Positions 1 through 64,000 of a stretch of 64,000 nt of DNA are shown piece by piece. The stretch's first letter is position 1. Each line of letters begins with the position of its first letter. Origin of the DNA: Corallococcus macrosporus DSM 14697 (GTDB taxonomy: Bacteria; Myxococcota; Myxococcia; Myxococcales; Myxococcaceae); assembly GCF_002305895.1 (NCBI RefSeq), contig NZ_CP022203.1, positions 2,458,501 to 2,522,500 on the forward strand, given 5' to 3'. The notes under the pieces are model-generated. The model was not told the DNA's origin, ran no database searches, and saw nothing but the letters and a program-made list of their open reading frames with translations. A program made the translations under genes and the position numbers.

Positions 1-1
1 G

Positions 2-1135
2 CTCGTCCGCTCGGATGTCAATCAGGCGAACATCGATTTCGACGAGCCGCCTGTCGAGGCCATTGTCGAAGCGACCATTGAACCGGTAGCACCGGCTTCA
101 TCGGGGGCCTTCCCCGGTGACAACGCATGGCCAACTGGCCAGACTGACTGGGACGAGCCGTCCGGAGATCTGGACGACTGGGACTTTGACGAGGACGACG
201 TGTCGGCTGATCCCTCCAACCCCGACGAGGCAGCAAAGCTCCGGCGGCAGCGCCTCCTGCGCCGCGCCATGGAGAACATGGGTGTCCTCGGTGGCCGCAC
301 GCCTCCCGCGCCAGGCGCCGCGCCCGCGTCCACGAGCGAGCCCACCCCAACGCCCGCGGCCTCCGAGCCTCCCAAGCCAGACGAGGCCCGCCTCGCCCAG
401 CAGCTCGAGCAGCGCTACGCGGACGTCCAGGCCAGGCGTGACCACTTCTACGTGCTCGGTGTCCCCCAGGACGCCTCGCGCGACCAGGTGAAGACCGCGT
501 TCCTCAACCTGGCCAAGGTCTTCCACCCGGACCGCCTGCCGCCGTCGCTGCCGCACATGGCGCCGAAGATCACCGCCGTGTTCGAGGCCATCCGCGAGGC
601 CTACGAGGTCCTCTACGACGACACCCGTCGCAAGACGTACCAGCAGAACCTCCAGGCCCAGCAGGCCCTGCCCAAGCCGCCCGCGTCCGGGGCCGCGCCC
701 ACCGCCCCGGTCCTCCGGCCGCAGGGCCGCGCCGACAGCAACGCCGACGACCTCTACAAGATGGGCGAGGTCTTCTTCCGCAAGCGCGACTTCACCACGG
801 CCTCGGACCACTACGAGCGCGCCCACGCCCTGGACCCCAGGCCCCTGTACCTGGCCGCCCGGGCCTGGGCCATCTACATGGACCCGGCGCGCAAGGCGGA
901 CATGGCCAAGGCCAAGCAGATGATGGCGGACGCGGTGCGCGCCGACCCGAATTGTGATCGGGCGCACTATCAGCTCGGCGTCATCGCCCGGGTCGAAGGC
1001 GACATGGACCGCGCCGAGCGCAGCTTCCGCGAGGCCGTGCGCGCCAACCCCAAGCACCTGGAGGCCAATCAGGAGCTGCGGCTCATCGACATGCGCAAGA
1101 AGAACCCTCCGAAGAAGGGAGGCTTCTTCCGCTGA
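2..1135 (+). CDS. DnaJ-domain and TPR protein, 5' partial
   Basis: The frame is open to the first base of the window, so the true start lies outside it. A GTG near base 200 is an internal candidate only. The visible N-terminal part is an acidic, Asp/Glu/Pro-rich linker. A J-domain follows (bases about 440-640) with the HPD tripeptide in FHPDRLP. The C-terminal third (bases about 745-1110) carries TPR-like helices rich in Ala, Arg and Leu, with an ALDPRP-type repeat end. The protein ends in a basic tail. J-domains recruit and stimulate Hsp70 (DnaK), and TPRs bind partner proteins, so a chaperone-linked scaffold is likely. In myxobacteria such proteins often also have an N-terminal regulatory module, which could lie upstream of the window. 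The specific partner is unknown. Confidence 0.85.
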   Translation, partial: LVRSDVNQANIDFDEPPVEAIVEATIEPVAPASSGAFPGDNAWPTGQTDWDEPSGDLDDWDFDEDDVSADPSNPDEAAKLRRQRLLRRAMENMGVLGGRTPPAPGAAPASTSEPTPTPAASEPPKPDEARLAQQLEQRYADVQARRDHFYVLGVPQDASRDQVKTAFLNLAKVFHPDRLPPSLPHMAPKITAVFEAIREAYEVLYDDTRRKTYQQNLQAQQALPKPPASGAAPTAPVLRPQGRADSNADDLYKMGEVFFRKRDFTTASDHYERAHALDPRPLYLAARAWAIYMDPARKADMAKAKQMMADAVRADPNCDRAHYQLGVIARVEGDMDRAERSFREAVRANPKHLEANQELRLIDMRKKNPPKKGGFFR

Positions 1136-1195
1136 CGCGGCGGGCCTCACGCTGGGTATGGGTGAGTCAACCCGACCCGATTCGATCCTCCCCGC

Positions 1196-1236
1196 ACCTG
1201 GCTGAAGCCGCCTGTCCAGCAGGAGGCCAGCCAGGT
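1196..1236. other. Intergenic hairpin
   Basis: ACCTGGCTG (1196-1204) pairs perfectly with CAGCCAGGT (1228-1236). The 23-base loop can itself fold (CCTG with CAGG). It lies in the 198-base gap between the DnaJ/TPR gene and the next gene. There is no T-run, so it may be a Rho-assisted end or a leader structure. No other feature is evident in this gap. Confidence 0.3.
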
Positions 1237-1318
1237 TCCCCACCGGCTCAAGCCATTGACACGCCTGGAAAGCGGGCAGGATGCTGCCGCGTCAGGCTCC
1301 CTGGGCCGTCTGCAGTGA

Positions 1319-4258
<2,940 letters not shown>

Positions 4259-4307
4259 GCGGGGGCGGCCCCACTTTCTTCATTGGCCCTGTGAGAAGTG
4301 AGCCGCC

Positions 4308-5303
4308 TTGCTCGTCCTTGGACTGGAAACCTCGTGTGATGAGACGGCCGCCGCCGTCGTGGAGGACGGCCGCCGCGCGCTGTCGGATGTCGTCTCCACG
4401 CAGGTGGACATCCACCGCCGCTGGGGCGGGGTGGTGCCGGAGCTGGCCAGCCGCAACCACATCGTCCAGGTCCTGCCCGTCGTCCACGAGGCGCTGACGC
4501 GGGCGAACAAGACGCTGGACGACGTGGACCTCATCGCCGTCACCTCCGGCCCCGGGCTCATCGGCGCGCTGCTGGTGGGCGTGCAGGTGGCCAAGGGCCT
4601 GAGCCTGGCGACGGGCAAGCCCTTCGTGGGCGCCAACCACCTGGAGGGCCACCTGCTGGCCATCCGGCTGCTGGAGGTGGCGCCGGAGCCGCCGTTCCTC
4701 GGGCTGGTCGTCTCCGGTGGGCACACCAGCCTCTACGAGGTGCAGGCCTACGGGCAGTACCGGCTGGTGGGCAGCACGCGCGACGACGCGGCCGGCGAGG
4801 CCTACGACAAGACGGCGCGCATCCTGGGCCTGCCGTACCCGGGCGGGCAGCCCATCGACCAGTTGGCGCAGCAGGGGAACCCGGAGGCCATCCGCTTCCC
4901 GCGCGCGCTGCCGGGGGACAACTTCGACGTGTCCTTCTCCGGCCTGAAGACGGCGGTGCTGCACCACGTGCAGAAGCACGGCGTGCCGCAGGGGCAGGCG
5001 CTGGCGGACCTGTGCGCGTCCTTCCAGGAGGCGGTGGCGGACGTGCTGTCCAAGAAGCTGGTGGCCGCCGCGCGCCGGCTGGGCCACCAGCAACTGGTGC
5101 TGTGCGGCGGCGTGGCGGCGAACTCGCGGCTGCGGGCGCTGTGTCAGGCCCGGGCCGAGGAGCGGGGGCTCCACATGTTCCTGCCCCCGGTGCGGCTGTG
5201 CACGGACAATGGCGCCATGATCGCGGTGGCGGGGTATGAGGCGTACCGCCGCGGCCTGCGCGGAGACTTCCGCCTCGCCGCAGACCCGGCCTGGCGCATG
5301 TAG
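4308..5303 (+). CDS. tsaD: tRNA N6-adenosine threonylcarbamoyltransferase TsaD
   Basis: 331 residues, the usual TsaD length, starting at TTG with the sequence LVLGLETSCDET, the ASKHA-fold N-terminal signature. The metal-binding HxEGH motif is present (NHLEGHLLA), as are SGGHTSLY, FSGLKTAV and the late GGVAANSRLR and CTDNGAMIA motifs. With TsaB, TsaE and TsaC (not in the window) it transfers the threonylcarbamoyl group to A37 of ANN-decoding tRNAs. It lies 49 bases after the response-regulator gene and 13 bases before rsmA, so it is probably cotranscribed with rsmA. Confidence 0.97.
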   Translation: MLVLGLETSCDETAAAVVEDGRRALSDVVSTQVDIHRRWGGVVPELASRNHIVQVLPVVHEALTRANKTLDDVDLIAVTSGPGLIGALLVGVQVAKGLSLATGKPFVGANHLEGHLLAIRLLEVAPEPPFLGLVVSGGHTSLYEVQAYGQYRLVGSTRDDAAGEAYDKTARILGLPYPGGQPIDQLAQQGNPEAIRFPRALPGDNFDVSFSGLKTAVLHHVQKHGVPQGQALADLCASFQEAVADVLSKKLVAAARRLGHQQLVLCGGVAANSRLRALCQARAEERGLHMFLPPVRLCTDNGAMIAVAGYEAYRRGLRGDFRLAADPAWRM

Positions 5304-5316
5304 AGGGAGCAGACGG

Positions 5317-6174
5317 GTGGAATCGCCAAGAGACATCCTCAAGCGGCACGGCCTGCGCGCCAAGTACAGCTGGGGACAGAACTTCCTCGGGGACGAGGAC
5401 GCGCTGGAGGCCATCGCCGACGCGCTGAACCTCCGCGCGGACGAGCCGGTGGTGGAGCTGGGCCCGGGCCTGGGCCACCTGACGCGCTTCCTGGCCGCCA
5501 CCGGGGCCCGCGTCACCGCCGTGGAGCGGGACCGGGACATGGTGATGGTGCTGGAGAAGGAGGCCATCCCCGGCGTGCGCGTGGTGTCCGGCAACGCGGC
5601 CACCGTGGACTTCGCCCAGGTGGCCGGCGCGCCCGACGTCGCGGTGGCGGGCAACCTCCCGTACCACCTCACCAGCCCCATCCTCTTCCGCGTGCTGGAG
5701 CAGCGCGCCCACGTGTCACGCGCGGTCTTCACGCTCCAGAAGGAGGTGGTGGAGCGGCTCGCCGCGGTGCCCGGCAACCGTGACTACGGCCTGCTGACGG
5801 TGCTGCTGGGCATGCACTACGACGCGGAGAACGTCCTCACGCTGGAGGCGTGGCGCTTCCATCCGCCGCCGAAGGTGGACTCCGCGGTGCTGCGGCTCAC
5901 CCGCCGCGAGGCGCCGCGCGCGCCCATCCTCGACGAGGCCCGCTTCACCCGCGTGGTGAAGGCGTCCTTCGCCCACCGCCGCAAGACGCTCATCAACTCC
6001 ATCAAGTCGGACCCGACGCTGGGCGCGACGGAGACGCTCATCGCCGCCCTGGAGGCCGCGGGAGTGGACCCGCAGCGCCGCGCGGAGACGCTGGCGCCGG
6101 AGGAGTTCGCCGCCATCGAGCGCGCGCTGGGCCCCGTGACGGCCGCTCAGCAGGGCCCGACGCCGGAGGAGTAG
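5317..6174 (+). CDS. rsmA: 16S rRNA dimethyladenosine transferase RsmA (KsgA)
   Basis: 285 residues from a GTG start, chosen because an AGGGAGC ribosome-binding site precedes it by 7-8 bases and the protein then begins ESPRDILKRHGLRAKYSWGQ, the usual family N-terminus. A longer reading frame overlapping tsaD is open but has no family similarity. Motif I (VELGPGLGHLT) binds S-adenosylmethionine, and NLPYHLTSP is the catalytic motif IV (NLPY). The enzyme dimethylates two adjacent adenines in the 3' terminal helix of 16S rRNA, a late step in 30S maturation. The RFTRVVKASFAHRRKTL stretch is also typical. Confidence 0.96.
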   Translation: MESPRDILKRHGLRAKYSWGQNFLGDEDALEAIADALNLRADEPVVELGPGLGHLTRFLAATGARVTAVERDRDMVMVLEKEAIPGVRVVSGNAATVDFAQVAGAPDVAVAGNLPYHLTSPILFRVLEQRAHVSRAVFTLQKEVVERLAAVPGNRDYGLLTVLLGMHYDAENVLTLEAWRFHPPPKVDSAVLRLTRREAPRAPILDEARFTRVVKASFAHRRKTLINSIKSDPTLGATETLIAALEAAGVDPQRRAETLAPEEFAAIERALGPVTAAQQGPTPEE

Positions 6175-6177
6175 GGC

Positions 6178-6456
6178 TCAGCGCCCGCGCATGCCCAGCG
6201 CCTGGAGCAGGCCGCCCTGCTGCTCCAGGTAGGCGAAGAACTCGGCCTCGGGGATGCGCATGCGCGCGAGCACGCCGCGGAGGATGTCCTCCACGGTGCC
6301 GTCCTGCCGGCGCTTCAGCTCCATGGCCGTCTTGAGCAGCACCACGCCATAGAGCGGATCCGGCTCCACGGGAGGTGTGGGCGCGCGCTGGGTGGGCGTG
6401 CTCTGGCGGGCCTCTTCCAGCCGCACCACCGTCTTCGCCCTGTGTCTGCCGCTCAT
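6178..6456 (-). CDS. Small conserved hypothetical protein
   Basis: 92 residues from ATG (MSGRHRAKTVVRLEEAR); an eight-residue longer form starting MCAGW is possible. Composition: a basic N-terminus, a Pro/Thr-rich stretch, then a helical second half with alternating charge (ILRGVLARMRIPEAEFFAYLEQQGG). No signal peptide, membrane segment, Cys pair or enzyme motif. It converges on rsmA with only three bases between the stops and faces away from the kinase gene downstream. I do not recognise a family; the coding call rests on the high-GC third-position pattern and the lack of a competing frame. Confidence 0.6.
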   Translation of the reverse strand: MSGRHRAKTVVRLEEARQSTPTQRAPTPPVEPDPLYGVVLLKTAMELKRRQDGTVEDILRGVLARMRIPEAEFFAYLEQQGGLLQALGMRGR

Positions 6457-6666
6457 GTCCGGAGACCACCCCGCGCACACGCCAAGAAGTCGCGCGGACC
6501 GTAGGGGATGCGTCCCGGAGCGTCAAGGGAGGCGGGCCCCCGTGGAAAATTGCCGGATTCCAGCGGCCGTGTTGTGTTATCCGCCCGCGTGCGTGGCCGC
6601 GCCTTCGCGCGAAGTCTCGCGCGCGCGGTCTCAACGCGCATTCCGCGGGCGGGAGGCCTCGGGCGG

Positions 6667-7311
6667 ATGGACTACCGGTATATCGTGGTGGAAGGGCCCA
6701 TTGGCGTGGGCAAGACGAGCCTCTCCAACATCCTCGCGGAACGTCTGGCGGGACGGCGCATCCTGGAGGTGGTGGAGGAGAACCCCTTCCTCTCCAACTT
6801 CTACACGGACCGGCAGAAGTTCGCGTTCCAGACGCAGATCTTCTTCCTGCTGTCGCGCTTCCGGCAGCAGCAGGAGCTGTTCCAGCAGGAGCTCTTCAGC
6901 TCGATGACGGTCAGCGACTACCTGTTCGCCAAGGACCGCATCTTCGCGCACCTCAACCTGGACGCGCACGAGCTGGCCCTCTACGAGCGCGTCTTCGAGG
7001 CGCTCGGGCCCCGCGTGGCCAAGCCGGACCTGGTCATCTACCTCCAGGCCCGCCTGGACGTGCTCCTGCAGCGCATCAAGAAGCGCGGCCGGGAGTTCGA
7101 GCGCAAGTTCGACTCCACGTACCTGGAGGGGCTCGTCCACTCCTACAACAACTTCTTCTTCCACTACACGGACACGCCGCTCCTCGTCGTGGATACCTCG
7201 GACATCGACTTCGTGAATGTCGAGGCAGACAGGGAAGACCTGCTCGCCACCATCCGGAAGGCGAAGCCGGGGACGCAGCATTACGTTCCAAAGGCCTCCC
7301 GCCGAGGCTGA
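6667..7311 (+). CDS. Deoxynucleoside kinase (dGK/dAK type)
   Basis: 214 residues from ATG (MDYRYIVVEGPIGVGKTSL), the normal length for bacterial deoxyadenosine/deoxyguanosine kinases. The P-loop GPIGVGKT is near the N-terminus, EENPFLSNFYTD contains the conserved Glu and substrate residues, and KDRIFAHLNLD corresponds to the DRS-type motif. RIKKRGREFE matches the lid region. It phosphorylates deoxynucleosides with ATP for salvage. A much longer upstream frame (from about 6508) is open but not conserved-looking. The gene sits upstream of panB, an order seen in other bacteria where a folK or dgk gene precedes panBC, but here a 164-base gap with a hairpin separates them. Confidence 0.9.
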   Translation: MDYRYIVVEGPIGVGKTSLSNILAERLAGRRILEVVEENPFLSNFYTDRQKFAFQTQIFFLLSRFRQQQELFQQELFSSMTVSDYLFAKDRIFAHLNLDAHELALYERVFEALGPRVAKPDLVIYLQARLDVLLQRIKKRGREFERKFDSTYLEGLVHSYNNFFFHYTDTPLLVVDTSDIDFVNVEADREDLLATIRKAKPGTQHYVPKASRRG

Positions 7312-7345
7312 AAGTCAGGCTCCTGGTGGGACGCCCGCCTTCAAG

Positions 7346-7368
7346 GCCCCCACGGCAGGCGCGGGGGC
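7346..7368 (+). terminator. Candidate terminator after deoxynucleoside kinase
   Basis: GCCCCC (7346-7351) pairs with GGGGGC (7363-7368) around an 11-base loop, 35 bases after the kinase stop. The following bases (GTTAGAG) hold no T-run, so termination by this hairpin alone is uncertain. Confidence 0.35.
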
Positions 7369-7475
7369 GTTAGAGTGCGGTGGCGGGTCCAGGGCTCCCG
7401 GCGATCTCCTCAGGGGACGGCGAGGCGCGAACGGGCCCGTCAGGCCGTTCAACCCGTAGCCATAGGAGGTGAACC

Positions 7476-8393
7476 ATGAAGGACAAGGTCACCATCCACA
7501 CCCTGAAGCGCTTCAAGCAGATCGGCCAGAAGATCTGCATGGTCACCGCCTACGACGCCACGTTCGCCCACATCCTCGAAGCGGCGGGCGCCGATGTGCT
7601 GCTCGTAGGTGATTCGCTGGGCATGGTCATCCAGGGGCATGACTCCACGCTGCCGGTGACGATGGACCAGATGGTCTACCACACGGCGGCCGTTGCCCGC
7701 GGCGCGCGCCGGGCGCACGTCGTGGCCGACCTGCCCTTCATGAGCTACCAGGCGTCCACCCAGGACGCGGTCCGCAACGCGGGCCGGCTGGTGGCGGAAG
7801 GTGGCGCGGGCAGCATCAAGCTGGAGGGCGGCGCCGAGTTCGCGGACACGGTGCGCGCCATCGTCCGCGCGAGCATCCCCGTCATGGGGCACCTGGGGCT
7901 GACGCCGCAGTCCGTCCACAAGATGGGCGGCTATGTCGTCCAGGGCCGCGGCGAGGACCAGGCCCGGCAGATCCTGGATGACGCGCTGGCGCTGGAGCAG
8001 GCCGGGGCCTACGCGCTGGTGCTGGAGGGCGTGCCCATGGACCTGGCGCGCACGATTACGCAGCGCCTGTCCATCCCCACCATCGGCATTGGCGCCGGCG
8101 TGGACTGTGATGGCCAGGTGCTCGTCTGCTACGACCTGCTGGGCATGAACCCGGACTTCAAGCCCAAGTTCGTCAAGCGCTACGCCGACCTCCACGGTTC
8201 AATTACAGAGGCCGCGGGCGCCTACTTCGCGGAGGTCCGCAAGGGGGCCTTCCCGGACGAGGAGCACTCCTTCAAGGCGAACAAGAACATCCGGCTGGCG
8301 GCGGGGGCTCCGGCGCCGGCGGCCCGCGTGGAGCCGTCCGCGCCCGCCGAGGGCGGTGAGAAGCTGGGCCCCGTCTACGGGAGACCCGCCTAG
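7476..8393 (+). CDS. panB: 3-methyl-2-oxobutanoate hydroxymethyltransferase PanB
   Basis: 305 residues. A strong AGGAGGTG ribosome-binding site lies just before the ATG. Family motifs: [10 protein letters not shown] near the start, [19 protein letters not shown] with the metal-binding Asp, [23 protein letters not shown], and the catalytic Glu in VLEGVP. PanB adds a hydroxymethyl group from methylene-tetrahydrofolate to alpha-ketoisovalerate, giving ketopantoate, the first committed step of pantothenate and coenzyme A synthesis. A 25-residue Ala/Pro-rich C-terminal tail extends past the usual end. panC starts two bases after the stop, so the two are cotranscribed. Confidence 0.97.
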
Positions 8394-8395
8394 TC

Positions 8396-9274
8396 ATGGC
8401 GCCCGCCGTCCTGAGAACCGTGGCTGAAGTGAAGGACTGGACGGCGGGGCTGCGCCGGGAGGGGCACCGGCTCGCGCTGGTGCCCACCATGGGCTTCCTG
8501 CACGAAGGCCACCTCTCGTTGATTCGCGAGGGCCGCCGCCGCGCGGACGTGGTGGCCGTGTCCATCTTCGTCAACCCCACGCAGTTCGGGCCGAAGGAGG
8601 ACCTGTCCCGCTACCCCCGCGACTTCGAGGGGGACGTGGCCCGGTGCACCGGCGCGGGCGCGCAGGCCATCTTCGCGCCCGCGGGCCCGGAGGTGATGTA
8701 CCCGCGGGGCTACCAGACGTACGTGGACGTCACGGACGTCAGCCAGGGCCTGTGCGGGGCCCGGCGTCCAGGGCACTTCCGCGGCGTGGCCACGGTCGTC
8801 ACGAAGCTGCTCGCGCTCTTCCGGCCGGAGGTGGCGCTCTTCGGGGAGAAGGACTACCAGCAGCTCCAGGTCATCCGGGCCCTCAACCAGGACCTGCACC
8901 TGGACGTGGACATCGTCGGCATGCCGACGGTGCGCGAAGCGGACGGCCTGGCGATGAGCAGCCGCAATGCCTACCTGTCCCCCGAGGAGCGGCAGCGGGC
9001 GCTCGCCCTGTCCCGGGGGCTCAAGGCCGCCCAGGCGCTGCTGCGCGAGGGCACGCGGGAGTCCGGTCCCCTGGTGGGGGCCGTCCGGCGCGAATTGGAG
9101 GCGGCGGGGCTTCGGGAAGACTACGTGGAGCTGGTGGATGCGGACCGGCTGACGCCCCTGGCGTCGGTGGCGCCCGGGCAGCCTGCCCGGTTGCTCGTCG
9201 CGGCTTTCAGTGGCACGACGCGCCTCATCGACAACATGCCATTGGGTGGTGAGGAGAGCGCGGGACGCGTATGA
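8396..9274 (+). CDS. panC: Pantothenate synthetase PanC
   Basis: 292 residues from an ATG two bases after panB. The nucleotidyltransferase signatures are clear: PTMGFLHEGHLSLI (HxGH), FVNPTQFGP, FGEKDYQQL and the KMSKS-like MSSRNAYLS. The enzyme activates pantoate with ATP as the adenylate and condenses it with beta-alanine to give pantothenate. Its stop overlaps the start of smpB in ATGA, implying translational coupling between vitamin synthesis and the ribosome-rescue gene; this order is unlikely to reflect shared function. Confidence 0.97.
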   Translation: MAPAVLRTVAEVKDWTAGLRREGHRLALVPTMGFLHEGHLSLIREGRRRADVVAVSIFVNPTQFGPKEDLSRYPRDFEGDVARCTGAGAQAIFAPAGPEVMYPRGYQTYVDVTDVSQGLCGARRPGHFRGVATVVTKLLALFRPEVALFGEKDYQQLQVIRALNQDLHLDVDIVGMPTVREADGLAMSSRNAYLSPEERQRALALSRGLKAAQALLREGTRESGPLVGAVRRELEAAGLREDYVELVDADRLTPLASVAPGQPARLLVAAFSGTTRLIDNMPLGGEESAGRV

Positions 9275-9759
9275 CATCCGGAGGGAAGTCAAAGGGAGTG
9301 GGCAGCGAGCCCGGCGTGAAGGTCATCGCGGAAAACCGTCGTGCGCGCTTCGACTACACGGTCGACGAAAAGCTCGAGGCCGGGCTGGCGCTCACGGGGA
9401 GCGAGGTGAAGTCGCTGCGAGACGGAATCGCCAATCTGTCGGATTCCTATGCGCTCCCCAAGGGAGACGAGATGTTCCTGCACAACGCGAACATCGGCTC
9501 CTACAAGGCGGCGAGCTTCTTCGACCACCTTCCCACCCGGGGTCGCAAGTTGTTGATGCACCGAGGAGAAATCGACCGATGGGCGGCGAAGGTGCGTGAG
9601 CGGGGCTATTCCATCATCCCGCTTGTGCTGTACTTCAGGAAAGGCCGTGCCAAGGTGGAGCTGGGGCTCTGCCGGGGCAAGACGCACGAGGACCGGCGCC
9701 AGGACATCAAGGAGCGGGAGACGAAGCGGGAGATGGACCGGGCGATGCGCCGACGTTGA
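9271..9759 (+). CDS. smpB: SsrA-binding protein SmpB
   Basis: 162 residues, starting inside the panC stop (ATGA). The core VIAENRRARFDYTVDEKLEAG and LTGSEVKSLRDG are the standard SmpB N-terminal motifs, followed by the OB-fold segment and the basic tail DIKERETKREMDRAMRRR that enters the empty mRNA channel of stalled ribosomes. SmpB binds tmRNA and delivers it to stalled ribosomes for trans-translation. The cognate tmRNA gene is in this same window at 46794-47156. Confidence 0.97.
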   Translation: MTSGGKSKGVGSEPGVKVIAENRRARFDYTVDEKLEAGLALTGSEVKSLRDGIANLSDSYALPKGDEMFLHNANIGSYKAASFFDHLPTRGRKLLMHRGEIDRWAAKVRERGYSIIPLVLYFRKGRAKVELGLCRGKTHEDRRQDIKERETKREMDRAMRRR

Positions 9760-9792
9760 GAGGGGCGCCCGAAGTTCTTTCGCCGTACACCG

Positions 9793-10314
9793 ATGGACGA
9801 CAAGAAGGTACTCGACAAGAAGGAGCGGCTGCTGGCCGCGCTCGACCAGGGGATGGTGATGATTCACCTGGACGCGCGCCGTCCGGGCGTGCTCGTCCCG
9901 GCCTCCGTCAAGGGGGAGGCCCACCTGCGCCTCAATCTCTCGTACCGGTTCGATCCACCGGACCTCACGGTGGGCGAGTGGGGTGTCCGCTCCACGCTGA
10001 GCTTCTCCGGCTCGCGCTTCACCATCGCGGTGCCGTGGTCGGCGTTGTTCGCCATCGCCAGCCACGTGACGAAGGAGTTCTGGATGTACCCGGAGGACAT
10101 GCCGCCGGAGCTGCTCCAGCAGACGGCCGCGTCGCGTCCGGCGCAGCCCCTGCCCGTGGCGCCCGTCCCCGCGGCCGCGGAGCGCCCGCGCACCTTCCTC
10201 CGCGAAGTGCAGGGTGAGCGGCGCGATGAGCCTCCCGCCGACGTGCCGCCCACGGACGGCCCGCCGGAGGAGCCCCCGCCGCCGCGCCGTGGCCACCTTC
10301 GCCTGGTGAAGTGA
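9793..10314 (+). CDS. sspB: ClpXP adaptor SspB (stringent starvation protein B family)
   Basis: 173 residues from ATG, 33 bases after smpB. The N-terminal half has the SspB fold signature: MVMIHLDARRPGVLVP, LRLNLSYRF, GEWGVRSTLSFSG and FTIAVPWSALFAI, then a YPEDMPPEL motif. The second half is a flexible Pro/Ala/Arg linker. It ends in a short basic hydrophobic tail (RRGHLRLVK) that resembles the ClpX-docking tail known at the C-terminus of E. coli SspB. SspB tethers ssrA-tagged proteins to ClpXP. Placement beside smpB links tagging and degradation; assignment of the tail is inference. Confidence 0.88.
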   Translation: MDDKKVLDKKERLLAALDQGMVMIHLDARRPGVLVPASVKGEAHLRLNLSYRFDPPDLTVGEWGVRSTLSFSGSRFTIAVPWSALFAIASHVTKEFWMYPEDMPPELLQQTAASRPAQPLPVAPVPAAAERPRTFLREVQGERRDEPPADVPPTDGPPEEPPPPRRGHLRLVK

Positions 10315-10321
10315 GGCGCGC

Positions 10322-12250
10322 TCAGCGCTTCAGCTTCGCGTCGATGTGGGCGGCCTCGCCGCCTGAGAAGGTCCCCTTCCACGTGCGATGGCCCTTGAGC
10401 CGCACCTGGAGGGGGACGCGTCCTTCGGGATAGCGGTTCTCCAGCGCCAGCGGCGTCGTCCCCAGCTCCGCGTCGCGGACCCAGACGGTGGCACCTGGCG
10501 GGTCGCTGTCGACGCGCAGCATCGGCGTTGGCGACAGGCGGAGCCCCGTCGCCGCCATCACCCGGATGAGCACGGTGGAGCGCCGCGGCCAGAGCCAGAC
10601 GCCCGCGCCCACCAGCAGCGCCACGAGCAGCAGCCCCACAGCCCGTCTCCTGCGTGAGCGCCGGAGGAGGGCGGCCTCATCGGGCCAGTCGCTCTCGGGC
10701 GCGTAGGCGCGCTCCGCCAGCTCCAGTTCGTCAGCGGCGGTGTGGAGCACGCTCTTCGCGCCCGGCGTGACGTACGACTGGGGGACGCTCTCCGCCAGGG
10801 TCTGCTGTGCGCTGAGCTCGAGACCTCCGGGGGGAGGAGCGAAGGCGCCTGGTGCATGGGAAGGGCGCTGCACTGGCGCCTCGTCCCTCGGCGCGTCAGG
10901 CCACATCGCGCAGTGGGAGCACCGGGCCTGGGGCGAGGACACCACGTGGCTGCAACGCGGGCAGCGGTGCACCAGCCGCCCGCTGACGCTGAGCGCGGCG
11001 CCGCCCGGCAGGGAGAGGGGCTCTTCTTCCTCCGCACCAGGGGCCGCGGATGCACCTCGCGAGCCTGAAGCAAGCGCGGAGCCCATGGGCCCCGGCGCGT
11101 GCGTCCCGGCGCGTGTGTCCACGGCGTGAGGACCGCTTCCTCCAGCCATGGACAGGGTGGGGCCCGGCGGCTGCCCCAGCGCCTCCATGTCGGGTGGCGA
11201 CGGCCGCTCGTGCCCCTGCGACGCCCAGGCCCGCGCGCCGGCCTGGGCGGGAGCGGGGGACTGCGCCGGCGTCCCGCCCGGGGGCCGCGGGCCCGCGTCG
11301 TCCCGGAGGCCTGGCGCGGGGAGGCCGGACGGCGATGCTGCCTGTTCGCTCAACGGCGGCGGCAGCCCGAGCCCTTGGAGAAACGCGGCCAGCGCCTGCG
11401 ACGTCGCGGGCTCTCCGGCCTGGGCCAGCCACCGGGCGAAGCCCTCGGCCAGGGACTCCGGCGAGTGGAAGCGCTCCTGCGGCGTGCGCGCCAGCATGCG
11501 CATGACGGCGCCCGCCAGCGGCGCGGGCACGTCCTGCGGCGGCGAAACGGGGCGCGTCAGGATGGCGTAGGCCACCGCGCTCGCGTCCTTCTCGGCGTGG
11601 AAGGGATGCCGCCCCGTGAGCAGCTCGTAGAGGACGATGCCCAGGGAGAACTGGTCGCTGGCGGCGGTGGCGGGCCCGCCTTTCAGCACCTCGGGCGCGG
11701 TGTAGGCCTCCTTCCCCCGGAAGACGCCGGGCGCGGTGTGGGCCGGGCCGGCCATCCGCGCGATGCCGAAGTCGGTCAGCTTCACCTCGCCCTCGCGCGA
11801 CACCAGGATGTTGGAGGGGGACACGTCGCGGTGGGCCACCATCACCGGCCGCCCGTCATGCACCTTGCGGTACGCATGGCCGAGCCCCGCCAGGGCCTGG
11901 TGGACGATGAAGGCGGCCAGGTGCGGCGGGAAGCGCACGCCCCGGCTCGCGGCCGAGCGCAGCAGCACGCCCAAATCCCACCCGTCCACCAGCTCCATCA
12001 CCAGGAAGAGCCCTTCGGGGCCCTGGCCCACGTCGTGGACGGTGGCGATGTTCTGGTGCTGGAGCAGCGTGGCCAGCCGCGCTTCCGCCAGGAACATGCG
12101 CGCGATGTCCGGCTCGCGCGCCAGGTGGGGCAGCACCCGCTTGATGGCCACCGGCCGCTCGAAGCCCTCCGCGCCGCGCGCGACGCCGAGGAAGAGCTCC
12201 GCCATGCCTCCAATGGCCAGCGGACGAACGAGCCGGTAGCGTTCGTTCAC
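10322..12250 (-). CDS. Ser/Thr protein kinase with zinc ribbon and PEGA domain
   Basis: 642 residues. Residues 1-270 form a Hanks-type kinase: Gly loop IGGMAELFLG, ATP-binding K37 (VAIKRV), HRD 140-142 in the myxobacterial form AHRDVSPSNILV, DFG 160-162, and a TAPEVLKG activation-segment end. A Pro/Ala-rich linker follows with a four-Cys zinc ribbon (CPRC, then CSHC). One membrane span (RRRAVGLLLVALLVGAG) lies near residue 540. The external C-terminus is a PEGA-type domain (SDPPGATVWVRDAELGTTP). The kinase is thus cytoplasmic and the PEGA domain periplasmic. It is the last gene of a minus-strand run (FecR, LysM, HD-GYP, DUF971), eight bases from DUF971. The substrate is unknown. Confidence 0.93.
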   Translation of the reverse strand: MNERYRLVRPLAIGGMAELFLGVARGAEGFERPVAIKRVLPHLAREPDIARMFLAEARLATLLQHQNIATVHDVGQGPEGLFLVMELVDGWDLGVLLRSAASRGVRFPPHLAAFIVHQALAGLGHAYRKVHDGRPVMVAHRDVSPSNILVSREGEVKLTDFGIARMAGPAHTAPGVFRGKEAYTAPEVLKGGPATAASDQFSLGIVLYELLTGRHPFHAEKDASAVAYAILTRPVSPPQDVPAPLAGAVMRMLARTPQERFHSPESLAEGFARWLAQAGEPATSQALAAFLQGLGLPPPLSEQAASPSGLPAPGLRDDAGPRPPGGTPAQSPAPAQAGARAWASQGHERPSPPDMEALGQPPGPTLSMAGGSGPHAVDTRAGTHAPGPMGSALASGSRGASAAPGAEEEEPLSLPGGAALSVSGRLVHRCPRCSHVVSSPQARCSHCAMWPDAPRDEAPVQRPSHAPGAFAPPPGGLELSAQQTLAESVPQSYVTPGAKSVLHTAADELELAERAYAPESDWPDEAALLRRSRRRRAVGLLLVALLVGAGVWLWPRRSTVLIRVMAATGLRLSPTPMLRVDSDPPGATVWVRDAELGTTPLALENRYPEGRVPLQVRLKGHRTWKGTFSGGEAAHIDAKLKR

Positions 12251-12257
12251 GGGGCGC

Positions 12258-12596
12258 TCAGGCCTTGGGCTGGGTGACGTCGCGCAAGAGCTGCCAGGGA
12301 TAGATGCCGGTGGTGTGGCCGTCGCTGAAGCTGAACGCCAGCGCGTAGTTGCCCACGGGCTGCACCTGCCGGATGCGCAGGTCGGCGGGGACCTTCGTCG
12401 GGTCCAGTGTCCGCTTGTTCGTCCATTCGTCCACGCACGCGGCGCAGGGGCACTGCTGGCGCAGCACCTGCGCGGTGGCGCCCGTCTTCACCCCGTCGTC
12501 CCACGACAGCTCCAGGCGCGTGCCATCCGGGGACAACTGCGCGTCCGTCGCGGTGACGGCTTGGGGGGCGGGCTTGATGCGGTCCCAGAAGCTCAA
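12258..12596 (-). CDS. DUF971 (gamma-butyrobetaine hydroxylase N-terminal-like) protein
   Basis: 112 residues. The pattern LSWDDGVKTGATAQVLRQQCPCAACVDEW, VPADLRIRQVQPVGNYAL and FSDGHTTGIYPWQLLRD is the DUF971 signature, including the CPCAAC cluster expected to bind zinc or iron. In other bacteria this domain is standalone or fused to Mrp/ApbC-type Fe-S carriers. Here it stands alone between an HD-GYP protein and a kinase, so its role is not explained by the neighbours. Confidence 0.85.
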   Translation of the reverse strand: MSFWDRIKPAPQAVTATDAQLSPDGTRLELSWDDGVKTGATAQVLRQQCPCAACVDEWTNKRTLDPTKVPADLRIRQVQPVGNYALAFSFSDGHTTGIYPWQLLRDVTQPKA

Positions 12597-12652
12597 CGTT
12601 CCACCTTCCAGAGTCTCAACACTGTGGCGTCCTCCCTACCATCCTTCGGCCA

Positions 12653-14359
12653 TCAGGAGGCGAGCTTCACGGGCAGCCGGTGGCCTTCCAGCCGCACGCC
12701 CTGCTTCGCCAGCACCTGCTTCAGGGCCTGGACGACCCTGGGGTCCAGTTGGGCGCCGCTGAGGTTGTCGAGAATCTCCATCGCCTTCTCCAGCGGCATG
12801 GCCTTCTGGTACGGGCGGGTGGAGGTGCAGGCATCGAAGGTGTCCGCGCACGCGACGATGCGGGCCAGCAGGGGGATGTCCTCACCCTTGAGCTTGTCCG
12901 GGTAGCCGGTGCCGTCCCAACGCTCGTGGTGGTGGCGGACGCACGCGCGCACCGCGCCCAGGAAGCTCACCGGCCCGATGATGGCGTCGCCAATGGCCGG
13001 GTGCTCGCGCATGATGGCCATCTCCTGGTCCGTGAGCTTCGTCTGCTTGCAGAGGATGGACTCCACGATGCCAATCTTCCCGATGTCGTGGAGGATGCCG
13101 CCGTACTGGAGCTGCCGCAGCTCGCGCTCGGTGAGGTTCAGCTCCCGGCCAATCTGCACCGACACGTCGCCCACGCGCTGGCTGTGGCCACGCGTGTACG
13201 CGTCCTTCGAATCAATGGAGTTCGCCAGCGCGACGATGGTCTCCAGGTAGCCCTTCTCCAGGCTCTCGTAGAGGCCGCGGTTCTCCATGTCGTACGCGAG
13301 CAACTGCTTGCTCATGTAGTTGAACGTCTGCGCCAGCTCGCCCAGCTCGTTCTTCTGCTTGATGTCCACCTCCACGCCGAACTTGCCGTGCGCCAGCTCC
13401 AGCGCGCCGCTGATGAAGCCCTTCAGCGGCCGGGTGAGGTTGCGCGAGAAGAGCGCCGCCAGCACCACCGCGACGAGGATGGCCGCGCCCAGGCCCAGCA
13501 GGATGCGCTGCTCCATGGTGTCCACCTGGCGGTAGGCGTGCTCCACCGGCTGCTCGGAGACGATGGCCCAGCCCAGCTCCGGGAGCGCCGTGTACGCGGC
13601 CACCACCGCGTCCCGGCCCTCGCCGAAGTTGCCAACGTGGAGCATCTCCAGGTTCGGCTTGCCCGCACGCTGCTTCAGCAGGTGCGCCACCGGGCCTCGC
13701 TGGGACACGTCCGCGCCCAGGCCCGCGACGCCGCCTCCGCCCGCCACGAGGTGCCCGTGCCGGTCCGCCAGGTAGGCGAAGCCGGTGCTGCCCACGCGCT
13801 CCTGCTCCAGCATCTTCCGCAGGTCCGCCAGGGACAGGTCCGCCGCGATGTACCCCCGGACGGGCTCCCCCAGGGGGAAGGCCAGCGTCAGCACCGGCCC
13901 GGTGCCCGGCGGCTCCTTCACCACGTCGGCGTAGCGCACGCCCTCGAGGTCCTCCAGCAGCGCCCGCGCCCGCTCTTCATGTCCGGCCAGCGCCGTGGGC
14001 GGGACGTCGTGCTTGGAGAAGGCCTGGAGCCCCGGCAGCCGCTTCCGCTCGGCGTCGAACACGGTGAGCGCCAGCACGTCGCGCCGCTGGTTGAGCACCG
14101 AGGCCAGGTGCGTCTGCTGCGCCTCCAGCGGCAGGCCGAAGAAGCCGGGCACGCGGGCCAGGCCCAGCACCGCGTCGGTGGGCTCGCCGAGGAAGATTTC
14201 GGCCTTCAGGCGAAGCTGCTTCACCCGCTCCTGCGCCAGCTCCTGGGCGTCGCGCACCAGGAGCTCCCGGGTGTGGGAGACGGAGAGCCACCCCACCATC
14301 AGCGTGGGGACGACGCCGACCACCAGCATCAACAGGAGGATGGCTTTGAACAGGCGCAC
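12653..14359 (-). CDS. HD-GYP c-di-GMP phosphodiesterase with Cache sensor and HAMP
   Basis: 568 residues. An N-terminal transmembrane helix (LLLMLVVGVVPTLMVGW) and a second one near residue 285-305 (LLGLGAAILVAVVLAALF) enclose a periplasmic double-Cache-like sensor. A HAMP linker follows (TRPLKGFISGALELAHG). The catalytic half has HD in LHDIGKIG (about residue 420), HPAIG, and HHHERWDGTGYP (about 476-487), with RIVACADTFDACTS downstream, all residues of active HD-GYP enzymes. It should hydrolyse cyclic di-GMP in response to a periplasmic ligand. It lies 19 bases after the LysM gene, so it is probably cotranscribed with the LysM and FecR genes. Confidence 0.94.
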   Translation of the reverse strand: MRLFKAILLLMLVVGVVPTLMVGWLSVSHTRELLVRDAQELAQERVKQLRLKAEIFLGEPTDAVLGLARVPGFFGLPLEAQQTHLASVLNQRRDVLALTVFDAERKRLPGLQAFSKHDVPPTALAGHEERARALLEDLEGVRYADVVKEPPGTGPVLTLAFPLGEPVRGYIAADLSLADLRKMLEQERVGSTGFAYLADRHGHLVAGGGGVAGLGADVSQRGPVAHLLKQRAGKPNLEMLHVGNFGEGRDAVVAAYTALPELGWAIVSEQPVEHAYRQVDTMEQRILLGLGAAILVAVVLAALFSRNLTRPLKGFISGALELAHGKFGVEVDIKQKNELGELAQTFNYMSKQLLAYDMENRGLYESLEKGYLETIVALANSIDSKDAYTRGHSQRVGDVSVQIGRELNLTERELRQLQYGGILHDIGKIGIVESILCKQTKLTDQEMAIMREHPAIGDAIIGPVSFLGAVRACVRHHHERWDGTGYPDKLKGEDIPLLARIVACADTFDACTSTRPYQKAMPLEKAMEILDNLSGAQLDPRVVQALKQVLAKQGVRLEGHRLPVKLAS

Positions 14360-14378
14360 GGCGTGGCTCCTCCAGGGG

Positions 14379-15272
14379 TTACTGCCACTGGCCCTTCTTC
14401 ACTTCGAGTTTGAGGCGCTCGGGCACCAGCTCGAAGTGCCTCGGCGCGCTGGCGTCGGACGGGCCCGCGGGGCCCACCGCGCGCACCGTCCACCGGTAGC
14501 GCCCCTCGGGCAGCACCGGCAACTTCGCCTCCAGCGTGGTGACTGTCTGCGTGAAGACGGCGCGTTGCTCCTGGGCGCGTGACACCTCCACCTCGTAGCG
14601 CTCCGCGCCTCGCACGGCCGCCCAGGTCAGCTTCACCGGGCCCAGGTGGCCGTCCCGGTCCGGACGCCGCTTCAGCCGCGCGGCGTCCTCCGGCTGGGCG
14701 GGGCTGGGGGCCACCAGGGGCGGCAGGGGCGCCGGAGGGGGCTGGCCCTTCTCCACGCGGAGGGACTCCCCCTTGGCGACGGGCTGGGTGACGCCCTCGG
14801 CTTCCACGCGCACCGGCGGGCCGTGCTTCACGGTGACGGTGGTGCTGTCGCCGTCGCCCACCGCCACGGAGAAGGCGGAGGACCGCGGCGCCCGCTCCGC
14901 CGCGACCAGCTTTCCCACGGCGTTGGCCGCCTCGGCCGCCTGCGTGTAGCGGGCCCCGCGGAAGTGCGTCTCCGCGTCCTTCAGCCGGGCGGCGGCCTCT
15001 GGGGGCACCCCTGTGCCCTTCGAACTGGCCACCAGGGTGCGCGCCGTCTCCAGCGCCTTCTGGGCCAGCACGCGCTCATGGCCCGGCACCTTCAGCCGCG
15101 TCCCCGGCGCCACGTCATCCGACGCGAGCCCGTTGAGCGCGCGCAGCTCCTCCGTCGCGCGCGCGTCGCCCAGGGTGCGCTCGGCCACCTGCCGCAGGGA
15201 CTCGTTGGGGCCCACCACCACGGTACCGGGGGGCGCCGTGCCCAGCCATGTCAGGAGGAGGAGCGCCTTCAT
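14379..15272 (-). CDS. LysM domain protein with fibronectin-like C-terminus
   Basis: 297 residues from the ATG that overlaps the FecR stop (ATGA). Signal peptide MKALLLLTWLGTAPPGT. An atypical LysM follows (VVVGPNESLRQVAERTLGD... LNGLASDDVAPGTRLKVPG), which should bind peptidoglycan. The middle is helical (Ala/Arg-rich, about 70-120) then Pro-rich. The C-terminus is a fibronectin type III-like domain (VKLTWAAVRGAERYEVEVS). A longer overlapping frame exists upstream but covers the FecR gene. Exported and cell-wall associated by prediction; with FecR and HD-GYP it may form an envelope-sensing unit. Confidence 0.85.
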   Translation of the reverse strand: MKALLLLTWLGTAPPGTVVVGPNESLRQVAERTLGDARATEELRALNGLASDDVAPGTRLKVPGHERVLAQKALETARTLVASSKGTGVPPEAAARLKDAETHFRGARYTQAAEAANAVGKLVAAERAPRSSAFSVAVGDGDSTTVTVKHGPPVRVEAEGVTQPVAKGESLRVEKGQPPPAPLPPLVAPSPAQPEDAARLKRRPDRDGHLGPVKLTWAAVRGAERYEVEVSRAQEQRAVFTQTVTTLEAKLPVLPEGRYRWTVRAVGPAGPSDASAPRHFELVPERLKLEVKKGQWQ

Positions 15273-15745
15273 TGAAAGACAATCTCCCTTCCGGCGTGGA
15301 TGGTGGCCGACGGCGTGGTGACGGACAGCGACTGGGTGGCGGGCTTCTCCACCTCCGCGTCGATGCGGCCTCGCAGCACGGTGAGGTCCGTGCGCTGCTG
15401 GCCGGGGCGGGTGCGCGTCTCCGCGATGCTGATGAGGGAATCCCCGCCCAGGTGCACCGTGCTGCCGTTGGCGGCGAAGACGATGTCGGTGACGGCGCCC
15501 GCCTCGGTGCGGACCTTGTCGTTCTCGAAGAGCGGCTGGCCCTCGAGGGCGGGGCTCCACTCGTCGGCCGTGGCGCGCTTGATTTGAACGCCGCCCTTCA
15601 TGGCGCGCAGGTGCGCGCGGTGCGTGGCCACCGGTGGAGGCGTGGCCGCGTCGGGCGCGGACAGGCGCTCATCGGCGGTGCAGCCGGCGGGGAGGGCTGA
15701 AAGCGCGAGCGCGAGCAGCATGGGTGACCAGCGTCGTCCGTTCAC
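15269..15745 (-). CDS. FecR domain lipoprotein
   Basis: 158 residues from a GTG start, giving the n-region NGRRW and the lipobox LPAGC; the internal ATG eight codons later would remove the positive n-region. Neither start has a clear ribosome-binding site. The mature part contains a FecR-type beta domain (GGVQIKRATADEWSPALEG, FENDKVRTEAGAVTDIVFA, GRIDAEVEKP, SVTTPSATIHAGREIVF). This domain is best known from anti-sigma regulators, but standalone lipoproteins with it are common in myxobacteria. No TonB receptor or sigma factor gene is adjacent, so a scaffold role is more likely. First gene of the minus-strand group. Confidence 0.82.
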   Translation of the reverse strand: MNGRRWSPMLLALALSALPAGCTADERLSAPDAATPPPVATHRAHLRAMKGGVQIKRATADEWSPALEGQPLFENDKVRTEAGAVTDIVFAANGSTVHLGGDSLISIAETRTRPGQQRTDLTVLRGRIDAEVEKPATQSLSVTTPSATIHAGREIVFQ

Positions 15746-15815
15746 GAGAGGAGTTCCGGGGACCCGAAGTCTAGCGAAGGTGGACCCGAGGGGGGCGGGC
15801 CCGGGCACGCGCACG

Positions 15816-16619
15816 CTAGTCCAAACGGCGGTGCTCCAGGCAGGGGAGGTTGCGGCGGATGCGGGCTTGCAACTCGGGGTCCACCGGCGCCAGGGCCAGC
15901 CCCTCCCCCTCCGAGGCGCGCGCCGTGACCAGGCCCCAGGGGTCCACCACCAGCGCATGGCCATACGTGACGCGGTTGGCCGAGTGCCGTCCACCCTGGG
16001 CGGGCGCCAGCACGTACGCCTGGTTTTCAATGGCGCGCGCCCGGAGGAGCACCTCCCAGTGGTCCTTGCCTGTCATCAGGGTGAAGGCCGCCGGAACCGC
16101 CAGCAGGGTGGCGCCTTCGCGGGACAGCCGCCGGTAGAGCTCCGGGAAGCGCAGGTCATAGCAGACGGACAGCCCCAACCGGCCGACCTCCGTCTGCGCG
16201 GAGACGACCTCCGTCCCCGGCGCCACCGCCGCGGACTCCTGATAGGTCGCACCGTCTCCCACCTCGACGTCGAAGAGGTGGATCTTCCGGTACACGGCCA
16301 GCCGCTCGCCGCCGGGGCCAAAGAGGACGCTGGTGTTGTAGAGGCGGCCGCCCGGCGCGCCCGTCTCCAGCACGCTGCCGGCGAGCAGCGTCACCTTCAG
16401 CTCCCGGGCCAGGCTGGCCAGGCGGGACAACGTCGGGCCGTCGAGCCCCTCGGCGGCGCCCTCGCGTTCGGGCTCCGGTCCCATCCAGGAGAAGTTCTCT
16501 GGCAGGCCCACCAGCCGGGCACCCAGCCCGGCGGCGCGCCGGACGAGCCGGGTGGCGGCTTCCAGGTTCTGGGCCTTGTCGGCGGTGGACACCATCTGCG
16601 CGGCGGCGATGAGGTGCAT
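15816..16619 (-). CDS. Carbon-nitrogen hydrolase (nitrilase family, Nit-like)
   Basis: 267 residues from ATG (MHLIAAAQMVSTADKAQN). The catalytic triad is visible: E41 (LPENFSWMG), K112 (YRKIHLFD) and C153 (SVCYDLRFPELYR). The last motif is that of the Nit1/Nit2 subgroup, which includes omega-amidases and deaminated glutathione amidases. It likely hydrolyses a small-molecule amide; the exact substrate cannot be read from sequence. A 70-base gap separates it from the FecR gene, so cotranscription is possible but not shown. It is divergent from rimP. Confidence 0.92.
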   Translation of the reverse strand: MHLIAAAQMVSTADKAQNLEAATRLVRRAAGLGARLVGLPENFSWMGPEPEREGAAEGLDGPTLSRLASLARELKVTLLAGSVLETGAPGGRLYNTSVLFGPGGERLAVYRKIHLFDVEVGDGATYQESAAVAPGTEVVSAQTEVGRLGLSVCYDLRFPELYRRLSREGATLLAVPAAFTLMTGKDHWEVLLRARAIENQAYVLAPAQGGRHSANRVTYGHALVVDPWGLVTARASEGEGLALAPVDPELQARIRRNLPCLEHRRLD

Positions 16620-16713
16620 GGCCGCGTTATAACCCCCGCCGGGGCTCGGAACCCCTGGGAATTCCTCACCCTGTCGGTCGGGTTTCACCGGGAGCAGGAG
16701 GGTGCGTCCTTCC

Positions 16714-16743
16714 TTTACACCCCGACGGGGCGTGTGCTACGGA
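16714..16743 (+). promoter_or_regulatory. Candidate promoter of the rimP-nusA operon
   Basis: TTTACA (16714-16719) is followed after 17 bases by CTACGG (or 18 bases by TACGGA). The -35 element is close to the sigma-70 consensus; the -10 is weak. It sits just upstream of the leader hairpins before rimP and after the divergent nitrilase start. The start point is inferred only. Confidence 0.35.
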
Positions 16744-16752
16744 CGCCCCCGA

Positions 16753-16808
16753 CATTTTTCGATGATGCACTTCGAAAAGTGGGCCGCGTGCCCGCTTTTC
16801 GTGTTTTT
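16753..16808 (+). promoter_or_regulatory. Antiterminator/terminator attenuator in the rimP-nusA leader
   Basis: Two exclusive RNA folds share one strand. Fold 1 pairs 16753-16762 with 16772-16781 (10 pairs including one U-G, nine-base loop). Fold 2 pairs 16773-16784 with 16790-16801 (12 pairs including one U-G, five-base loop) and is followed by TGTTTTT. Fold 1 would hold the 5' arm of the terminator and allow read-through. A further stem, 16727-16733 with 16743-16749, lies upstream. The arrangement is that of an attenuator in front of the operon that encodes NusA. Confidence 0.6.
16773..16808 (+). terminator. Intrinsic terminator upstream of rimP
   Basis: A 12-pair stem (CGAAAAGTGGGC with GCCCGCTTTTCG, one U-G) with loop CGCGT is followed at once by a T-tract (TGTTTTT). 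It ends 20 bases before the rimP ATG and points in the direction of rimP transcription. No gene on the plus strand precedes it, so it cannot be the end of an upstream plus-strand transcript visible here. Confidence 0.75.
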
Positions 16809-16827
16809 GGAGGCTGGTTTCCCGCTT

Positions 16828-17313
16828 ATGTCGGAGAAGAACCTCAAGCAGACGGTGGAGGAGCGGGCCCTGGCCCTGCTCGAACCCATTGTCGCGGGTG
16901 AAGGCCTGGAGCTCGTGGACCTGGAATTCCTCCGGGAGCGCGAGGGCTGGGTGCTCCGGTTGTTCATCGACAAGCCGGGTGGCCGCGTCGGGCTGGACGA
17001 GTGCACCCAGGTGTCGCGCGCGGTGGACCCATCGCTCGACGTGGAGGACTTCATCCCCCACGAGTACAGCCTGGAGGTCTCCAGCCCCGGAGTGGACCGG
17101 CCGCTGCGGAAGCCGGCGCACTTCGAGCGAGTGAAGGGACAGAAGGTGAAGGTGAAGACGTTCGGCCCGGTGGGAGAGCCCCCGCGCAAGAACTTCACCG
17201 GCACGCTGACCGAGGTGGCAGGCGACGGAATCTCGGTGGAGGTGGAAGGGGCAGGAACCTTCCACATCCTCTTCAAGGACATCGCCAAGGCGAACCTGGA
17301 GTTCCAGTTCTAG
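16828..17313 (+). CDS. rimP: Ribosome maturation factor RimP
   Basis: 161 residues from ATG (MSEKNLKQTVEERALALLEP), with GGAGG 14 bases upstream, a rather long spacing. The frame stays open upstream to an ATG at 16762 that would add 22 residues encoded by the leader hairpin, judged unlikely. Family motifs: GLELVDLEFLREREGWVLRLFID, YSLEVSSPGVDRPLRKP and the Sm-like C-terminal domain. RimP binds the 30S subunit and helps late assembly. First gene of rimP-nusA-ylxR-infB. Confidence 0.94.
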   Translation: MSEKNLKQTVEERALALLEPIVAGEGLELVDLEFLREREGWVLRLFIDKPGGRVGLDECTQVSRAVDPSLDVEDFIPHEYSLEVSSPGVDRPLRKPAHFERVKGQKVKVKTFGPVGEPPRKNFTGTLTEVAGDGISVEVEGAGTFHILFKDIAKANLEFQF

Positions 17314-17375
17314 ACGTCGACATACAGGGCCCTCCCCCGTGCGAGCGCGCCCGTGGACCCCTTTAGGAGAAGACC

Positions 17376-19076
<1,701 letters not shown>

Positions 19077-19095
19077 GCTAGGCAAGGGAGGGAGC

Positions 19096-19431
19096 GTGGG
19101 GCGCCCGGCTGGCCGGCCCAGGCCGGAAGTTCAAGACGCGGGGTCAGGTCCGGTCCGGATGTGCGTCGGATGCGGGTCACGGCGGCCGCAGGCGGAGCTC
19201 ACCCGGTTCGTGGTAGGGCCCGGAGGCGCCATCGAGGTCGACAGGAAGAGGCGGCTGCCAGGACGGGGCGCCTACCTGTGCGGTGCCGGTTGTCTGACGG
19301 CAGCGCTGAAGCGGAAGGCGTTTGGTAGGGCCTTTCGCGGAAAGGCGGGCCAGGTTGACCCGTCGCAGCTCGGACAGGCATGGGAGCAGGGGGTCGGAGT
19401 GGGGAGGGGTGCGGGGGGGAGTGGGTGTTAG
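19096..19431 (+). CDS. ylxR: YlxR (DUF448) RNA-binding protein
   Basis: 111 residues from a GTG start at 19096, chosen because AGGGAGGGAG lies immediately before it and it clears the nusA stop. Upstream ATGs at 19012 and 19045 would overlap nusA. The signature RMCVGCGSRRPQAELTRFV and GRGAYLC (the conserved GRGAYLC motif) is present. YlxR is a small basic RNA-binding protein encoded between nusA and infB in many bacteria. The extra N-terminal 25 residues and Gly-rich tail are not conserved elements. Confidence 0.88.
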   Translation: MGRPAGRPRPEVQDAGSGPVRMCVGCGSRRPQAELTRFVVGPGGAIEVDRKRRLPGRGAYLCGAGCLTAALKRKAFGRAFRGKAGQVDPSQLGQAWEQGVGVGRGAGGSGC

Positions 19432-19512
19432 TCACCACTCGCACACATTTTCGGGTTTGGACTAGGGTGCTGCGCCCCGGAGTCGGCGGAGCAGAAGGCC
19501 ATCAAGGGCAAT

Positions 19513-22500
19513 ATGTCGAAGAAGCGCGTCCACGAAATCGCCAAGGAACTCAAGAGCCACGGGATCGAGCTCGACAACAAGGAGGTCGTCACCGAGCTGT
19601 CGAGCCTCGGTTACGACGTCAAGAGCCACTCGTCGTCTCTCGATGACGACCAGGCGACCGCTGCCGTCCAGAAGATCCTGGACAAGCGCAAGCCGAAGCA
19701 GGCCACGCCGCCGGTGACGGCGAAGGGCTTCGTCGTGCGCCGGAAGGTGGGTCCGCCCGCCGGTGCGACCGCGGACAGCGGGGCCGAGGCTTCACACGCC
19801 GCCGAGCCCGCGGCCCCCCCTGAGCTGCCTTCGGCCCCCGAGCCCGTGGCCGCCACGGCCGAGGAGCCGGTGCAGCCGCCGCCCGCGGAGGCGCCTCGCG
19901 CGCCCGCCGAGGCGCCGAGCGCCCCGGAGCCTCAGCATGCCGAGGCCCCGGTCGCCGCCGCGGAGCCGGTCGCTCCGTCCGCTGTCACGTCTACGCCGCC
20001 CGCGCCGGTGGCCGAGGCCCCGAAGGCCCCCGCCGCCGCCGAGGTGGCTTCACCCACGCCCGCCGCCGAGGCCCCACAGGCCCCGGTGGAGGCTCCCCAG
20101 GCTGCCGCTCCGGCTTCCGCCGCCGCGCAGCCTCGTCCCCCTGTCCAGGAGAGCACCACCTTGCCCCAACCCCCCCCCCGCTCACCGGTACCGCCGTCAG
20201 TCCGGACGCCTTCGAGCACTTCCTCGTCCGCGACTGTCGTGTCCCGGGGCCCCGCGCCTGGCTATCCGCAGCGCAGCGGACCCGGTGGCCGTCCCGGTGG
20301 TCCGGGCGGTCCGGGTGGCCGTCCCGGTGGTCCGGGCGGCCCGGGCGGTCGTCCCGGTGGTCCGGGCGGCCCGGGCGGTCGTCCCGGTGGTCCGGGCGGT
20401 CCGGGTGGTCGTCCCGGTGGTCCGGGTGGCCGTCCGTCGTACCAGGGGCCGGGCTCCTACCAGGGCTCCGGCGCGCGTCCCGGACAGGGACCGGTGCGTC
20501 CCACGTCGGCGCCTGGCATGGGCGCGCAGCCCTCCGCCTCCGCGTCGCCTGTTCCGCAGGGCCCCACCATCATGGTTGGCGGCGTGCCGCACGCCCAGGT
20601 GACGCCCACGGGCGCGCAGGCGCGTCCCACGGCGACCCAGGCCGTCGTCATCTCGCGCCCGCTCATCCAGGTGCGCCGCGTGACGCCCACGGCGGGTCAG
20701 GCCAAGCAGTACCCCATGGCGCCGGGCCGCACGGGCATCCCGGAGCGGCGTGAGTACAAGGTCGTCCCGGACCACCTGGGCCGTGGCCGCGAGCTGGTGG
20801 ACGTCTCCAAGAACAAGGAGCGTGGCCAGCGCAAGCGCACCAGCGGTGATACGCAGAGCGTGTCCAAGCAGGAACTGACGGACATGGTCTGGGGCCGCGT
20901 CACCATCCCCATCCGTGGCAAGAAGCGCAAGCCCACGAAGAAGGGCGCCAAGACGCAGATCACCCAGATGGCCGAGGAGAAGAAGGTCATCAAGCTCCAG
21001 GAGGGCATCTCCGTGTCCGACCTGGGCCAGCGCATGGGTGTGCGCAGCAACGAGCTCATCAAGAAGCTGATGGGCCTGGGGAAGATGGTCACCGCGAACC
21101 AGATGGTGGACGCGGACACGGCGGAGACGGTCGCCAGCGACTACGGCTGGAAGATCGACCGCGTGGGCTTCGAGGTGGAGGACTACCTGCCCGAGGTGGA
21201 GGCCCGTCCCGAGGACGAGCGTCCCCGTCCGCCGGTGGTCACCATCATGGGCCACGTCGACCACGGCAAGACGAGCCTCCTGGACGCCATCCGGAAGGCC
21301 AACGTCGCGCAGGGTGAGGCCGGTGGCATCACCCAGCACATCGGCGCGTACAGCATCAGCACCGCGCGCGGTGACGTGACGTTCCTCGACACGCCGGGCC
21401 ACGAGGCCTTCACGTCCATGCGCGCCCGCGGCGCCGACGTGACGGACATCGTGGTGCTGGTGGTGGCCGCCGACGACGGCGTGATGCCGCAGACGGTGGA
21501 GGCCATCAAGCACGCGAAGGCGGCCGAGGTGCCCATCGTCGTCGCCATCAACAAGATGGACGTGCCGGGCGCCAACCCGGACCGCGTGAAGAAGGACCTG
21601 GCCAACCACGAGCTCACCCCGGAAGAGTGGGGCGGCGACACCATCATGGTTCCGGTCTCCGCGAAGACGAAGGAGAACCTGGAGCTGCTGCTGGAGAACC
21701 TGGCCCTCCAGGCCGAGGTGCTCGAGCTGTCGGCCAACCCGAACCGTCCGTCGGTGGGCGCCATCATCGAGGCCAAGCTGGACCGCGGCCGTGGCCCGGT
21801 CGCCACGGTGCTGGTGCAGGAAGGCACGCTCAAGCTGGGTGACGCCGTCGTCACCGGCTCGCACTACGGCCGCATCCGCGCCATGACGAACAGCCGCGGC
21901 GAGCAGGTGAAGGAAGTGATGCCGGGCTACTGCGCCGAGGTCGTCGGTCTGTCCGGCGTGCCGAGCGCGGGTGACGCCATCAACGTGGTGGCGGACGAGA
22001 AGGCGGCCAAGCAGATCGCCGAGCACCGCGGCATGAAGGACCGGCAGACCGAGCTGTCCAAGGTCAGCCGCGAGTCCCTGGAGCAGCTCTTCGCCAAGAC
22101 GAAGGCGGGCGGCGGCCCCAAGGAGCTGCGCGTCGTCATCAAGGCGGACGTGCAGGGCTCGTCCGAGGCCGTCAAGCAGGCCGTCCAGAAGCTGTCCACC
22201 CACAAGGTCAAGGTGGAGGTGGTGCACTCCGGCGTGGGCGCCATCACCGAGGGCGACGTGATGCGGGCGGCGGCCTCCAAGGGCGTGGTGCTCGGCTTCA
22301 ACGTCAACCCCGAGTCCGGTGCCGAGGCCGCGGCCAAGGCGCAGGAGGTGTCGCTCAAGAGCTACTCCATCATCTACGAGCTCATCGACGGGGTTCGCAC
22401 GGAGATGGAGGGCCTGCTGGAGCCCATCCGCACCGAGCGCAAGCTGGGCCGTGCGGAGGTGCGCAACACGTTCAACGTGCCGCGCCTGGGCACCATCGCC

Positions 22501-22734
22501 GGTGCGGCGGTGCTGGACGGTGTGATGAAGCGCGGCGCCTTCGTTCGCCTCATGCGCGAGAACAAGCAGTTGTTCTCCGGCAAGATGGCGTCGCTGCGGC
22601 GCTTCAAGGACGACGTCAAGGAAGTCGCGCAGGGCTTCGAGTGCGGTATCGGCATCGAGAGCTTCAACGACCTCAAGCCCGGTGACATCATCGAGGCCTA
22701 CGAGATCGAAGAGACTCGGCAGAGCCTCACCTAG
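19513..22734 (+). CDS. infB: Translation initiation factor IF-2
   Basis: 1073 residues, longer than most IF2 proteins. The first 60 residues form the IF2N-type domain ([19 protein letters not shown]). Then comes a Pro/Ala/Glu-rich stretch (about 60-250), a Gly-rich repeat (about 257-310), a basic segment and a second IF2N domain (about 495-545). The GTPase domain has [13 protein letters not shown] and NKMD; domains II, III and IV follow. IF2 places initiator tRNA on the 30S subunit and promotes subunit joining. A long low-complexity N-terminus is, as I recall, a known trait of Myxococcus IF2. Two strong hairpins follow the stop. Confidence 0.97.
20281..20433 (+). repeat. Gly/Pro/Arg tandem repeat inside infB
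   Basis: About four and a half copies of a 30-base unit encoding [10 protein letters not shown]. The copies are nearly identical at the DNA level (GGTGGTCCGGGCGGTCCG variants), which suggests recent expansion and makes the tract prone to slippage by whole codons. Confidence 0.9.
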
Positions 22735-22763
22735 TCGCAGGAGAGCCCCGGCGCCTCCCTGAA

Positions 22764-22834
22764 ACCCTGGGAAGACCCCATCTTCCCAGGGTGCTGATGC
22801 CCGGGTTGCCACCGCCTTCGGGCGGGGCTACCCG
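22764..22834 (+). promoter_or_regulatory. Two strong RNA hairpins between infB and ylxP
   Basis: Hairpin 1: 12 perfect pairs, 22764-22775 with 22781-22792, loop CCCCA. Hairpin 2: 22802-22816 with 22821-22834, 13 pairs with one bulged A and one T-T mismatch, closed by the very stable C(TTCG)G tetraloop. Neither has a T-run. They fill most of the 117-base gap and end 18 bases before the next start, so they may be processing sites, mRNA stabilisers or a partial terminator within the operon. Confidence 0.6.
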
Positions 22835-22851
22835 TGGCGAGGGGGACATTC

Positions 22852-23460
22852 ATGTTCGTAGGTGTCGCACGCCTCACCCTGCAGATTCCGGACAGCGGCT
22901 CGCTGAAGTCCAAGCGGCAGGTGCTCCGCCGGGTGATGGACCGGCTCAAGGCCCGCTTCAACGTGGCCGTGGCCGAGGTCGAGGACCAGGAGCTCTGGCA
23001 GAAGGCCTCGTTGGCGCTCGCGGTGGTGGGCAACGAGCGGCGCCACGTGGACGAGCAACTGGAGAAGATCATCCACTCCGTCGAGGAGATGTACGTCGCC
23101 CCGCTGTTGTCGCGAGAGACGGAAATCCTCGGCTTCGGGGACCAGCTCTTCGCGAGCGGCCAGGCGGCCGCCCGCGGGGCCTTCTCGGCGCGGGCGGTGG
23201 ACGAGGACGCGGAGGAGCTGGACCTCTCCCCCGAGCAGGCGGCGGCGCATTCGGAGGCCGCCATTGCCCGGTTCCTGCGGGGCGAGCGTTCGTCGCTCGC
23301 GGAAGCCGAGGGGCTGGGGGAGTGGGAGAGCCGCCATGAAGGCGGCATGGATGGCGGCGCCAGCCGCCCGTCTCCGTCGAGCGGTGGACGGATGACGTTC
23401 GACGAGGCGCGGGCTCGGGCCCGCTCCCTGCGCAACCCGCGAGACTGGGAGAAGAAATGA
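22852..23460 (+). CDS. DUF503 (YlxP-like) protein with long C-terminal extension
   Basis: 202 residues from ATG ([13 protein letters not shown]) with GAGGGGG upstream; a GTG six codons earlier is also open. The first 92 residues are the full DUF503 domain ([26 protein letters not shown], then [20 protein letters not shown]). DUF503 proteins are usually about 90-100 residues and are encoded between infB and rbfA, as here. The extra 110 residues are acidic then Ser/Arg-rich with no motif I recognise. Stop overlaps the rbfA start (ATGA). Confidence 0.88.
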
Positions 23461-23816
23461 CGACGCATTCCCGACCGGAGCGCGTGGGGCAGGAAATCCA
23501 GGCGGCCATTGGTGACCTGCTCACCCGGGGCATGCTGAGGGACCCGCGCATCGGCTACATCACGATTACGGGCGTGAAGGTCTCCCCGGACCTCCGCGTG
23601 GCCCGGGTCTTCTACTCGATGATGGGCAGCGAGCAGGAGCGCGCGGACACCCAGAAGGGCCTGGAGGCCGCCAAGGGCTTCGTGCGCCGCGAGGTGACGT
23701 CCGCCGTCAACCTGCGCGTGTCGCCGGAAATCTTCTTCTCCTTCGACGAATCCGTCGGCGAGGGTGACAAGATTGACCGGCTGCTGCGCGAAGTCCGCAA
23801 CAAGGAAGGCTGGTAG
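23457..23816 (+). CDS. rbfA: Ribosome-binding factor A
   Basis: 119 residues, typical length, starting inside the DUF503 stop. Motifs: [45 protein letters not shown], and [34 protein letters not shown], the single KH-fold with the conserved P-E-[IL]-x-F strand. RbfA binds free 30S subunits and assists 16S rRNA 5' end maturation, which fits its company with RimP and IF2. Confidence 0.96.
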
Positions 23817-23848
23817 GTCCAGGCCCGGGCCTCCACGATTGGCGTGCC

Positions 23849-24718
23849 ATGGACGGCGTCCTCGTCATTGACAAGCCCACCGGCCCCACGTCGTTCGACG
23901 TGGTCCGCCAGGTGCGTTCGCTGCTCCGCATCAAGAAGGTAGGCCATACCGGGACGTTGGATCCGCTGGCCACCGGCGTGCTGCCGCTCTGCCTGGGGGA
24001 AGCCACCAAGGTCGCGGGCTTCATCACCGAGGGCGACAAGGCCTACGACGCCACGGTGCGGCTGGGCGCAGAGACGGACACCCTGGACGCGGAGGGGCAG
24101 GTGACGGCGCAGGCGCCCGTGCCGGCCCTGACGCCCGCCTTGATTGAGGCCGCGCTGGCGCGCTTCCGGGGCACCTTCGACCAGGTCCCGCCCATGTACT
24201 CGGCGGTGAAGGTGGGCGGGAAGCGACTGTACGAGCTGGCCCGGGCGGGAGAAGAGGTGGAGCGCGCCGCCCGCCAGGTGACGGTGTACGAGCTGGTGCT
24301 GCGCGACTTCTCCGCGGAGCGGCTGCAGCTCTCGGTGCGCTGCTCCAAGGGCTTCTTCGTGCGCACCCTGGCCCAGGACGTGGGCCGGGCGCTGGGCTGT
24401 GGCGCGCACCTGGAGGCGCTGCGGCGCACTTCCAGCGGCCCGTTCTCCCTGACCCAGGCGCTGCCGCTGGCGGACCTGCCGGACCTGCTGAAGGCAGGCA
24501 CGCTGGCGGGCCGCCTCATGTCCATGTCGCAGGCCCTGGTGGACCTTCCGGAGGTGCGCGTGAGCGCCGCCGACGCCAAACGCGTCTCCCACGGCGTCCC
24601 GGTGGAGGTCCCCGCCGGAAATGCGGGCCGGGTGCGCGTCATGGGCCCGGACGACGCGCTGCTGGCCGTGGCCGAAGTCACGGGCGGCCGCCTGCGCTAT
24701 CTGCGCGTCCTCGTGTAG
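23849..24718 (+). CDS. truB: tRNA pseudouridine-55 synthase TruB
   Basis: 289 residues. The N-terminus DGVLVIDKPTGPTSFDVV and KVGHTGTLDPLATGVLP with catalytic D38 identify TruB. FDQVPPMYSAVKVGGKRLYELAR and CSKGFFVRTLAQDVGRALG are also family motifs. A PUA-like end follows (GNAGRVRVMGPDDALLAVAEV). It makes the universal pseudouridine 55 in the T-loop of tRNAs. Starts 32 bases after rbfA. Confidence 0.96.
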   Translation: MDGVLVIDKPTGPTSFDVVRQVRSLLRIKKVGHTGTLDPLATGVLPLCLGEATKVAGFITEGDKAYDATVRLGAETDTLDAEGQVTAQAPVPALTPALIEAALARFRGTFDQVPPMYSAVKVGGKRLYELARAGEEVERAARQVTVYELVLRDFSAERLQLSVRCSKGFFVRTLAQDVGRALGCGAHLEALRRTSSGPFSLTQALPLADLPDLLKAGTLAGRLMSMSQALVDLPEVRVSAADAKRVSHGVPVEVPAGNAGRVRVMGPDDALLAVAEVTGGRLRYLRVLV

Positions 24719-24800
24719 CGCCGGGACTTTTCGCGGGGTTGCGGCTGTACGTCAGCTCACGCTCCCGGACTTTCCGGGACGGGCGGGCAGGCGTCGAAGG

Positions 24801-24828
24801 TTGACCCCACGGGGGGTGAAGCTTATAA
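24801..24828 (+). promoter_or_regulatory. Candidate sigma-70 promoter for rpsO
   Basis: TTGACC (24801-24806) and TTATAA (24823-24828) with a 16-base spacer, an unusually AT-rich -10 for this genome, about 100 bases before rpsO. It suggests that rpsO-pnp has its own promoter in addition to read-through from the nusA operon. Confidence 0.55.
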
Positions 24829-24927
24829 GCCCCCCGCTCGTTAGAAGGACGAACCCGGTCTGTACCCCTCCGCGGACCGCGGTGACGCGAGCAGCAACCT
24901 CCACCGGAGCGGGCAAGGTAGAGTCGA

Positions 24928-25197
24928 ATGTCGCTGCATCAGGAGCGCAAGTCGGAGCTGGTGTCGAAGTTCAAGACCCACGAGACGGACACGGGGTCCC
25001 CCGAGGTGCAGGTGGCGCTGCTGTCCGAGCGCATCACCATGCTCACGGAGCACTTCAAGACGCACAAGAAGGACCACCACTCCCGCCGCGGTCTGTTGAA
25101 GCTGGTCGGTCAGCGCCGCCGCCTGCTGGACTACCTGAAGTCCAAGGACGTCGCGCGGTACAAGAAGCTCATCGACGGCCTCGGCATCCGCAAGTAG
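24928..25197 (+). CDS. rpsO: 30S ribosomal protein S15
   Basis: 89 residues, exactly the usual length. [60 protein letters not shown] and the Lys-rich end are the S15 signature. S15 binds the central domain of 16S rRNA early in assembly and in several bacteria represses its own mRNA. It precedes pnp, the conserved order. Confidence 0.97.
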
Positions 25198-25214
25198 GCA
25201 GTTGAGCAGGACCC

Positions 25215-25240
25215 GGGGCGCTGGCAGAAACCAGCGCCCC
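25215..25240 (+). terminator. Hairpin after rpsO
   Basis: GGGGCGCTGG (25215-25224) pairs perfectly with CCAGCGCCCC (25231-25240) around CAGAAA, 17 bases after the rpsO stop. The bases after it (GCGCGTTTAG) give only a weak T-run, so termination may be partial, with read-through into pnp. Confidence 0.55.
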
Positions 25241-25583
25241 GCGCGTTTAGGACGTAGGCGGTAACGGAAGTGAAGTGAAGCAGTCGAAGCGCGGTGGGTG
25301 GAGGCGGGCGAGGGAGTGGTGGCTGCGGAGGTTTTGGTTTCCGTTCGGAGGGGCTGACCACGGTCGGCTCCTGCGATCAGGGATCAAAAGTTCCGAGACA
25401 TCCCTCCGGCGCTCCGCAAGCGCCCTCCGCAGTACATGCTGGCGGTTGCCTCAATTGGCGCCTGTCTTGAGGCGCGGGTGACCGCTCAACCACCCCGAGG
25501 GCCCTCCCGGGGTGCCGGGCCTATTTCCCAAGGCCGGGTGCGCGCGGTGGGGTCTTCGCCATGAAGAATCCAGAGGCACGGAC
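25241..25583 (+). promoter_or_regulatory. Structured pnp leader, no gene
   Basis: This 343-base stretch has no credible open frame. It holds several hairpins: GGCGCT with AGCGCC (25408-25424), GCCTCAA with TTGAGGC (25448-25473), an alternative CGCCT with AGGCG (25459-25474) that cannot form with the previous one, GCGG-GTGA-CCGC (25474-25485, GNRA-type loop), and CACCCCG with CGGGGTG (25491-25514). In E. coli the pnp leader is cut by RNase III and controlled by PNPase itself; a similar role here is inference. Confidence 0.45.
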
Positions 25584-27758
25584 ATGTTGAAGAAGAGCGT
25601 CAAGATTGGCGAGAGCGAGCTGAGCATTGAAGTGGGCCGTCTGGCGAAGCAGGCCGACGGTTCCGTGGTGGTCCGCTATGGCGACACCATGCTGCTCGTG
25701 ACGGCGGTGAGCGCCCGGGAGAAGAAGGACATCGACTTCCTCCCCCTGACGGTGGAGTACCAGGAGAAGCTGTACTCGGCCGGCCGCATCCCCGGCAGCT
25801 ACTTCAAGCGCGAGGGCCGCCTCACGGAGAAGGAGACGCTGGCCAGCCGCCTGATCGACCGCTCCTGCCGTCCCCTGTTCCCGGAGGGCTACGCGTACGA
25901 GACGCAGGTCATCGCCAGCGTCATCTCGTCCGACCCGGAGAACGAGGGTGACATCCACGGCATCACCGGCGCCTCCGCGGCGCTGTGGGTGTCGGACATC
26001 CCGTTCGACGGCCCCATCGCCGGCATCCGCGTGGGCCGCGTCGGCGGTGAGCTGGTGGCCAACCCCACCGCGAAGCAGCGCGAGCAGAGCGACCTGGACC
26101 TCATCATGGCGGTGAGCCGCAAGGCCATCGTCATGGTGGAAGGTGGCGCGGAGGAGGTCTCCGAGGCCGACATGGTCGCGGCGCTGGACTTCGGCTTCAA
26201 GATGGCGCAGCCCGCGCTGGACCTGCAGGACGAGCTGCGGCGCGAGCTGAACAAGCAGGTCCGCTCCTTCGAGAAGCCCGCCGCCGTGGACGAGGCCCTG
26301 CGCGCCAAGGTGCGCGAGCTGGCCATGGACGGCATCAAGGCCGGCTATGGCATCAAGGAGAAGGCCGCCCGCTACGACGCGCTCTCCAAGACGAAGAAGG
26401 AGACGCTCGCCAGGCTCAAGGAGCAGCTCGGCGACGGCTACACCCCGCTGGTGGAGAAGCACGCCAAGTCGGTGGTGGAGGACCTGAAGTACGAGCACAT
26501 GCGCGAGATGACGGTCAACGGTGGCCGCATCGGCGACCGTGGCCACGACGTGGTCCGTCAGATTACGTGCGAAGTGGGCGTGCTCCCGCGCACCCACGGC
26601 AGCGCGGTCTTCACGCGCGGCGAGACGCAGGCGCTCGTCGTCACCACGCTGGGCACCAGCGATGACGAGCAGCGCCTGGAGATGCTGGGCGGCATGGCGT
26701 TCAAGCGCTTCATGCTGCACTACAACTTCCCGCCGTTCAGCGTGAACGAGACGAAGCCGCTGCGTGGCCCGGGCCGCCGTGAAGTCGGCCACGGCGCGCT
26801 GGCGGAGCGCGCGCTGCGCAACATGGTGCCGAAGAGCGAGTCCTTCCCGTACACGGTGCGCCTGGTGTCGGACATCCTGGAGTCCAACGGCTCCTCGTCC
26901 ATGGCCTCCGTCTGCGGCGGCACGCTGGCGCTGATGGACGCGGGTGTCCCGCTCAAGGCCCCGGTGGCCGGTATCGCCATGGGCCTGGTGAAGGAGGGCG
27001 ACAAGATCGCCATCCTCTCCGACATCCTCGGTGACGAGGACCACCTGGGCGACATGGACTTCAAGGTGTGCGGCACCTCGAAGGGCATCACGTCCATCCA
27101 GATGGACATCAAGATCACCGGCCTCACCACGGAGATCATGAGCCGCGCGCTGGAGCAGGCGCGTCAGGGCCGTCTGCACATCCTGGGCGAGATGCTCAAG
27201 ACGCTGGCCGAGTCCCGCAAGGAGATCAGCCAGTACGCGCCGCGCATCACCACCATCCAGATTCGTCCCGAGTTCATCAAGAACGTCATCGGGCCGGGCG
27301 GCAAGGTCATCAAGGACATCATCGCCCGCACGGGTGCCGCCATCAACATCGAGGACTCGGGCCGCGTGGACATCGCCAGCGCGAACGGCGAGGCCGTGAA
27401 GGCCGCCATCGCGATGATTCAGGCGCTGACCCGCGAGGCCGAAATCGGGAAGATCTACACGGGCACGGTGCGGAAGATCGCCGAGTTCGGCGCCTTCGTG
27501 GAGCTGTTCCCGGGCACCGACGGCCTCATCCACATCTCCGAGCTGTCCGACAAGCGCGTCAAGAGCGTCTCCGACGTGCTGAACGAGGGCGACGAGGTGC
27601 TGGTGAAGGTCGTCAGCATCGACAAGACGGGCAAGATCCGCCTGTCTCGCAAGGAGGCCATGGCGGAGCGCGCCGCGCAGCAGGGCGCCGCCGCCGCGGG
27701 TGAGGCCGCCGCGCAGCCCGCGGCTCCGGCGCCGACGCAGCCGGACGCCAAGGCCTAG
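25584..27758 (+). CDS. pnp: Polynucleotide phosphorylase
   Basis: 724 residues from ATG ([18 protein letters not shown]) with GAGG upstream. The longer frame open upstream covers the leader and is not conserved-looking. Two RNase PH domains (about 1-210 and 310-545), a KH domain ([20 protein letters not shown]) and an S1 domain ([27 protein letters not shown] split across about 615-690) are in order. It degrades RNA phosphorolytically from the 3' end and is a degradosome component in many bacteria. The Ala/Pro-rich tail after S1 is usual. A strong terminator follows. Confidence 0.98.
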
Positions 27759-27811
27759 TGGGTGCCCGAAGGCCCGGGCCGCTCACTCCGCGTGAGCGCC
27801 CGGCGCTGCTG

Positions 27812-27854
27812 ACGCCCCCTTCCGCCGCCGCGCGGGAGGGGGTGTTTTCGTTTC
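27812..27854 (+). terminator. Rho-independent terminator after pnp
   Basis: ACGCCCCCTTCCGC pairs with GCGGGAGGGGGTGT through about 13 pairs (G-U pairs included), followed by TTTTCGTTTC. It lies 54 bases after the pnp stop and closes the translation block. Confidence 0.75.
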
Positions 27855-27929
27855 AGGCCGAGCTGGTTTAGAGCCTTACAGGCGGGCCGTGCGTTGAGGT
27901 GCGGGCCCCGTCCTCAAGGGGGAGCCTGC

Positions 27930-28727
27930 TTGCCACCTCGACCACCACCGGCGTCGCCGTCCACGCCCTTCCTGGCGGATGTGTCCCGCTTCCTGGGGGC
28001 CTTCCGTTGGGCGTTCATGCCGCTGGGCCTGGTCGCGCTGGTGGCGGTGGGGGTGCACTCGGCGGCGGACACGCTGGATGAGCGGCTGCTGGCCCTGGTG
28101 GACCGGGTGGACGCGGGGTTCGACGCGCTCGTGGGCCGCTCCTCGCTGACGGCGTCCTGGGTGGAGTGGGTGTCGCTGGAGCAGCGCACCCGGATTGCGC
28201 GCTTCCTCGCGCTCGCGTGGGAGCTGGCCGCGGACGTGGTGCTGGCGCTGCCCGCGCTGGGCTACCGGGAGTCGGCCGCGCCCGCTCCGGCGGAGGCCTG
28301 GCGCGTGGTGCTGGAGCCCCGGTCCACCTCGCGCCCGACGTGGCGGCAGTTGTGGCAGCGGTGCCTGCGCAAGCCCACGCCCATGCGCTGGCTGCGGCCC
28401 CTGGCGACGGCGGCCGTGGTGCTGGCGGGCGCGTGCGCGGTGGCGAAGCTCATCCAGGGCTCGGTGTACCTCTCCTGGCGAGACTTGTTCGGTGACGGTG
28501 CCTCGGACGTGGTGGCGCGGGTCCTGGCGGTGGCCGGACTGGTGGGGGTGCTCGCCTCGCTCGGCTGGCGCGCGGTGCTGCGCAACCTGCAGCACGCGGA
28601 CGCGGTGTGCGAGGAGGCCGGGGGCAGGAAGGCCTGGCGGCGCGGGCTGGTGGGCTGCGCGGTGGTGGTGCCGCTGGCGGTGGCGGCGGTGGTGGACGCG
28701 ACGCCCGTGCTGTCCTTCTTCCGGTAG
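27930..28727 (+). CDS. Hypothetical integral membrane protein
   Basis: 265 residues from a TTG preceded by AAGGGGGAG; another TTG at 27894 would add 12 residues. Three or four hydrophobic segments: about 24-44 (FMPLGLVALVAVGVHS), 95-110, about 150-165 (LATAAVVLAGACAVAKL), about 190-205 (VLAVAGLVGVLASLGW) and a C-terminal one (LVGCAVVVPLAVAAVV). Arg-rich loops between them. No catalytic motif. It ends six bases before the LytM peptidase gene, so the two form an operon and may act together at the envelope. Family not recognised. Confidence 0.7.
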   Translation: MPPRPPPASPSTPFLADVSRFLGAFRWAFMPLGLVALVAVGVHSAADTLDERLLALVDRVDAGFDALVGRSSLTASWVEWVSLEQRTRIARFLALAWELAADVVLALPALGYRESAAPAPAEAWRVVLEPRSTSRPTWRQLWQRCLRKPTPMRWLRPLATAAVVLAGACAVAKLIQGSVYLSWRDLFGDGASDVVARVLAVAGLVGVLASLGWRAVLRNLQHADAVCEEAGGRKAWRRGLVGCAVVVPLAVAAVVDATPVLSFFR

Positions 28728-28733
28728 GTGCCC

Positions 28734-29744
28734 ATGTTCCCGCGTCGCGCGAAAGGCTTGCTGGACTTCTGCATGGCGGCGCTCTGCGTGTGGGCGGCGT
28801 ACCACCACACGCCAGCGGGCGCGCTGCTGCGCAAGGCCGCCGCATGGGCCTCGGGGACGCGAAGCAGCGCGCGGCCCCTGCTCGCGTACTACGACGGCGT
28901 CAGCGGCACCTCGCTGTCCCCGCCGATGGTGGCCCCCGACGTGCCGCTGTCGCGGGCGCTCACGGACGCGGAGGCCTTGGCCTGGGGCACCCACCTGTCC
29001 CTCAAGGGGGCGCGGCCGCGAGCGCGCCAGCCCGCGCTGGAGCTGGCCGCGGAGCTGGGCGTCCCCGCCGCGTCGCTGTTGGATGCGCACTCCGGCCCTG
29101 GCGCCGCGCGCACGCTGCATGTCGCGTTGGCCAAGGACTTTCCGGACGAAGAAGCCCGCCTGACGGCGCTCTTCGCGGGCCGCGTGCCCGCGCGCTACGC
29201 GCTGGAGCGGGTGTCGGCGGAGGGTGGGGCGCCCACGCTGGAGCGCCTGTCGAGCCAGCTCCCTCCGGGCTTCGAGGACGCGTCCGTGGGCGCCGCGCAG
29301 GCCCTGGCGCTGGCCACCGCCTTTGGCCTGGCGTGGCCCGTCCATGAAGGGGCCCGGGTGACGAGCCCCTTCGGCGAGCGCTTCCACCCGGTGCTGGGGC
29401 GGCGGAAGCTGCACACGGGTGTGGACCTGGGCGTTCCGGTGGGCACGCCCGTGGTGGCGGTGGCGGACGGCGTCGTCCGTCGCGCCAGCGAGGACGCGGT
29501 GAACGGCCGCGTGCTGGTGGTGGACCACGGCCGGGGCGTGACGACGGCGTACTGTCACAACTCGGAGCTGCTGGTGAAGGTGGGGCAGCGCGTGACGCGC
29601 GGGGCGCTGGTGGCGCGCTCGGGCAACACGGGCCGCTCCACCGGGCCACACCTGCACTACCAGTTGGAGCTGGCGGCGCGGCCCATGGACCCGCTGAAGT
29701 TCCGCACCGCCCTGCGGGCCGTGGCGAAGGACGCCGCGCCCTGA
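28734..29744 (+). CDS. M23 (LytM) family peptidase
   Basis: 336 residues from ATG (a GTG two codons earlier is also possible). N-terminal membrane anchor ([18 protein letters not shown]), then an Ala-rich region of about 180 residues. The C-terminal LytM domain has the zinc ligands: [14 protein letters not shown] (H and D) and [10 protein letters not shown] (HxH). These act on peptidoglycan cross-links in the periplasm, or regulate amidases when degenerate; here all ligands are present, so it is probably active. Confidence 0.9.
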
Positions 29745-29862
29745 GGGGCTTCACGGCGCGCGCGGGCGGGGCGCTCTGTCAGCGCACGCCGTCCACTCGG
29801 GCGCGCGCGGTTGTCACGTCGCCGTGGCACCAGGCGGGTGGAGCTGTGCTAGTTCCCGACGC

Positions 29863-30318
29863 ATGTCTTCCCCCGTCACGGTGAAGGTGCGCCGCGTGCG
29901 CACCCATGCGGAGCCCCTGCCACTTCCCCGCTACGAAACGGCGCAGGCCGCGGGCCTGGACCTGCGCGCGGACATCGATGGGGAGCGCGTGCTGGGCCCC
30001 CTGGAGCGGCTGGCGGTGCCCACCGGGCTCGCGCTGGCGCTACCTGCCGGGTACGAAGGCCAGGTGCGGCCGCGCTCGGGGCTGGCGCTGCGGCATGGCG
30101 TCACCCTGCTCAACGCGCCCGGCACGGTGGACGCGGACTACCGGGGGGAGGTGCAGGTGGTCCTCGTCAACCTCTCCAACGAGCCCTTCACCCTGCGCCG
30201 GGGCGACCGCGTGGCCCAGCTCGTGGTGGCCGCGGTGCCGCCCGTCGTCCTCCAGGAGGTGGAGGCATTGGAGGAAACCTCCCGGGGTGGAAATGGTTTT
30301 GGTTCCACGGGGCGCTAG
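29863..30318 (+). CDS. dut: dUTP diphosphatase
   Basis: 151 residues from ATG ([13 protein letters not shown]). All five dUTPase motifs are seen: [40 protein letters not shown] and the Gly-rich end [11 protein letters not shown]. The enzyme hydrolyses dUTP to dUMP, keeping uracil out of DNA and feeding dTMP synthesis. It stands alone between the peptidase gene and the kinase-FGE gene. Confidence 0.96.
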
Positions 30319-30427
30319 CCGCTGACTTCCGTGCTTGGCGTTCCTTGATGACAGGGGAGCGTGCAGAATAAGAGGCTGGGCCTTCCCCCGAGGTGGGCCC
30401 CCGACTGCCTCCTGGAGTACGCCAGCT

Positions 30428-32953
30428 TTGCTCTGCTACCGCTGCGGCAGCCTCGTTCCTGCCTCTCAAGACACCTGTCCCACCTGCGGGCTGAAGCACG
30501 ATGCCTCGGCGCGCCCGCCCGCCGGAGCGTCCCGCCGGCGCGGCGCGGACGGCGCCCCCTACAAACCAGGGGACGTCGTCGCGGGCCGCTACGCCATCCA
30601 GGAGGTGGTGGGCTCCGGGCCCATGGGCTTCGTCTTCCGGGCCCAGGACGAGGAAATCGACGTCGAGGTGGCGCTCAAGGCCGTGCACCCGCGCCTGGTG
30701 CAGCAGCCGGAGGAGCGCACCCAGTTCGCGCTGTCCATGCGCGTGGCCAAGAAGCTCAACCACCCGAACCTCCTGCGCGTGTACGAGGAGGGGCTGGATG
30801 GGGACCGGCCCTTCGTCACCATGCAGCTCCTGGAGGGGATGACGCTGCGCCGGATGCTGGAGCAGCGCAGCGCGCGGGGGCAGCTCTTCTCGCTGAAGGA
30901 AGTGGAGCCGCTGCTGGCGCAGATGGCGGCGGCCCTGGACGCGGCGCACCGCTTCGGGCCGCACTCCGACCTCAAGCCGGAGAACGTCATCGTCCTGCCG
31001 GACCTGCTCAAGGTGACGGACTACGGCCTGGGCCTGGCCGTGCCGCAGCTCCCCTTCGTGCAGGCGCAGAAGGGCCAGCGCGCGGACGTCTACATCGCGC
31101 CAGAGTACGTGGGCGGGGGCGAGCTCGACACGCGCATCGACGTGTACTCGCTGGCCGTCATCGTGGGGGAGCTGCTCACCGGGCTCGTGCCCGAGGACGG
31201 CGTCATCCCCGGCCTGACGATGCACCACCCGGACCTGCCGACCTCCATCGAGGCGCTGTACCGGCGCGCGCTCAACTTCAACCCGCTGGTCCGTCCGAAG
31301 ACGGCGGGCGAGTTCGCCACCGAGTTCACCGGCATCCTCTCGCGCACGCCGGCCGCGGTGCTGTCGCGCGCGCGGAGCCTGCCGGCCCCTCCGGGCTCCT
31401 CGGCCGCGAACGCGGCGAGGCAGGCGGCCCGGCCCCCGCCGCCGGTGCCCACCGGCATGCTCCCCGCCGTGATGGAGGAGGACCTGCCACCCCCGCCGGG
31501 GGTCGCGGCGCCGAAGCCTCCCGCGCCGCTTCCGGACCTGCCGCCGGTGGACGCCACGCAGCCGCTGGATGCGGCGTCGCTGGCCGCCATCATGGGCCGT
31601 GGCAAGCCGGCCGCCGCCCCGCAGCACCTGACGGAGCAGGCACTGCCCTTCATCGCGCCGCCCGCCGCCGCGAAGGCGGCTCCCACGGCGCAGGGCGCTG
31701 CCTCGCGGCCGCCGTCGTCGCCGCCCGTGCCGGCACGCGCCGCGCCAGTGCGGAGGGAGCCCGAGGACGCGGGTGAGCGGGGCGCCTCGCAATCGCAGGA
31801 GGCCGCGGAGTCGCTGAGCCGGGCCGCCGCGCCGACGCAGGTGGATGCGCCGGCGGTGACGGACGACCGCGGCGCCGCGATGACCCTGGACGAGGCGCCG
31901 GCGGTGCCAGCAGCCCGCCCGGCCGCGCCGACGCTGGACGCGGCGCCCGCGGTGGGCCGCTCCCGTTCGCGGGCTCGCGAAGGCGCGCAGGAAGAGTCGT
32001 CGTCGCGGTCCCGCGAGGCGGGCGCCGAGGACACGGGCAGCCGCGGTCGCGGCCGGTCCGCCGAGGACTCCAGCGTGCGCCGCCGCCGGGGTTCGGAGGT
32101 GTCGGACCCGGGCTCGCGCTCCGGCGCGAAGAAGGGCGAGCCGTCGGAGGTCTCCAGTCCGCGCGCCGCGCCTCGGGGGGCGGTGCTCACCAGGCCCGCC
32201 ACGCGCGCGGCGAAGCCCAAGCGCTCCTCGTGGGGGCTGGTGCTGCTCGTGGTGGGCGGGTTGGCGGTGGGCGCGGGTGGCGGCTTCCTGGCCATCAAGC
32301 TGGCGCACAAGTTGGGCGGCAAGGGGGGCGAGACGACGGCGCCCGTGCCAGGGGGCGCGGCCGCGCTGACGGCGCCGGTGGGCGGCTGCCCGGCGGGCAT
32401 GCGGCTGGTGAGCGGCGGCGCCTTCAAGATGGGCCGCGACGAGGACGACACGCTGGGCGCCGCGGACGAGCGCCCCGTCGCCAGCATCCAGGTGCCCTCC
32501 TTCTGCGTGGATGAATACGAGTACCCCAACCAGGCCGGCGCGGTGCCGAAGGTGGCCGTGTCCTGGGAAGAGGCGCGGGGGACGTGTGAGCGCGAGGGGA
32601 AGCGGCTCTGCACGGAGGAAGAGTGGGAGAAGGCATGCAAGGGTCCGGGCAACTCGCGGTTCCCCTTCGGCGAGGCGCTGGACGCGGGCGCGTGCAACAC
32701 CGCGGCGGCCCCGGGCGGGCTGGCGGCCGCTGGACGCTTCGCGCGCTGCAAGTCGGGCTACGCGGTGATGGACCTGGCGGGCAACGCGGCGGAGTGGACG
32801 GCCACCCGCGTGAGTGGCCAGGGCTACGCGCTGAAGGGCGGCGCCTTCGACCAGCCAGAGCCCGCGTCCCGCTGCTCGGCGCGGAGCAACGGCGTGCCCA
32901 CGGCGCGCTCCAATTCGGTGGGGTTCCGGTGCTGCGCGGGTGTGCGGCAATGA
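30428..32953 (+). CDS. Kinase-formylglycine-generating-enzyme fusion
   Basis: 841 residues from a TTG that places a zinc ribbon at the N-terminus (LCYRCGSL, then CPTCGLKH); a longer TTG start at 30335 is possible. Residues about 44-300 are Hanks-kinase-like: Gly loop VGSGPMGFVF, VALKAV, HSDLKPENVIV in place of HRD, and DYG in place of DFG. The key Asp and Lys remain, so activity is possible. A Pro/Ala/Ser/Arg linker leads to one membrane span (WGLVLLVVGGLAVGAGGGF, about 600-620). The outer C-terminus (about 650-841) is an FGE-sulfatase-type domain (GGAFKMGRDEDD, GKRLCTEEEWEKAC, GNAAEWTA, SVGFRC). It overlaps the next gene by ATGA. Confidence 0.88.
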   Translation: MLCYRCGSLVPASQDTCPTCGLKHDASARPPAGASRRRGADGAPYKPGDVVAGRYAIQEVVGSGPMGFVFRAQDEEIDVEVALKAVHPRLVQQPEERTQFALSMRVAKKLNHPNLLRVYEEGLDGDRPFVTMQLLEGMTLRRMLEQRSARGQLFSLKEVEPLLAQMAAALDAAHRFGPHSDLKPENVIVLPDLLKVTDYGLGLAVPQLPFVQAQKGQRADVYIAPEYVGGGELDTRIDVYSLAVIVGELLTGLVPEDGVIPGLTMHHPDLPTSIEALYRRALNFNPLVRPKTAGEFATEFTGILSRTPAAVLSRARSLPAPPGSSAANAARQAARPPPPVPTGMLPAVMEEDLPPPPGVAAPKPPAPLPDLPPVDATQPLDAASLAAIMGRGKPAAAPQHLTEQALPFIAPPAAAKAAPTAQGAASRPPSSPPVPARAAPVRREPEDAGERGASQSQEAAESLSRAAAPTQVDAPAVTDDRGAAMTLDEAPAVPAARPAAPTLDAAPAVGRSRSRAREGAQEESSSRSREAGAEDTGSRGRGRSAEDSSVRRRRGSEVSDPGSRSGAKKGEPSEVSSPRAAPRGAVLTRPATRAAKPKRSSWGLVLLVVGGLAVGAGGGFLAIKLAHKLGGKGGETTAPVPGGAAALTAPVGGCPAGMRLVSGGAFKMGRDEDDTLGAADERPVASIQVPSFCVDEYEYPNQAGAVPKVAVSWEEARGTCEREGKRLCTEEEWEKACKGPGNSRFPFGEALDAGACNTAAAPGGLAAAGRFARCKSGYAVMDLAGNAAEWTATRVSGQGYALKGGAFDQPEPASRCSARSNGVPTARSNSVGFRCCAGVRQ

Positions 32954-33894
32954 GAGGCTGCGTCGCCGCGCTCCTCGTCGCGCTGCTGCCGGTGGTGGCC
33001 GTGGCGCAGCAGCCGGCCCGGCCTCGCGTGGTGGCGGTGAAGTCCGCCAACCTGGCGCCGTATGCCTCCGTCATCGCCGGCTTCGCGGCGGAGGCCCGGG
33101 CGGAGGTGCAGGAGGTCATGCTGGACGAAAGCGCGGGTGCGGCCGCGCGCCTCTTCAAGAAGCTGGCGGCACAGAAGCCCGCGCTGGTGCTGGCCCTGGG
33201 GCCCCTGGCCGCCAACGCCGCCCGGCGCTCGCTGGGCGAGGACGTGCCCGTCCTCTTCGCCATGGTGCCCTACTACGAGAAGTACGGGCTGGACGGCGCC
33301 AACGTCACCGGCATCTCCCTCACCAGTGACATGGGGCCGGAGCTGGAGGCGCTGAAGGCCATGTCGCCGAAGGTGAAGCGCGTGGGCATCCTGCACGACC
33401 CGCGCTTCTCCTCGGGGACGGTGACGCAGGCCCGCGCGGCGGCGGCTTCGAAGGGGATGTCCATCCTCCCGCTGGAGCTGGAGGCGGGCGGGCGGGCGGA
33501 GAAGGCGCTGGACGGCGCGGTGGGCAAGGTGGACGCGCTGCTGATGGTGGCGGACAAGACGGTGGGCAACGCGGCGGTCGTCAAGGCGCTCATCGCCTTC
33601 GCGACGGTGCACCGGGTGCCGCTGGCCGCGTTGACGTCCAGCCAGGTGAAGGAAGGGGCCACGCTGGCGCTGTCGCCAGGCCCCACGGCCATCGGCCAGC
33701 AGGCCGGGCGGCTGGCCAACCGCATCATCCACGAGAAGGTGAATCCAGGAGCGCTGGCGGTGGTTCAGCCCGAGGGGCTGGACTTGTCCCTCAATCTCAC
33801 CGCCGTCAGGAAGTTGGACCCGTCCTCCGACGCCGTGCTGGAGTTGCTCCGGCTCGCGGCGCGGCGGGACTTTGCCGTGAAGGTCTACGAGTGA
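32950..33894 (+). CDS. ABC transporter substrate-binding-like protein (ABC_sub_bind family)
   Basis: 314 residues from an ATG inside the kinase stop. Signal peptide MRGCVAALLVALLPVVAVAQ. The pattern of a periplasmic binding fold follows: LVLALGPLAANAARR, VPVLFAMV, NVTGISLTSDMGPELEAL, VKRVGILHDPR, and LANRIIHEK near the end. This matches the TrpX/ABC_sub_bind family. No permease or ATPase gene is adjacent, so it may serve in sensing or with an outer-membrane system. Its stop overlaps the purB GTG start. Confidence 0.82.
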   Translation: MRGCVAALLVALLPVVAVAQQPARPRVVAVKSANLAPYASVIAGFAAEARAEVQEVMLDESAGAAARLFKKLAAQKPALVLALGPLAANAARRSLGEDVPVLFAMVPYYEKYGLDGANVTGISLTSDMGPELEALKAMSPKVKRVGILHDPRFSSGTVTQARAAAASKGMSILPLELEAGGRAEKALDGAVGKVDALLMVADKTVGNAAVVKALIAFATVHRVPLAALTSSQVKEGATLALSPGPTAIGQQAGRLANRIIHEKVNPGALAVVQPEGLDLSLNLTAVRKLDPSSDAVLELLRLAARRDFAVKVYE

Positions 33895-35204
33895 TTCCGC
33901 GATACAGCCGTCAGGAGATGTCCTCCCTCTGGTCCGACGAGGCCCGCTACCGCCGCTGGCGCGACGTGGAGCTCGCCGCCCTGGAGGGCATGGTGGAGGC
34001 GGGGCTGGCGCCTCGCGAGGCGCTGCAGGACTGCCTGTCCCGCGCGGGTGACTTCACGTCCCAGGACGCGGCGAAAATCGAGGAGATTGAGCGCACCACC
34101 AAGCATGACGTCATCGCCTTCCTCACCTTCATGGAGGAGCGGGTGGGGCCCAGCGCGCGCTGGCTGCACCTGGGCATGACGTCCTCGGACGTGCTGGACA
34201 CGTCGCTGGCGCTCACCCTGCGTGACGCGCTGGACCTCATCCTGAAGGACCTGGACCGCGTCATGGCCGCGGTGGAGAAGCGCGCCTTCGAGCACAAGCA
34301 CACGCTGCAGATGGGCCGCAGCCACGGCATCCACGCGGAGCCCATCACCTTCGGCCACAAGCTGGCCATCTGGTACGACGAGCTGCGCCGCGCCCGCACG
34401 CGCCTTTCGCACGCGCGTGAGAGCATCGCGGTGGGGAAGATTTCCGGTGCGGTGGGCACCTTCGCGCACCTGCCGCCCGCGGTGGAGGAGCACGTCTGCC
34501 GCAAGCTGGGCCTCAAGCCCGCGCCGGCCTCCAGCCAGGTGGTGCAGCGAGACAGGCACGCGGAGTTCTTCACCGCGCTGGCGCTGCTGGGCTCCAGCAT
34601 CGAGAAGTTCGCCGTGGAGATTCGCCACCTCCAGCGCACCGAGGTGCGCGAGGCGGAGGAGCCCTTCACCGCGGGGCAGAAGGGCTCCAGCGCCATGCCG
34701 CACAAGCGCAACCCCATCCTGTCGGAGAACCTCACCGGCCTGGCGCGCCTGCTGCGCGGCTACGCGGTGAGCGCCATGGAGGACGTGGCGCTGTGGCACG
34801 AGCGGGACATCTCCCACTCGTCCGTGGAGCGCGTCATCGGGCCGGACGCCACCATCCTCGCGGACTTCATGCTCATCCGCTTCGCGCGGCTGATGGAAGA
34901 TTTGCGCGTCTACCCGGAGCAGATGAAGAAGAACCTGGACCTGCTGGGCGGCGTGGTGAACTCGCAGCGGCTCCTGCTGGAGCTGGCGCGCAAGGGCATG
35001 GACCGGCAGGCGGCCTACGTCATCGTCCAGCGCAACGCGATGAAGCTGTACGAGGAAGGACTCGACTTCCGGCAGGCCCTGCTCGCGGACGAGGACCTGC
35101 GGAAGATGATGACGCCCGAGGAGATTTCCGACTGCTTCTCCCCGGGCTACCACACGCGCCACATGGACGACGTCTTCCAGCGCGTGTTCGGCCGGAGCGC
35201 GTAG
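33891..35204 (+). CDS. purB: Adenylosuccinate lyase
   Basis: 437 residues, GTG start overlapping the previous stop (GTGA). N-terminus [22 protein letters not shown], the [12 protein letters not shown] motif, [11 protein letters not shown] with the catalytic His, and the fumarase-superfamily signature [10 protein letters not shown] near residue 266. It acts twice in purine synthesis, releasing fumarate from SAICAR and from adenylosuccinate. purC, whose product SAICAR is a PurB substrate, lies next door but convergent. Confidence 0.97.
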
Positions 35205-35206
35205 GC

Positions 35207-35231
35207 GCCCCGTGCCCGCGCCGGGTGGGGC
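35207..35231. terminator. Shared hairpin between convergent purB and purC
   Basis: GCCCC pairs with GGGGC and an inner CCCG with CGGG around a three-base loop, filling the gap between the two stops. No T-run on either strand; a bidirectional block is plausible. Confidence 0.4.
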
Positions 35232-36190
35232 TACTTCAGATAGCCCTTCTCCCGCAGGTTGCGCTCGATGCGCGCCTTCACGTCGCCCGGCTCCAGCGTG
35301 AGCGCCGTGCCGGTGATGTGCTCGTAGGCGGCCACGTACTTGGTGGCCAGGTCCACGCGCACGTCATCCGGGATGGGCGGCGGCGTGCCCTGGCCGGAGA
35401 AGTTCCGCTCGCGGATGAGCCACTGGCGGATGTTCTCCTTGTCCAGCATCCGCTGCTCCTGTCCCTTCGCGAAGCGCGCCTCGTACTCGTCCGCCACCCA
35501 GTAGCGGCTGGAGTCCGGGGTGTGCATCTCGTCGATGACGTAGAGCGTGTCGCCCACCTTGCCGAACTCGTACTTGGTATCCACCAGGATGAGGCCGCGC
35601 GAGCGCGCCCACTGCTGGCCTTCCGCGAAGAGCCCCAGCGCGGCCTCGGTGATGCGCGCCCAGTCCCGGGGGCTGGCCAGGCCGCGGGCCAGAATCTCCT
35701 GCTCGGAGATGGGCTCGTCGTGCAGGCCGTACTCCGCCTTGGTGGACGGGGTGATGATGGGCGAGGGGAAGGCCTCGTCCTTGCGCAGGCCGTCCGGGAA
35801 GGGCAGCCCGTAGGCGGTGTGCGAGCCCTTCTGGTAGTCGCGCCACAGGCTGCCGGTGAGGTAGCCGCGCACCACCACCTCCACGGAGAAGGGCTGACAG
35901 GCGCGCGCCACGGTGACGTTGGCGTCGGGCACGTCCAGCACGTGGTTGGGGACGATGTGCTTGGTGCGCTCGAACCAGAAGGCCGCCAGCCGGTTGAGCA
36001 CCTCGCCCTTGAAGGGGATGGTGGTGAGGATGTGGTCGAACGCGGACAGCCGGTCCGTCGTCACCAGGATGAGCCGGTCGTCCCGCCGGTACGTCTCGCG
36101 GACCTTGCCTCGGTAATGCTGGCCGAGCGCGGGCAGGTCCGTCTGCTGGAGGGTGAGGGGAAGCTGCGCGTGAAGTGCGGAGGTGTTCAC
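35231..36190 (-). CDS. purC: Phosphoribosylaminoimidazole-succinocarboxamide synthase
   Basis: 319 residues, the longer, eukaryote/yeast-like length class. HYRGKVRETYRRDDRLILVTTDRLSAFD is the family N-terminus; VVVRGYLTGSLWRDYQ and LILVDTKYEFGK (SAICAR synthetase signature 2) follow, then DEMHTPDSSRYW. It joins aspartate to CAIR using ATP to give SAICAR. Convergent with purB. Confidence 0.96.
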   Translation of the reverse strand: MNTSALHAQLPLTLQQTDLPALGQHYRGKVRETYRRDDRLILVTTDRLSAFDHILTTIPFKGEVLNRLAAFWFERTKHIVPNHVLDVPDANVTVARACQPFSVEVVVRGYLTGSLWRDYQKGSHTAYGLPFPDGLRKDEAFPSPIITPSTKAEYGLHDEPISEQEILARGLASPRDWARITEAALGLFAEGQQWARSRGLILVDTKYEFGKVGDTLYVIDEMHTPDSSRYWVADEYEARFAKGQEQRMLDKENIRQWLIRERNFSGQGTPPPIPDDVRVDLATKYVAAYEHITGTALTLEPGDVKARIERNLREKGYLK

Positions 36191-36259
36191 TGTCGCCTCG
36201 CGGCCCCACTCTCGCGGGAAGGGCGAGAGGCAACGGGGCCTGACTTGAGGCGCGCGACT

Positions 36260-36847
36260 CTACTGGAGCGAAGCGGACTGGGAAGAAGGACCGTACGCCG
36301 CTGCCAGGTAGAGGAAAGCTGGGTTGATGCGCAGGATTCCGTCCACGTAGGCGACGGCGTACGGCGCGCCCGATGCCCGGTCCACCTGCACCGCGCTGTC
36401 CGGCTCGATGTCCCAGTGCGCGAGCAGCGTGCGGGCCACCAGCTCGGCCGCCTCGCGCTCGGAGAGGCCCTGGAGGCCCTCGCGGCGGTCCTCCGGCCAA
36501 CGCTCGCCGCCGGACTCGAACACCAGCTCCAGCGGCGCGCCCGCGTCAGGGGCCTGGAACAGGTCCATCTTCGCGTCGAAGCCCGGCGCGGCGAGCAGCT
36601 CGCCCTGCCGGCTGACCGGGAAGAGGACCAGGGCCTGCGCCGCCTGCCCGGACTCGATGACGGACTGCCGCGCCACCTCGCGGAAGAGCTCCAGCCGCGT
36701 CGCCGGGGACTCGAACTCCAGGAACTCCGGCGGGTTGGTGAGGGCCTGCCGCGCGCTCATCGTGGCACGAGCAGGTGCGCCGGCCTCACCACACGCGGTG
36801 AGGACCATCACGAGAGAGAGGAGCAACCCAGGGAGCCAGCGACGCAT
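36260..36847 (-). CDS. Hypothetical lipoprotein
   Basis: 195 residues. Signal peptide with lipobox LTAC (MRRWLPGLLLSLVMVLTAC). The mature part is mixed alpha/beta with no Cys beyond the lipidated one, a FESPATRLELFREVARQS helix and a C-terminal YAVAYVDGILRINPAFLYLA stretch. No family recognised. It is divergent from the TrmJ-like gene with a 51-base gap that should hold both promoters. Confidence 0.75.
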   Translation of the reverse strand: MRRWLPGLLLSLVMVLTACGEAGAPARATMSARQALTNPPEFLEFESPATRLELFREVARQSVIESGQAAQALVLFPVSRQGELLAAPGFDAKMDLFQAPDAGAPLELVFESGGERWPEDRREGLQGLSEREAAELVARTLLAHWDIEPDSAVQVDRASGAPYAVAYVDGILRINPAFLYLAAAYGPSSQSASLQ

Positions 36848-36898
36848 CAGGCGGGAATATACCGATCTGCTTCCGGATCAACCAGCTAAACTCAGCGC

Positions 36899-37630
36899 AT
36901 GCGGCCAGGGGAGCAGCTCACCGTTGTCCTTCATCAGACGCGTTCAACCGACAACCTCGGCGCCGTGGCCAGAATCATGGCCAACTTCGGATTCTCACGG
37001 CTGATTCTGTCCGAGCCGGTGCTCAAATCCATCGAGGGCGCGGAGCGGCTCGCGGTCAAAAGTGACTTCGTCCTGCGGGGCATGGAGACGACGTCCGACC
37101 TGGGCGAGGCGCTGAAGGACTGCGTGTACGCGGTGGGCACGACTTCTCGTACCCAGCTCAAGGGCCGCACCGTGCTGACGCCGGAGGAGGCCATGCAGCG
37201 GCTGGCGGAGGAGAGCGTGCGGGGCCGCGTGGCGCTCGTCTTCGGCGGCGAGCAGCGGGGCATGTCCGACGAGGACCTGGCGCGCTGCAACGATGTGCTC
37301 GCGATTCCCACGTCCTTGGTGCAGCCGTCCATGAACCTGGCGCAGTCATCCGCGGTGCTGCTGTACCTCTGCCACCGTCAGGGGCTGACGCCCACCTCGG
37401 CGGTGGCGGAGGAGCCGGGCGCGAAGCTGGGCACGCTGGGGGCGCTGGCGAAGCGGATGCGGGACGTCATGCTGCGCGCGGAGTTCCTCAACCCGCAGGC
37501 GCCGCAGCATGTGCTGAACGAGCTGGAGCAGACGTTGATGCGTGCGCGGCTGACCCAGCGCGAGGCGGAGCTGTGGCTCACGGCCTTCAAGCACTTGGAG
37601 CGCGCGGTGACGCGGGGCGCCTCGACCTGA
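36899..37630 (+). CDS. TrmH/TrmJ-family (SPOUT) RNA 2'-O-methyltransferase
   Basis: 243 residues. The N-terminus LTVVLHQTRSTDNLGAVARIMANFG and the three SPOUT motifs (AVGTTSRTQLKGR, LVFGGEQRGMSDEDL, IPTSLVQPSMNLAQSSAV) fit the TrmJ branch, which 2'-O-methylates position 32 of tRNAs. The C-terminal 80 residues form a helical extension. The P-x-MNL variant replaces the more common SLN. Which RNA is modified cannot be settled from sequence. Confidence 0.88.
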   Translation: MRPGEQLTVVLHQTRSTDNLGAVARIMANFGFSRLILSEPVLKSIEGAERLAVKSDFVLRGMETTSDLGEALKDCVYAVGTTSRTQLKGRTVLTPEEAMQRLAEESVRGRVALVFGGEQRGMSDEDLARCNDVLAIPTSLVQPSMNLAQSSAVLLYLCHRQGLTPTSAVAEEPGAKLGTLGALAKRMRDVMLRAEFLNPQAPQHVLNELEQTLMRARLTQREAELWLTAFKHLERAVTRGAST

Positions 37631-37636
37631 GGAAGA

Positions 37637-37667
37637 GGCCGCCCCGGCGCCGACAGCGAGGGCGGTC
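37637..37667. terminator. Hairpin between convergent genes
   Basis: GGCCGCCC (37637-37644) pairs with GGGCGGTC (37660-37667), eight pairs with one G-U and a 15-base loop, just after the methyltransferase stop and touching the stop of the opposing gene. No T-run. Confidence 0.4.
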
Positions 37668-37933
37668 TACGCCGCGTCCTTCTTGAAGGCCTCGCCGTGG
37701 TGCTTCTCGCAGAGGCCGGCCTTGAACGTCTTCACGCGGCACTCCGGCTTGGAGCAGGTGCGGTAGCGGCTGTGCGGCAGGTCGCCCTGGCGCCACTGCT
37801 TGTAGTGGAAGTAGCAGTAGTTCTTGGCGCGGTACGGGCGCTTGCAGCCCTCCACCGTGCACGCCTTCTTGCCATTGCTCTTCGCGAAGCGCGGCCAGCT
37901 GGTGCGCTTCTGGGTCGTCTGGGCCTCGGCCAT
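37667..37933 (-). CDS. Small protein with two tandem C-x4-C-x9-C-x2-H zinc motifs
   Basis: 88 residues from ATG, with AGGAGA nine bases upstream. The two halves repeat the same ligand spacing exactly: Cys-x4-Cys-x9-Cys-x2-His, first in CTVEGC...YCYFH and then in CSKPEC...LCEKH. Lys/Arg make up over a fifth of the protein and aromatic residues lie between the ligands, so nucleic-acid binding is likely. There is no signal peptide. The extended frame upstream of the ATG is not credible. I cannot name the family; the repeat shape suggests two small zinc folds from internal duplication. Confidence 0.85.
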   Translation of the reverse strand: MAEAQTTQKRTSWPRFAKSNGKKACTVEGCKRPYRAKNYCYFHYKQWRQGDLPHSRYRTCSKPECRVKTFKAGLCEKHHGEAFKKDAA

Positions 37934-38090
37934 GGTGAAACTCTCCTGCGAAACGATGCGTGGTCGCGGCGCCACACCGAGGTGGACCCACCGCGAGGGT
38001 ACGGAAAAAGGCGCACTGTCTAGCGCCCATGACACCCGAACGCAAGGAGGCCGGAAAACCGGGGTTCAGTGCTTCGACCCGTCCTGGACC

Positions 38091-39347
38091 TCAGGGCGCG
38101 AGGGCGTCTCTTCCAGAACCTCCCGTCCCAGGGCCTGCTTCCCCCTTGGGCGGAGCCGCCCGGCGGCCCTTCGAGCGGGGCACCGGGGACAGCAGGTCGT
38201 CCAGCACCGACTGGGGCGCCCCCGCGTGCCGTCCGGGAGCGCTGGCGGCCACGGTGGGCGCGGGCGCGTCCTCGGAGGGCATCTCATCCAGCGTCAGGGT
38301 CAGCTTCATGGGGCGGCCCAGCCGGTGGACCTGGAACTTCACGTCGCGGCCCACGCCTCGGGCGGCCACCTGCCAGCGCAGGGCGTGGGCCCGGCGCACG
38401 CGGCGCTGGTCCACGCCGACGATGACGTCGCCCACCTGAAGGCCGGCGCGCTCCGCCGGGCCGCCCGCGACGATGTCCGTCACCACCACGCCGCGGCCGC
38501 GCCGCAGGTTGAAGGCCTCCGCCACCTCCGGCGAGAAGTCCTGCACGCTCATGCCCAGCCACCCGCGGCGCACGCGGCCGTGGGCCTTGAGGTGCGGAAT
38601 CACCGTCTTCGCGATGTCGATGGGAATGGCGAAGCCGATGCCCTGGCCCGCCACGTTGACGGCGTTGGCCACCGCCACCACGTCCCCGTGCAGGTCCAGC
38701 ACCGGCCCGCCGGAGTTGCCCGGGTTGATGGAGGCATCCATCTGGATGTAGTCGAAGTCGCCGTCGCGCCCGTTGGGCGTCACGTCGGTGCGGCCCATGT
38801 AGCTGACCACGCCCACCGTCACCGAGTGGGCCAGGCCGAACGGGTTGCCGATGACGACAATCCAGTCCGCCGAGCGGACGTGTGACGCGGAGGCCAGCTT
38901 CAGCACCGGCAGCTTGCGGGGCGCGGCGATCTTCAGCAGCGCGCAGTCGGTGCGGGCGTCCTCGCCCACCACGAGCGCCTCGAACTCCTCCACGTAGCCG
39001 CGCGGGTGCAGGACGGAGACGATGACCTCCGCCGCGCCCTCCACCACGTGCGCGCTGGTGAGGATGTAGCCGTCCGGGTGGATGATGAAGCCGGAGCCGA
39101 TGCCCTTCTGCGCCTCCTCACCGTCGGCGGCCTGGACGTCCGCGGCCTGCTGCGTGGTGATGGACACCACGGAGGGCATGGCCCGGCGGGCCACGTCGCT
39201 CAGCGTGGAGCGCTGTTTCTGGAGGGCGCGGTTCTGTGACTCCACCCACAACCGGTTCCGCTCGCGGCCGGTGGCCTGCGCTGGAAACACCAGCGCGCAC
39301 ACCAGCGCGGCGAACAGGATGACACTCTTGCCTCGCGCCCTGCCCAT
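38091..39347 (-). CDS. HtrA/DegP-type trypsin-like serine protease (S1C) with PDZ domain
   Basis: 418 residues. Signal peptide ending near AQA (residues 1-25). Catalytic triad: H100 (TSAHVV), D134 (TDCALLKI) and S212 (GNSGGPVLD). A single PDZ domain occupies about 270-370 (GWLGMSVQDFSPEVAEAF, GGPAERAGLQVGDVIVGV). The protein should be periplasmic and handle misfolded envelope proteins. The Ala/Pro/Arg tail after the PDZ domain is not conserved. It is unlinked to a two-component system here. Confidence 0.95.
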   Translation of the reverse strand: MGRARGKSVILFAALVCALVFPAQATGRERNRLWVESQNRALQKQRSTLSDVARRAMPSVVSITTQQAADVQAADGEEAQKGIGSGFIIHPDGYILTSAHVVEGAAEVIVSVLHPRGYVEEFEALVVGEDARTDCALLKIAAPRKLPVLKLASASHVRSADWIVVIGNPFGLAHSVTVGVVSYMGRTDVTPNGRDGDFDYIQMDASINPGNSGGPVLDLHGDVVAVANAVNVAGQGIGFAIPIDIAKTVIPHLKAHGRVRRGWLGMSVQDFSPEVAEAFNLRRGRGVVVTDIVAGGPAERAGLQVGDVIVGVDQRRVRRAHALRWQVAARGVGRDVKFQVHRLGRPMKLTLTLDEMPSEDAPAPTVAASAPGRHAGAPQSVLDDLLSPVPRSKGRRAAPPKGEAGPGTGGSGRDALAP

Positions 39348-39429
39348 GGCCCCGCCTCCACCCCGACCATCCGCCTTCCGTGCAACCTAGGGAGGCGGAG
39401 CGGCCGGGGGAAGCGGGCCCGGCGGCGGA

Positions 39430-39717
39430 CTACTTCTTCTGCGCGATGATGCGGTTCACCGCTGCACGGTCCTCGGCGCTGATGCGCTCACGAGGCGACG
39501 AATCCTTGTTTCCGGCGACGGCGTCCTTGGCGTCCTCGTACGCGTCCTCCAGCCCGTCCTTGAGCCGATCAACCGTGGACGGGTTCACCGAGCGGTTCCA
39601 CGCCCGCTCCATGTGGTTCAGGGGCGTGCGGCCATCCACCTTGCCCGAAGCCAGGAAGACGCCGAGCCCCACCGCGCAGCACGTCCAGACGATGAACTTC
39701 AATGCGTTCACGCTCAC
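39430..39717 (-). CDS. Hypothetical small membrane-anchored protein
   Basis: 95 residues. One N-terminal hydrophobic segment (ALKFIVWTCCAVGLGVFLASG) followed by a charged soluble part rich in Asp, Lys, Glu and Arg, predicted helical. No enzymatic motif. It precedes the HtrA gene on the same strand with an 82-base gap, so it may be cotranscribed and could be a membrane partner. Family not recognised. Confidence 0.7.
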   Translation of the reverse strand: MSVNALKFIVWTCCAVGLGVFLASGKVDGRTPLNHMERAWNRSVNPSTVDRLKDGLEDAYEDAKDAVAGNKDSSPRERISAEDRAAVNRIIAQKK

Positions 39718-39812
39718 AGCCTCCTACCTCTTCGTACACCAGGAGGGCGAGCCTGGCCAGTTTCCGACCGCGGCCGTGTCCTATGCGCTGACAGCGCGGG
39801 GTGGGGCCTTTA

Positions 39813-40889
39813 ATGTCCGCGCGCTTGCAACCCGAAGAACTCTTTCAGGCCGCCCGTGAGCGGGCGGCGCGGTTGGACGTGGGGCGTGGCGACGCGGCGG
39901 TGGAGCGGGTGCGCGCGGCGGCCTCGGCGCTCTTCGTCCGCATCCCCGAACCGCCGGTGTACCGCCGCGCGGAGGACCCTTCCCGCAAGGCCGCCCAGGC
40001 CCTGCTCCCCGAAATCGAGCGCGTGCTGGCGGAGGCGCTGGCGGCGGGGCGGGACGCCGCCGCGGTGGCCCCACTGGAGAAGCTGGTGGCCGCGCTGCTG
40101 GCCCACGGCGAGGCGCTCTGCCACACGGCGGATGGCCGGCTGGAGGCCGCGGAGACGGCCTGGCGCCGGGCGCAGGAGCTGGAGCGCGCCGCGCACCCCA
40201 CGCGTCACCTGGTGACGTCGCCGCCGCGTCCGCCGCCGGTGTTCGACAAGGCCTCGCGGGTGTCGCGGTACGACCCGCGGTCCGCGCCGCAGGCGGGCGT
40301 GAAGCTGGTGTGCCCCAACATGGGCTGCAAGCGGGTGGGGGACTACGCCTTCCTCACCAGCCACGCCTACAACCGGTTCATCTGCCCGGTCTGCCGCACG
40401 CCCTTCCTGGCGTACTTCGGCGAGCTGCGGGGGCTGGAGGTGGAGGTCGGCCGCAGCTCCAAGCGGTACTTCTTCACCGTGGACGAGGTCGGCACCACGG
40501 GCAGCACCCGCATCGAGTTCGAGGAGGCCAGCGGCCAGGAGTTCCCCGCCGCGCGGAGGGATTTGCTGGCCTTCATGTACACGGAGGCGCGCGAGCTGAA
40601 GGCGGTGGTGAACCTCACCAACCAGCGGCTCATGTGGGTGAGCCCGGCGTCCTCGTGCTTCGTGGCGACGGTGGCGTTCGGCGAGGGTGCGCCAGAGTTG
40701 GTGGCCTTCCGCGCGTACCGAGACGACGTGCTGCGGAAGAGCGCGCCGGGCCGCGTGTTCATCCGGGGCTACTATCAATGGGGCCCTGGCGTGGCGGCGT
40801 GGGTGTCGCGGCGTCCGGTGGTCCGTGTCGGGGTGCGGTGGGCGCTGCGGCGGGTGCATGGCCGCCTGAAGAGGAGCGGATTCGCGTGA
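39813..40889 (+). CDS. Zinc-ribbon protein with C-terminal CFI-box-like domain
   Basis: 358 residues from ATG (MSARLQPEELFQAARE). The N-terminal 140 residues are helical, Ala/Arg/Glu-rich. A central zinc ribbon has CPNMGC and CPVC (about 170-200). The C-terminus reads CFVATVAFGEGAPELVAFRAYRD, then PGRVFIRGYYQWGPGVAAWV. This is the pattern of the so-called CFI-box C-terminal domain (Cys-Phe-Ile/Val-Ala-Thr, then an aromatic and Arg-rich amphipathic end), a family known to me only by name and without an assigned function. Its stop overlaps the TlpA gene start (GTGA). Confidence 0.8.
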   Translation: MSARLQPEELFQAARERAARLDVGRGDAAVERVRAAASALFVRIPEPPVYRRAEDPSRKAAQALLPEIERVLAEALAAGRDAAAVAPLEKLVAALLAHGEALCHTADGRLEAAETAWRRAQELERAAHPTRHLVTSPPRPPPVFDKASRVSRYDPRSAPQAGVKLVCPNMGCKRVGDYAFLTSHAYNRFICPVCRTPFLAYFGELRGLEVEVGRSSKRYFFTVDEVGTTGSTRIEFEEASGQEFPAARRDLLAFMYTEARELKAVVNLTNQRLMWVSPASSCFVATVAFGEGAPELVAFRAYRDDVLRKSAPGRVFIRGYYQWGPGVAAWVSRRPVVRVGVRWALRRVHGRLKRSGFA

Positions 40890-41464
40890 CGGAGAGCATC
40901 GGGGCACCGCCTCCGGTCCCGGAGAAGGCGGGCGGCGGAACGAAGGTGGTACTGGGGCTGCTGGCGGCGCTCGGCCTGGGCGGCGTGGTGTACCTGGGCG
41001 TGCTGGAGGCGCAGCGGGCGAAGCTGGTGCCGGACGGGACGACCGCGCCGACCATGGAGATGGCGCGCCATGGCGGCGGCACGCTGAAGCTGGAGGACCT
41101 GAAGGGCCAGGTGGTGATGCTGGACTTCTGGGCCACCTGGTGCCCGCCGTGCCGGGAGGAGATGCCGGCGCTGGTGAAGCTGGCCAAGGAGTACGAGCCG
41201 CAGGGCCTCGTCTTCGTGGCGGCCAGCCGGGACGACGGCGACCGGGCGCCCCAGTTGGTGGAGTCCTTCATGCGCAACCACCTGCCGGACCTGGCGCCGT
41301 ACGTGGTGTACGCGGATGACAACGTGGCGCGGGCCTTCCAGGTCAGCGCGCTGCCTACGCTCTACTTCCTGGACCGGGACGGCAAGGTCATCGACGCGCA
41401 GCGGGGCTCGCTGTCCGAGGACGGCATCCGCAGGCGCATCGACCGGGCGCTGAAGCAGCCGTGA
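40886..41464 (+). CDS. TlpA-like membrane-anchored thioredoxin
   Basis: 192 residues from GTG, overlapping the previous stop. One N-terminal membrane anchor (VVLGLLAALGLGGVVYLGVL, about 21-40). The thioredoxin fold has WCPPC with C86 and C89, the preceding VVMLDFWAT strand, and the cis-Pro in SALPTLYFLD. Such proteins reduce or isomerise disulfides in the periplasm, often for cytochrome c maturation. Coupling with a Cys-rich zinc-ribbon protein is suggestive, but the ribbon protein has no signal peptide. Confidence 0.92.
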   Translation: MTESIGAPPPVPEKAGGGTKVVLGLLAALGLGGVVYLGVLEAQRAKLVPDGTTAPTMEMARHGGGTLKLEDLKGQVVMLDFWATWCPPCREEMPALVKLAKEYEPQGLVFVAASRDDGDRAPQLVESFMRNHLPDLAPYVVYADDNVARAFQVSALPTLYFLDRDGKVIDAQRGSLSEDGIRRRIDRALKQP

Positions 41465-41563
41465 TGCCGGAGACGGCGCCCGAGGGCCTGGCTCCGGACG
41501 GCATGCCCGCTGAGTGACGCGAGGCCCATGGGGGCTTCGCTCACAATCGCGAGGAAGCAGTAG

Positions 41564-41592
41564 GGGCGGCGCGCCACGCAGGCACGCCGCCC
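41564..41592. terminator. Hairpin between tlpA-like and ompA-like genes
   Basis: GGGCGGCG (41564-41571) pairs perfectly with CGCCGCCC (41585-41592) around 13 bases, between two convergent genes. It is followed by TTCGCCTTC, a weak T-run on the plus strand. Confidence 0.45.
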
Positions 41593-41607
41593 TTCGCCTT
41601 CACGCCC

Positions 41608-43509
41608 TCAGGGCTTCTTCTCCGGCTGCGACGCCGAAGCCGGAGGCGGCTGCCCCGCCGGGACGACGGTCTCCTTCTTCCCCGTCTCCACCTCCGCGCG
41701 CACGAGCCGGAAGTCGACACGCCGGTTCTTCGCGCGGCCCAGCGCGGTGTCGTTGGTGGCAATCGGGTTGTCGAAGCCGAAGCCCTTGGAGCTGAGGCGC
41801 TTGCGCGCGATGCCCTTGGACACCAGGTACTCGAGCACGGACTTCGCGCGGCGGTCCGACAGGCCCATGTTGAGGGCGCGCGAGCCGCGGTTGTCGGTGT
41901 GGCCTTCGATGAGCACGGGGCCCAGCGTCGGGTTCTTCCGCAGCACCGTCGCCACCTCGTCCAGCAGCGGGTACGACTTCTTCTGGATGACGGCGGAGCC
42001 CGTCTCGAAGAGCACGTTGCCCTTGATGCGGATGCGGTCGGACTCGACGACGACGTACGGCGGCGAGTCGAACGGGCAGCCGTTGTTCTCCGGCGGGCCG
42101 AACTCCTCGGGGCAGTCGTCCTCGTTGTCGGGCACCTCGTCGCCGTCGGTGTCCGGGCAGCCGTCGTAGTCCTTCGGGCCGGGCTTGTCCGGGCACTTGT
42201 CGAGCGTATCGGGGATGCCGTCGCCGTCCGCGTCGTTGTCGTCCTCCGGGCAGCCCTTGTTGGACTTGGGGCCCGGCTTGTCCACGCAGGCGTCCTCGCC
42301 GTCGACGACGCCGTCCCCGTCGGTGTCGTAGTTCGGGTCCGGGCAGCCCTTGGTGTGCTTGGGGCCCTTCTCGTTGGCGCAGCCGTCCTCGCCGTCGGGG
42401 ATGCCGTCGCCGTCGTTGTCCGGGTCGGGGCAGCCGTCGCCGTCCTGGAAGCCGTCCTGGTCCTCGGGCTCGTTGGGGCAGCGGTCGCGGAGGTCCGGCA
42501 CGCCGTCGCCGTCCGAGTCGATGAACGTCTCGTCGTAGCGCACCGCGAACATCACCCGCAGGGCCTCGCGGCCGTAGCCGCTGGACAGGTTGATGCCGCG
42601 GCCCACGTTCAGCTCCATGCCCCAGTTGCCCCAGACCTTCGCGCGGGCGCCCACCAGCGCCTCCCACGGCGTCTTGAGCGAGTCGGCCTGGTCGAAGTTG
42701 AACGGGCGCACCAGCGGGGTGCCCAGGTGCATCTCCGCCACGGCCTCCACGTCCGTGAAGCGGCCCATGTTCGGCAGCTCCGCGATGGCGCCGGCGCCCA
42801 GCGTCAGCTCGTCATCGACGAGCAGGTTGAGGTACTGCGCATGCGGCCGCAGCCGGACGCCCACGTTGCCGAGCACGCGGATGGGCACGGGGAGCGCGGT
42901 GAAGCGCTGCTCCAGCGCGACGCGAGGCGCCCAGAGCACGCCGCGCTCGCCGGTGAAGCTGGAGGCGCTGCCCGTGGGCAGCCGGACCTCGGCGACGAGC
43001 GACACGCCCACCGGGAACTTCTCGCGGTCCAGCAGGTGGACGCGCGGCAGCAGGCGGATGTCGCCCAGCGTGGTGCGGCCCACGCCCGCGGCGCCCGGGA
43101 AGGTCGGCGCGTCCAATGCGTCACGCAGCAACTGGAAGTTGTCCCCCTGCAACAACGTGACGGGCAGGTCCACCGCCAGCTCCAGGCGCTCATGGAGCTG
43201 ATAGGCGAACAGCAGGTGCGCGTCGAGCCGGTAGGGCAACAGGTCGCCCAGCTTCTCGTCGCCCAGCTTCAGGGCGAGGATGCGCCAGTTGAAGTCGAAC
43301 AGGAGCGCCGCGCGGAAGCTGCCCGCGGGCAATTCATTGCTCGTGCCCTCCAGCGCGATACCGCTGTGCTGGGCCGCGGTGGCCTTCACGGGGACGGCGT
43401 CGAAGCCGCGGGAGAAGGGGTCGTGGTCGGCGTGAGCAGCCATCGAGGCCAGCAGCAGGCCCAGGATGGCGAGTCGGGTGGCGGAGCCACGCAAGCGGAA
43501 GCCTCGCAT
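41608..43509 (-). CDS. OmpA-family outer-membrane protein with thrombospondin type 3 repeats
   Basis: 633 residues. Signal peptide ending in SMAAHA. Residues about 30-325 resemble a beta-barrel (alternating short strands, aromatic residues). Residues about 331-480 are calcium-binding thrombospondin type 3 repeats (DSDGDGVPD, DNDGDGIPD, DTDGDGVVD, DADGDGIPD, DTDGDEVPD) with paired Cys. The C-terminal OmpA domain binds peptidoglycan (LIEGHTDNRGSRALNMGLS, then RRAKSVLEYL). It should join the outer membrane to the cell wall with a calcium-stiffened stalk. A Pro/Ala/Lys tail ends the protein. Confidence 0.93.
   Translation of the reverse strand: MRGFRLRGSATRLAILGLLLASMAAHADHDPFSRGFDAVPVKATAAQHSGIALEGTSNELPAGSFRAALLFDFNWRILALKLGDEKLGDLLPYRLDAHLLFAYQLHERLELAVDLPVTLLQGDNFQLLRDALDAPTFPGAAGVGRTTLGDIRLLPRVHLLDREKFPVGVSLVAEVRLPTGSASSFTGERGVLWAPRVALEQRFTALPVPIRVLGNVGVRLRPHAQYLNLLVDDELTLGAGAIAELPNMGRFTDVEAVAEMHLGTPLVRPFNFDQADSLKTPWEALVGARAKVWGNWGMELNVGRGINLSSGYGREALRVMFAVRYDETFIDSDGDGVPDLRDRCPNEPEDQDGFQDGDGCPDPDNDGDGIPDGEDGCANEKGPKHTKGCPDPNYDTDGDGVVDGEDACVDKPGPKSNKGCPEDDNDADGDGIPDTLDKCPDKPGPKDYDGCPDTDGDEVPDNEDDCPEEFGPPENNGCPFDSPPYVVVESDRIRIKGNVLFETGSAVIQKKSYPLLDEVATVLRKNPTLGPVLIEGHTDNRGSRALNMGLSDRRAKSVLEYLVSKGIARKRLSSKGFGFDNPIATNDTALGRAKNRRVDFRLVRAEVETGKKETVVPAGQPPPASASQPEKKP
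42073..42519 (-). repeat. Thrombospondin type 3 repeat array
   Basis: About six imperfect units of 66-78 bases inside the ompA-like gene, each coding for a D-x-D-G-D-G/E-x-x-D calcium motif and a C-P-x(n)-G-C-P Cys pair. High DNA similarity between units (GCCGTCGCCGTC on the plus strand). Confidence 0.85.
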
Positions 43510-43588
43510 GTCTCAGGCTCTTAGCACCCGGCCCCGAGGGGTGGAAGGAAATGACCCACCCCCCGGCACCGCTGATTACAGCCGTGTG

Positions 43589-45210
43589 TTATTTCTCCAT
43601 GAACTGCTGCGCGGGGAGGATTTGGATGGCCTCCGGGCGCAGCGGCAGCTTGGAGGAGGAGATGCGCCTGTCTTGCGTCAGCAGCGCCTCGGATTTGGGT
43701 GACGCGTAGGTGATGGGCGTCGGCTCACCGGAGCGCAGCGTCTTGGCGAGCCCTTGCGCGTCCTCGGTGACGAAGGCGAAGTTGAGGGCCTCCGGCTGCA
43801 CGCGGCGGCGCAGCGCCTCCTGGACGGACCGCGGCGTCATCTTCGACATGGCCTGGCGGTACTGCTCCAGGAAGTCGGGCGTGCCGTAGAAGAGGCCATC
43901 AATGGCGTAGCCCAGGCGGCGCTGGTCCGTTTGTTCCCACAGGCGGGTGTAGCCCTGGAGGAAGCCGCGCATCAGCTCGAAGCGCTCCTGGGGGATGCCC
44001 TCCTTCACCATCTGGTCCAGGAAGAACACCGCGCCGCGCGTGGCGAACACGCCGTTGGCGGGCACCACGGGGCGAATCCACAGGGACAGGTCCTGCTGGG
44101 TGCGCGCGATGTTGGTGCGGTTGTACGTGGTGCCGGGCGACTCGATGAAGTGCTCGGCGTAGGCGTAGTCGCCGTAGTTGAGGCCGCGCTTCTCCCGCAG
44201 CTCGGTGAAGAGCACGCCAATGGACTGGCGGTGCTCGCCCAGGTTCGACATGGCGAAGGCCACCGGGAAGAAGTCCGGGTCGCCGCGGCGGATGGTGCTG
44301 ACGTAGCCCATGCTGACGGCGGTGGAGAGCGTGGGCTTCTGGATGATGACGGTGCGGCCGGCCGTCGTCGGCACGGCGGGCAGCTCCACGCGCGGCGCGC
44401 CCGTGGCGGGCAGCGCGGAGAGGCGCGAGCCGAGCGCCTGCGCCAGCGCCTCATCCACCGCGCCCGCCAGGCCGATGACGAGCCGGTCCTGCGTGAAGAC
44501 GCGCTGCACGTGGGCCTTCACGTCGTCCAGCGTGATGGCCTTGAGGCCCTGCACGGTGCCGCCGGTGAAGTGCGCGTAGGGGTGGCCTTCGTAGATGAGC
44601 GCGTCCAGCGCCACCTTGCCGAGTGCCTCGTCGTTGGCGCTGCGCAGGCCGTTCTCCACGTCGCTGATGGCGTTGGCGCGCAGGCGCTCCAGCTCGGCGG
44701 CGTCCAGGCGCGGGGCCAGGAGCACGTCGGTGAAGATGTCCTGGAAGCGCGTCAGGAAGTCCTTGTGGACGCGGCCGGAGAACGCCGTGAACTCCTTGTC
44801 CACGAAGACGTCCAGCTCCGCGGCCATGGGGTACAGGGCCTCCAGGAGCTGCGAGGCCGTGAGCTTCTGCGTGCCGCCCTCCGCCATGAGCCGCGCGGTG
44901 AGGGCGGTGAGGCCCTCCTTGCCCTTCGGGTCGTCCACGGAGCCGGTGTGGAACACGAGCCGGAAGGAGACGATGGGCGTGTCCGGACGCGCCAGGACGA
45001 CCAACTCCATGGGCTTGGGCTGGCGCAGCGGTGTCGCGGGCACGGACTCTGGACGCGCGGGCGCGGCTTCCGGCGTCGCGGCCTGCGGCGGGGGGCCTGG
45101 GCGGGCACCGCGGGAGGCGGCGCGTTCTCCTCGGGCGGCGGCTTCGGCGTGGTGGCGCAGCCGGCGAGCCCCAGCAGGGCGGTGAGGGACATGAGCGCAC
45201 GGGTCTTCAT
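43589..45210 (-). CDS. M16-family peptidase, non-catalytic subunit, frameshifted lipoprotein N-terminus
   Basis: The main frame (45043 to 43589, 484 residues from GTG) is an M16-like subunit. It lacks the HxxEH zinc motif (GLTALTARLMAEGGT stands in its place) but keeps the paired-domain fold. The N-terminus of a lipoprotein (MKTRALMSLTALLGLAGC, lipobox LAGC) starts at 45210 in another frame, overlapping the upstream gene stop in TGATG. The two frames join if the run of six G at 45090-45095 had one more G, giving QAPPPQAATPEAAP across the junction. As written, only a product without signal peptide would be made. Real mutation, slippage site or sequencing error cannot be told apart. Confidence 0.85.
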
Positions 45211-46574
45211 CACTTCGTCCCTCCCTGGGCGTCCGTCTTGGGGGTGAGGCTGAGCAGGATGAGCTTGTTGGCGGTGAGGTAGCGCTTGGTGAAGTTGGAG
45301 AGCTGCGCGGGCGTCACCTTGGGCAGGCTCTGCAGGTGGCGCTGGAATCCATCGGGCGAGCCCGTGACGCCGGCGTACCAGCCGAGCTGGATGCCCACGT
45401 CGCGAGGCGTCTCCAGGGCCATGAGCGCGCCGTAGCGGGCGTGGTCCTGGATGGCCTTGAGGCGCGCGGCGTCCACGCGGCCCGCGGCGAGCCGGCTGAC
45501 TTCCTGGAGCAGCGTCTTTCGGACGGCGTCGCGGTGGCGCTCGTCCTTGAGGGTGGCGGTGAGGGTGAAGAGGTGCGGGTCGCGGTGCTCGGAGTAGTCG
45601 CTGCCGATGGACTCCACGAGCTGCTTGTCCAGCACCAGCGTCTTGTAGGCGGGGCTGGTGGGGCCGGCGAGGTAGTCCACGAGGAGCGTCTGGATGGCGG
45701 CGTCGGCCAGGCTGGTGCCAGCGCTGGGGGTGCGCCACGCAATCACCTGCCGGGGCTGCGTGGGCTGGGGCCAGTCGATGTGGGCGGTGCGCGCGCCCTT
45801 CTGGGGCGGCTCGGCGGGGACATTGACCTGGGCGGCCTTGCGATCCCACGGGCCGTAGTGCTGGCGGACCAGCTCCATGACCCTGGCGTCGTCGAAGTCG
45901 CCGATGATGAAGAGCAGGGTGTTGTCGGGCGTGTACCAGCGCTCGAAGAAGGTGCGGCTGTAGTCATAGGCCTGGGGCATCGCCTGGATGTCCTTGTAGA
46001 AGCCCATGGTGGTGTGTTGGTACGTGTGGCGGGTGAAGGCCGCGGCGTTGAGCTCCTCCTCCATCTTGAGGAAGGGGGCGGCGGCGTTCTTGTGGTACTC
46101 GCCGAGCACGGCGAGCGCCTCCGTCTGGAAGGACGGCTCGCTGTACTCCAGGTTCCGGAAGCGGTCCGCCTCGATTTCGATGAGCTGGGGCAGTCCGGCG
46201 GTGGGGCCGTAGGAGTAGTAGAGCGTGATGTCGTCGGTGGTGAAAGCGTTGTCGTCGTAGCCGAAGTTCCCGAGGATGCGCTCGCGCTCGCCCTCCGGGT
46301 GCGTCTTCGTGCCCTTGAACATCATGTGCTCGAAGAAGTGGGCGAAGCCGGTGCGGCCGGGCTCCACCTCGTTGCGCGAGCCCACGCGGACCACGGTGAC
46401 GTAGGCGATGATGCCGCTGGACGGGTAGGGCACGCGGACCACGGTGAGGCCGTTGGGCAGCGTGTCCGTGTGGAGGGTGTACGGGAAGGCGTCCGACGCT
46501 GGGGTGGGCGTGGCGGCGGCGGCCGGCAGGGCGGGGCCCAGCAGGAGCAGCAGGAGGGGGAGCAGTCGTCTCAT
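45210..46574 (-). CDS. M16-family zinc metallopeptidase, catalytic subunit
   Basis: 454 residues. Signal peptide MRRLLPLLLLLLGPALPAAA. The inverted zinc motif H79-F-F-E82-H83 is in TGFAHFFEHMMFKGT, with the downstream Glu region EALAVLGEYHKN. DGLP-type substrates are unknown; M16 pairs of this kind (one catalytic, one degenerate subunit) degrade peptides in the periplasm or outer membrane, or mature secreted proteins. It is upstream of, and translationally coupled to, the second subunit. Confidence 0.95.
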   Translation of the reverse strand: MRRLLPLLLLLLGPALPAAAATPTPASDAFPYTLHTDTLPNGLTVVRVPYPSSGIIAYVTVVRVGSRNEVEPGRTGFAHFFEHMMFKGTKTHPEGERERILGNFGYDDNAFTTDDITLYYSYGPTAGLPQLIEIEADRFRNLEYSEPSFQTEALAVLGEYHKNAAAPFLKMEEELNAAAFTRHTYQHTTMGFYKDIQAMPQAYDYSRTFFERWYTPDNTLLFIIGDFDDARVMELVRQHYGPWDRKAAQVNVPAEPPQKGARTAHIDWPQPTQPRQVIAWRTPSAGTSLADAAIQTLLVDYLAGPTSPAYKTLVLDKQLVESIGSDYSEHRDPHLFTLTATLKDERHRDAVRKTLLQEVSRLAAGRVDAARLKAIQDHARYGALMALETPRDVGIQLGWYAGVTGSPDGFQRHLQSLPKVTPAQLSNFTKRYLTANKLILLSLTPKTDAQGGTK

Positions 46575-46715
46575 TCAGGTGCCTCGTGGCCGGGGCGGGA
46601 GAAGCGGGACCCGGCGGGTAGGCGACCCTACGACGGCTGGCTCGGTGGGGGAGGGGCTTGTGGGCGGAGTGTCCACGGCCGTGCGCCCAGATGTGCCCGA
46701 GGCCATTCAGGAGGA

Positions 46716-46743
46716 TTGACGCGCCCCCGTCAGCGGTTAATGT
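46716..46743 (+). promoter_or_regulatory. Promoter of ssrA
   Basis: TTGACG (46716-46721), 16 bases, then TAATGT (46738-46743). Transcription would start near 46750, leaving about 44 bases of 5' leader to be trimmed from the pre-tmRNA. The match is one of the best sigma-70 promoters in the window. Confidence 0.6.
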
Positions 46744-46793
46744 GAGGAAGGCGCGGCGCAGGCAGTGGCCGCGTCACATGCAGTGAACCTACC

Positions 46794-47156
46794 GGGGGCG
46801 ACCTGGTTTCGACGGGGGCAATGAAGTTCGAGACGCGTGCCGAGCTTGTCAGGTAGCTCGTAAATCCAACCCGGCAAAGACACAAAAGCCAACGACAACG
46901 TTGAGCTCGCGCTGGCTGCCTAAAAACAGCCCATAGTGCGCGGTCCCCCCGCCCTCGGCCTGTGGGGTTGGGACAGACCGTCATAATGCAGGCTGGCTAC
47001 CGAGGGCGCCTGGACCCGAGGTAGCGAGACCTTTCCAGGACCGGCTCTGGGTATCCCGTCCGTGGGAGCCTCAGGGACGTAGCAAATCGCGGACTACGCA
47101 CGTAGGGTCGAAGAGCGGACGGCTTTCGGACGCGGGTTCGATTCCCGCCGCCTCCA
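46794..47156 (+). ncRNA. ssrA: tmRNA (SsrA)
   Basis: The 5' end GGGGGCGACCTGGTTTCGAC and the 3' end with T-arm GCGGG-TTCGATT-CCCGC and acceptor CGCCTCC are diagnostic. The seven-pair acceptor stem contains the G3-U70 wobble that alanyl-tRNA synthetase reads. The discriminator is A at 47156 and CCA is not encoded (CTG follows). The tag frame is 46888-46923: ANDNVELALAA then TAA. Length 363 bases. With SmpB it rescues stalled ribosomes and marks the nascent chain for ClpXP through SspB, both encoded near 9.3-10.3 kb. Confidence 0.97.
46888..46923 (+). other. tmRNA tag-peptide reading frame
   Basis: Resume codon GCC followed by AAC GAC AAC GTT GAG CTC GCG CTG GCT GCC and TAA. The tag ANDNVELALAA keeps the AND part bound by SspB and the hydrophobic LAA end read by ClpX in other bacteria. 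Confidence 0.93.
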
Positions 47157-47168
47157 CTGAGAAGAACG

Positions 47169-47203
47169 AGCCCAGCAATCCAATCGGGTTGCTGGGCTTT
47201 TTA
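47169..47203 (+). terminator. Rho-independent terminator of ssrA
   Basis: GCCCAGCAATCC (47170-47181) pairs with GGGTTGCTGGGC (47186-47197, 12 pairs with one G-U) and is followed by TTTTTA. Begins 13 bases after the mature tmRNA end. Confidence 0.9.
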
Positions 47204-47250
47204 CTGTTCTCTGATTCTTCATGTGCCCCCAGTGTGCCCCTCTGGCGTCT

Positions 47251-47513
47251 CTAGCCCAGAGCGGCGCGCGGCTGGGGGCTGGGCCGATCCAGTTCCCGCA
47301 CCGCGCTCTCCCGCGCCTCGGGCGACAGATGCGCATGCCTCATGGTCATCTCGATGGTTGCGTGACCCATCAACTCCTGAATGACCTGGAGAGCAGCGCC
47401 CCGCATCGCGAGGTGGCTGCTGTAGGTCGTGCCAGTCGATGGACCCCTCCGGGCGGCTGACTCCATCCCTACGCAGCGCCCGCAGGAGCAGGGGCAAGCT
47501 CAGGGAGTGACTC
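47251..47513 (-). pseudogene. Tyrosine recombinase remnant 1 (C-terminal part, frameshifted)
   Basis: The frame ending at 47251 reads TYSSHLAMRGAALQVIQELMGHATIEMTMRHAHLSPEA, the C-terminal active-site region of phage-type integrases (GHATIEMT is box II). The preceding WHDL of the usual WHDLRHT motif is in a different frame near 47425. An 11-base deletion at that point, removing the catalytic Arg-His, explains both. No N-terminal domain is found. It lies 50 bases after the ssrA terminator; ssrA is a classic attachment site for such integrases, so this is the scar of an integrated element. Confidence 0.75.
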
Positions 47514-47579
47514 ATGGGTGTGCGTGAGGTGGGGACGGCCCACCGCATCGCACGGTGCATTCACAACCGCCCGCGTCCA

Positions 47580-47611
47580 GGGCCGCGTCGAACCTGGACG
47601 CGGCCCCTTTT
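47580..47611 (+). terminator. Terminator-like hairpin in the ssrA-proximal island
   Basis: GGGCCGCGTC (47580-47589) pairs perfectly with GACGCGGCCC (47597-47606), loop GAACCTG, followed by CTTTTG. It points away from ssrA on the plus strand, where no active gene remains, so it may be left over from the lost element. The rest of 47204-47632 holds only the recombinase remnant. Confidence 0.5.
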
Positions 47612-47632
47612 GTGTTCGACGCCCGCCTGCCG

Positions 47633-48886
47633 CTACGGCTCGCCAGTCTGGGACAGCCGCTCCTGGACGACAGTGGCGCTTCCCGCGGGGATTTCCGTCC
47701 GCTGGGGGAAGCCGTGGGCGTCGAGCTCCACCTTCACGGACATCGGGCCCAGCTCCATCGTGGCGGCGCGGGCTCCCGCCTCCTCGCGGGGGCGGATGAC
47801 CAGCTTCGTCGGTGCGGACGCGTCGGCGGGAGGCACCCACAGCAGGGCCTCGAGCGCGTCGCCCTGGCCCTTCAGCAGGCCGTCGCGGAGCCGCGCGGCG
47901 AGCCCCACCTCGCCGATGAGTTCGCCCCCGAACTGAGCCTGCACCTCCTTGGCGGCCACCTGACCCGAGACGCCGTAGCTCCCGTTCTGCTCCCGGCGCA
48001 GGCGCACATTCGCGGCGACCGTGGCGTTGACCCGCTTGGAATAGCTCTTGGCGACGAGCACTCCCGAACTGTCCGCCTGCTCCGTGATGTTGGTGTCCTG
48101 GAACTGGAGCTGGGCCGGGGCCCCGGGACGCACCATCGTGGTGCTGACCTCAAGGATGCTCCCGCCCGCCTTGGAGCCGAAGAGCGCCGTGTACTGGAAC
48201 CCGAGGGGGACGTCGCCCAGCCGCAGCACCTGCACGTCGCTGTAGTAGGGCGCCACCGGCTGCTCTGGCGCCGTGGAGGTGAGGCCCGTGGCGACGGACT
48301 CGGTGATGTCGAGGAAGGTCTTCGTGTATCCCAGCTCGTTGTGGAAGCAGGTCTTGGGGAGCACGGGGTCCGCGTGGACCATCACCTTGATGCGACCCAT
48401 CTGCACGGCCGGAGCGGCGCCTCGCGAGTAGTCACCTTCCAGGTACATGGCGGGGCTGCCCGTGAAGGACTTGACGTCCGTGGCGCGCACCCGCTCCACG
48501 GTGACGTCATCGAGGAGTGACTCGAGCAGGCTCCTCACCGCGGCGCCGGCATCGATGGCGCTCGTGTAGAAGAGACAGGTGACCGGCTCGGAGGTCCCAA
48601 TCGGGAGGGTGAGGAGGGTCACCCCATTGGGGCGCTTCATCAGCTCCGGCGTACCCGCGGCCAGCACCTTGCCCCGGAAGAGGACTCCCTCGGTCTCCAC
48701 GGGCTCGTGCGGCAACTGCGCGGTGATTTCCCGGGCGAGCGCTTCACGGACGGTGCGCGGCTCGGCGGGCGCTGACGCCGCGGGAGCGGGCTTGGATTGA
48801 GTGGATTCAGTGTGGTTCGCGGCGGGGCTGGTCGCACAGCCCGTGAGCAGAACGGCGGAAAGCAGGGTCAGTCTGGGGAGCGGCAT
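47633..48886 (-). CDS. Hypothetical lipoprotein within the ssrA-proximal island
   Basis: 417 residues from ATG (MPLPRLTLLSAVLLTGCATS; lipobox LTGC). The mature protein begins with a Thr/Pro/Ala linker, then mixed beta-rich sequence (TVREALAREITAQLPHEPVETEG, GVTLLTLPIGTSEPVTCLFYTS, VQVLRLGDVPLGFQYTALFGS). No enzyme motif recognised. The larger open frame upstream is not credible. The gene is bounded on both sides by recombinase remnants, so it is probably cargo of a decayed element. Codon use resembles the rest of the genome, so any transfer was from a high-GC relative or is old. Confidence 0.8.
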   Translation of the reverse strand: MPLPRLTLLSAVLLTGCATSPAANHTESTQSKPAPAASAPAEPRTVREALAREITAQLPHEPVETEGVLFRGKVLAAGTPELMKRPNGVTLLTLPIGTSEPVTCLFYTSAIDAGAAVRSLLESLLDDVTVERVRATDVKSFTGSPAMYLEGDYSRGAAPAVQMGRIKVMVHADPVLPKTCFHNELGYTKTFLDITESVATGLTSTAPEQPVAPYYSDVQVLRLGDVPLGFQYTALFGSKAGGSILEVSTTMVRPGAPAQLQFQDTNITEQADSSGVLVAKSYSKRVNATVAANVRLRREQNGSYGVSGQVAAKEVQAQFGGELIGEVGLAARLRDGLLKGQGDALEALLWVPPADASAPTKLVIRPREEAGARAATMELGPMSVKVELDAHGFPQRTEIPAGSATVVQERLSQTGEP

Positions 48887-49131
48887 GCGGCACCTGTCGC
48901 GGGGAGGTCGGACGTCCTGACGCTCTATCCGAAACGGGCGCCCGAGTCTGGTTGTGCCCAGGTGAAAACAGGCGCATGGGGTGCCAATGCCCGTGAGGTT
49001 CTTCCGCTCGCGACGCGAAGGAGGCTTCGAATCAGCGCAGGCGCCGGTGCCCCGAGTTGTCGTCGTTCGTGGGGAGGTGCTCGTCCTCCAACTCGGGTCA
49101 GGGGATGCGGAGGGTCGGCTTGAAGCCAGGG

Positions 49132-49230
49132 CACCGGCTGGTCGAGCCGCTGCACCGCGCACTCCCGGGCCTCAGGCGCGAGGTGGGCGTAGCGTATGGT
49201 CGCGTGGCCCATCAGTTCGTGGAGTTCCAA
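49132..49230 (-). pseudogene. Tyrosine recombinase remnant 2
   Basis: About 33 codons reading HELMGHATIRYAHLAPEARE, clearly a copy of the same C-terminal motif as remnant 1 but lacking the IEMTM residues between ATI and RYAHL (a 12-18 base deletion) and everything upstream. The nucleotide sequences of the two remnants align over about 100 bases. It lies 246 bases upstream of the lipoprotein start. The rest of 48887-49282 holds no gene that I can support. Confidence 0.65.
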
Positions 49231-49282
49231 TCACTGTCAGGCCTGGCCCGCACGGGGCCGCTGTCTGGAAGGAAACGAGGGA

Positions 49283-50440
49283 CTATCGGGTCACCGGACG
49301 CAGGCAGTAGAGCGTGGTGCGCTCGCGCGAGCGCGCCATGTGCAGCGGGTCTGACGTGTCCTTTGCTTTCGAATGCCGCGCCGGGGTCGACCGGGCCCAC
49401 TGCACCGCCAGGCCACACCGTTCGAACTCCGCTTCGAGCCATCCGGCGGGGCGCAGGCCGAGCAGTACCGCGAGGTCCGACAGGAGCAGCAGGCCCGCGC
49501 CGCCGGGCGCAAGCGAGGCGGAGAGTCCTTCGAGGAAGCGCCGCAGGAACTGGCTGCCCTCGTCGAACACCGCGCGGTCCACCCGGTTCTTGGGCGGCTC
49601 TGGAATCCAGGGTGGGTTGCACACCACGAGGTCCGCCGTGCCCTTCGGGAACAAGTCGGCCTCCGTCACCTGGAACCGCTCGCCGAGTCCAAGCCGCTCC
49701 GCATTCTCCCGGGAGCAGGCCACGGCGCGGGAGTCACAGTCGGTCGCCTGCACGGACGCCGCGCCCCGCTGGAGGAGGATGAACGAGAGCACGCCGGTTC
49801 CCGTCCCCACGTCGAACACCCGCTTGCCCTTCACCTCGTCGAGGGAGAGCAGCAGCTCCACATAGTCCGTGCGAGTCGGGAGGTAGACGCCGTAGTGCGG
49901 GTGAAGCAGCCCCGTGAGACCCGGGACGGCGAGCCCCTTGCGACGCCACTCCGCCGCCCCCAGCATGCCGAGGAGTTGCTTGAGCGGGACCACGGTGGTG
50001 TCCGTCGCTGGCGCTCCCCATACCTGCAAGCATGCCAGTGAAGTGTCCGGCGCCCGGGCGAGCCCGAGCCGGTAGTCGCGGTCCAGGGACACCACGATGC
50101 GCGACAACGTCTCATGTTCGAGCTGCCGTGCCCGGCGCTCGGCGCGGAAGGCCTCCAGGGGCGAGCGCGCCTTCGCGGGCTGCGGGAGCCGCCGGCTCAT
50201 CGCGCCGAGGAGCTGCTTCGCGTTGTGGAAGTCACCGGAGTACAGCAGGAACTCACCTCGGCGCACCCGCTTGAGCGCCGTATCCGCGCTGAGGCGGTCA
50301 TTCACGGGCGATAGCCGAGCAGGCGAGGGGACCGCGCTCTCGGAGTGCCAGGTGAAGGAGGCGTCCGGCGGCGGCTCGGACGAAGAGACGGAGGGGGGCG
50401 CCCCCTCTGGTGAAGCGTCGGTACGTGGAGCGCGGGACAT
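49283..50440 (-). CDS. PrmC/HemK-like class I methyltransferase
   Basis: 385 residues from ATG (MSRAPRTDASPEG); an upstream ATG would add 31. The N-terminal 150 residues are helical (Arg-rich) with an Ala/Pro/Ser head. The Rossmann-fold domain has DVGTGTGVLSFILLQRGAASVQATDCDSRA for S-adenosylmethionine binding and the NPPW catalytic tetrapeptide (LVVCNPPWIPEP), the N-P-P-[YFW] motif of enzymes methylating Gln/amide or base nitrogen. HemK has the same motif order but a shorter N-terminus, so this is a related but separate enzyme with unknown target. Confidence 0.8.
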   Translation of the reverse strand: MSRAPRTDASPEGAPPSVSSSEPPPDASFTWHSESAVPSPARLSPVNDRLSADTALKRVRRGEFLLYSGDFHNAKQLLGAMSRRLPQPAKARSPLEAFRAERRARQLEHETLSRIVVSLDRDYRLGLARAPDTSLACLQVWGAPATDTTVVPLKQLLGMLGAAEWRRKGLAVPGLTGLLHPHYGVYLPTRTDYVELLLSLDEVKGKRVFDVGTGTGVLSFILLQRGAASVQATDCDSRAVACSRENAERLGLGERFQVTEADLFPKGTADLVVCNPPWIPEPPKNRVDRAVFDEGSQFLRRFLEGLSASLAPGGAGLLLLSDLAVLLGLRPAGWLEAEFERCGLAVQWARSTPARHSKAKDTSDPLHMARSRERTTLYCLRPVTR

Positions 50441-50617
50441 GGCCCTGGGGTAGCACGTCCACGAGCTCCCGTCGCGCGGGGAAACTCCAGCCGCGGGCCC
50501 TGCTCCCCGCGGCTCCCAGTTTTGCCGATCCACCGCCCTGGAGTCGCCAGGCGGATGGCCAGCGCGCGACAGTCCGCGCGCAGGTTCGACGAGCGGTGCT
50601 CGGAATCAGCTCCGTGT

Positions 50618-51379
50618 CTACTCGACGACGAACGTGGTGGAGTCCACTCCGGCGTTGCCGGTGACGGGGTCGAACGCGGTCACCGTGACTTCGTATGCGC
50701 CCCGCTGTTGTACGGAGAGCGCTCCCTCGAAGGTGCTGGTCTTCCCGGCGTACTTCAGGGGGAATTGGGTGAGCGGCTTCCCGTTGTGCTTCACCGTGGC
50801 CTGCAGCGTGTACCGGTTGGAGTCCCAGAGCCCCTTGGGCTCGGTCGGGCAGCCACACATGAGTATGAGATTGGCGCGAAGGGGAATGGTGAGCTTCCTG
50901 TCGCCCGCGAGCTTGAAGAACTCGTGAGCTGATGGCGCCAGCACGTCCACCACGAAGCCGGGCAGCTCCAGAATGAGGCCATCGCCCTCGAGGTGCTTGC
51001 CGGGCAGCAGCCAGAGTTGGGTCGTGCTGGTCGCGAGCGCCTGTCGCTGCGCAAGGGGCCCAGACACCTCCACCGTCACCAGTTGCGGCTCGGTGATGTC
51101 CAGGGTGGCCGTGAACTTCGCGGAGGACTCATCCGCGAGCGATGCCCCTCTCGCCTGTGGCTGCTTCATCAAGGTCTGCGTGTTACCTGTCGAGCCGGAG
51201 GTGATGCCGCTGGCGAGCACCTGCCCGGACTGCGCATCCCGGAGCACCACCCGCACGCCCCCCATGGACGTCCCGACGAACTTGCCGTCCCGGGCGCGAG
51301 CCCTCACGACCAGCCGTGTCTCGGCGGCAAGGGCTGCCGTGGAGAACAACAGCAGGGTCCAGAGAATGAGGCTTCGCAT
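50618..51379 (-). CDS. Hypothetical exported protein
   Basis: 253 residues from ATG (MRSLILWTLLLFSTAALAAE, a signal peptide with cleavage near ALA). The mature protein looks beta-rich: VVRARARDGKFVGTSMGGVRVVL, then a long beta stretch (TATLDITEPQLVTVEVSG) and a final Ig-like or fibronectin-like region (GAYEVTVTAFDPVTGNAG). Two Cys lie in ILMCGCPTEP. No catalytic motif. Possibly a secreted adhesin-like or polymer-binding protein, but no family recognised. It converges on nothing close and is divergent from nothing; the next gene is on the same strand. Confidence 0.75.
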   Translation of the reverse strand: MRSLILWTLLLFSTAALAAETRLVVRARARDGKFVGTSMGGVRVVLRDAQSGQVLASGITSGSTGNTQTLMKQPQARGASLADESSAKFTATLDITEPQLVTVEVSGPLAQRQALATSTTQLWLLPGKHLEGDGLILELPGFVVDVLAPSAHEFFKLAGDRKLTIPLRANLILMCGCPTEPKGLWDSNRYTLQATVKHNGKPLTQFPLKYAGKTSTFEGALSVQQRGAYEVTVTAFDPVTGNAGVDSTTFVVE

Positions 51380-51594
51380 GGCTCGCTCCGTGCCAGAAGG
51401 TCTGAATCGGCGCCACATAACACAGCGTGCGCACGCCCGGGGCGCGCTCTGTCGAAGAAGCACCTCGAGATGCGAACGATGCCTATGCTTCTCAACACCC
51501 CGCACCCCGCCAGTCGCGACGAACCGCCCTGTCCATGCGGGCCCGTTGGACTCCGTACCCGCTACCCGGGGGCAGGCCACCTCCGTGAAAGCCC

Positions 51595-52626
51595 TCATGG
51601 CGCCGGTGAAACGCGCGCTCTCATCGGTGTACGTCGGGAGCGGGCGCCGCGGTTCCTCCCTCGTGGCGTCTCTCCAGCGTAGCGCCGGAACACGCGGCGG
51701 AATGCCGCGGGGTCGGCATACCCCACCCGGGCAGCGACTTCTTCGACCGACGCCCGAGTCGTCTCCAGCAGGTGGGAGGCGTGAGCCACGCGCACCCGCT
51801 GCACGAACTCGAGCGGCGTCATGCCAAGCCCGGCCTGCACGCGCCGCGCGAGTGTCCGCGGAGAGGTTGCCGCGGCGCGGGCGAGTTCATCGAGCGTCAC
51901 TTGCCGGCCCAGGTTCGCGGCAACGAATCGTTCCACGGCACGAAGGGCCGGGTCCGAGACGCGCAGATGCTCCATCACCATGTACCTGGCCTGCGAGACA
52001 CGCTCGTCGAGCACGAGGTAGCGGGCCACCAGGTGTGAGAGCGATGGGCTCGCGACCCTCGCGACGATGGCCAACATCAGGTCCGCGTGCGCGAAGGCCG
52101 AGCCCGCCGTGAGGACGCCGTCGCACTCGACCACCATCCGGTCCGGGTGGAGGGCGACCTCGGGGAAGCGGCGCACGAAGGAGGGAACGAGCCACCACGT
52201 CGTCGTCGCGCTCCGCCCCGCGAGGAGCCCAGAAGCCGCCAGAACGAAGGTCGCGGAGCACGAGGCCGCGACCATGGCGCCTTTCTCCGCCGCGCGCGCG
52301 AGCAACGTCATGCCACGCGCCGCATCGGCCCGCGAGAGCAGCTGCTCGATGGCGCGCTCACTCGTCGCGGAGAGCCCAGGGACCAGCAACACATCTCCCG
52401 ACTTCACGCCTCGGAGGCTCAGCGCACCGTCCACGGCGATGGAGCGTCCCGTGCCCGAGCGGACCGGCTGACCGTCGAGCGACACCACCCGCTGACGCAA
52501 GACCTGGGCGCCCCGGGGAACCGAGGCGAGCCCTGCCGCGACAAGTCGAGCCGCCGTGTCGACCACGTCAAGCCCCACGCCCAGCGGGCCTTCTGCCACG
52601 CCATCCAGCACGACATGTGTAATCAC
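51595..52626 (-). CDS. GlxA-type AraC-family transcriptional regulator
   Basis: 343 residues from GTG (VITHVVLDGVAEGP). N-terminal DJ-1/PfpI-like domain (about 1-180) with the elbow segment SCSATFVLAASGLLAGRSATTTWW. C-terminal AraC helix-turn-helix pair (about 225-325): VTLDELARAAATSPRTLARRVQAGLGMTPLEF and SVEEVAARVGYADPAAFRRVFRRYAG. GlxA-like regulators respond to small metabolites. The gene is divergent from the hydrolase gene with 75 bases between starts, which suggests it controls that gene and itself. Confidence 0.92.
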   Translation of the reverse strand: MITHVVLDGVAEGPLGVGLDVVDTAARLVAAGLASVPRGAQVLRQRVVSLDGQPVRSGTGRSIAVDGALSLRGVKSGDVLLVPGLSATSERAIEQLLSRADAARGMTLLARAAEKGAMVAASCSATFVLAASGLLAGRSATTTWWLVPSFVRRFPEVALHPDRMVVECDGVLTAGSAFAHADLMLAIVARVASPSLSHLVARYLVLDERVSQARYMVMEHLRVSDPALRAVERFVAANLGRQVTLDELARAAATSPRTLARRVQAGLGMTPLEFVQRVRVAHASHLLETTRASVEEVAARVGYADPAAFRRVFRRYAGETPRGRNRGARSRRTPMRARVSPAP

Positions 52627-52701
52627 CGTGGCAAGAATAGACCGTTCATTGTCAGGCTCGCCACTGGTCGCGGAGGACGGAACTCCCGCATCGTCCAGGC
52701 C

Positions 52702-53547
52702 ATGCACCCCTCCACGCCTGACTCCACCGCCGACGATTCGCTCGAGGACTTCGCCCGGCGACCCCTCACCCTCAACGCCGCCATGCGAACCGTCTACGTC
52801 ACCGGCCGCGGCCCCGCCGTCATCGTCATGGCCGAGATGCCGGGCATCAGTCCGCACGTCGCCCGCTTCGCGCGTTGGGTGCGCGACGCGGGCTTCACTG
52901 TCTACATGCCTTCGCTCTTCGGCAGGGACGGTGCCTACCCTCGCGCGGAGGAGGGGCGCGCCATCCTGCAGCGCGCCTGCGTAAGCGCGGAGTTCCGGGC
53001 GTTCGCGGCGAATGCATCGAGCCCCGTGACGCAGTGGCTGCGTGCCCTGGCGCGGCTCGCACATGAGGAGTGTGGCGGTCCGGGGGTCGGCGCGATTGGG
53101 ATGTGCTTCACGGGGAACTTCGCGCTCTCCATGATGCTCGAACGCGCGATGCTCGCTCCCGTCGTGTGTCAGCCGTCGTTGCCCCTGGGCGACGACGGCG
53201 GGATTCAGATGGCGCCTGGCGAGCTCGCCGCCGTGAAGGAGCGCCTCGAACGTGAGGACCTGACGGTGCTCGCCTATCGGTTCGAGGGAGACCGGTTCTG
53301 CACGGCGCAGCGGTTCCAGGCGTATACGGCCGCGCTTGGCGCCCGCTTCGTTCCCAGGGTGCTGCCTGCGTCCGCCGCGAACCCGGCGCCTCCTCCCTTC
53401 TTCGCGGAGGTCGTCGGGTGCGCCCACAGCGTCGTGACGGCCCATCTCATCGACGCGGAGGGTGAGTCGACACGCGCGGCGCGAGACGAAATCCTCGCCT
53501 TCTTCGCGCAGCGGCTGGGACGCACGGGAGCGCAAGGCCCGGCATGA
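52702..53547 (+). CDS. Dienelactone hydrolase-family alpha/beta hydrolase
   Basis: 281 residues from ATG (MHPSTPDSTADD). VIVMAEMPGISPHVARFARWVRDAGFTVYMPSLFG matches the DLH fold. The nucleophile is Cys in GAIGMCFTGNF (about residue 135), the Asp lies in the YRFEGDRFC segment and the His in GCAHSVVT. It may open a lactone ring of a dienelactone or act as a general ester/thioester hydrolase. Regulated, by position, by the divergent GlxA-like gene. Confidence 0.9.
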   Translation: MHPSTPDSTADDSLEDFARRPLTLNAAMRTVYVTGRGPAVIVMAEMPGISPHVARFARWVRDAGFTVYMPSLFGRDGAYPRAEEGRAILQRACVSAEFRAFAANASSPVTQWLRALARLAHEECGGPGVGAIGMCFTGNFALSMMLERAMLAPVVCQPSLPLGDDGGIQMAPGELAAVKERLEREDLTVLAYRFEGDRFCTAQRFQAYTAALGARFVPRVLPASAANPAPPPFFAEVVGCAHSVVTAHLIDAEGESTRAARDEILAFFAQRLGRTGAQGPA

Positions 53548-53628
53548 TGGCGGGCGGCTTCCCCGCCTTCGACGGCACGCGGCGCCGTGACAGGCCGTTC
53601 GCCCGCGCGTGGTGGTCCGTCGTCGGCG

Positions 53629-54495
53629 TCAGTCGGCGAACTTCATGGGCTGGATGGCGTCGACGCACTTCTTGAAGGCTTCGCCACACGCCGTCGTCTT
53701 CGCCTTGTCCTTGTCATCCCCGACGAGCGCCATGCACGCCGACTTCTGCGTGTCACAGAGCTTCATCTGCGTGGTGGCGAGCTCGCTGATTCGCTGGGCG
53801 AGCGCGGCACGGTCGGCCGCCGGGTTGGTGGGAGCCGGCTTCGTGATGGCTTCGACCATCGCGAGCGCACGCTCTTGAAGCCTGGCATACGCCTCGTCGT
53901 CGAACTTGTTCGCCCGGGCCTCACAGAGGCGGTACAGGTACTCGCGCGCGACGAGCACCGCCTGGGAGCGGCCCCCGAGCTCCGCCGCGGTCACCGCGAG
54001 CTTGTACGCAGCCTGCAGGTTGAGCGAGCTGCTGGTCGTCGTGGCGCTGCTGAGGTCCGAAGAGAGGGTGCGATTGTACGTGCTCTTGGTTGACTGCTCA
54101 TAGCTGCGAATCGCCTCGCGCAGGTCCTTGCGCAGCGCCTCGTTCTCCTCCGCGAGCGCCGCGTTGGTCGCCGCTGAGGCTGACTGCGCCAGCGCCGCCG
54201 CCGCGCTCATCGAGCCTGACGCGGCGGCCTCGGAGCTCAGCGAGACATCCGGCATGGGCTCGGCGCAATAGATGGCATCGACGCCCTTCTCCCGAAGGAA
54301 CGCGAGCCGAAGGTCAGCCGGCGTAGAGAACGCGATGGCCTCGTTCTTGTCATCATTCTGCGCGTGGGAGCTGTACCCGATTCTACGCTGTGGATTGACG
54401 GTGGATGAGAGGACGCTACAGCCCGCGAGCATGGGCATCGCCACAACGACAAACAGGAGTTTTACATGAGAATGACGACGGTGGCGGCGAATCAT
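53629..54495 (-). CDS. Hypothetical lipoprotein
   Basis: 288 residues. Signal peptide with lipobox LAGC (LLFVVVAMPMLAGC). The mature protein is helical with long Ala/Glu/Lys runs and a coiled-coil tendency around residues 100-145 (ALAEENEALRKDLREAIRSYEQ). Its last 50 residues hold two Cys pairs with similar spacing: CDTQKSAC and CGEAFKKC. This suggests disulfides in the periplasm. No family recognised. Confidence 0.75.
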   Translation of the reverse strand: MIRRHRRHSHVKLLFVVVAMPMLAGCSVLSSTVNPQRRIGYSSHAQNDDKNEAIAFSTPADLRLAFLREKGVDAIYCAEPMPDVSLSSEAAASGSMSAAAALAQSASAATNAALAEENEALRKDLREAIRSYEQSTKSTYNRTLSSDLSSATTTSSSLNLQAAYKLAVTAAELGGRSQAVLVAREYLYRLCEARANKFDDEAYARLQERALAMVEAITKPAPTNPAADRAALAQRISELATTQMKLCDTQKSACMALVGDDKDKAKTTACGEAFKKCVDAIQPMKFAD

Positions 54496-54677
54496 GGCCC
54501 TTCCTCATACCCCGCGAGAGTGGCCTGAAACACTTGCACCCTTCGCGATGAAATAGAAGGCCCTCATCCCAACGGGTCCATTCTGGTGTCAATTCGGACT
54601 GCGCTCTGTCCACACCGACCTCTGCAATCACGGGTGCCCCATGGACTGCCGCCCCGTCATGTCGAAAGATGACCTGC

Positions 54678-55205
54678 ATGATGAAACGTAGAGTCCTTCT
54701 CCTCCTCCTGTCCGCGCAGCTCCCTGGCTGTGCCCTCATCTGCCCTCCGCCCGAACCGCCAGAGCCGGCTCCCGCGCGCGTCAGCGCAGAGGAGGTCCTC
54801 TCGTGCTTCATGCAGGAGGCATCAGCGGACGGAGGGACCGGCGGGCCAGGCTGGAGCCAGTCGATGGTCTCGGAGTCCTGCAAGGCCAGGTTTCGTGAGG
54901 TCGAGCTCGTTGGGACCTGCACCAGACACGAGGGGGCCGCCGCGTATGTCCAGGCCCGGGGGAGCGCGCCCACGCCCGTGAGCCTGCGATGCATCGAAGA
55001 TCAGCTCCCCCGTGGCTGCGAGGTCGGGAAGACCTACGCCGTCAGCGGAGCGGTCAGCGCGGTGGTTGATCGGCGCCGGCTCTCGAGCATGGACTGCATG
55101 GCCTTTGGACGTGACGTCCAGTCGATCGCGGGCTGCAGGGAGGCCCAGGCCGAGCCGCTTCGCATCGTCCTGGCCAAGGGGTGCGTCGTGCGCGCCCAGT
55201 ACTGA
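54678..55205 (+). CDS. Hypothetical lipoprotein
   Basis: 175 residues from ATG (MMKRRVLLLLLSAQLPGC, lipobox LPGC); ATGs at 54669 and 54681 are equally open, and the ribosome-binding site is weak. The mature protein has a Pro-rich spacer, then six or more Cys scattered in a beta-like sequence (SKARFREVELVGTC and later CIEDQLPRGCEVGKTYAV), which suggests a disulfide-rich secreted domain. Family not recognised. The opposite-strand open frame over its 5' half looks like a shadow. Confidence 0.65.
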   Translation: MMKRRVLLLLLSAQLPGCALICPPPEPPEPAPARVSAEEVLSCFMQEASADGGTGGPGWSQSMVSESCKARFREVELVGTCTRHEGAAAYVQARGSAPTPVSLRCIEDQLPRGCEVGKTYAVSGAVSAVVDRRRLSSMDCMAFGRDVQSIAGCREAQAEPLRIVLAKGCVVRAQY

Positions 55206-55582
55206 CGGAATGCAGGCGTTCTCTCACGTCACCCGGGATTTTCTTTTGTTCGTCTCAAGGGGCTCGCGCAGCGCTCCATGGAGGTCAAGCACCGGCAAGC
55301 AGTGACACTCGAGAACCCTGCTGCTCTCTTTCGAGGAGAGCCACAGCGTCATCCCCGAGCTCGTCCCCGACTTGAGGCGCCCGGGTCCTGTCTTCTCTGT
55401 TTTCCGGGTGTATGGCTTTGAGCTCCCTGTTGATTCCCATGGGGTGGGCCGTACCCAGTTGCAATGTTTGTGGAATATTGTAGGTCTCCCTGGCCTCCCT
55501 CTTGGAAGGCGCTGGCTTCCTTTGCCGCCCGACCCGGTCCGGGAGGGCAGCGCTCGCGCAGCGCGATGGCAAGAGGGGATTC
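55206..55582. other. Intergenic region upstream of the RCC1 gene, no gene seen
   Basis: 377 bases with no supportable gene. A stretch near 55465-55490 is AT-rich for this genome (TGTTTGTGGAATATTG) and may hold the promoter of the RCC1 gene, though no clean -35/-10 pair is visible. A sigma-54-like sequence at 55489-55505 lacks the essential C at -12. Confidence 0.5.
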
Positions 55583-58500
55583 ATGAGACAGGATGGACAG
55601 AAATGGTTGGCGTGGGTGGCTCTGGCCATCTGCGCCGCGGTGGCGGGCTGCGGTCCGCAGGATGCGGAGCAGGGCGGGGGGGAGACGGCCACCCGCGAAG
55701 CGGCTCCGGGCGCAGCGGTTTCAGCGGCGCCTGTCAGTCCGGGCCTGTCCAAGAGCACCGCGCCGGGCTTGCAGGGGGCCAACGCCTTCGCGGCTCCAGC
55801 GGGGCCTGTTCTTGCCGCGGGCAATGGTAACCACACGCTGGCTGTGAGGCAGGACGGCACTGTCTGGGCTTGGGGCAACAACGACGACGGCCAGCTCGGA
55901 GATGGGACGACCACGCGCCGTTTCAGCCCGGTGCAGGTGATGACGGGGGCCACCGCCATCGCTGCGGGAATCTATCACACGGTGGCCGCGAGCCAGGACG
56001 GCACCGTCTGGACCTGGGGGCGCAACTCCTCGGGGCAGTTGGGGGACGGAACGTCCATTCAACGCTTCTCTCCGGTGCAGGTGCAGGGGCTGACGGGCGT
56101 CACCGCCGTCGCGGCGGGTCGCAATCACTCGGCCGCCTTGGGACAAGGCGGCACTGTCTGGACCTGGGGTGACAACCTGGTCGGCCAATTGGGGGATGGA
56201 ACGAGCACCCAGCGCCTCACGCCGGTGCAGGTTCAGGGCTTGACGGGTGTCATCGCCATCTCCGCGAATGACTCCGAGACAGTGGCCTTGCGGCAGGACG
56301 GTACCGTCTGGGCCTGGGGCAACAACTCCAGTGGCCAGCTCGGAGATGGGACGACCACCGTGCGCTTCACGCCGGTGCAGGTGCTGGGGCTGACGGGCGT
56401 CACCGCCATCGCCGCGGGGGGCGGCTTCGCGGTGGCCTTGCGGCAAGACGGCACGCTCTGGGCCTGGGGCAGCAACTCCAGGGGCCAACTGGGGAACGGG
56501 ACGACCTTTGGGAGCTACAGACCGGAGCAGGTGCAGGGGCTGACGGGCGTCACCGCCATCGCCGCGAGTGGTATCCACACAGTGGCCTTGCGGCAGGACG
56601 GCACCGTCTGGGCCTGGGGCGACAACGAGTGGGGCCAGTTGGGGGATGGGACGACGACCCGGCGCCTCACGCCGGTGCAGGTGCAAGGGCTGACGGGGGT
56701 CACCGCCATCGCCGCAGGTTACCTCTATACCGTGGCCTCGAAGCAGGACGGCACCGTCTGGGCCTGGGGTGACAACAAGCGGTCGCAGTTGGGGGAGGGG
56801 GCGGTCAGCCAGCGCCACACGCCAGGAGAGGTGCAGGGGCTGGAGGGCATCACCGCCATTGCGGCGAGCAACCTCCTGACGGTGGCCGTGCGGCAGGACG
56901 GCACCGTCTGGGCCTGGGGCGACAATGCCAGGGGGCAGTTGGGGGACGGGACGACCACCCGACGCCTCACGCCGGTGCAGGTGCAGGGGCTGGCGGGCGT
57001 CACCGCCGTTGCCGCGAGTGACTACCATCTGGTGGCCGTGCGTCAGGATGGCACCGTCTGGGCCTGGGGCGTCGGTTTCTGGGGGCAGTTGGGGGACGGG
57101 ACTGGCATGGACCGCTCCACGCCGGTGCAGGTGCAGGGGCTGACGGGGGTCACCGCCATCGCCGCGGGCAGCAACCACACGGTGGCCTTGCGGCAGGACG
57201 GCACCGTCTGGGCCTGGGGCTTCAACAACTACGGCCAACTGGGGGATGGGACGACCGCGGGCCACCTCACCCCGGTGCAGGTGCCGGGAGTGACGGGCGC
57301 AGTCGCCATCGCAGCGGGTGGCAGCCACACGGTGGCCTTGCTCCAGGATGGCACCGTCTGGACCTGGGGCTACAACATCTGGGGACAGCTCGGCGACGGG
57401 ACGACCACCCACCGCCACTCCCCGGTGCAGGTGCAGGGGCTGGCGGATGTCATCGCCATCGCCACGAACAACGGCCACACGGTGGCCGTGCGGCAGGACG
57501 GCACCGTCTGGACCTGGGGCCTCAACAGCTCCGGTCAGTTGGGGGATGGGACGACCACCCAGCGCCTCACGCCCGTACAGGTGCATGGGCTGACGGACGC
57601 CACCGCCATCCTGACGAGTAGTTCCCAGACAGTGGCCATGAGGCAGGACAGGACCCTCTGGGCCTGGGGCGACAACCACTGGGGCCAGTTGGGGGATGGG
57701 ACGACCACCCGGCGCCTCACGCCGGTGCAGGTGCAGGGACTGATGGACGTCACCGCCATGGCTGCGGGCGGCTACCACATGGCTGCAGCGGGCCAGGATG
57801 GCACGCTCTGGACCTGGGGCCTCAACTCCTACGGTCAGTTGGGGGGCGGACCGCTCTCCTATCGCCTCCTTCCGGTGCAGGTGCAGGGGCTGACGAGCGC
57901 CACCGCCACCGCCATCGCCGCGGGGGACTCCCACACGGTGGCGGTGCGGCAGGACGGCACCGTCTGGGCCTGGGGCTCCAACTTCAGTGGCCAGTTGGGG
58001 GACGGGACGACCGCCCAAAGCCTCACGCCGGTGCAGGTGCAGGTGCAGGGGCTGACGGGCGTCGCCGCCATCGCCGCGGGCTTCTCACACACCCTGGCCG
58101 TAAGGCAGGACGGAACTGTCTGGAGCTGGGGCGGCAACGCCTACGGCCAATTGGGGGACGGGACGACCGCCCAAAGCCTCACGCCGGTGCAGGTGCAGGG
58201 GCTGACAGGCGTCACGGCCATCTCCGCCGGCGACGCCCACACGGTGGCCTTGCGGCGGGACGGCACCGTCTGGGCCTGGGGACGCAATTCCTGGGGACAG
58301 CTCGGAGACGGGACGACCACGCACCGCGCTACGCCGGTGCAGGTGCAGGGGCTGACGGGCGTCATCGCCATTGCCGCGGGCTCCCTCCACACCGTGGCCT
58401 TGCGTCAGGATGGCACCGTCTGGGCCTGGGGCTTCAACGATCTCGGCCAATTGGGAGATGGGACGACCACGCGCCGCCTCACGCCAGCGCAGGTGCAGGG

Positions 58501-58966
58501 ATTGACGGGCGTCACCACCATCGCTGCTGGCTACTTCCACACGGCGGCGGTGCGGCAGGATGGCACGGCCTGGACCTGGGGCTTCAACCTCTGGGGGCAG
58601 CTCGGGGATGGGACCTTCACGGACCGCGCCACGCCGGTGCAGGTGCAGGGGCTGACGGGCGTCAGCGCTCTTGCCGCCGGGTATGCCCATACAGTGGTCG
58701 TGGGGGAGGACGGCACCGTCTGGGCCTGGGGCAACAACTCCGGTACCCAGTTGGGCAATGGGTCATCCACGGACCGTTCCACACCGGTGCAGGTGGAGGC
58801 GCTGACCGGCGCCTTCTCCCTTGCGGCGGGCCGTTTCCACACGGTGGCCATGAGTCCGGACGGTGCCGGCTGGGGTTGGGGGCGCAACAACCTCGGCCAG
58901 GTGGGGGACGGGACGACCGCTGACCGCCCCACGCCTGTCAATGTGATGGTTCAGGAAGGGACCTGA
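55583..58966 (+). CDS. Secreted lipoprotein with 21 RCC1 repeats
   Basis: 1127 residues from ATG with AGAGGGG upstream. Signal peptide with lipobox VAGC (LAICAAVAGC). A 60-residue Ala/Pro linker is followed by 21 RCC1-type repeats of 50 residues each, with consensus AAG-x2-HTVALRQDGTVWAWG, then GQLGDGTTT, then LTPVQVQGLTGV. RCC1 folds as a seven-bladed propeller, so 21 blades fit three propellers in a row. In eukaryotes RCC1 is a Ran exchange factor; in bacteria such lipoproteins have no settled role and probably bind partners or carbohydrates at the surface. The last repeat is degenerate. Confidence 0.92.
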   Translation: MRQDGQKWLAWVALAICAAVAGCGPQDAEQGGGETATREAAPGAAVSAAPVSPGLSKSTAPGLQGANAFAAPAGPVLAAGNGNHTLAVRQDGTVWAWGNNDDGQLGDGTTTRRFSPVQVMTGATAIAAGIYHTVAASQDGTVWTWGRNSSGQLGDGTSIQRFSPVQVQGLTGVTAVAAGRNHSAALGQGGTVWTWGDNLVGQLGDGTSTQRLTPVQVQGLTGVIAISANDSETVALRQDGTVWAWGNNSSGQLGDGTTTVRFTPVQVLGLTGVTAIAAGGGFAVALRQDGTLWAWGSNSRGQLGNGTTFGSYRPEQVQGLTGVTAIAASGIHTVALRQDGTVWAWGDNEWGQLGDGTTTRRLTPVQVQGLTGVTAIAAGYLYTVASKQDGTVWAWGDNKRSQLGEGAVSQRHTPGEVQGLEGITAIAASNLLTVAVRQDGTVWAWGDNARGQLGDGTTTRRLTPVQVQGLAGVTAVAASDYHLVAVRQDGTVWAWGVGFWGQLGDGTGMDRSTPVQVQGLTGVTAIAAGSNHTVALRQDGTVWAWGFNNYGQLGDGTTAGHLTPVQVPGVTGAVAIAAGGSHTVALLQDGTVWTWGYNIWGQLGDGTTTHRHSPVQVQGLADVIAIATNNGHTVAVRQDGTVWTWGLNSSGQLGDGTTTQRLTPVQVHGLTDATAILTSSSQTVAMRQDRTLWAWGDNHWGQLGDGTTTRRLTPVQVQGLMDVTAMAAGGYHMAAAGQDGTLWTWGLNSYGQLGGGPLSYRLLPVQVQGLTSATATAIAAGDSHTVAVRQDGTVWAWGSNFSGQLGDGTTAQSLTPVQVQVQGLTGVAAIAAGFSHTLAVRQDGTVWSWGGNAYGQLGDGTTAQSLTPVQVQGLTGVTAISAGDAHTVALRRDGTVWAWGRNSWGQLGDGTTTHRATPVQVQGLTGVIAIAAGSLHTVALRQDGTVWAWGFNDLGQLGDGTTTRRLTPAQVQGLTGVTTIAAGYFHTAAVRQDGTAWTWGFNLWGQLGDGTFTDRATPVQVQGLTGVSALAAGYAHTVVVGEDGTVWAWGNNSGTQLGNGSSTDRSTPVQVEALTGAFSLAAGRFHTVAMSPDGAGWGWGRNNLGQVGDGTTADRPTPVNVMVQEGT
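55814..58960 (+). repeat. Tandem 150-base RCC1-coding repeat array
   Basis: 21 units, almost all exactly 150 bases (units 14 and 15 carry 6-base insertions). Neighbouring units share long identical runs such as CAGGTGCAGGGGCTGACGG, which indicates duplication or gene conversion within the array. Confidence 0.9.
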
Positions 58967-59154
58967 GCCTTCACCTCGGCTGGGCGAAGGTCTGTGAGCT
59001 TGCTCACACACTTCAAGTGAAGCGGCTCACAGCGGTTCCAGGGGGGCTGTCACGCTGACGTCCATCACACACAGCGTGAGACGTGCCGCTCGCATGGCAA
59101 TCGCTCGTTGACGCGCGCACACGGCGTCAAGCCCCAACCTCCGTGGAAGTGACG

Positions 59155-59195
59155 ACGACGGGCCCGGCCTCCGAGGTGAGCGCCGGGCCCGTCGT
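59155..59195. terminator. Strong hairpin between the RCC1 gene and the next gene
   Basis: A perfect 14-pair stem: 59155-59168 with 59182-59195. No T-run follows on either strand. It lies between convergent genes and may end both. The rest of the 302-base gap 58967-59268 holds nothing that I can support. Confidence 0.55.
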
Positions 59196-59268
59196 GCTTC
59201 GGTCGGGTCGCGAATCGTGTGTCGTGGGCCGGGAGGTGCGGCGGCGCGCGCTCCCTGCCTGAAGGGGC

Positions 59269-59619
59269 TCAGGTGATTTCGCGCGTCAGCCTGGAGTCCC
59301 ACGGGCACCAGTGACCGCCCGGGAGGAATGCGCCGCCCGCCTCGTCGAGGTGGTCTTCCACATACGTCATGTTGGCATCGCAGACCTCAATGGCCATCGC
59401 GAAGAAGCGGATGGTGTTCGGGTCCAGGTGGAAGGAGAACTTCGGGTTGTAGGCCGCGGCCCGCTTGATGATTCGTCCGTGGATGTGGACTTCGTTCTTC
59501 TCCTCGCCAGAGAGAATCCTCCGCGCATGTGCAATCGTCTTTTCGTCAGCCAGCTCGACGATGAACTCCAGGTTGGGCTGGGCTTGCTGCGTGAATGCGA
59601 AACGTACCGTATTGGCCAT
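59269..59619 (-). CDS. Small BP74-like protein
   Basis: 116 residues from ATG with AGGAGC seven bases upstream. TVRFAFTQQAQPNLEFIVELADEKTIAHARRIL, then NPKFSFHLDPNTIRFFAMAIEVCDANMTYVEDHLDE and FLPGGHWCPWDSRL. This resembles a short family seen in myxobacteria and actinobacteria and related, as I recall, to the BP74 domain of Dictyostelium. The HLDP, EVCD and WCPW motifs are characteristic. No signal peptide; a C2-like or binding fold is likely. The function is not known. Confidence 0.8.
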   Translation of the reverse strand: MANTVRFAFTQQAQPNLEFIVELADEKTIAHARRILSGEEKNEVHIHGRIIKRAAAYNPKFSFHLDPNTIRFFAMAIEVCDANMTYVEDHLDEAGGAFLPGGHWCPWDSRLTREIT

Positions 59620-59681
59620 GGCGAGGCGCTCCTTGGGGTAGGGGCCCCATATAGGAGGTTGTCCTCACGCGCGTGCATCAC

Positions 59682-60989
59682 CTACGGGTAGCGGTGGCGT
59701 GTCTTGAATGCGGCATCGTGAGGGGCCTCGTCTCTAAACCCGCCAACGGGAGGAGCTCGCCGCTCTATGTCAGTCGGCCCGCTCCGCGACGCGATGAGCG
59801 CGAGGTTGCGCGGAGACAGTCGCGGGTCGAAGAGCTGGAGGAGCTCGACCTGGAAGCCCGCTTCCTCCAGGAGAATCGCGCGGTCAAGCAGGAGCACGAC
59901 CTCCAACGCCCTCGCGAAGCGGTCCCTCAGCAGATGGCAGAGCAGGAGGTCCCGGGTCTCGGCGCGAGCGGACACCTCGAAGGCGTTCAGCTCGGCATCC
60001 GTCATGCCGGGATTGAGGCCCAGGCGCTCCAGGCGGTCGCGCGCGTAGGCGGCGAACGGGCTGTTATAGAGCGCCCGGGGCGCGTCTCCTGCTCTCACGA
60101 AGCCGCGCTCGGGAAAGTGCCGCCGCGATAGGAGATGGAACGCGAAGCGCCACGCATACACCCGCTTCATCCGCGCGAACTCCACCTCCGTCTTGTGATG
60201 CCGCCCCCGCGTCGTCAGCGCCAGGGCATGCGGGGTGAAGGGCAGCGGATGCCCGCTCCCGAAGCGGGAGACGGGGTAATCCCGAGGGAGCTCCAGCTTG
60301 TCGTAGCAGCAGCCGATGTTCAGGACGAAGCCCGCCCCCTGGCTCTTGCGGAGCTGCGTGAGGGCGAGCGGCCCGCAGGTGTGCAGACCGATGGAGGCCC
60401 GGTCCCGGCCGGAGAAGAGCGAGTCGAGCTGGGGTTGGACTCCGTCCTCGACGGAGGCCTGGATGAAATACAGCGTGTCCTCGCCTGGGGGCTGGGTCCT
60501 CGTCAGCCAACGGCGGCCCTTGTCCTGCAAGGCGGCGTCTCGGTCGATGCTGTGGAAGGTCCACCCGAACGTCCGCGCACAGAGGCGGGCGAGATGTCCC
60601 ATGCCGCCGCCAATATCGACCGCCTGGCGGATGAAGCGCGCTCTCGGCGCGAGCAGGGCGAGCACCCGCTCGAGCTCGTGCGTCTTCTTGGCGCTGAGGC
60701 CCTGAGTCTCCGCGACGGACAGCGTGTGAAGGCCCTCCTGCCAGGGCAGCGCCGTCAGTTCCTGGAGCGCGCCCAGGAGCGCGCCCAGGGCCGGGGGTGG
60801 GGCGCCTGTGAGCGCCCCCTGGTCCAGCCGCCGCTCGCCCGCTTCATCGAGCGACCGGCAATAGTCCAGCCAGTCCTCGGGATAGACGGCGCCGGACTCG
60901 GGCCAGCCCTGGAGGATGGAGCGGGACCAGAGCGGGGACCAGGGCCGGAGCTGGTGTGTGAGCGCTTCGAGTCGCGCCTGGAAGTCCAT
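59682..60989 (-). CDS. METTL25/RRNAD1-like methyltransferase
   Basis: 435 residues. Central S-adenosylmethionine-binding motif AVDIGGGMGHLARL, then SIGLHTCGPLALTQLRKS and FVLNIGCCYDKLEL, and a C-terminal LEEAGFQVELLQLFDPRLSPRNLALIAS. These four blocks, with the HxCG and GCCY pair and the SPRNL end, are the pattern of the METTL25/RRNAD1 group (Methyltransf_32), mainly known from eukaryotes. The reaction is unknown; in eukaryotes the relatives are proposed RNA or protein methyltransferases. It lies 62 bases upstream of the BP74-like gene on the same strand. Confidence 0.8.
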   Translation of the reverse strand: MDFQARLEALTHQLRPWSPLWSRSILQGWPESGAVYPEDWLDYCRSLDEAGERRLDQGALTGAPPPALGALLGALQELTALPWQEGLHTLSVAETQGLSAKKTHELERVLALLAPRARFIRQAVDIGGGMGHLARLCARTFGWTFHSIDRDAALQDKGRRWLTRTQPPGEDTLYFIQASVEDGVQPQLDSLFSGRDRASIGLHTCGPLALTQLRKSQGAGFVLNIGCCYDKLELPRDYPVSRFGSGHPLPFTPHALALTTRGRHHKTEVEFARMKRVYAWRFAFHLLSRRHFPERGFVRAGDAPRALYNSPFAAYARDRLERLGLNPGMTDAELNAFEVSARAETRDLLLCHLLRDRFARALEVVLLLDRAILLEEAGFQVELLQLFDPRLSPRNLALIASRSGPTDIERRAPPVGGFRDEAPHDAAFKTRHRYP

Positions 60990-61056
60990 GCCGGCGCATC
61001 CTATGCCCCGCGCTCAACGGCGCCCCGAATTCTCCGAGGCGCCGCCTCCCATGGCC

Positions 61057-63159
61057 TCACGGGTTGAGGATGTGGACCTCGACGGCCAGTGTTGCATTCC
61101 GGTTGATGGCGACCAGGTCCGGCCCGTTCCCGAGCAGCTCGAAGCCAAACACGGTCGGGTCATCCCAGCGGACCATCTCGAACGTCCAATCCCCGTTCGT
61201 GGGATGCAGCGCGGTGCCGGCCTGCAGCGTGAAGCTGGAGAAGCCGCTCGCTCCGGAGACGGCATGGACCTCGGTCGAGTTGCTGCCGCCGGAGCGGAGG
61301 ATGCCCACCAGGTCGATTGTGAAGTCGCCGTTGACCTCCGCCAGCTCGTATTCCCAGCTCCCCGCGCTGGGGAGCGCGGTCGTCGTGTTCAGCAGGAACG
61401 TCTGGAAGCCGGTGGCGCCGGAGAGGATGTGGACCTCCACGTTGCCCCCCGCGCCCTGGGAGTTGATGGCGACCACGTCCAGCGTGCCGTCCTTGTCCCA
61501 GTCCGTCACCTTGAAGTCCCAGTCGCCCGTCGTGGTGTGCAGGGCCGTGGACGTGTGCGTCAGGAACGTCTGGAAGCCGGTGGCGCCGGAGAGGATGTGG
61601 ACCTCCGTCGAGGTGACGCCCGCCCGCTGGATGGCGAACACGTCCTGGCTGCCGTCCTTGTTCCAGTCGCCCACCTCGAAGGCCCAGTCCGCGTTCGTGG
61701 TGTGCAGCGCCGTCGCCCAGTGGCCGAGGAACGTCTGGTAGCTCGCGGCGCCGGAGAGGATGTGGACCTCCGTGAAGCCCGACAGGCCCTGCGGTTGGAT
61801 GAAGAAGAGGTCCGGCCGCTTGTCGCCGTTCCAGTCCGCCGCCTCGAAGTGGCCGTCATTGCCCACTGGCGTCTGTGCGCTCGCGACGTTGAGCTGGAAG
61901 CTGTTGATGCCCCCCGTGAAGAGCAGCCGGTCCGGTGACCCCGCCGGGAGTCCCGTCAGCCGGCCCGTCGTGGCCTCACCCACGAGGAAGTCGCGGACCT
62001 GCTGCTGCGTCGCCCCTGGGTGACGCTGAAGGTAGAGGGCCGCGGCGCCAGTGACGTGGGGCGCGGCCATCGACGTCCCGCTCTTGTTGCCAACCCCATT
62101 CACGGGAGAGGCCAGGGTGGAGCGGATGCCGACGCCTGGCGCGAAGAGGTCCACGCAGCCCCCGTGGTTGGAGAACCCCGCGACCGCGTCCGCGCTGTCG
62201 CTGGCTCCCACGGTGATGGCCGCGGGCAGCCGCGCGGGTGATTGGTCGCAGGCGGCGACGCCGTCATTCCCGGCGGAGACGACGGTCACCACGCCGGAGT
62301 CGATGAGCCCTTCGACCGCGTCATCCAGGGCCTGGCTGGCGCTTCCTCCCAGGCTCATGTTGGCGACGGCGGGAAGCAGCCGGTTGTCAGCCACCCAATC
62401 CACGCCAGCGATGACGTCCGACGAAGCACCCACCGCGCAGGGGAACACCCGCACCGGGTGAAGGCTCACGCCAGGGGCCACGCCGAACTGGTGGCCGCCG
62501 ATGGTTCCCGCCACGTGCGTGCCGTGGCTGGGGTGGCTGCCCCGGTTTCCGCAGTCCTCCGTGCCGCCTGCATCGCCGACGGCGTTGAACCCGGGCAAGA
62601 GCTGCCCCGAGAAGTCCTGGTGCGAGGTGATGCCCGTGTCGATGACGTAGGCGTGGACATGCCCGCCTCGGGCGCCAAAGGTGTACGTCTGGTTCAACGG
62701 CAGGTCCCGCTGATCGATGCGATCCAGTCCCCAGACGTTCTGGGTCGCGGGCGGTGTCCCGACCGTGGTCGACCGGGTCGCGCTCGGGTGGATGACCCCG
62801 TTCTCCTCCACGTAGGCGACACGCGGGTCCTCGCTGAGCCGCCGGGCCTGCGCTTCGCTCATGGTGGCGGAGAACCCCTGGAGCGCCGCGTGATACACGC
62901 GCTGCGTCTTCCCTCCATGGCGCTCGCTCAACTCTCTCGAGAACCGGGTGACGACGTCCCGTGAGTCACTGCCTCCTTTCAGCGCCGCGGCTTTCACCTC
63001 GGCCTTCTTCAAGACGACGATGTACTCCCCTCGCACGGGCTCTCGGACCTTGCGCAGCTTCGCGGCGGGTGCCGCCGCGCCTGGGCTCGCCGCCTGCGCG
63101 GAGGTGAAGGTCAGCGTCACGATGCCTGCGGCCAGCAGACTGCTTGTGCGATGTCTCAC
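61057..63159 (-). CDS. Subtilisin-family (S8, proteinase K-like) protease with C-terminal VCBS-like repeats
   Basis: 700 residues from GTG (VRHRTSSLLAAGIVTLTF, signal peptide cleaved near AQA). An I9 propeptide occupies about 43-120 (YIVVLKKAEV). Catalytic triad: D174 (YVIDTGI), H212 (HPSHGTHVAGT) and S363 (GTSMAAPH). Residues about 440-700 hold five imperfect FG-GAP/VCBS-like units of about 50 residues (EVHILSGATGFQTFL, then DWNKDGSQDVFAIQ) with Asp-rich calcium loops. Secreted protease, probably used in predation or development. The repeat domain may bind substrate or surface. Confidence 0.95.
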   Translation of the reverse strand: MRHRTSSLLAAGIVTLTFTSAQAASPGAAAPAAKLRKVREPVRGEYIVVLKKAEVKAAALKGGSDSRDVVTRFSRELSERHGGKTQRVYHAALQGFSATMSEAQARRLSEDPRVAYVEENGVIHPSATRSTTVGTPPATQNVWGLDRIDQRDLPLNQTYTFGARGGHVHAYVIDTGITSHQDFSGQLLPGFNAVGDAGGTEDCGNRGSHPSHGTHVAGTIGGHQFGVAPGVSLHPVRVFPCAVGASSDVIAGVDWVADNRLLPAVANMSLGGSASQALDDAVEGLIDSGVVTVVSAGNDGVAACDQSPARLPAAITVGASDSADAVAGFSNHGGCVDLFAPGVGIRSTLASPVNGVGNKSGTSMAAPHVTGAAALYLQRHPGATQQQVRDFLVGEATTGRLTGLPAGSPDRLLFTGGINSFQLNVASAQTPVGNDGHFEAADWNGDKRPDLFFIQPQGLSGFTEVHILSGAASYQTFLGHWATALHTTNADWAFEVGDWNKDGSQDVFAIQRAGVTSTEVHILSGATGFQTFLTHTSTALHTTTGDWDFKVTDWDKDGTLDVVAINSQGAGGNVEVHILSGATGFQTFLLNTTTALPSAGSWEYELAEVNGDFTIDLVGILRSGGSNSTEVHAVSGASGFSSFTLQAGTALHPTNGDWTFEMVRWDDPTVFGFELLGNGPDLVAINRNATLAVEVHILNP

Positions 63160-63279
63160 GCCATGTGCTCCCTGGGATGCGGATTGCCTCCGGCGCGAGC
63201 GTGGCGCTTGATTCCGACCCCGCGCGCCCGGTGCGCTTGGAGGTATCAAGCGGGGCGTGATGGGAGCGTGACGGCGTGC

Positions 63280-64000
63280 CTACTCGCGCATCACCTGCGC
63301 GGCCGTGAGCACGCGGACCATCTCCTCGGCGCCGGCGGCCTTCTTCGCCGCCAGCGCGCGCAGCTTCGTCGTCACCTGCGGCGTGAGGGACTCCATCAGC
63401 GCCTCCCGGAGTGAGTCCCTCACGCCGTCAGGGGCCGCCAGCGCCGGGCCGAGCAGAGGCAGGGCACGCCTGTCCTTCAGCCGCACCAGCGCCGCCGTGG
63501 CGTCCGGGAGGGCGCGGGGGCACTTGCGCGCGAGCTGGTGTGCCAGGTCCGCGGCCTCGCGCCCCTTCACGAAGCCGAGCAGACGGACTGGTGAGCCACT
63601 CCCGCTGTCCCGGCAGAACGCGGCCTGGAGAATGGCCGCCTTCGCCTCCTGGGAGCCCTGCCGCGCGGCTGCCTCCAACTGCTCCTCCTGCACGGAGGCT
63701 CGCTCCGTCTGGAAGGTCACCTTCACCGGCACGGTGAAGCCCGCGTTGACGAGCTTCGCCGCGAGCTGATTGCGCTGCGCCTCGGGATAGTGCTCGAGGT
63801 CCTTCACCGCCCGCGCGCCGGCCGCCTGCCGTGCGCCCGCGGCACGCCACTGCTCGGTGGCCACCGGAATCAGCAGCTCGCGCACATAGCGGCCGCGCTC
63901 GGCCACGGCGTCATAGAGCGCCACCGCGCAGCCCGGGAGCACGTCCAGCGACTCGCCCGGCCCGGCGCTCACGGGAACGCGCAGCTCGTCACCGTTGCGG
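63280..64000 (-). CDS. Hypothetical protein with HEAT-like repeats, 5' partial
   Basis: The frame stays open from 63280 to the end of the window (the codons before GTG at 63972 read RNGDELRVP), so the start is outside. The visible 240 residues end in helical, Ala/Leu/Arg-rich repeats (LPDATAALVRLKDRRALPLLGPALAAPDGVRDSL) of HEAT type. Two Cys and no membrane segment in the visible part. Not recognised beyond the repeat. Confidence 0.6.
   Translation of the reverse strand, partial: RNGDELRVPVSAGPGESLDVLPGCAVALYDAVAERGRYVRELLIPVATEQWRAAGARQAAGARAVKDLEHYPEAQRNQLAAKLVNAGFTVPVKVTFQTERASVQEEQLEAAARQGSQEAKAAILQAAFCRDSGSGSPVRLLGFVKGREAADLAHQLARKCPRALPDATAALVRLKDRRALPLLGPALAAPDGVRDSLREALMESLTPQVTTKLRALAAKKAAGAEEMVRVLTAAQVMRE

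Follow-up and report, generated by a model that had tools for sequence, protein, structure and literature searches.

The locus analysed here raises the question of whether the short stretch of DNA upstream of rimP in Corallococcus macrosporus DSM 14697 encodes an RNA switch that decides between termination and transcription of the rimP-nusA-infB operon and, if so, which signal that switch reads. The window, that is, the whole stretch of DNA that was analysed, is 64,000 nucleotides long. Among predicted transcription attenuators the rimP-leader has been described as the most ubiquitous, its motif is claimed to be widespread, and NusA has been proposed as the factor that controls it (Naville and Gautheret 2010, PMC2965389); since most species showed no antiterminator, the mode of switching was not settled. 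The main text of that study names no myxobacteria. In E. coli, NusA represses its own operon (PMC2965389), and according to a review (PMC12288461) B. subtilis NusA is reported to control its own synthesis by stimulating termination in its 5' leader. The initial annotation of this DNA compared the locus with E. coli only and missed the closer precedents, which are the rimP-leader family and the B. subtilis leader.

The elements on which the argument depends are as follows.

16714..16719, + strand: predicted -35 element TTTACA, found in this form in much of the family; its counterpart in other families is TTGACC or TTGACT, 17-18 bases 5' of a -10 element that starts with TA
16727..16749, + strand: GC inverted repeat in the promoter, rejected as part of the switch, with 7/7 pairs in only 5 of 77 relatives
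16738..16743, + strand: predicted -10 element TACGGA; in 70 of 77 leaders its end is followed by the CATTTT arm after 7-10 bases
16750..16752, + strand: predicted transcription start (CGA), placed by promoter spacing
16753..16762, + strand: antiterminator 5' arm CATTTTTCGA, forming 10 pairs with 16772-16781, with covariation
16763..16771, + strand: antiterminator loop, variable among relatives in sequence and in length (about 3-37 bases)
16772..16781, + strand: antiterminator 3' arm TCGAAAAGTG, 9 of whose 10 bases also belong to the terminator 5' arm
16773..16784, + strand: terminator 5' arm CGAAAAGTGGGC, containing the conserved GTGGGC motif
16790..16801, + strand: terminator 3' arm GCCCGCTTTTCG, the 12-pair partner of 16773-16784
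16802..16808, + strand: terminator T-tract TGTTTTT, interrupted
16809..16813, + strand: GGAGG directly 3' of the T-tract, from its sequence a possible rimP ribosome-binding site
16828..17313, + strand: rimP (PF02576 and PF17384)
17376..19076, + strand: nusA, with NusA_N, S1, KH and HHH domains, encoding the presumed regulated product and presumed effector
19012..19431, + strand: ylxR-like gene (PF04296), start uncertain
19513..22734, + strand: infB (IF-2), assigned from its ORF and sequence and placed in the same operon by position

Pfam confirms RimP, NusA and YlxR, while infB, DUF503, rbfA and truB, which lie downstream, are named from their ORF sequences. With nusA 3' of rimP in the window, the leader sits, by gene order, ahead of a NusA-encoding transcript. 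Within infB, positions 20276-20431 hold about five copies of a 30-base repeat that forms a Gly/Pro/Arg-rich stretch in the N-terminal region of IF-2.

The terminator stem (16773-16784 with 16790-16801) has 12 pairs, one of them G-U, around the loop CGCGT, with a folding energy of -19.3 kcal/mol (z -4.3), and the rimP ATG (16828) lies 19 bases downstream of the end of the T-tract at 16808. A terminator-like match is by itself not rare, one being found against 1.0 expected per 1.5 kb, so that the evidence beyond chance lies in conservation. The 12-pair terminator with a T-tract that the initial annotation had placed before rimP is conserved across the class (Myxococcia): in 66 leaders, three G-C pairs of GGGC/GCCC are invariant and the fourth is C-G in 64 and U-G in 2. 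The known rimP-leader contains this very GGGC/GCCC hairpin; the two have in common the position before the rimP-nusA-infB operon, the GGGc...gCCC stem and a T-stretch 4-130 bases before the gene, here TGTTTTT (PMC2965389); GGGC/GCCC is also seen in the E. coli leader. Rfam RF01770 ('rimP') is likewise a terminator-bearing rimP leader, described as gammaproteobacterial, and its model, which matches E. coli at 102 bits, gives no match to the window up to E 10. A search of the window with Rfam yields, at the gathering score, only a tmRNA gene elsewhere (46794-47159; RF00023, 180 bits), and up to E 10 only matches at chance level.

The DNA upstream of rimP was collected from about 110 relatives, the nearest named ones being M. 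xanthus and M. vastator, and in nearly all of them the same order is found: promoter, CACATTTT(T)CG, variable loop, CGAAA(A)GTGGGC, loop, GCCC[AG]CTTTT, T-tract and rimP. The predicted promoter 5' of the arm consists of a TTTACA or TTGAC(C) box, a spacer of 17-18 bases and a -10 box starting with TA, and its spacing makes a transcription start near 16750-16752 likely, so that the antiterminator 5' arm would be the RNA's own 5' end. One genome of the family, G094 (L089, G094:C131:2940-3170), has the promoter and has lost the whole leader; there a promoter of the same kind lies about 10 bases 5' of the rimP start codon, as expected if transcription starts at that position, and the rimP mRNA of this genome is probably leaderless or near-leaderless. 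The initial annotation had also made a GC stem at 16727-16749 part of the switch. This repeat exists in the DNA (z -2.0) and is probably outside the RNA, because it overlaps the predicted -10 element and is complete in so few relatives, and that part of the proposal is given up. A leader peptide was considered and rejected as well. ATGs at 16762 and 16765 open a stop-free frame (MMHFEKW...), which over 16762-16827 passes through the terminator and continues in phase into rimP; it is probably due to chance, since the loop lengths differ among relatives.

The competing stem pairs CATTTTTCGA with TCGAAAAGTG; its energy is -8.8 to -10.4 kcal/mol, and one of its 10 pairs is U-G. Because the terminator and the antiterminator have 16773-16781 in common, they are mutually exclusive, and such a pair of exclusive stems with evolutionary support is what characterizes a two-state attenuator. 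When the competing stem was compared with shuffled sequences, 1 of 200 folded equally well; an independent duplex-versus-shuffle test on the near-identical leader L002 gave p = 0.003, and for most members of the class the duplex energy relative to shuffled upstream DNA gave p values from 0.003 to 0.05. Over the 66 leaders, 94.5% of cells are paired, 5 of the 10 pairs show two-sided changes, the double-change cells number 57, and the covariation score is 0.252, compared with 0.147 in shuffles and at most 0.115 in slid registers. On each of three measures (paired cells, double-change cells, covariation score) the stem exceeds every one of 500 shuffles, and it also exceeds every slid register.

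On a tree built from RimP and NusA of 30 genomes, with 16 of 27 inner branches well supported, the two sides of pair 12-40 change together at least three times and those of pair 13-39 at least four times; each of these pairs is formed in 28 of the 30 genomes. The changes convert U-A/C-G into C-G/G-C through one-base changes in length that match between the run of U and the run of A, and they are concentrated on two pairs, those in the core of the arms being mostly near-invariant. The pairing is RNA-like, with U-G at one position of the stem in 60 of 66 leaders. The outermost two pairs of the terminator are often disrupted, 38-71 in 41/66 leaders and 39-70 in 29/66, and the bases concerned mostly keep a partner in the antiterminator (base 39 pairs with 13 in 61/66), which argues that the antiterminator is under a constraint of its own. 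RNAalifold applied to the leader alignment picked the terminator only, an outcome that is expected since both stems use one common arm. By four tests the competing stem is under selection. The initial annotation had proposed this 10-pair stem, which uses the terminator 5' arm, and had suggested a search for covarying pairs in other myxobacteria; within the class the stem proves to be both conserved and covarying, in the leader alignment as well as on the tree.

The distribution of the leader was mapped with a covariance model (A1) made from the 66 leaders, which were drawn from upstream of rimP by construction. With this model, 130 of the roughly 138 genomes of the class each yield one strong match. 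The genome from which the window comes contains a single such match, of 64 bits; the runner-up has 20 bits (E 0.4), and this search reveals no convincing second copy there. The class genomes that lack a match comprise G121, G123, G124 and G008 (also no rimP match), G125-G127, which belong to a small-genome genus with a diverged leader, and G094; G129 and G093 have no antiterminator 5' arm. A weak match in G178 (L220), which lies far from rimP and is an unrelated terminator, was rejected. In the leaders of family f3 (L107, L108, L112-L133) an extra GC hairpin (CCCGGG...CCGGG) lies within the antiterminator loop, and it is duplicated once, in L123.

The order in which the two stems form was modelled by folding the growing transcript from 16751 onward, treating some 9 bases as covered by the polymerase and using energies that ignore the polymerase and its factors. 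In the model the antiterminator is complete (-10.4 kcal/mol) before the second arm of the terminator emerges. While the RNA 3' end lies at 16806-16808, the lowest energy (-15.6) belongs to a hybrid in which 6 antiterminator pairs coexist with 7 of the terminator; the terminator by itself is then partial and reaches -11.8 to -13.7. From 3' end 16809 onward the full terminator is favoured. Across 76 leaders, at least 5 antiterminator pairs are kept in 88% at 4 free bases past GCCC and in 29% at 8, with the crossover at about 6-7. The two stems are thus predicted to be nearly balanced as the polymerase reaches the T-tract, and from the position of the crossover the decision would fall within the polymerase's short stay on that tract.

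Together these elements would make up an attenuator, about 57 nucleotides long, with which the rimP-nusA-ylxR-infB mRNA begins. Its opening bases, CAUUUUUCGA, would pair with UCGAAAAGUG once the latter exits RNA polymerase, and the UCGAAAAGUG stretch would also serve as the lower part of the terminator 5' arm. When the GCCC side has been made, the terminator would nucleate at the GGGC/GCCC tip and displace the 5' hairpin pair by pair during the passage of the polymerase over the weak T-tract. Since the stems are close in energy at this point, a slower polymerase or a favoured exit hairpin should lead to termination, and fast passage should lead to read-through into rimP-nusA-infB. The attenuator-like switch of the initial annotation is well supported by class-wide conservation, by the covariation of the competing stem and by the predicted co-transcriptional competition. 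The leader is real and conserved and has the design of an attenuator. Its structures, their conservation and covariation, the promoter spacing, the folding order and the link to nusA come from computation, and it probably terminates transcription in vivo.

The identity of the signal is approached by gene arrangement and by analogy. NusA prolongs pauses and helps hairpins to form in the exit channel (reviewed in PMC12288461), so more NusA should raise termination, which would constitute negative feedback on its own operon. The B. subtilis nusA-operon leader, as the same review describes it, is alike in placing attenuation before a NusA-encoding operon and probably in its logic. The informative case is genome G038, in which rimP and nusA are on different contigs: the leader is found directly 5' of nusA, and rimP has neither the leader nor nusA next to it (L219, G038:C10:25400-26400; L194). 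The arrangement in this one genome suggests that the leader travels with nusA and not with rimP. Taken with the B. subtilis precedent, it makes control of the leader by NusA plausible. NusA feedback is the best-supported reading of the attenuator, and it is with moderate confidence that the leader is interpreted here as a lineage-specific, antiterminator-bearing rimP-leader attenuator most likely used for negative feedback by NusA.

Other uses of the same structure have to be weighed against NusA feedback. The switch could be real and be read by another factor, such as the CspA-type cold-shock RNA chaperones, coupling the operon to temperature or growth. These proteins bind U-rich RNA and melt hairpins, the 5' arm is rich in U and hardly varies, and a cold-stress study that cites Bae et al. 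reports that E. coli nusA-infB transcripts go up in the cold; the arm is conserved, however, as the pairing partner of the terminator arm and not merely as a U-rich sequence, and this use of the switch is judged unlikely. An equally low probability is given to a leader without any signal, in which the antiterminator keeps read-through at a constant level or prevents premature termination. Such a fixed setting could come from the predicted balance at the T-tract, and no ligand-binding domain is visible in the leader, but covariation across the whole class suggests that a function has been maintained, and downstream lies the gene for a termination factor, which in B. subtilis is preceded by a feedback attenuator.

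It is considerably less probable still that the 5' hairpin, although predicted to begin 0-3 bases from the RNA 5' end, mainly protects the end of the mRNA or makes a stable small leader RNA, with its overlap with the terminator being secondary: a protective hairpin need not use the terminator 5' arm, and the bases common to both stems are kept via coincident changes in nearly all genomes. That the CATTTTTCG ... CGAAAAGTG repeat, an inverted repeat right downstream of the promoter, is a DNA operator for a repressor is very improbable, since the spacing of its arms ranges from about 3 to 37 bases, at times with an inserted hairpin, and its prevalent U-G pair forms in RNA and not in DNA.

Beside feedback by NusA on its own operon, a further and more tentative reading is that the 5'-end antiterminator and the balanced stems make a speed sensor that requires no ligand, read-through reporting both the speed of the polymerase and its occupancy by NusA. 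This is possible, though distinctly short of probable; if it were true, the operon encoding this elongation factor would respond directly to elongation itself.

The general rimP-leader motif is reported to show no visible antiterminator (PMC2965389), whereas the present leader has a covarying one at the 5' end throughout the class. The antiterminator described in several Gammaproteobacteria belongs to a second, upstream tandem terminator (PMC2965389), unlike that in the window. The greA and rnk leaders (PMC2965389, PMC6829880) are likewise short attenuators of transcription-factor genes for which clear antiterminators have been reported, but they concern other genes and other sequences. What is new is the conserved, covarying 5'-end antiterminator across a class, the predicted balance with the terminator, and a leader that appears to travel with nusA. 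One whole class now shows a covarying antiterminator, in a leader of fewer than 60 nucleotides that has no separate sensor domain, and this could offer a minimal system in which to study the part that NusA and elongation speed play in deciding termination, as well as the setting of the level of an essential transcription factor.

Outside the class, the antiterminator is non-significant in single-leader tests except in L049 (p 0.007); an outlier of the same class, G161, gives p 0.043. A matching stem looks convincing by eye in G185 and G187 (CATTTAG/CTAAGTG), in G180 and in L049, and most Polyangia-like leaders have only about 5 antiterminator pairs. An antiterminator across all Myxococcota was considered and is not claimed, since the stems that can be seen by eye in several other classes are non-significant in these tests. 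The design of a 5'-end antiterminator may recur outside the class with other letters, as in the CATTTAG/CTAAGTG pair, and NusA feedback elsewhere evidently needs no antiterminator of this kind. The GTGGGC/GCCC motif is also present in Desulfobacterota-type and Acidobacteria MAGs (L037, L049, L039, L043), which agrees with the wide distribution claimed for the rimP-leader (PMC2965389). In two of these non-myxobacterial MAGs, L037 and L049, a tRNA-like gene lies directly 5' of the rimP leader, an arrangement that resembles metY-rimP in E. coli.
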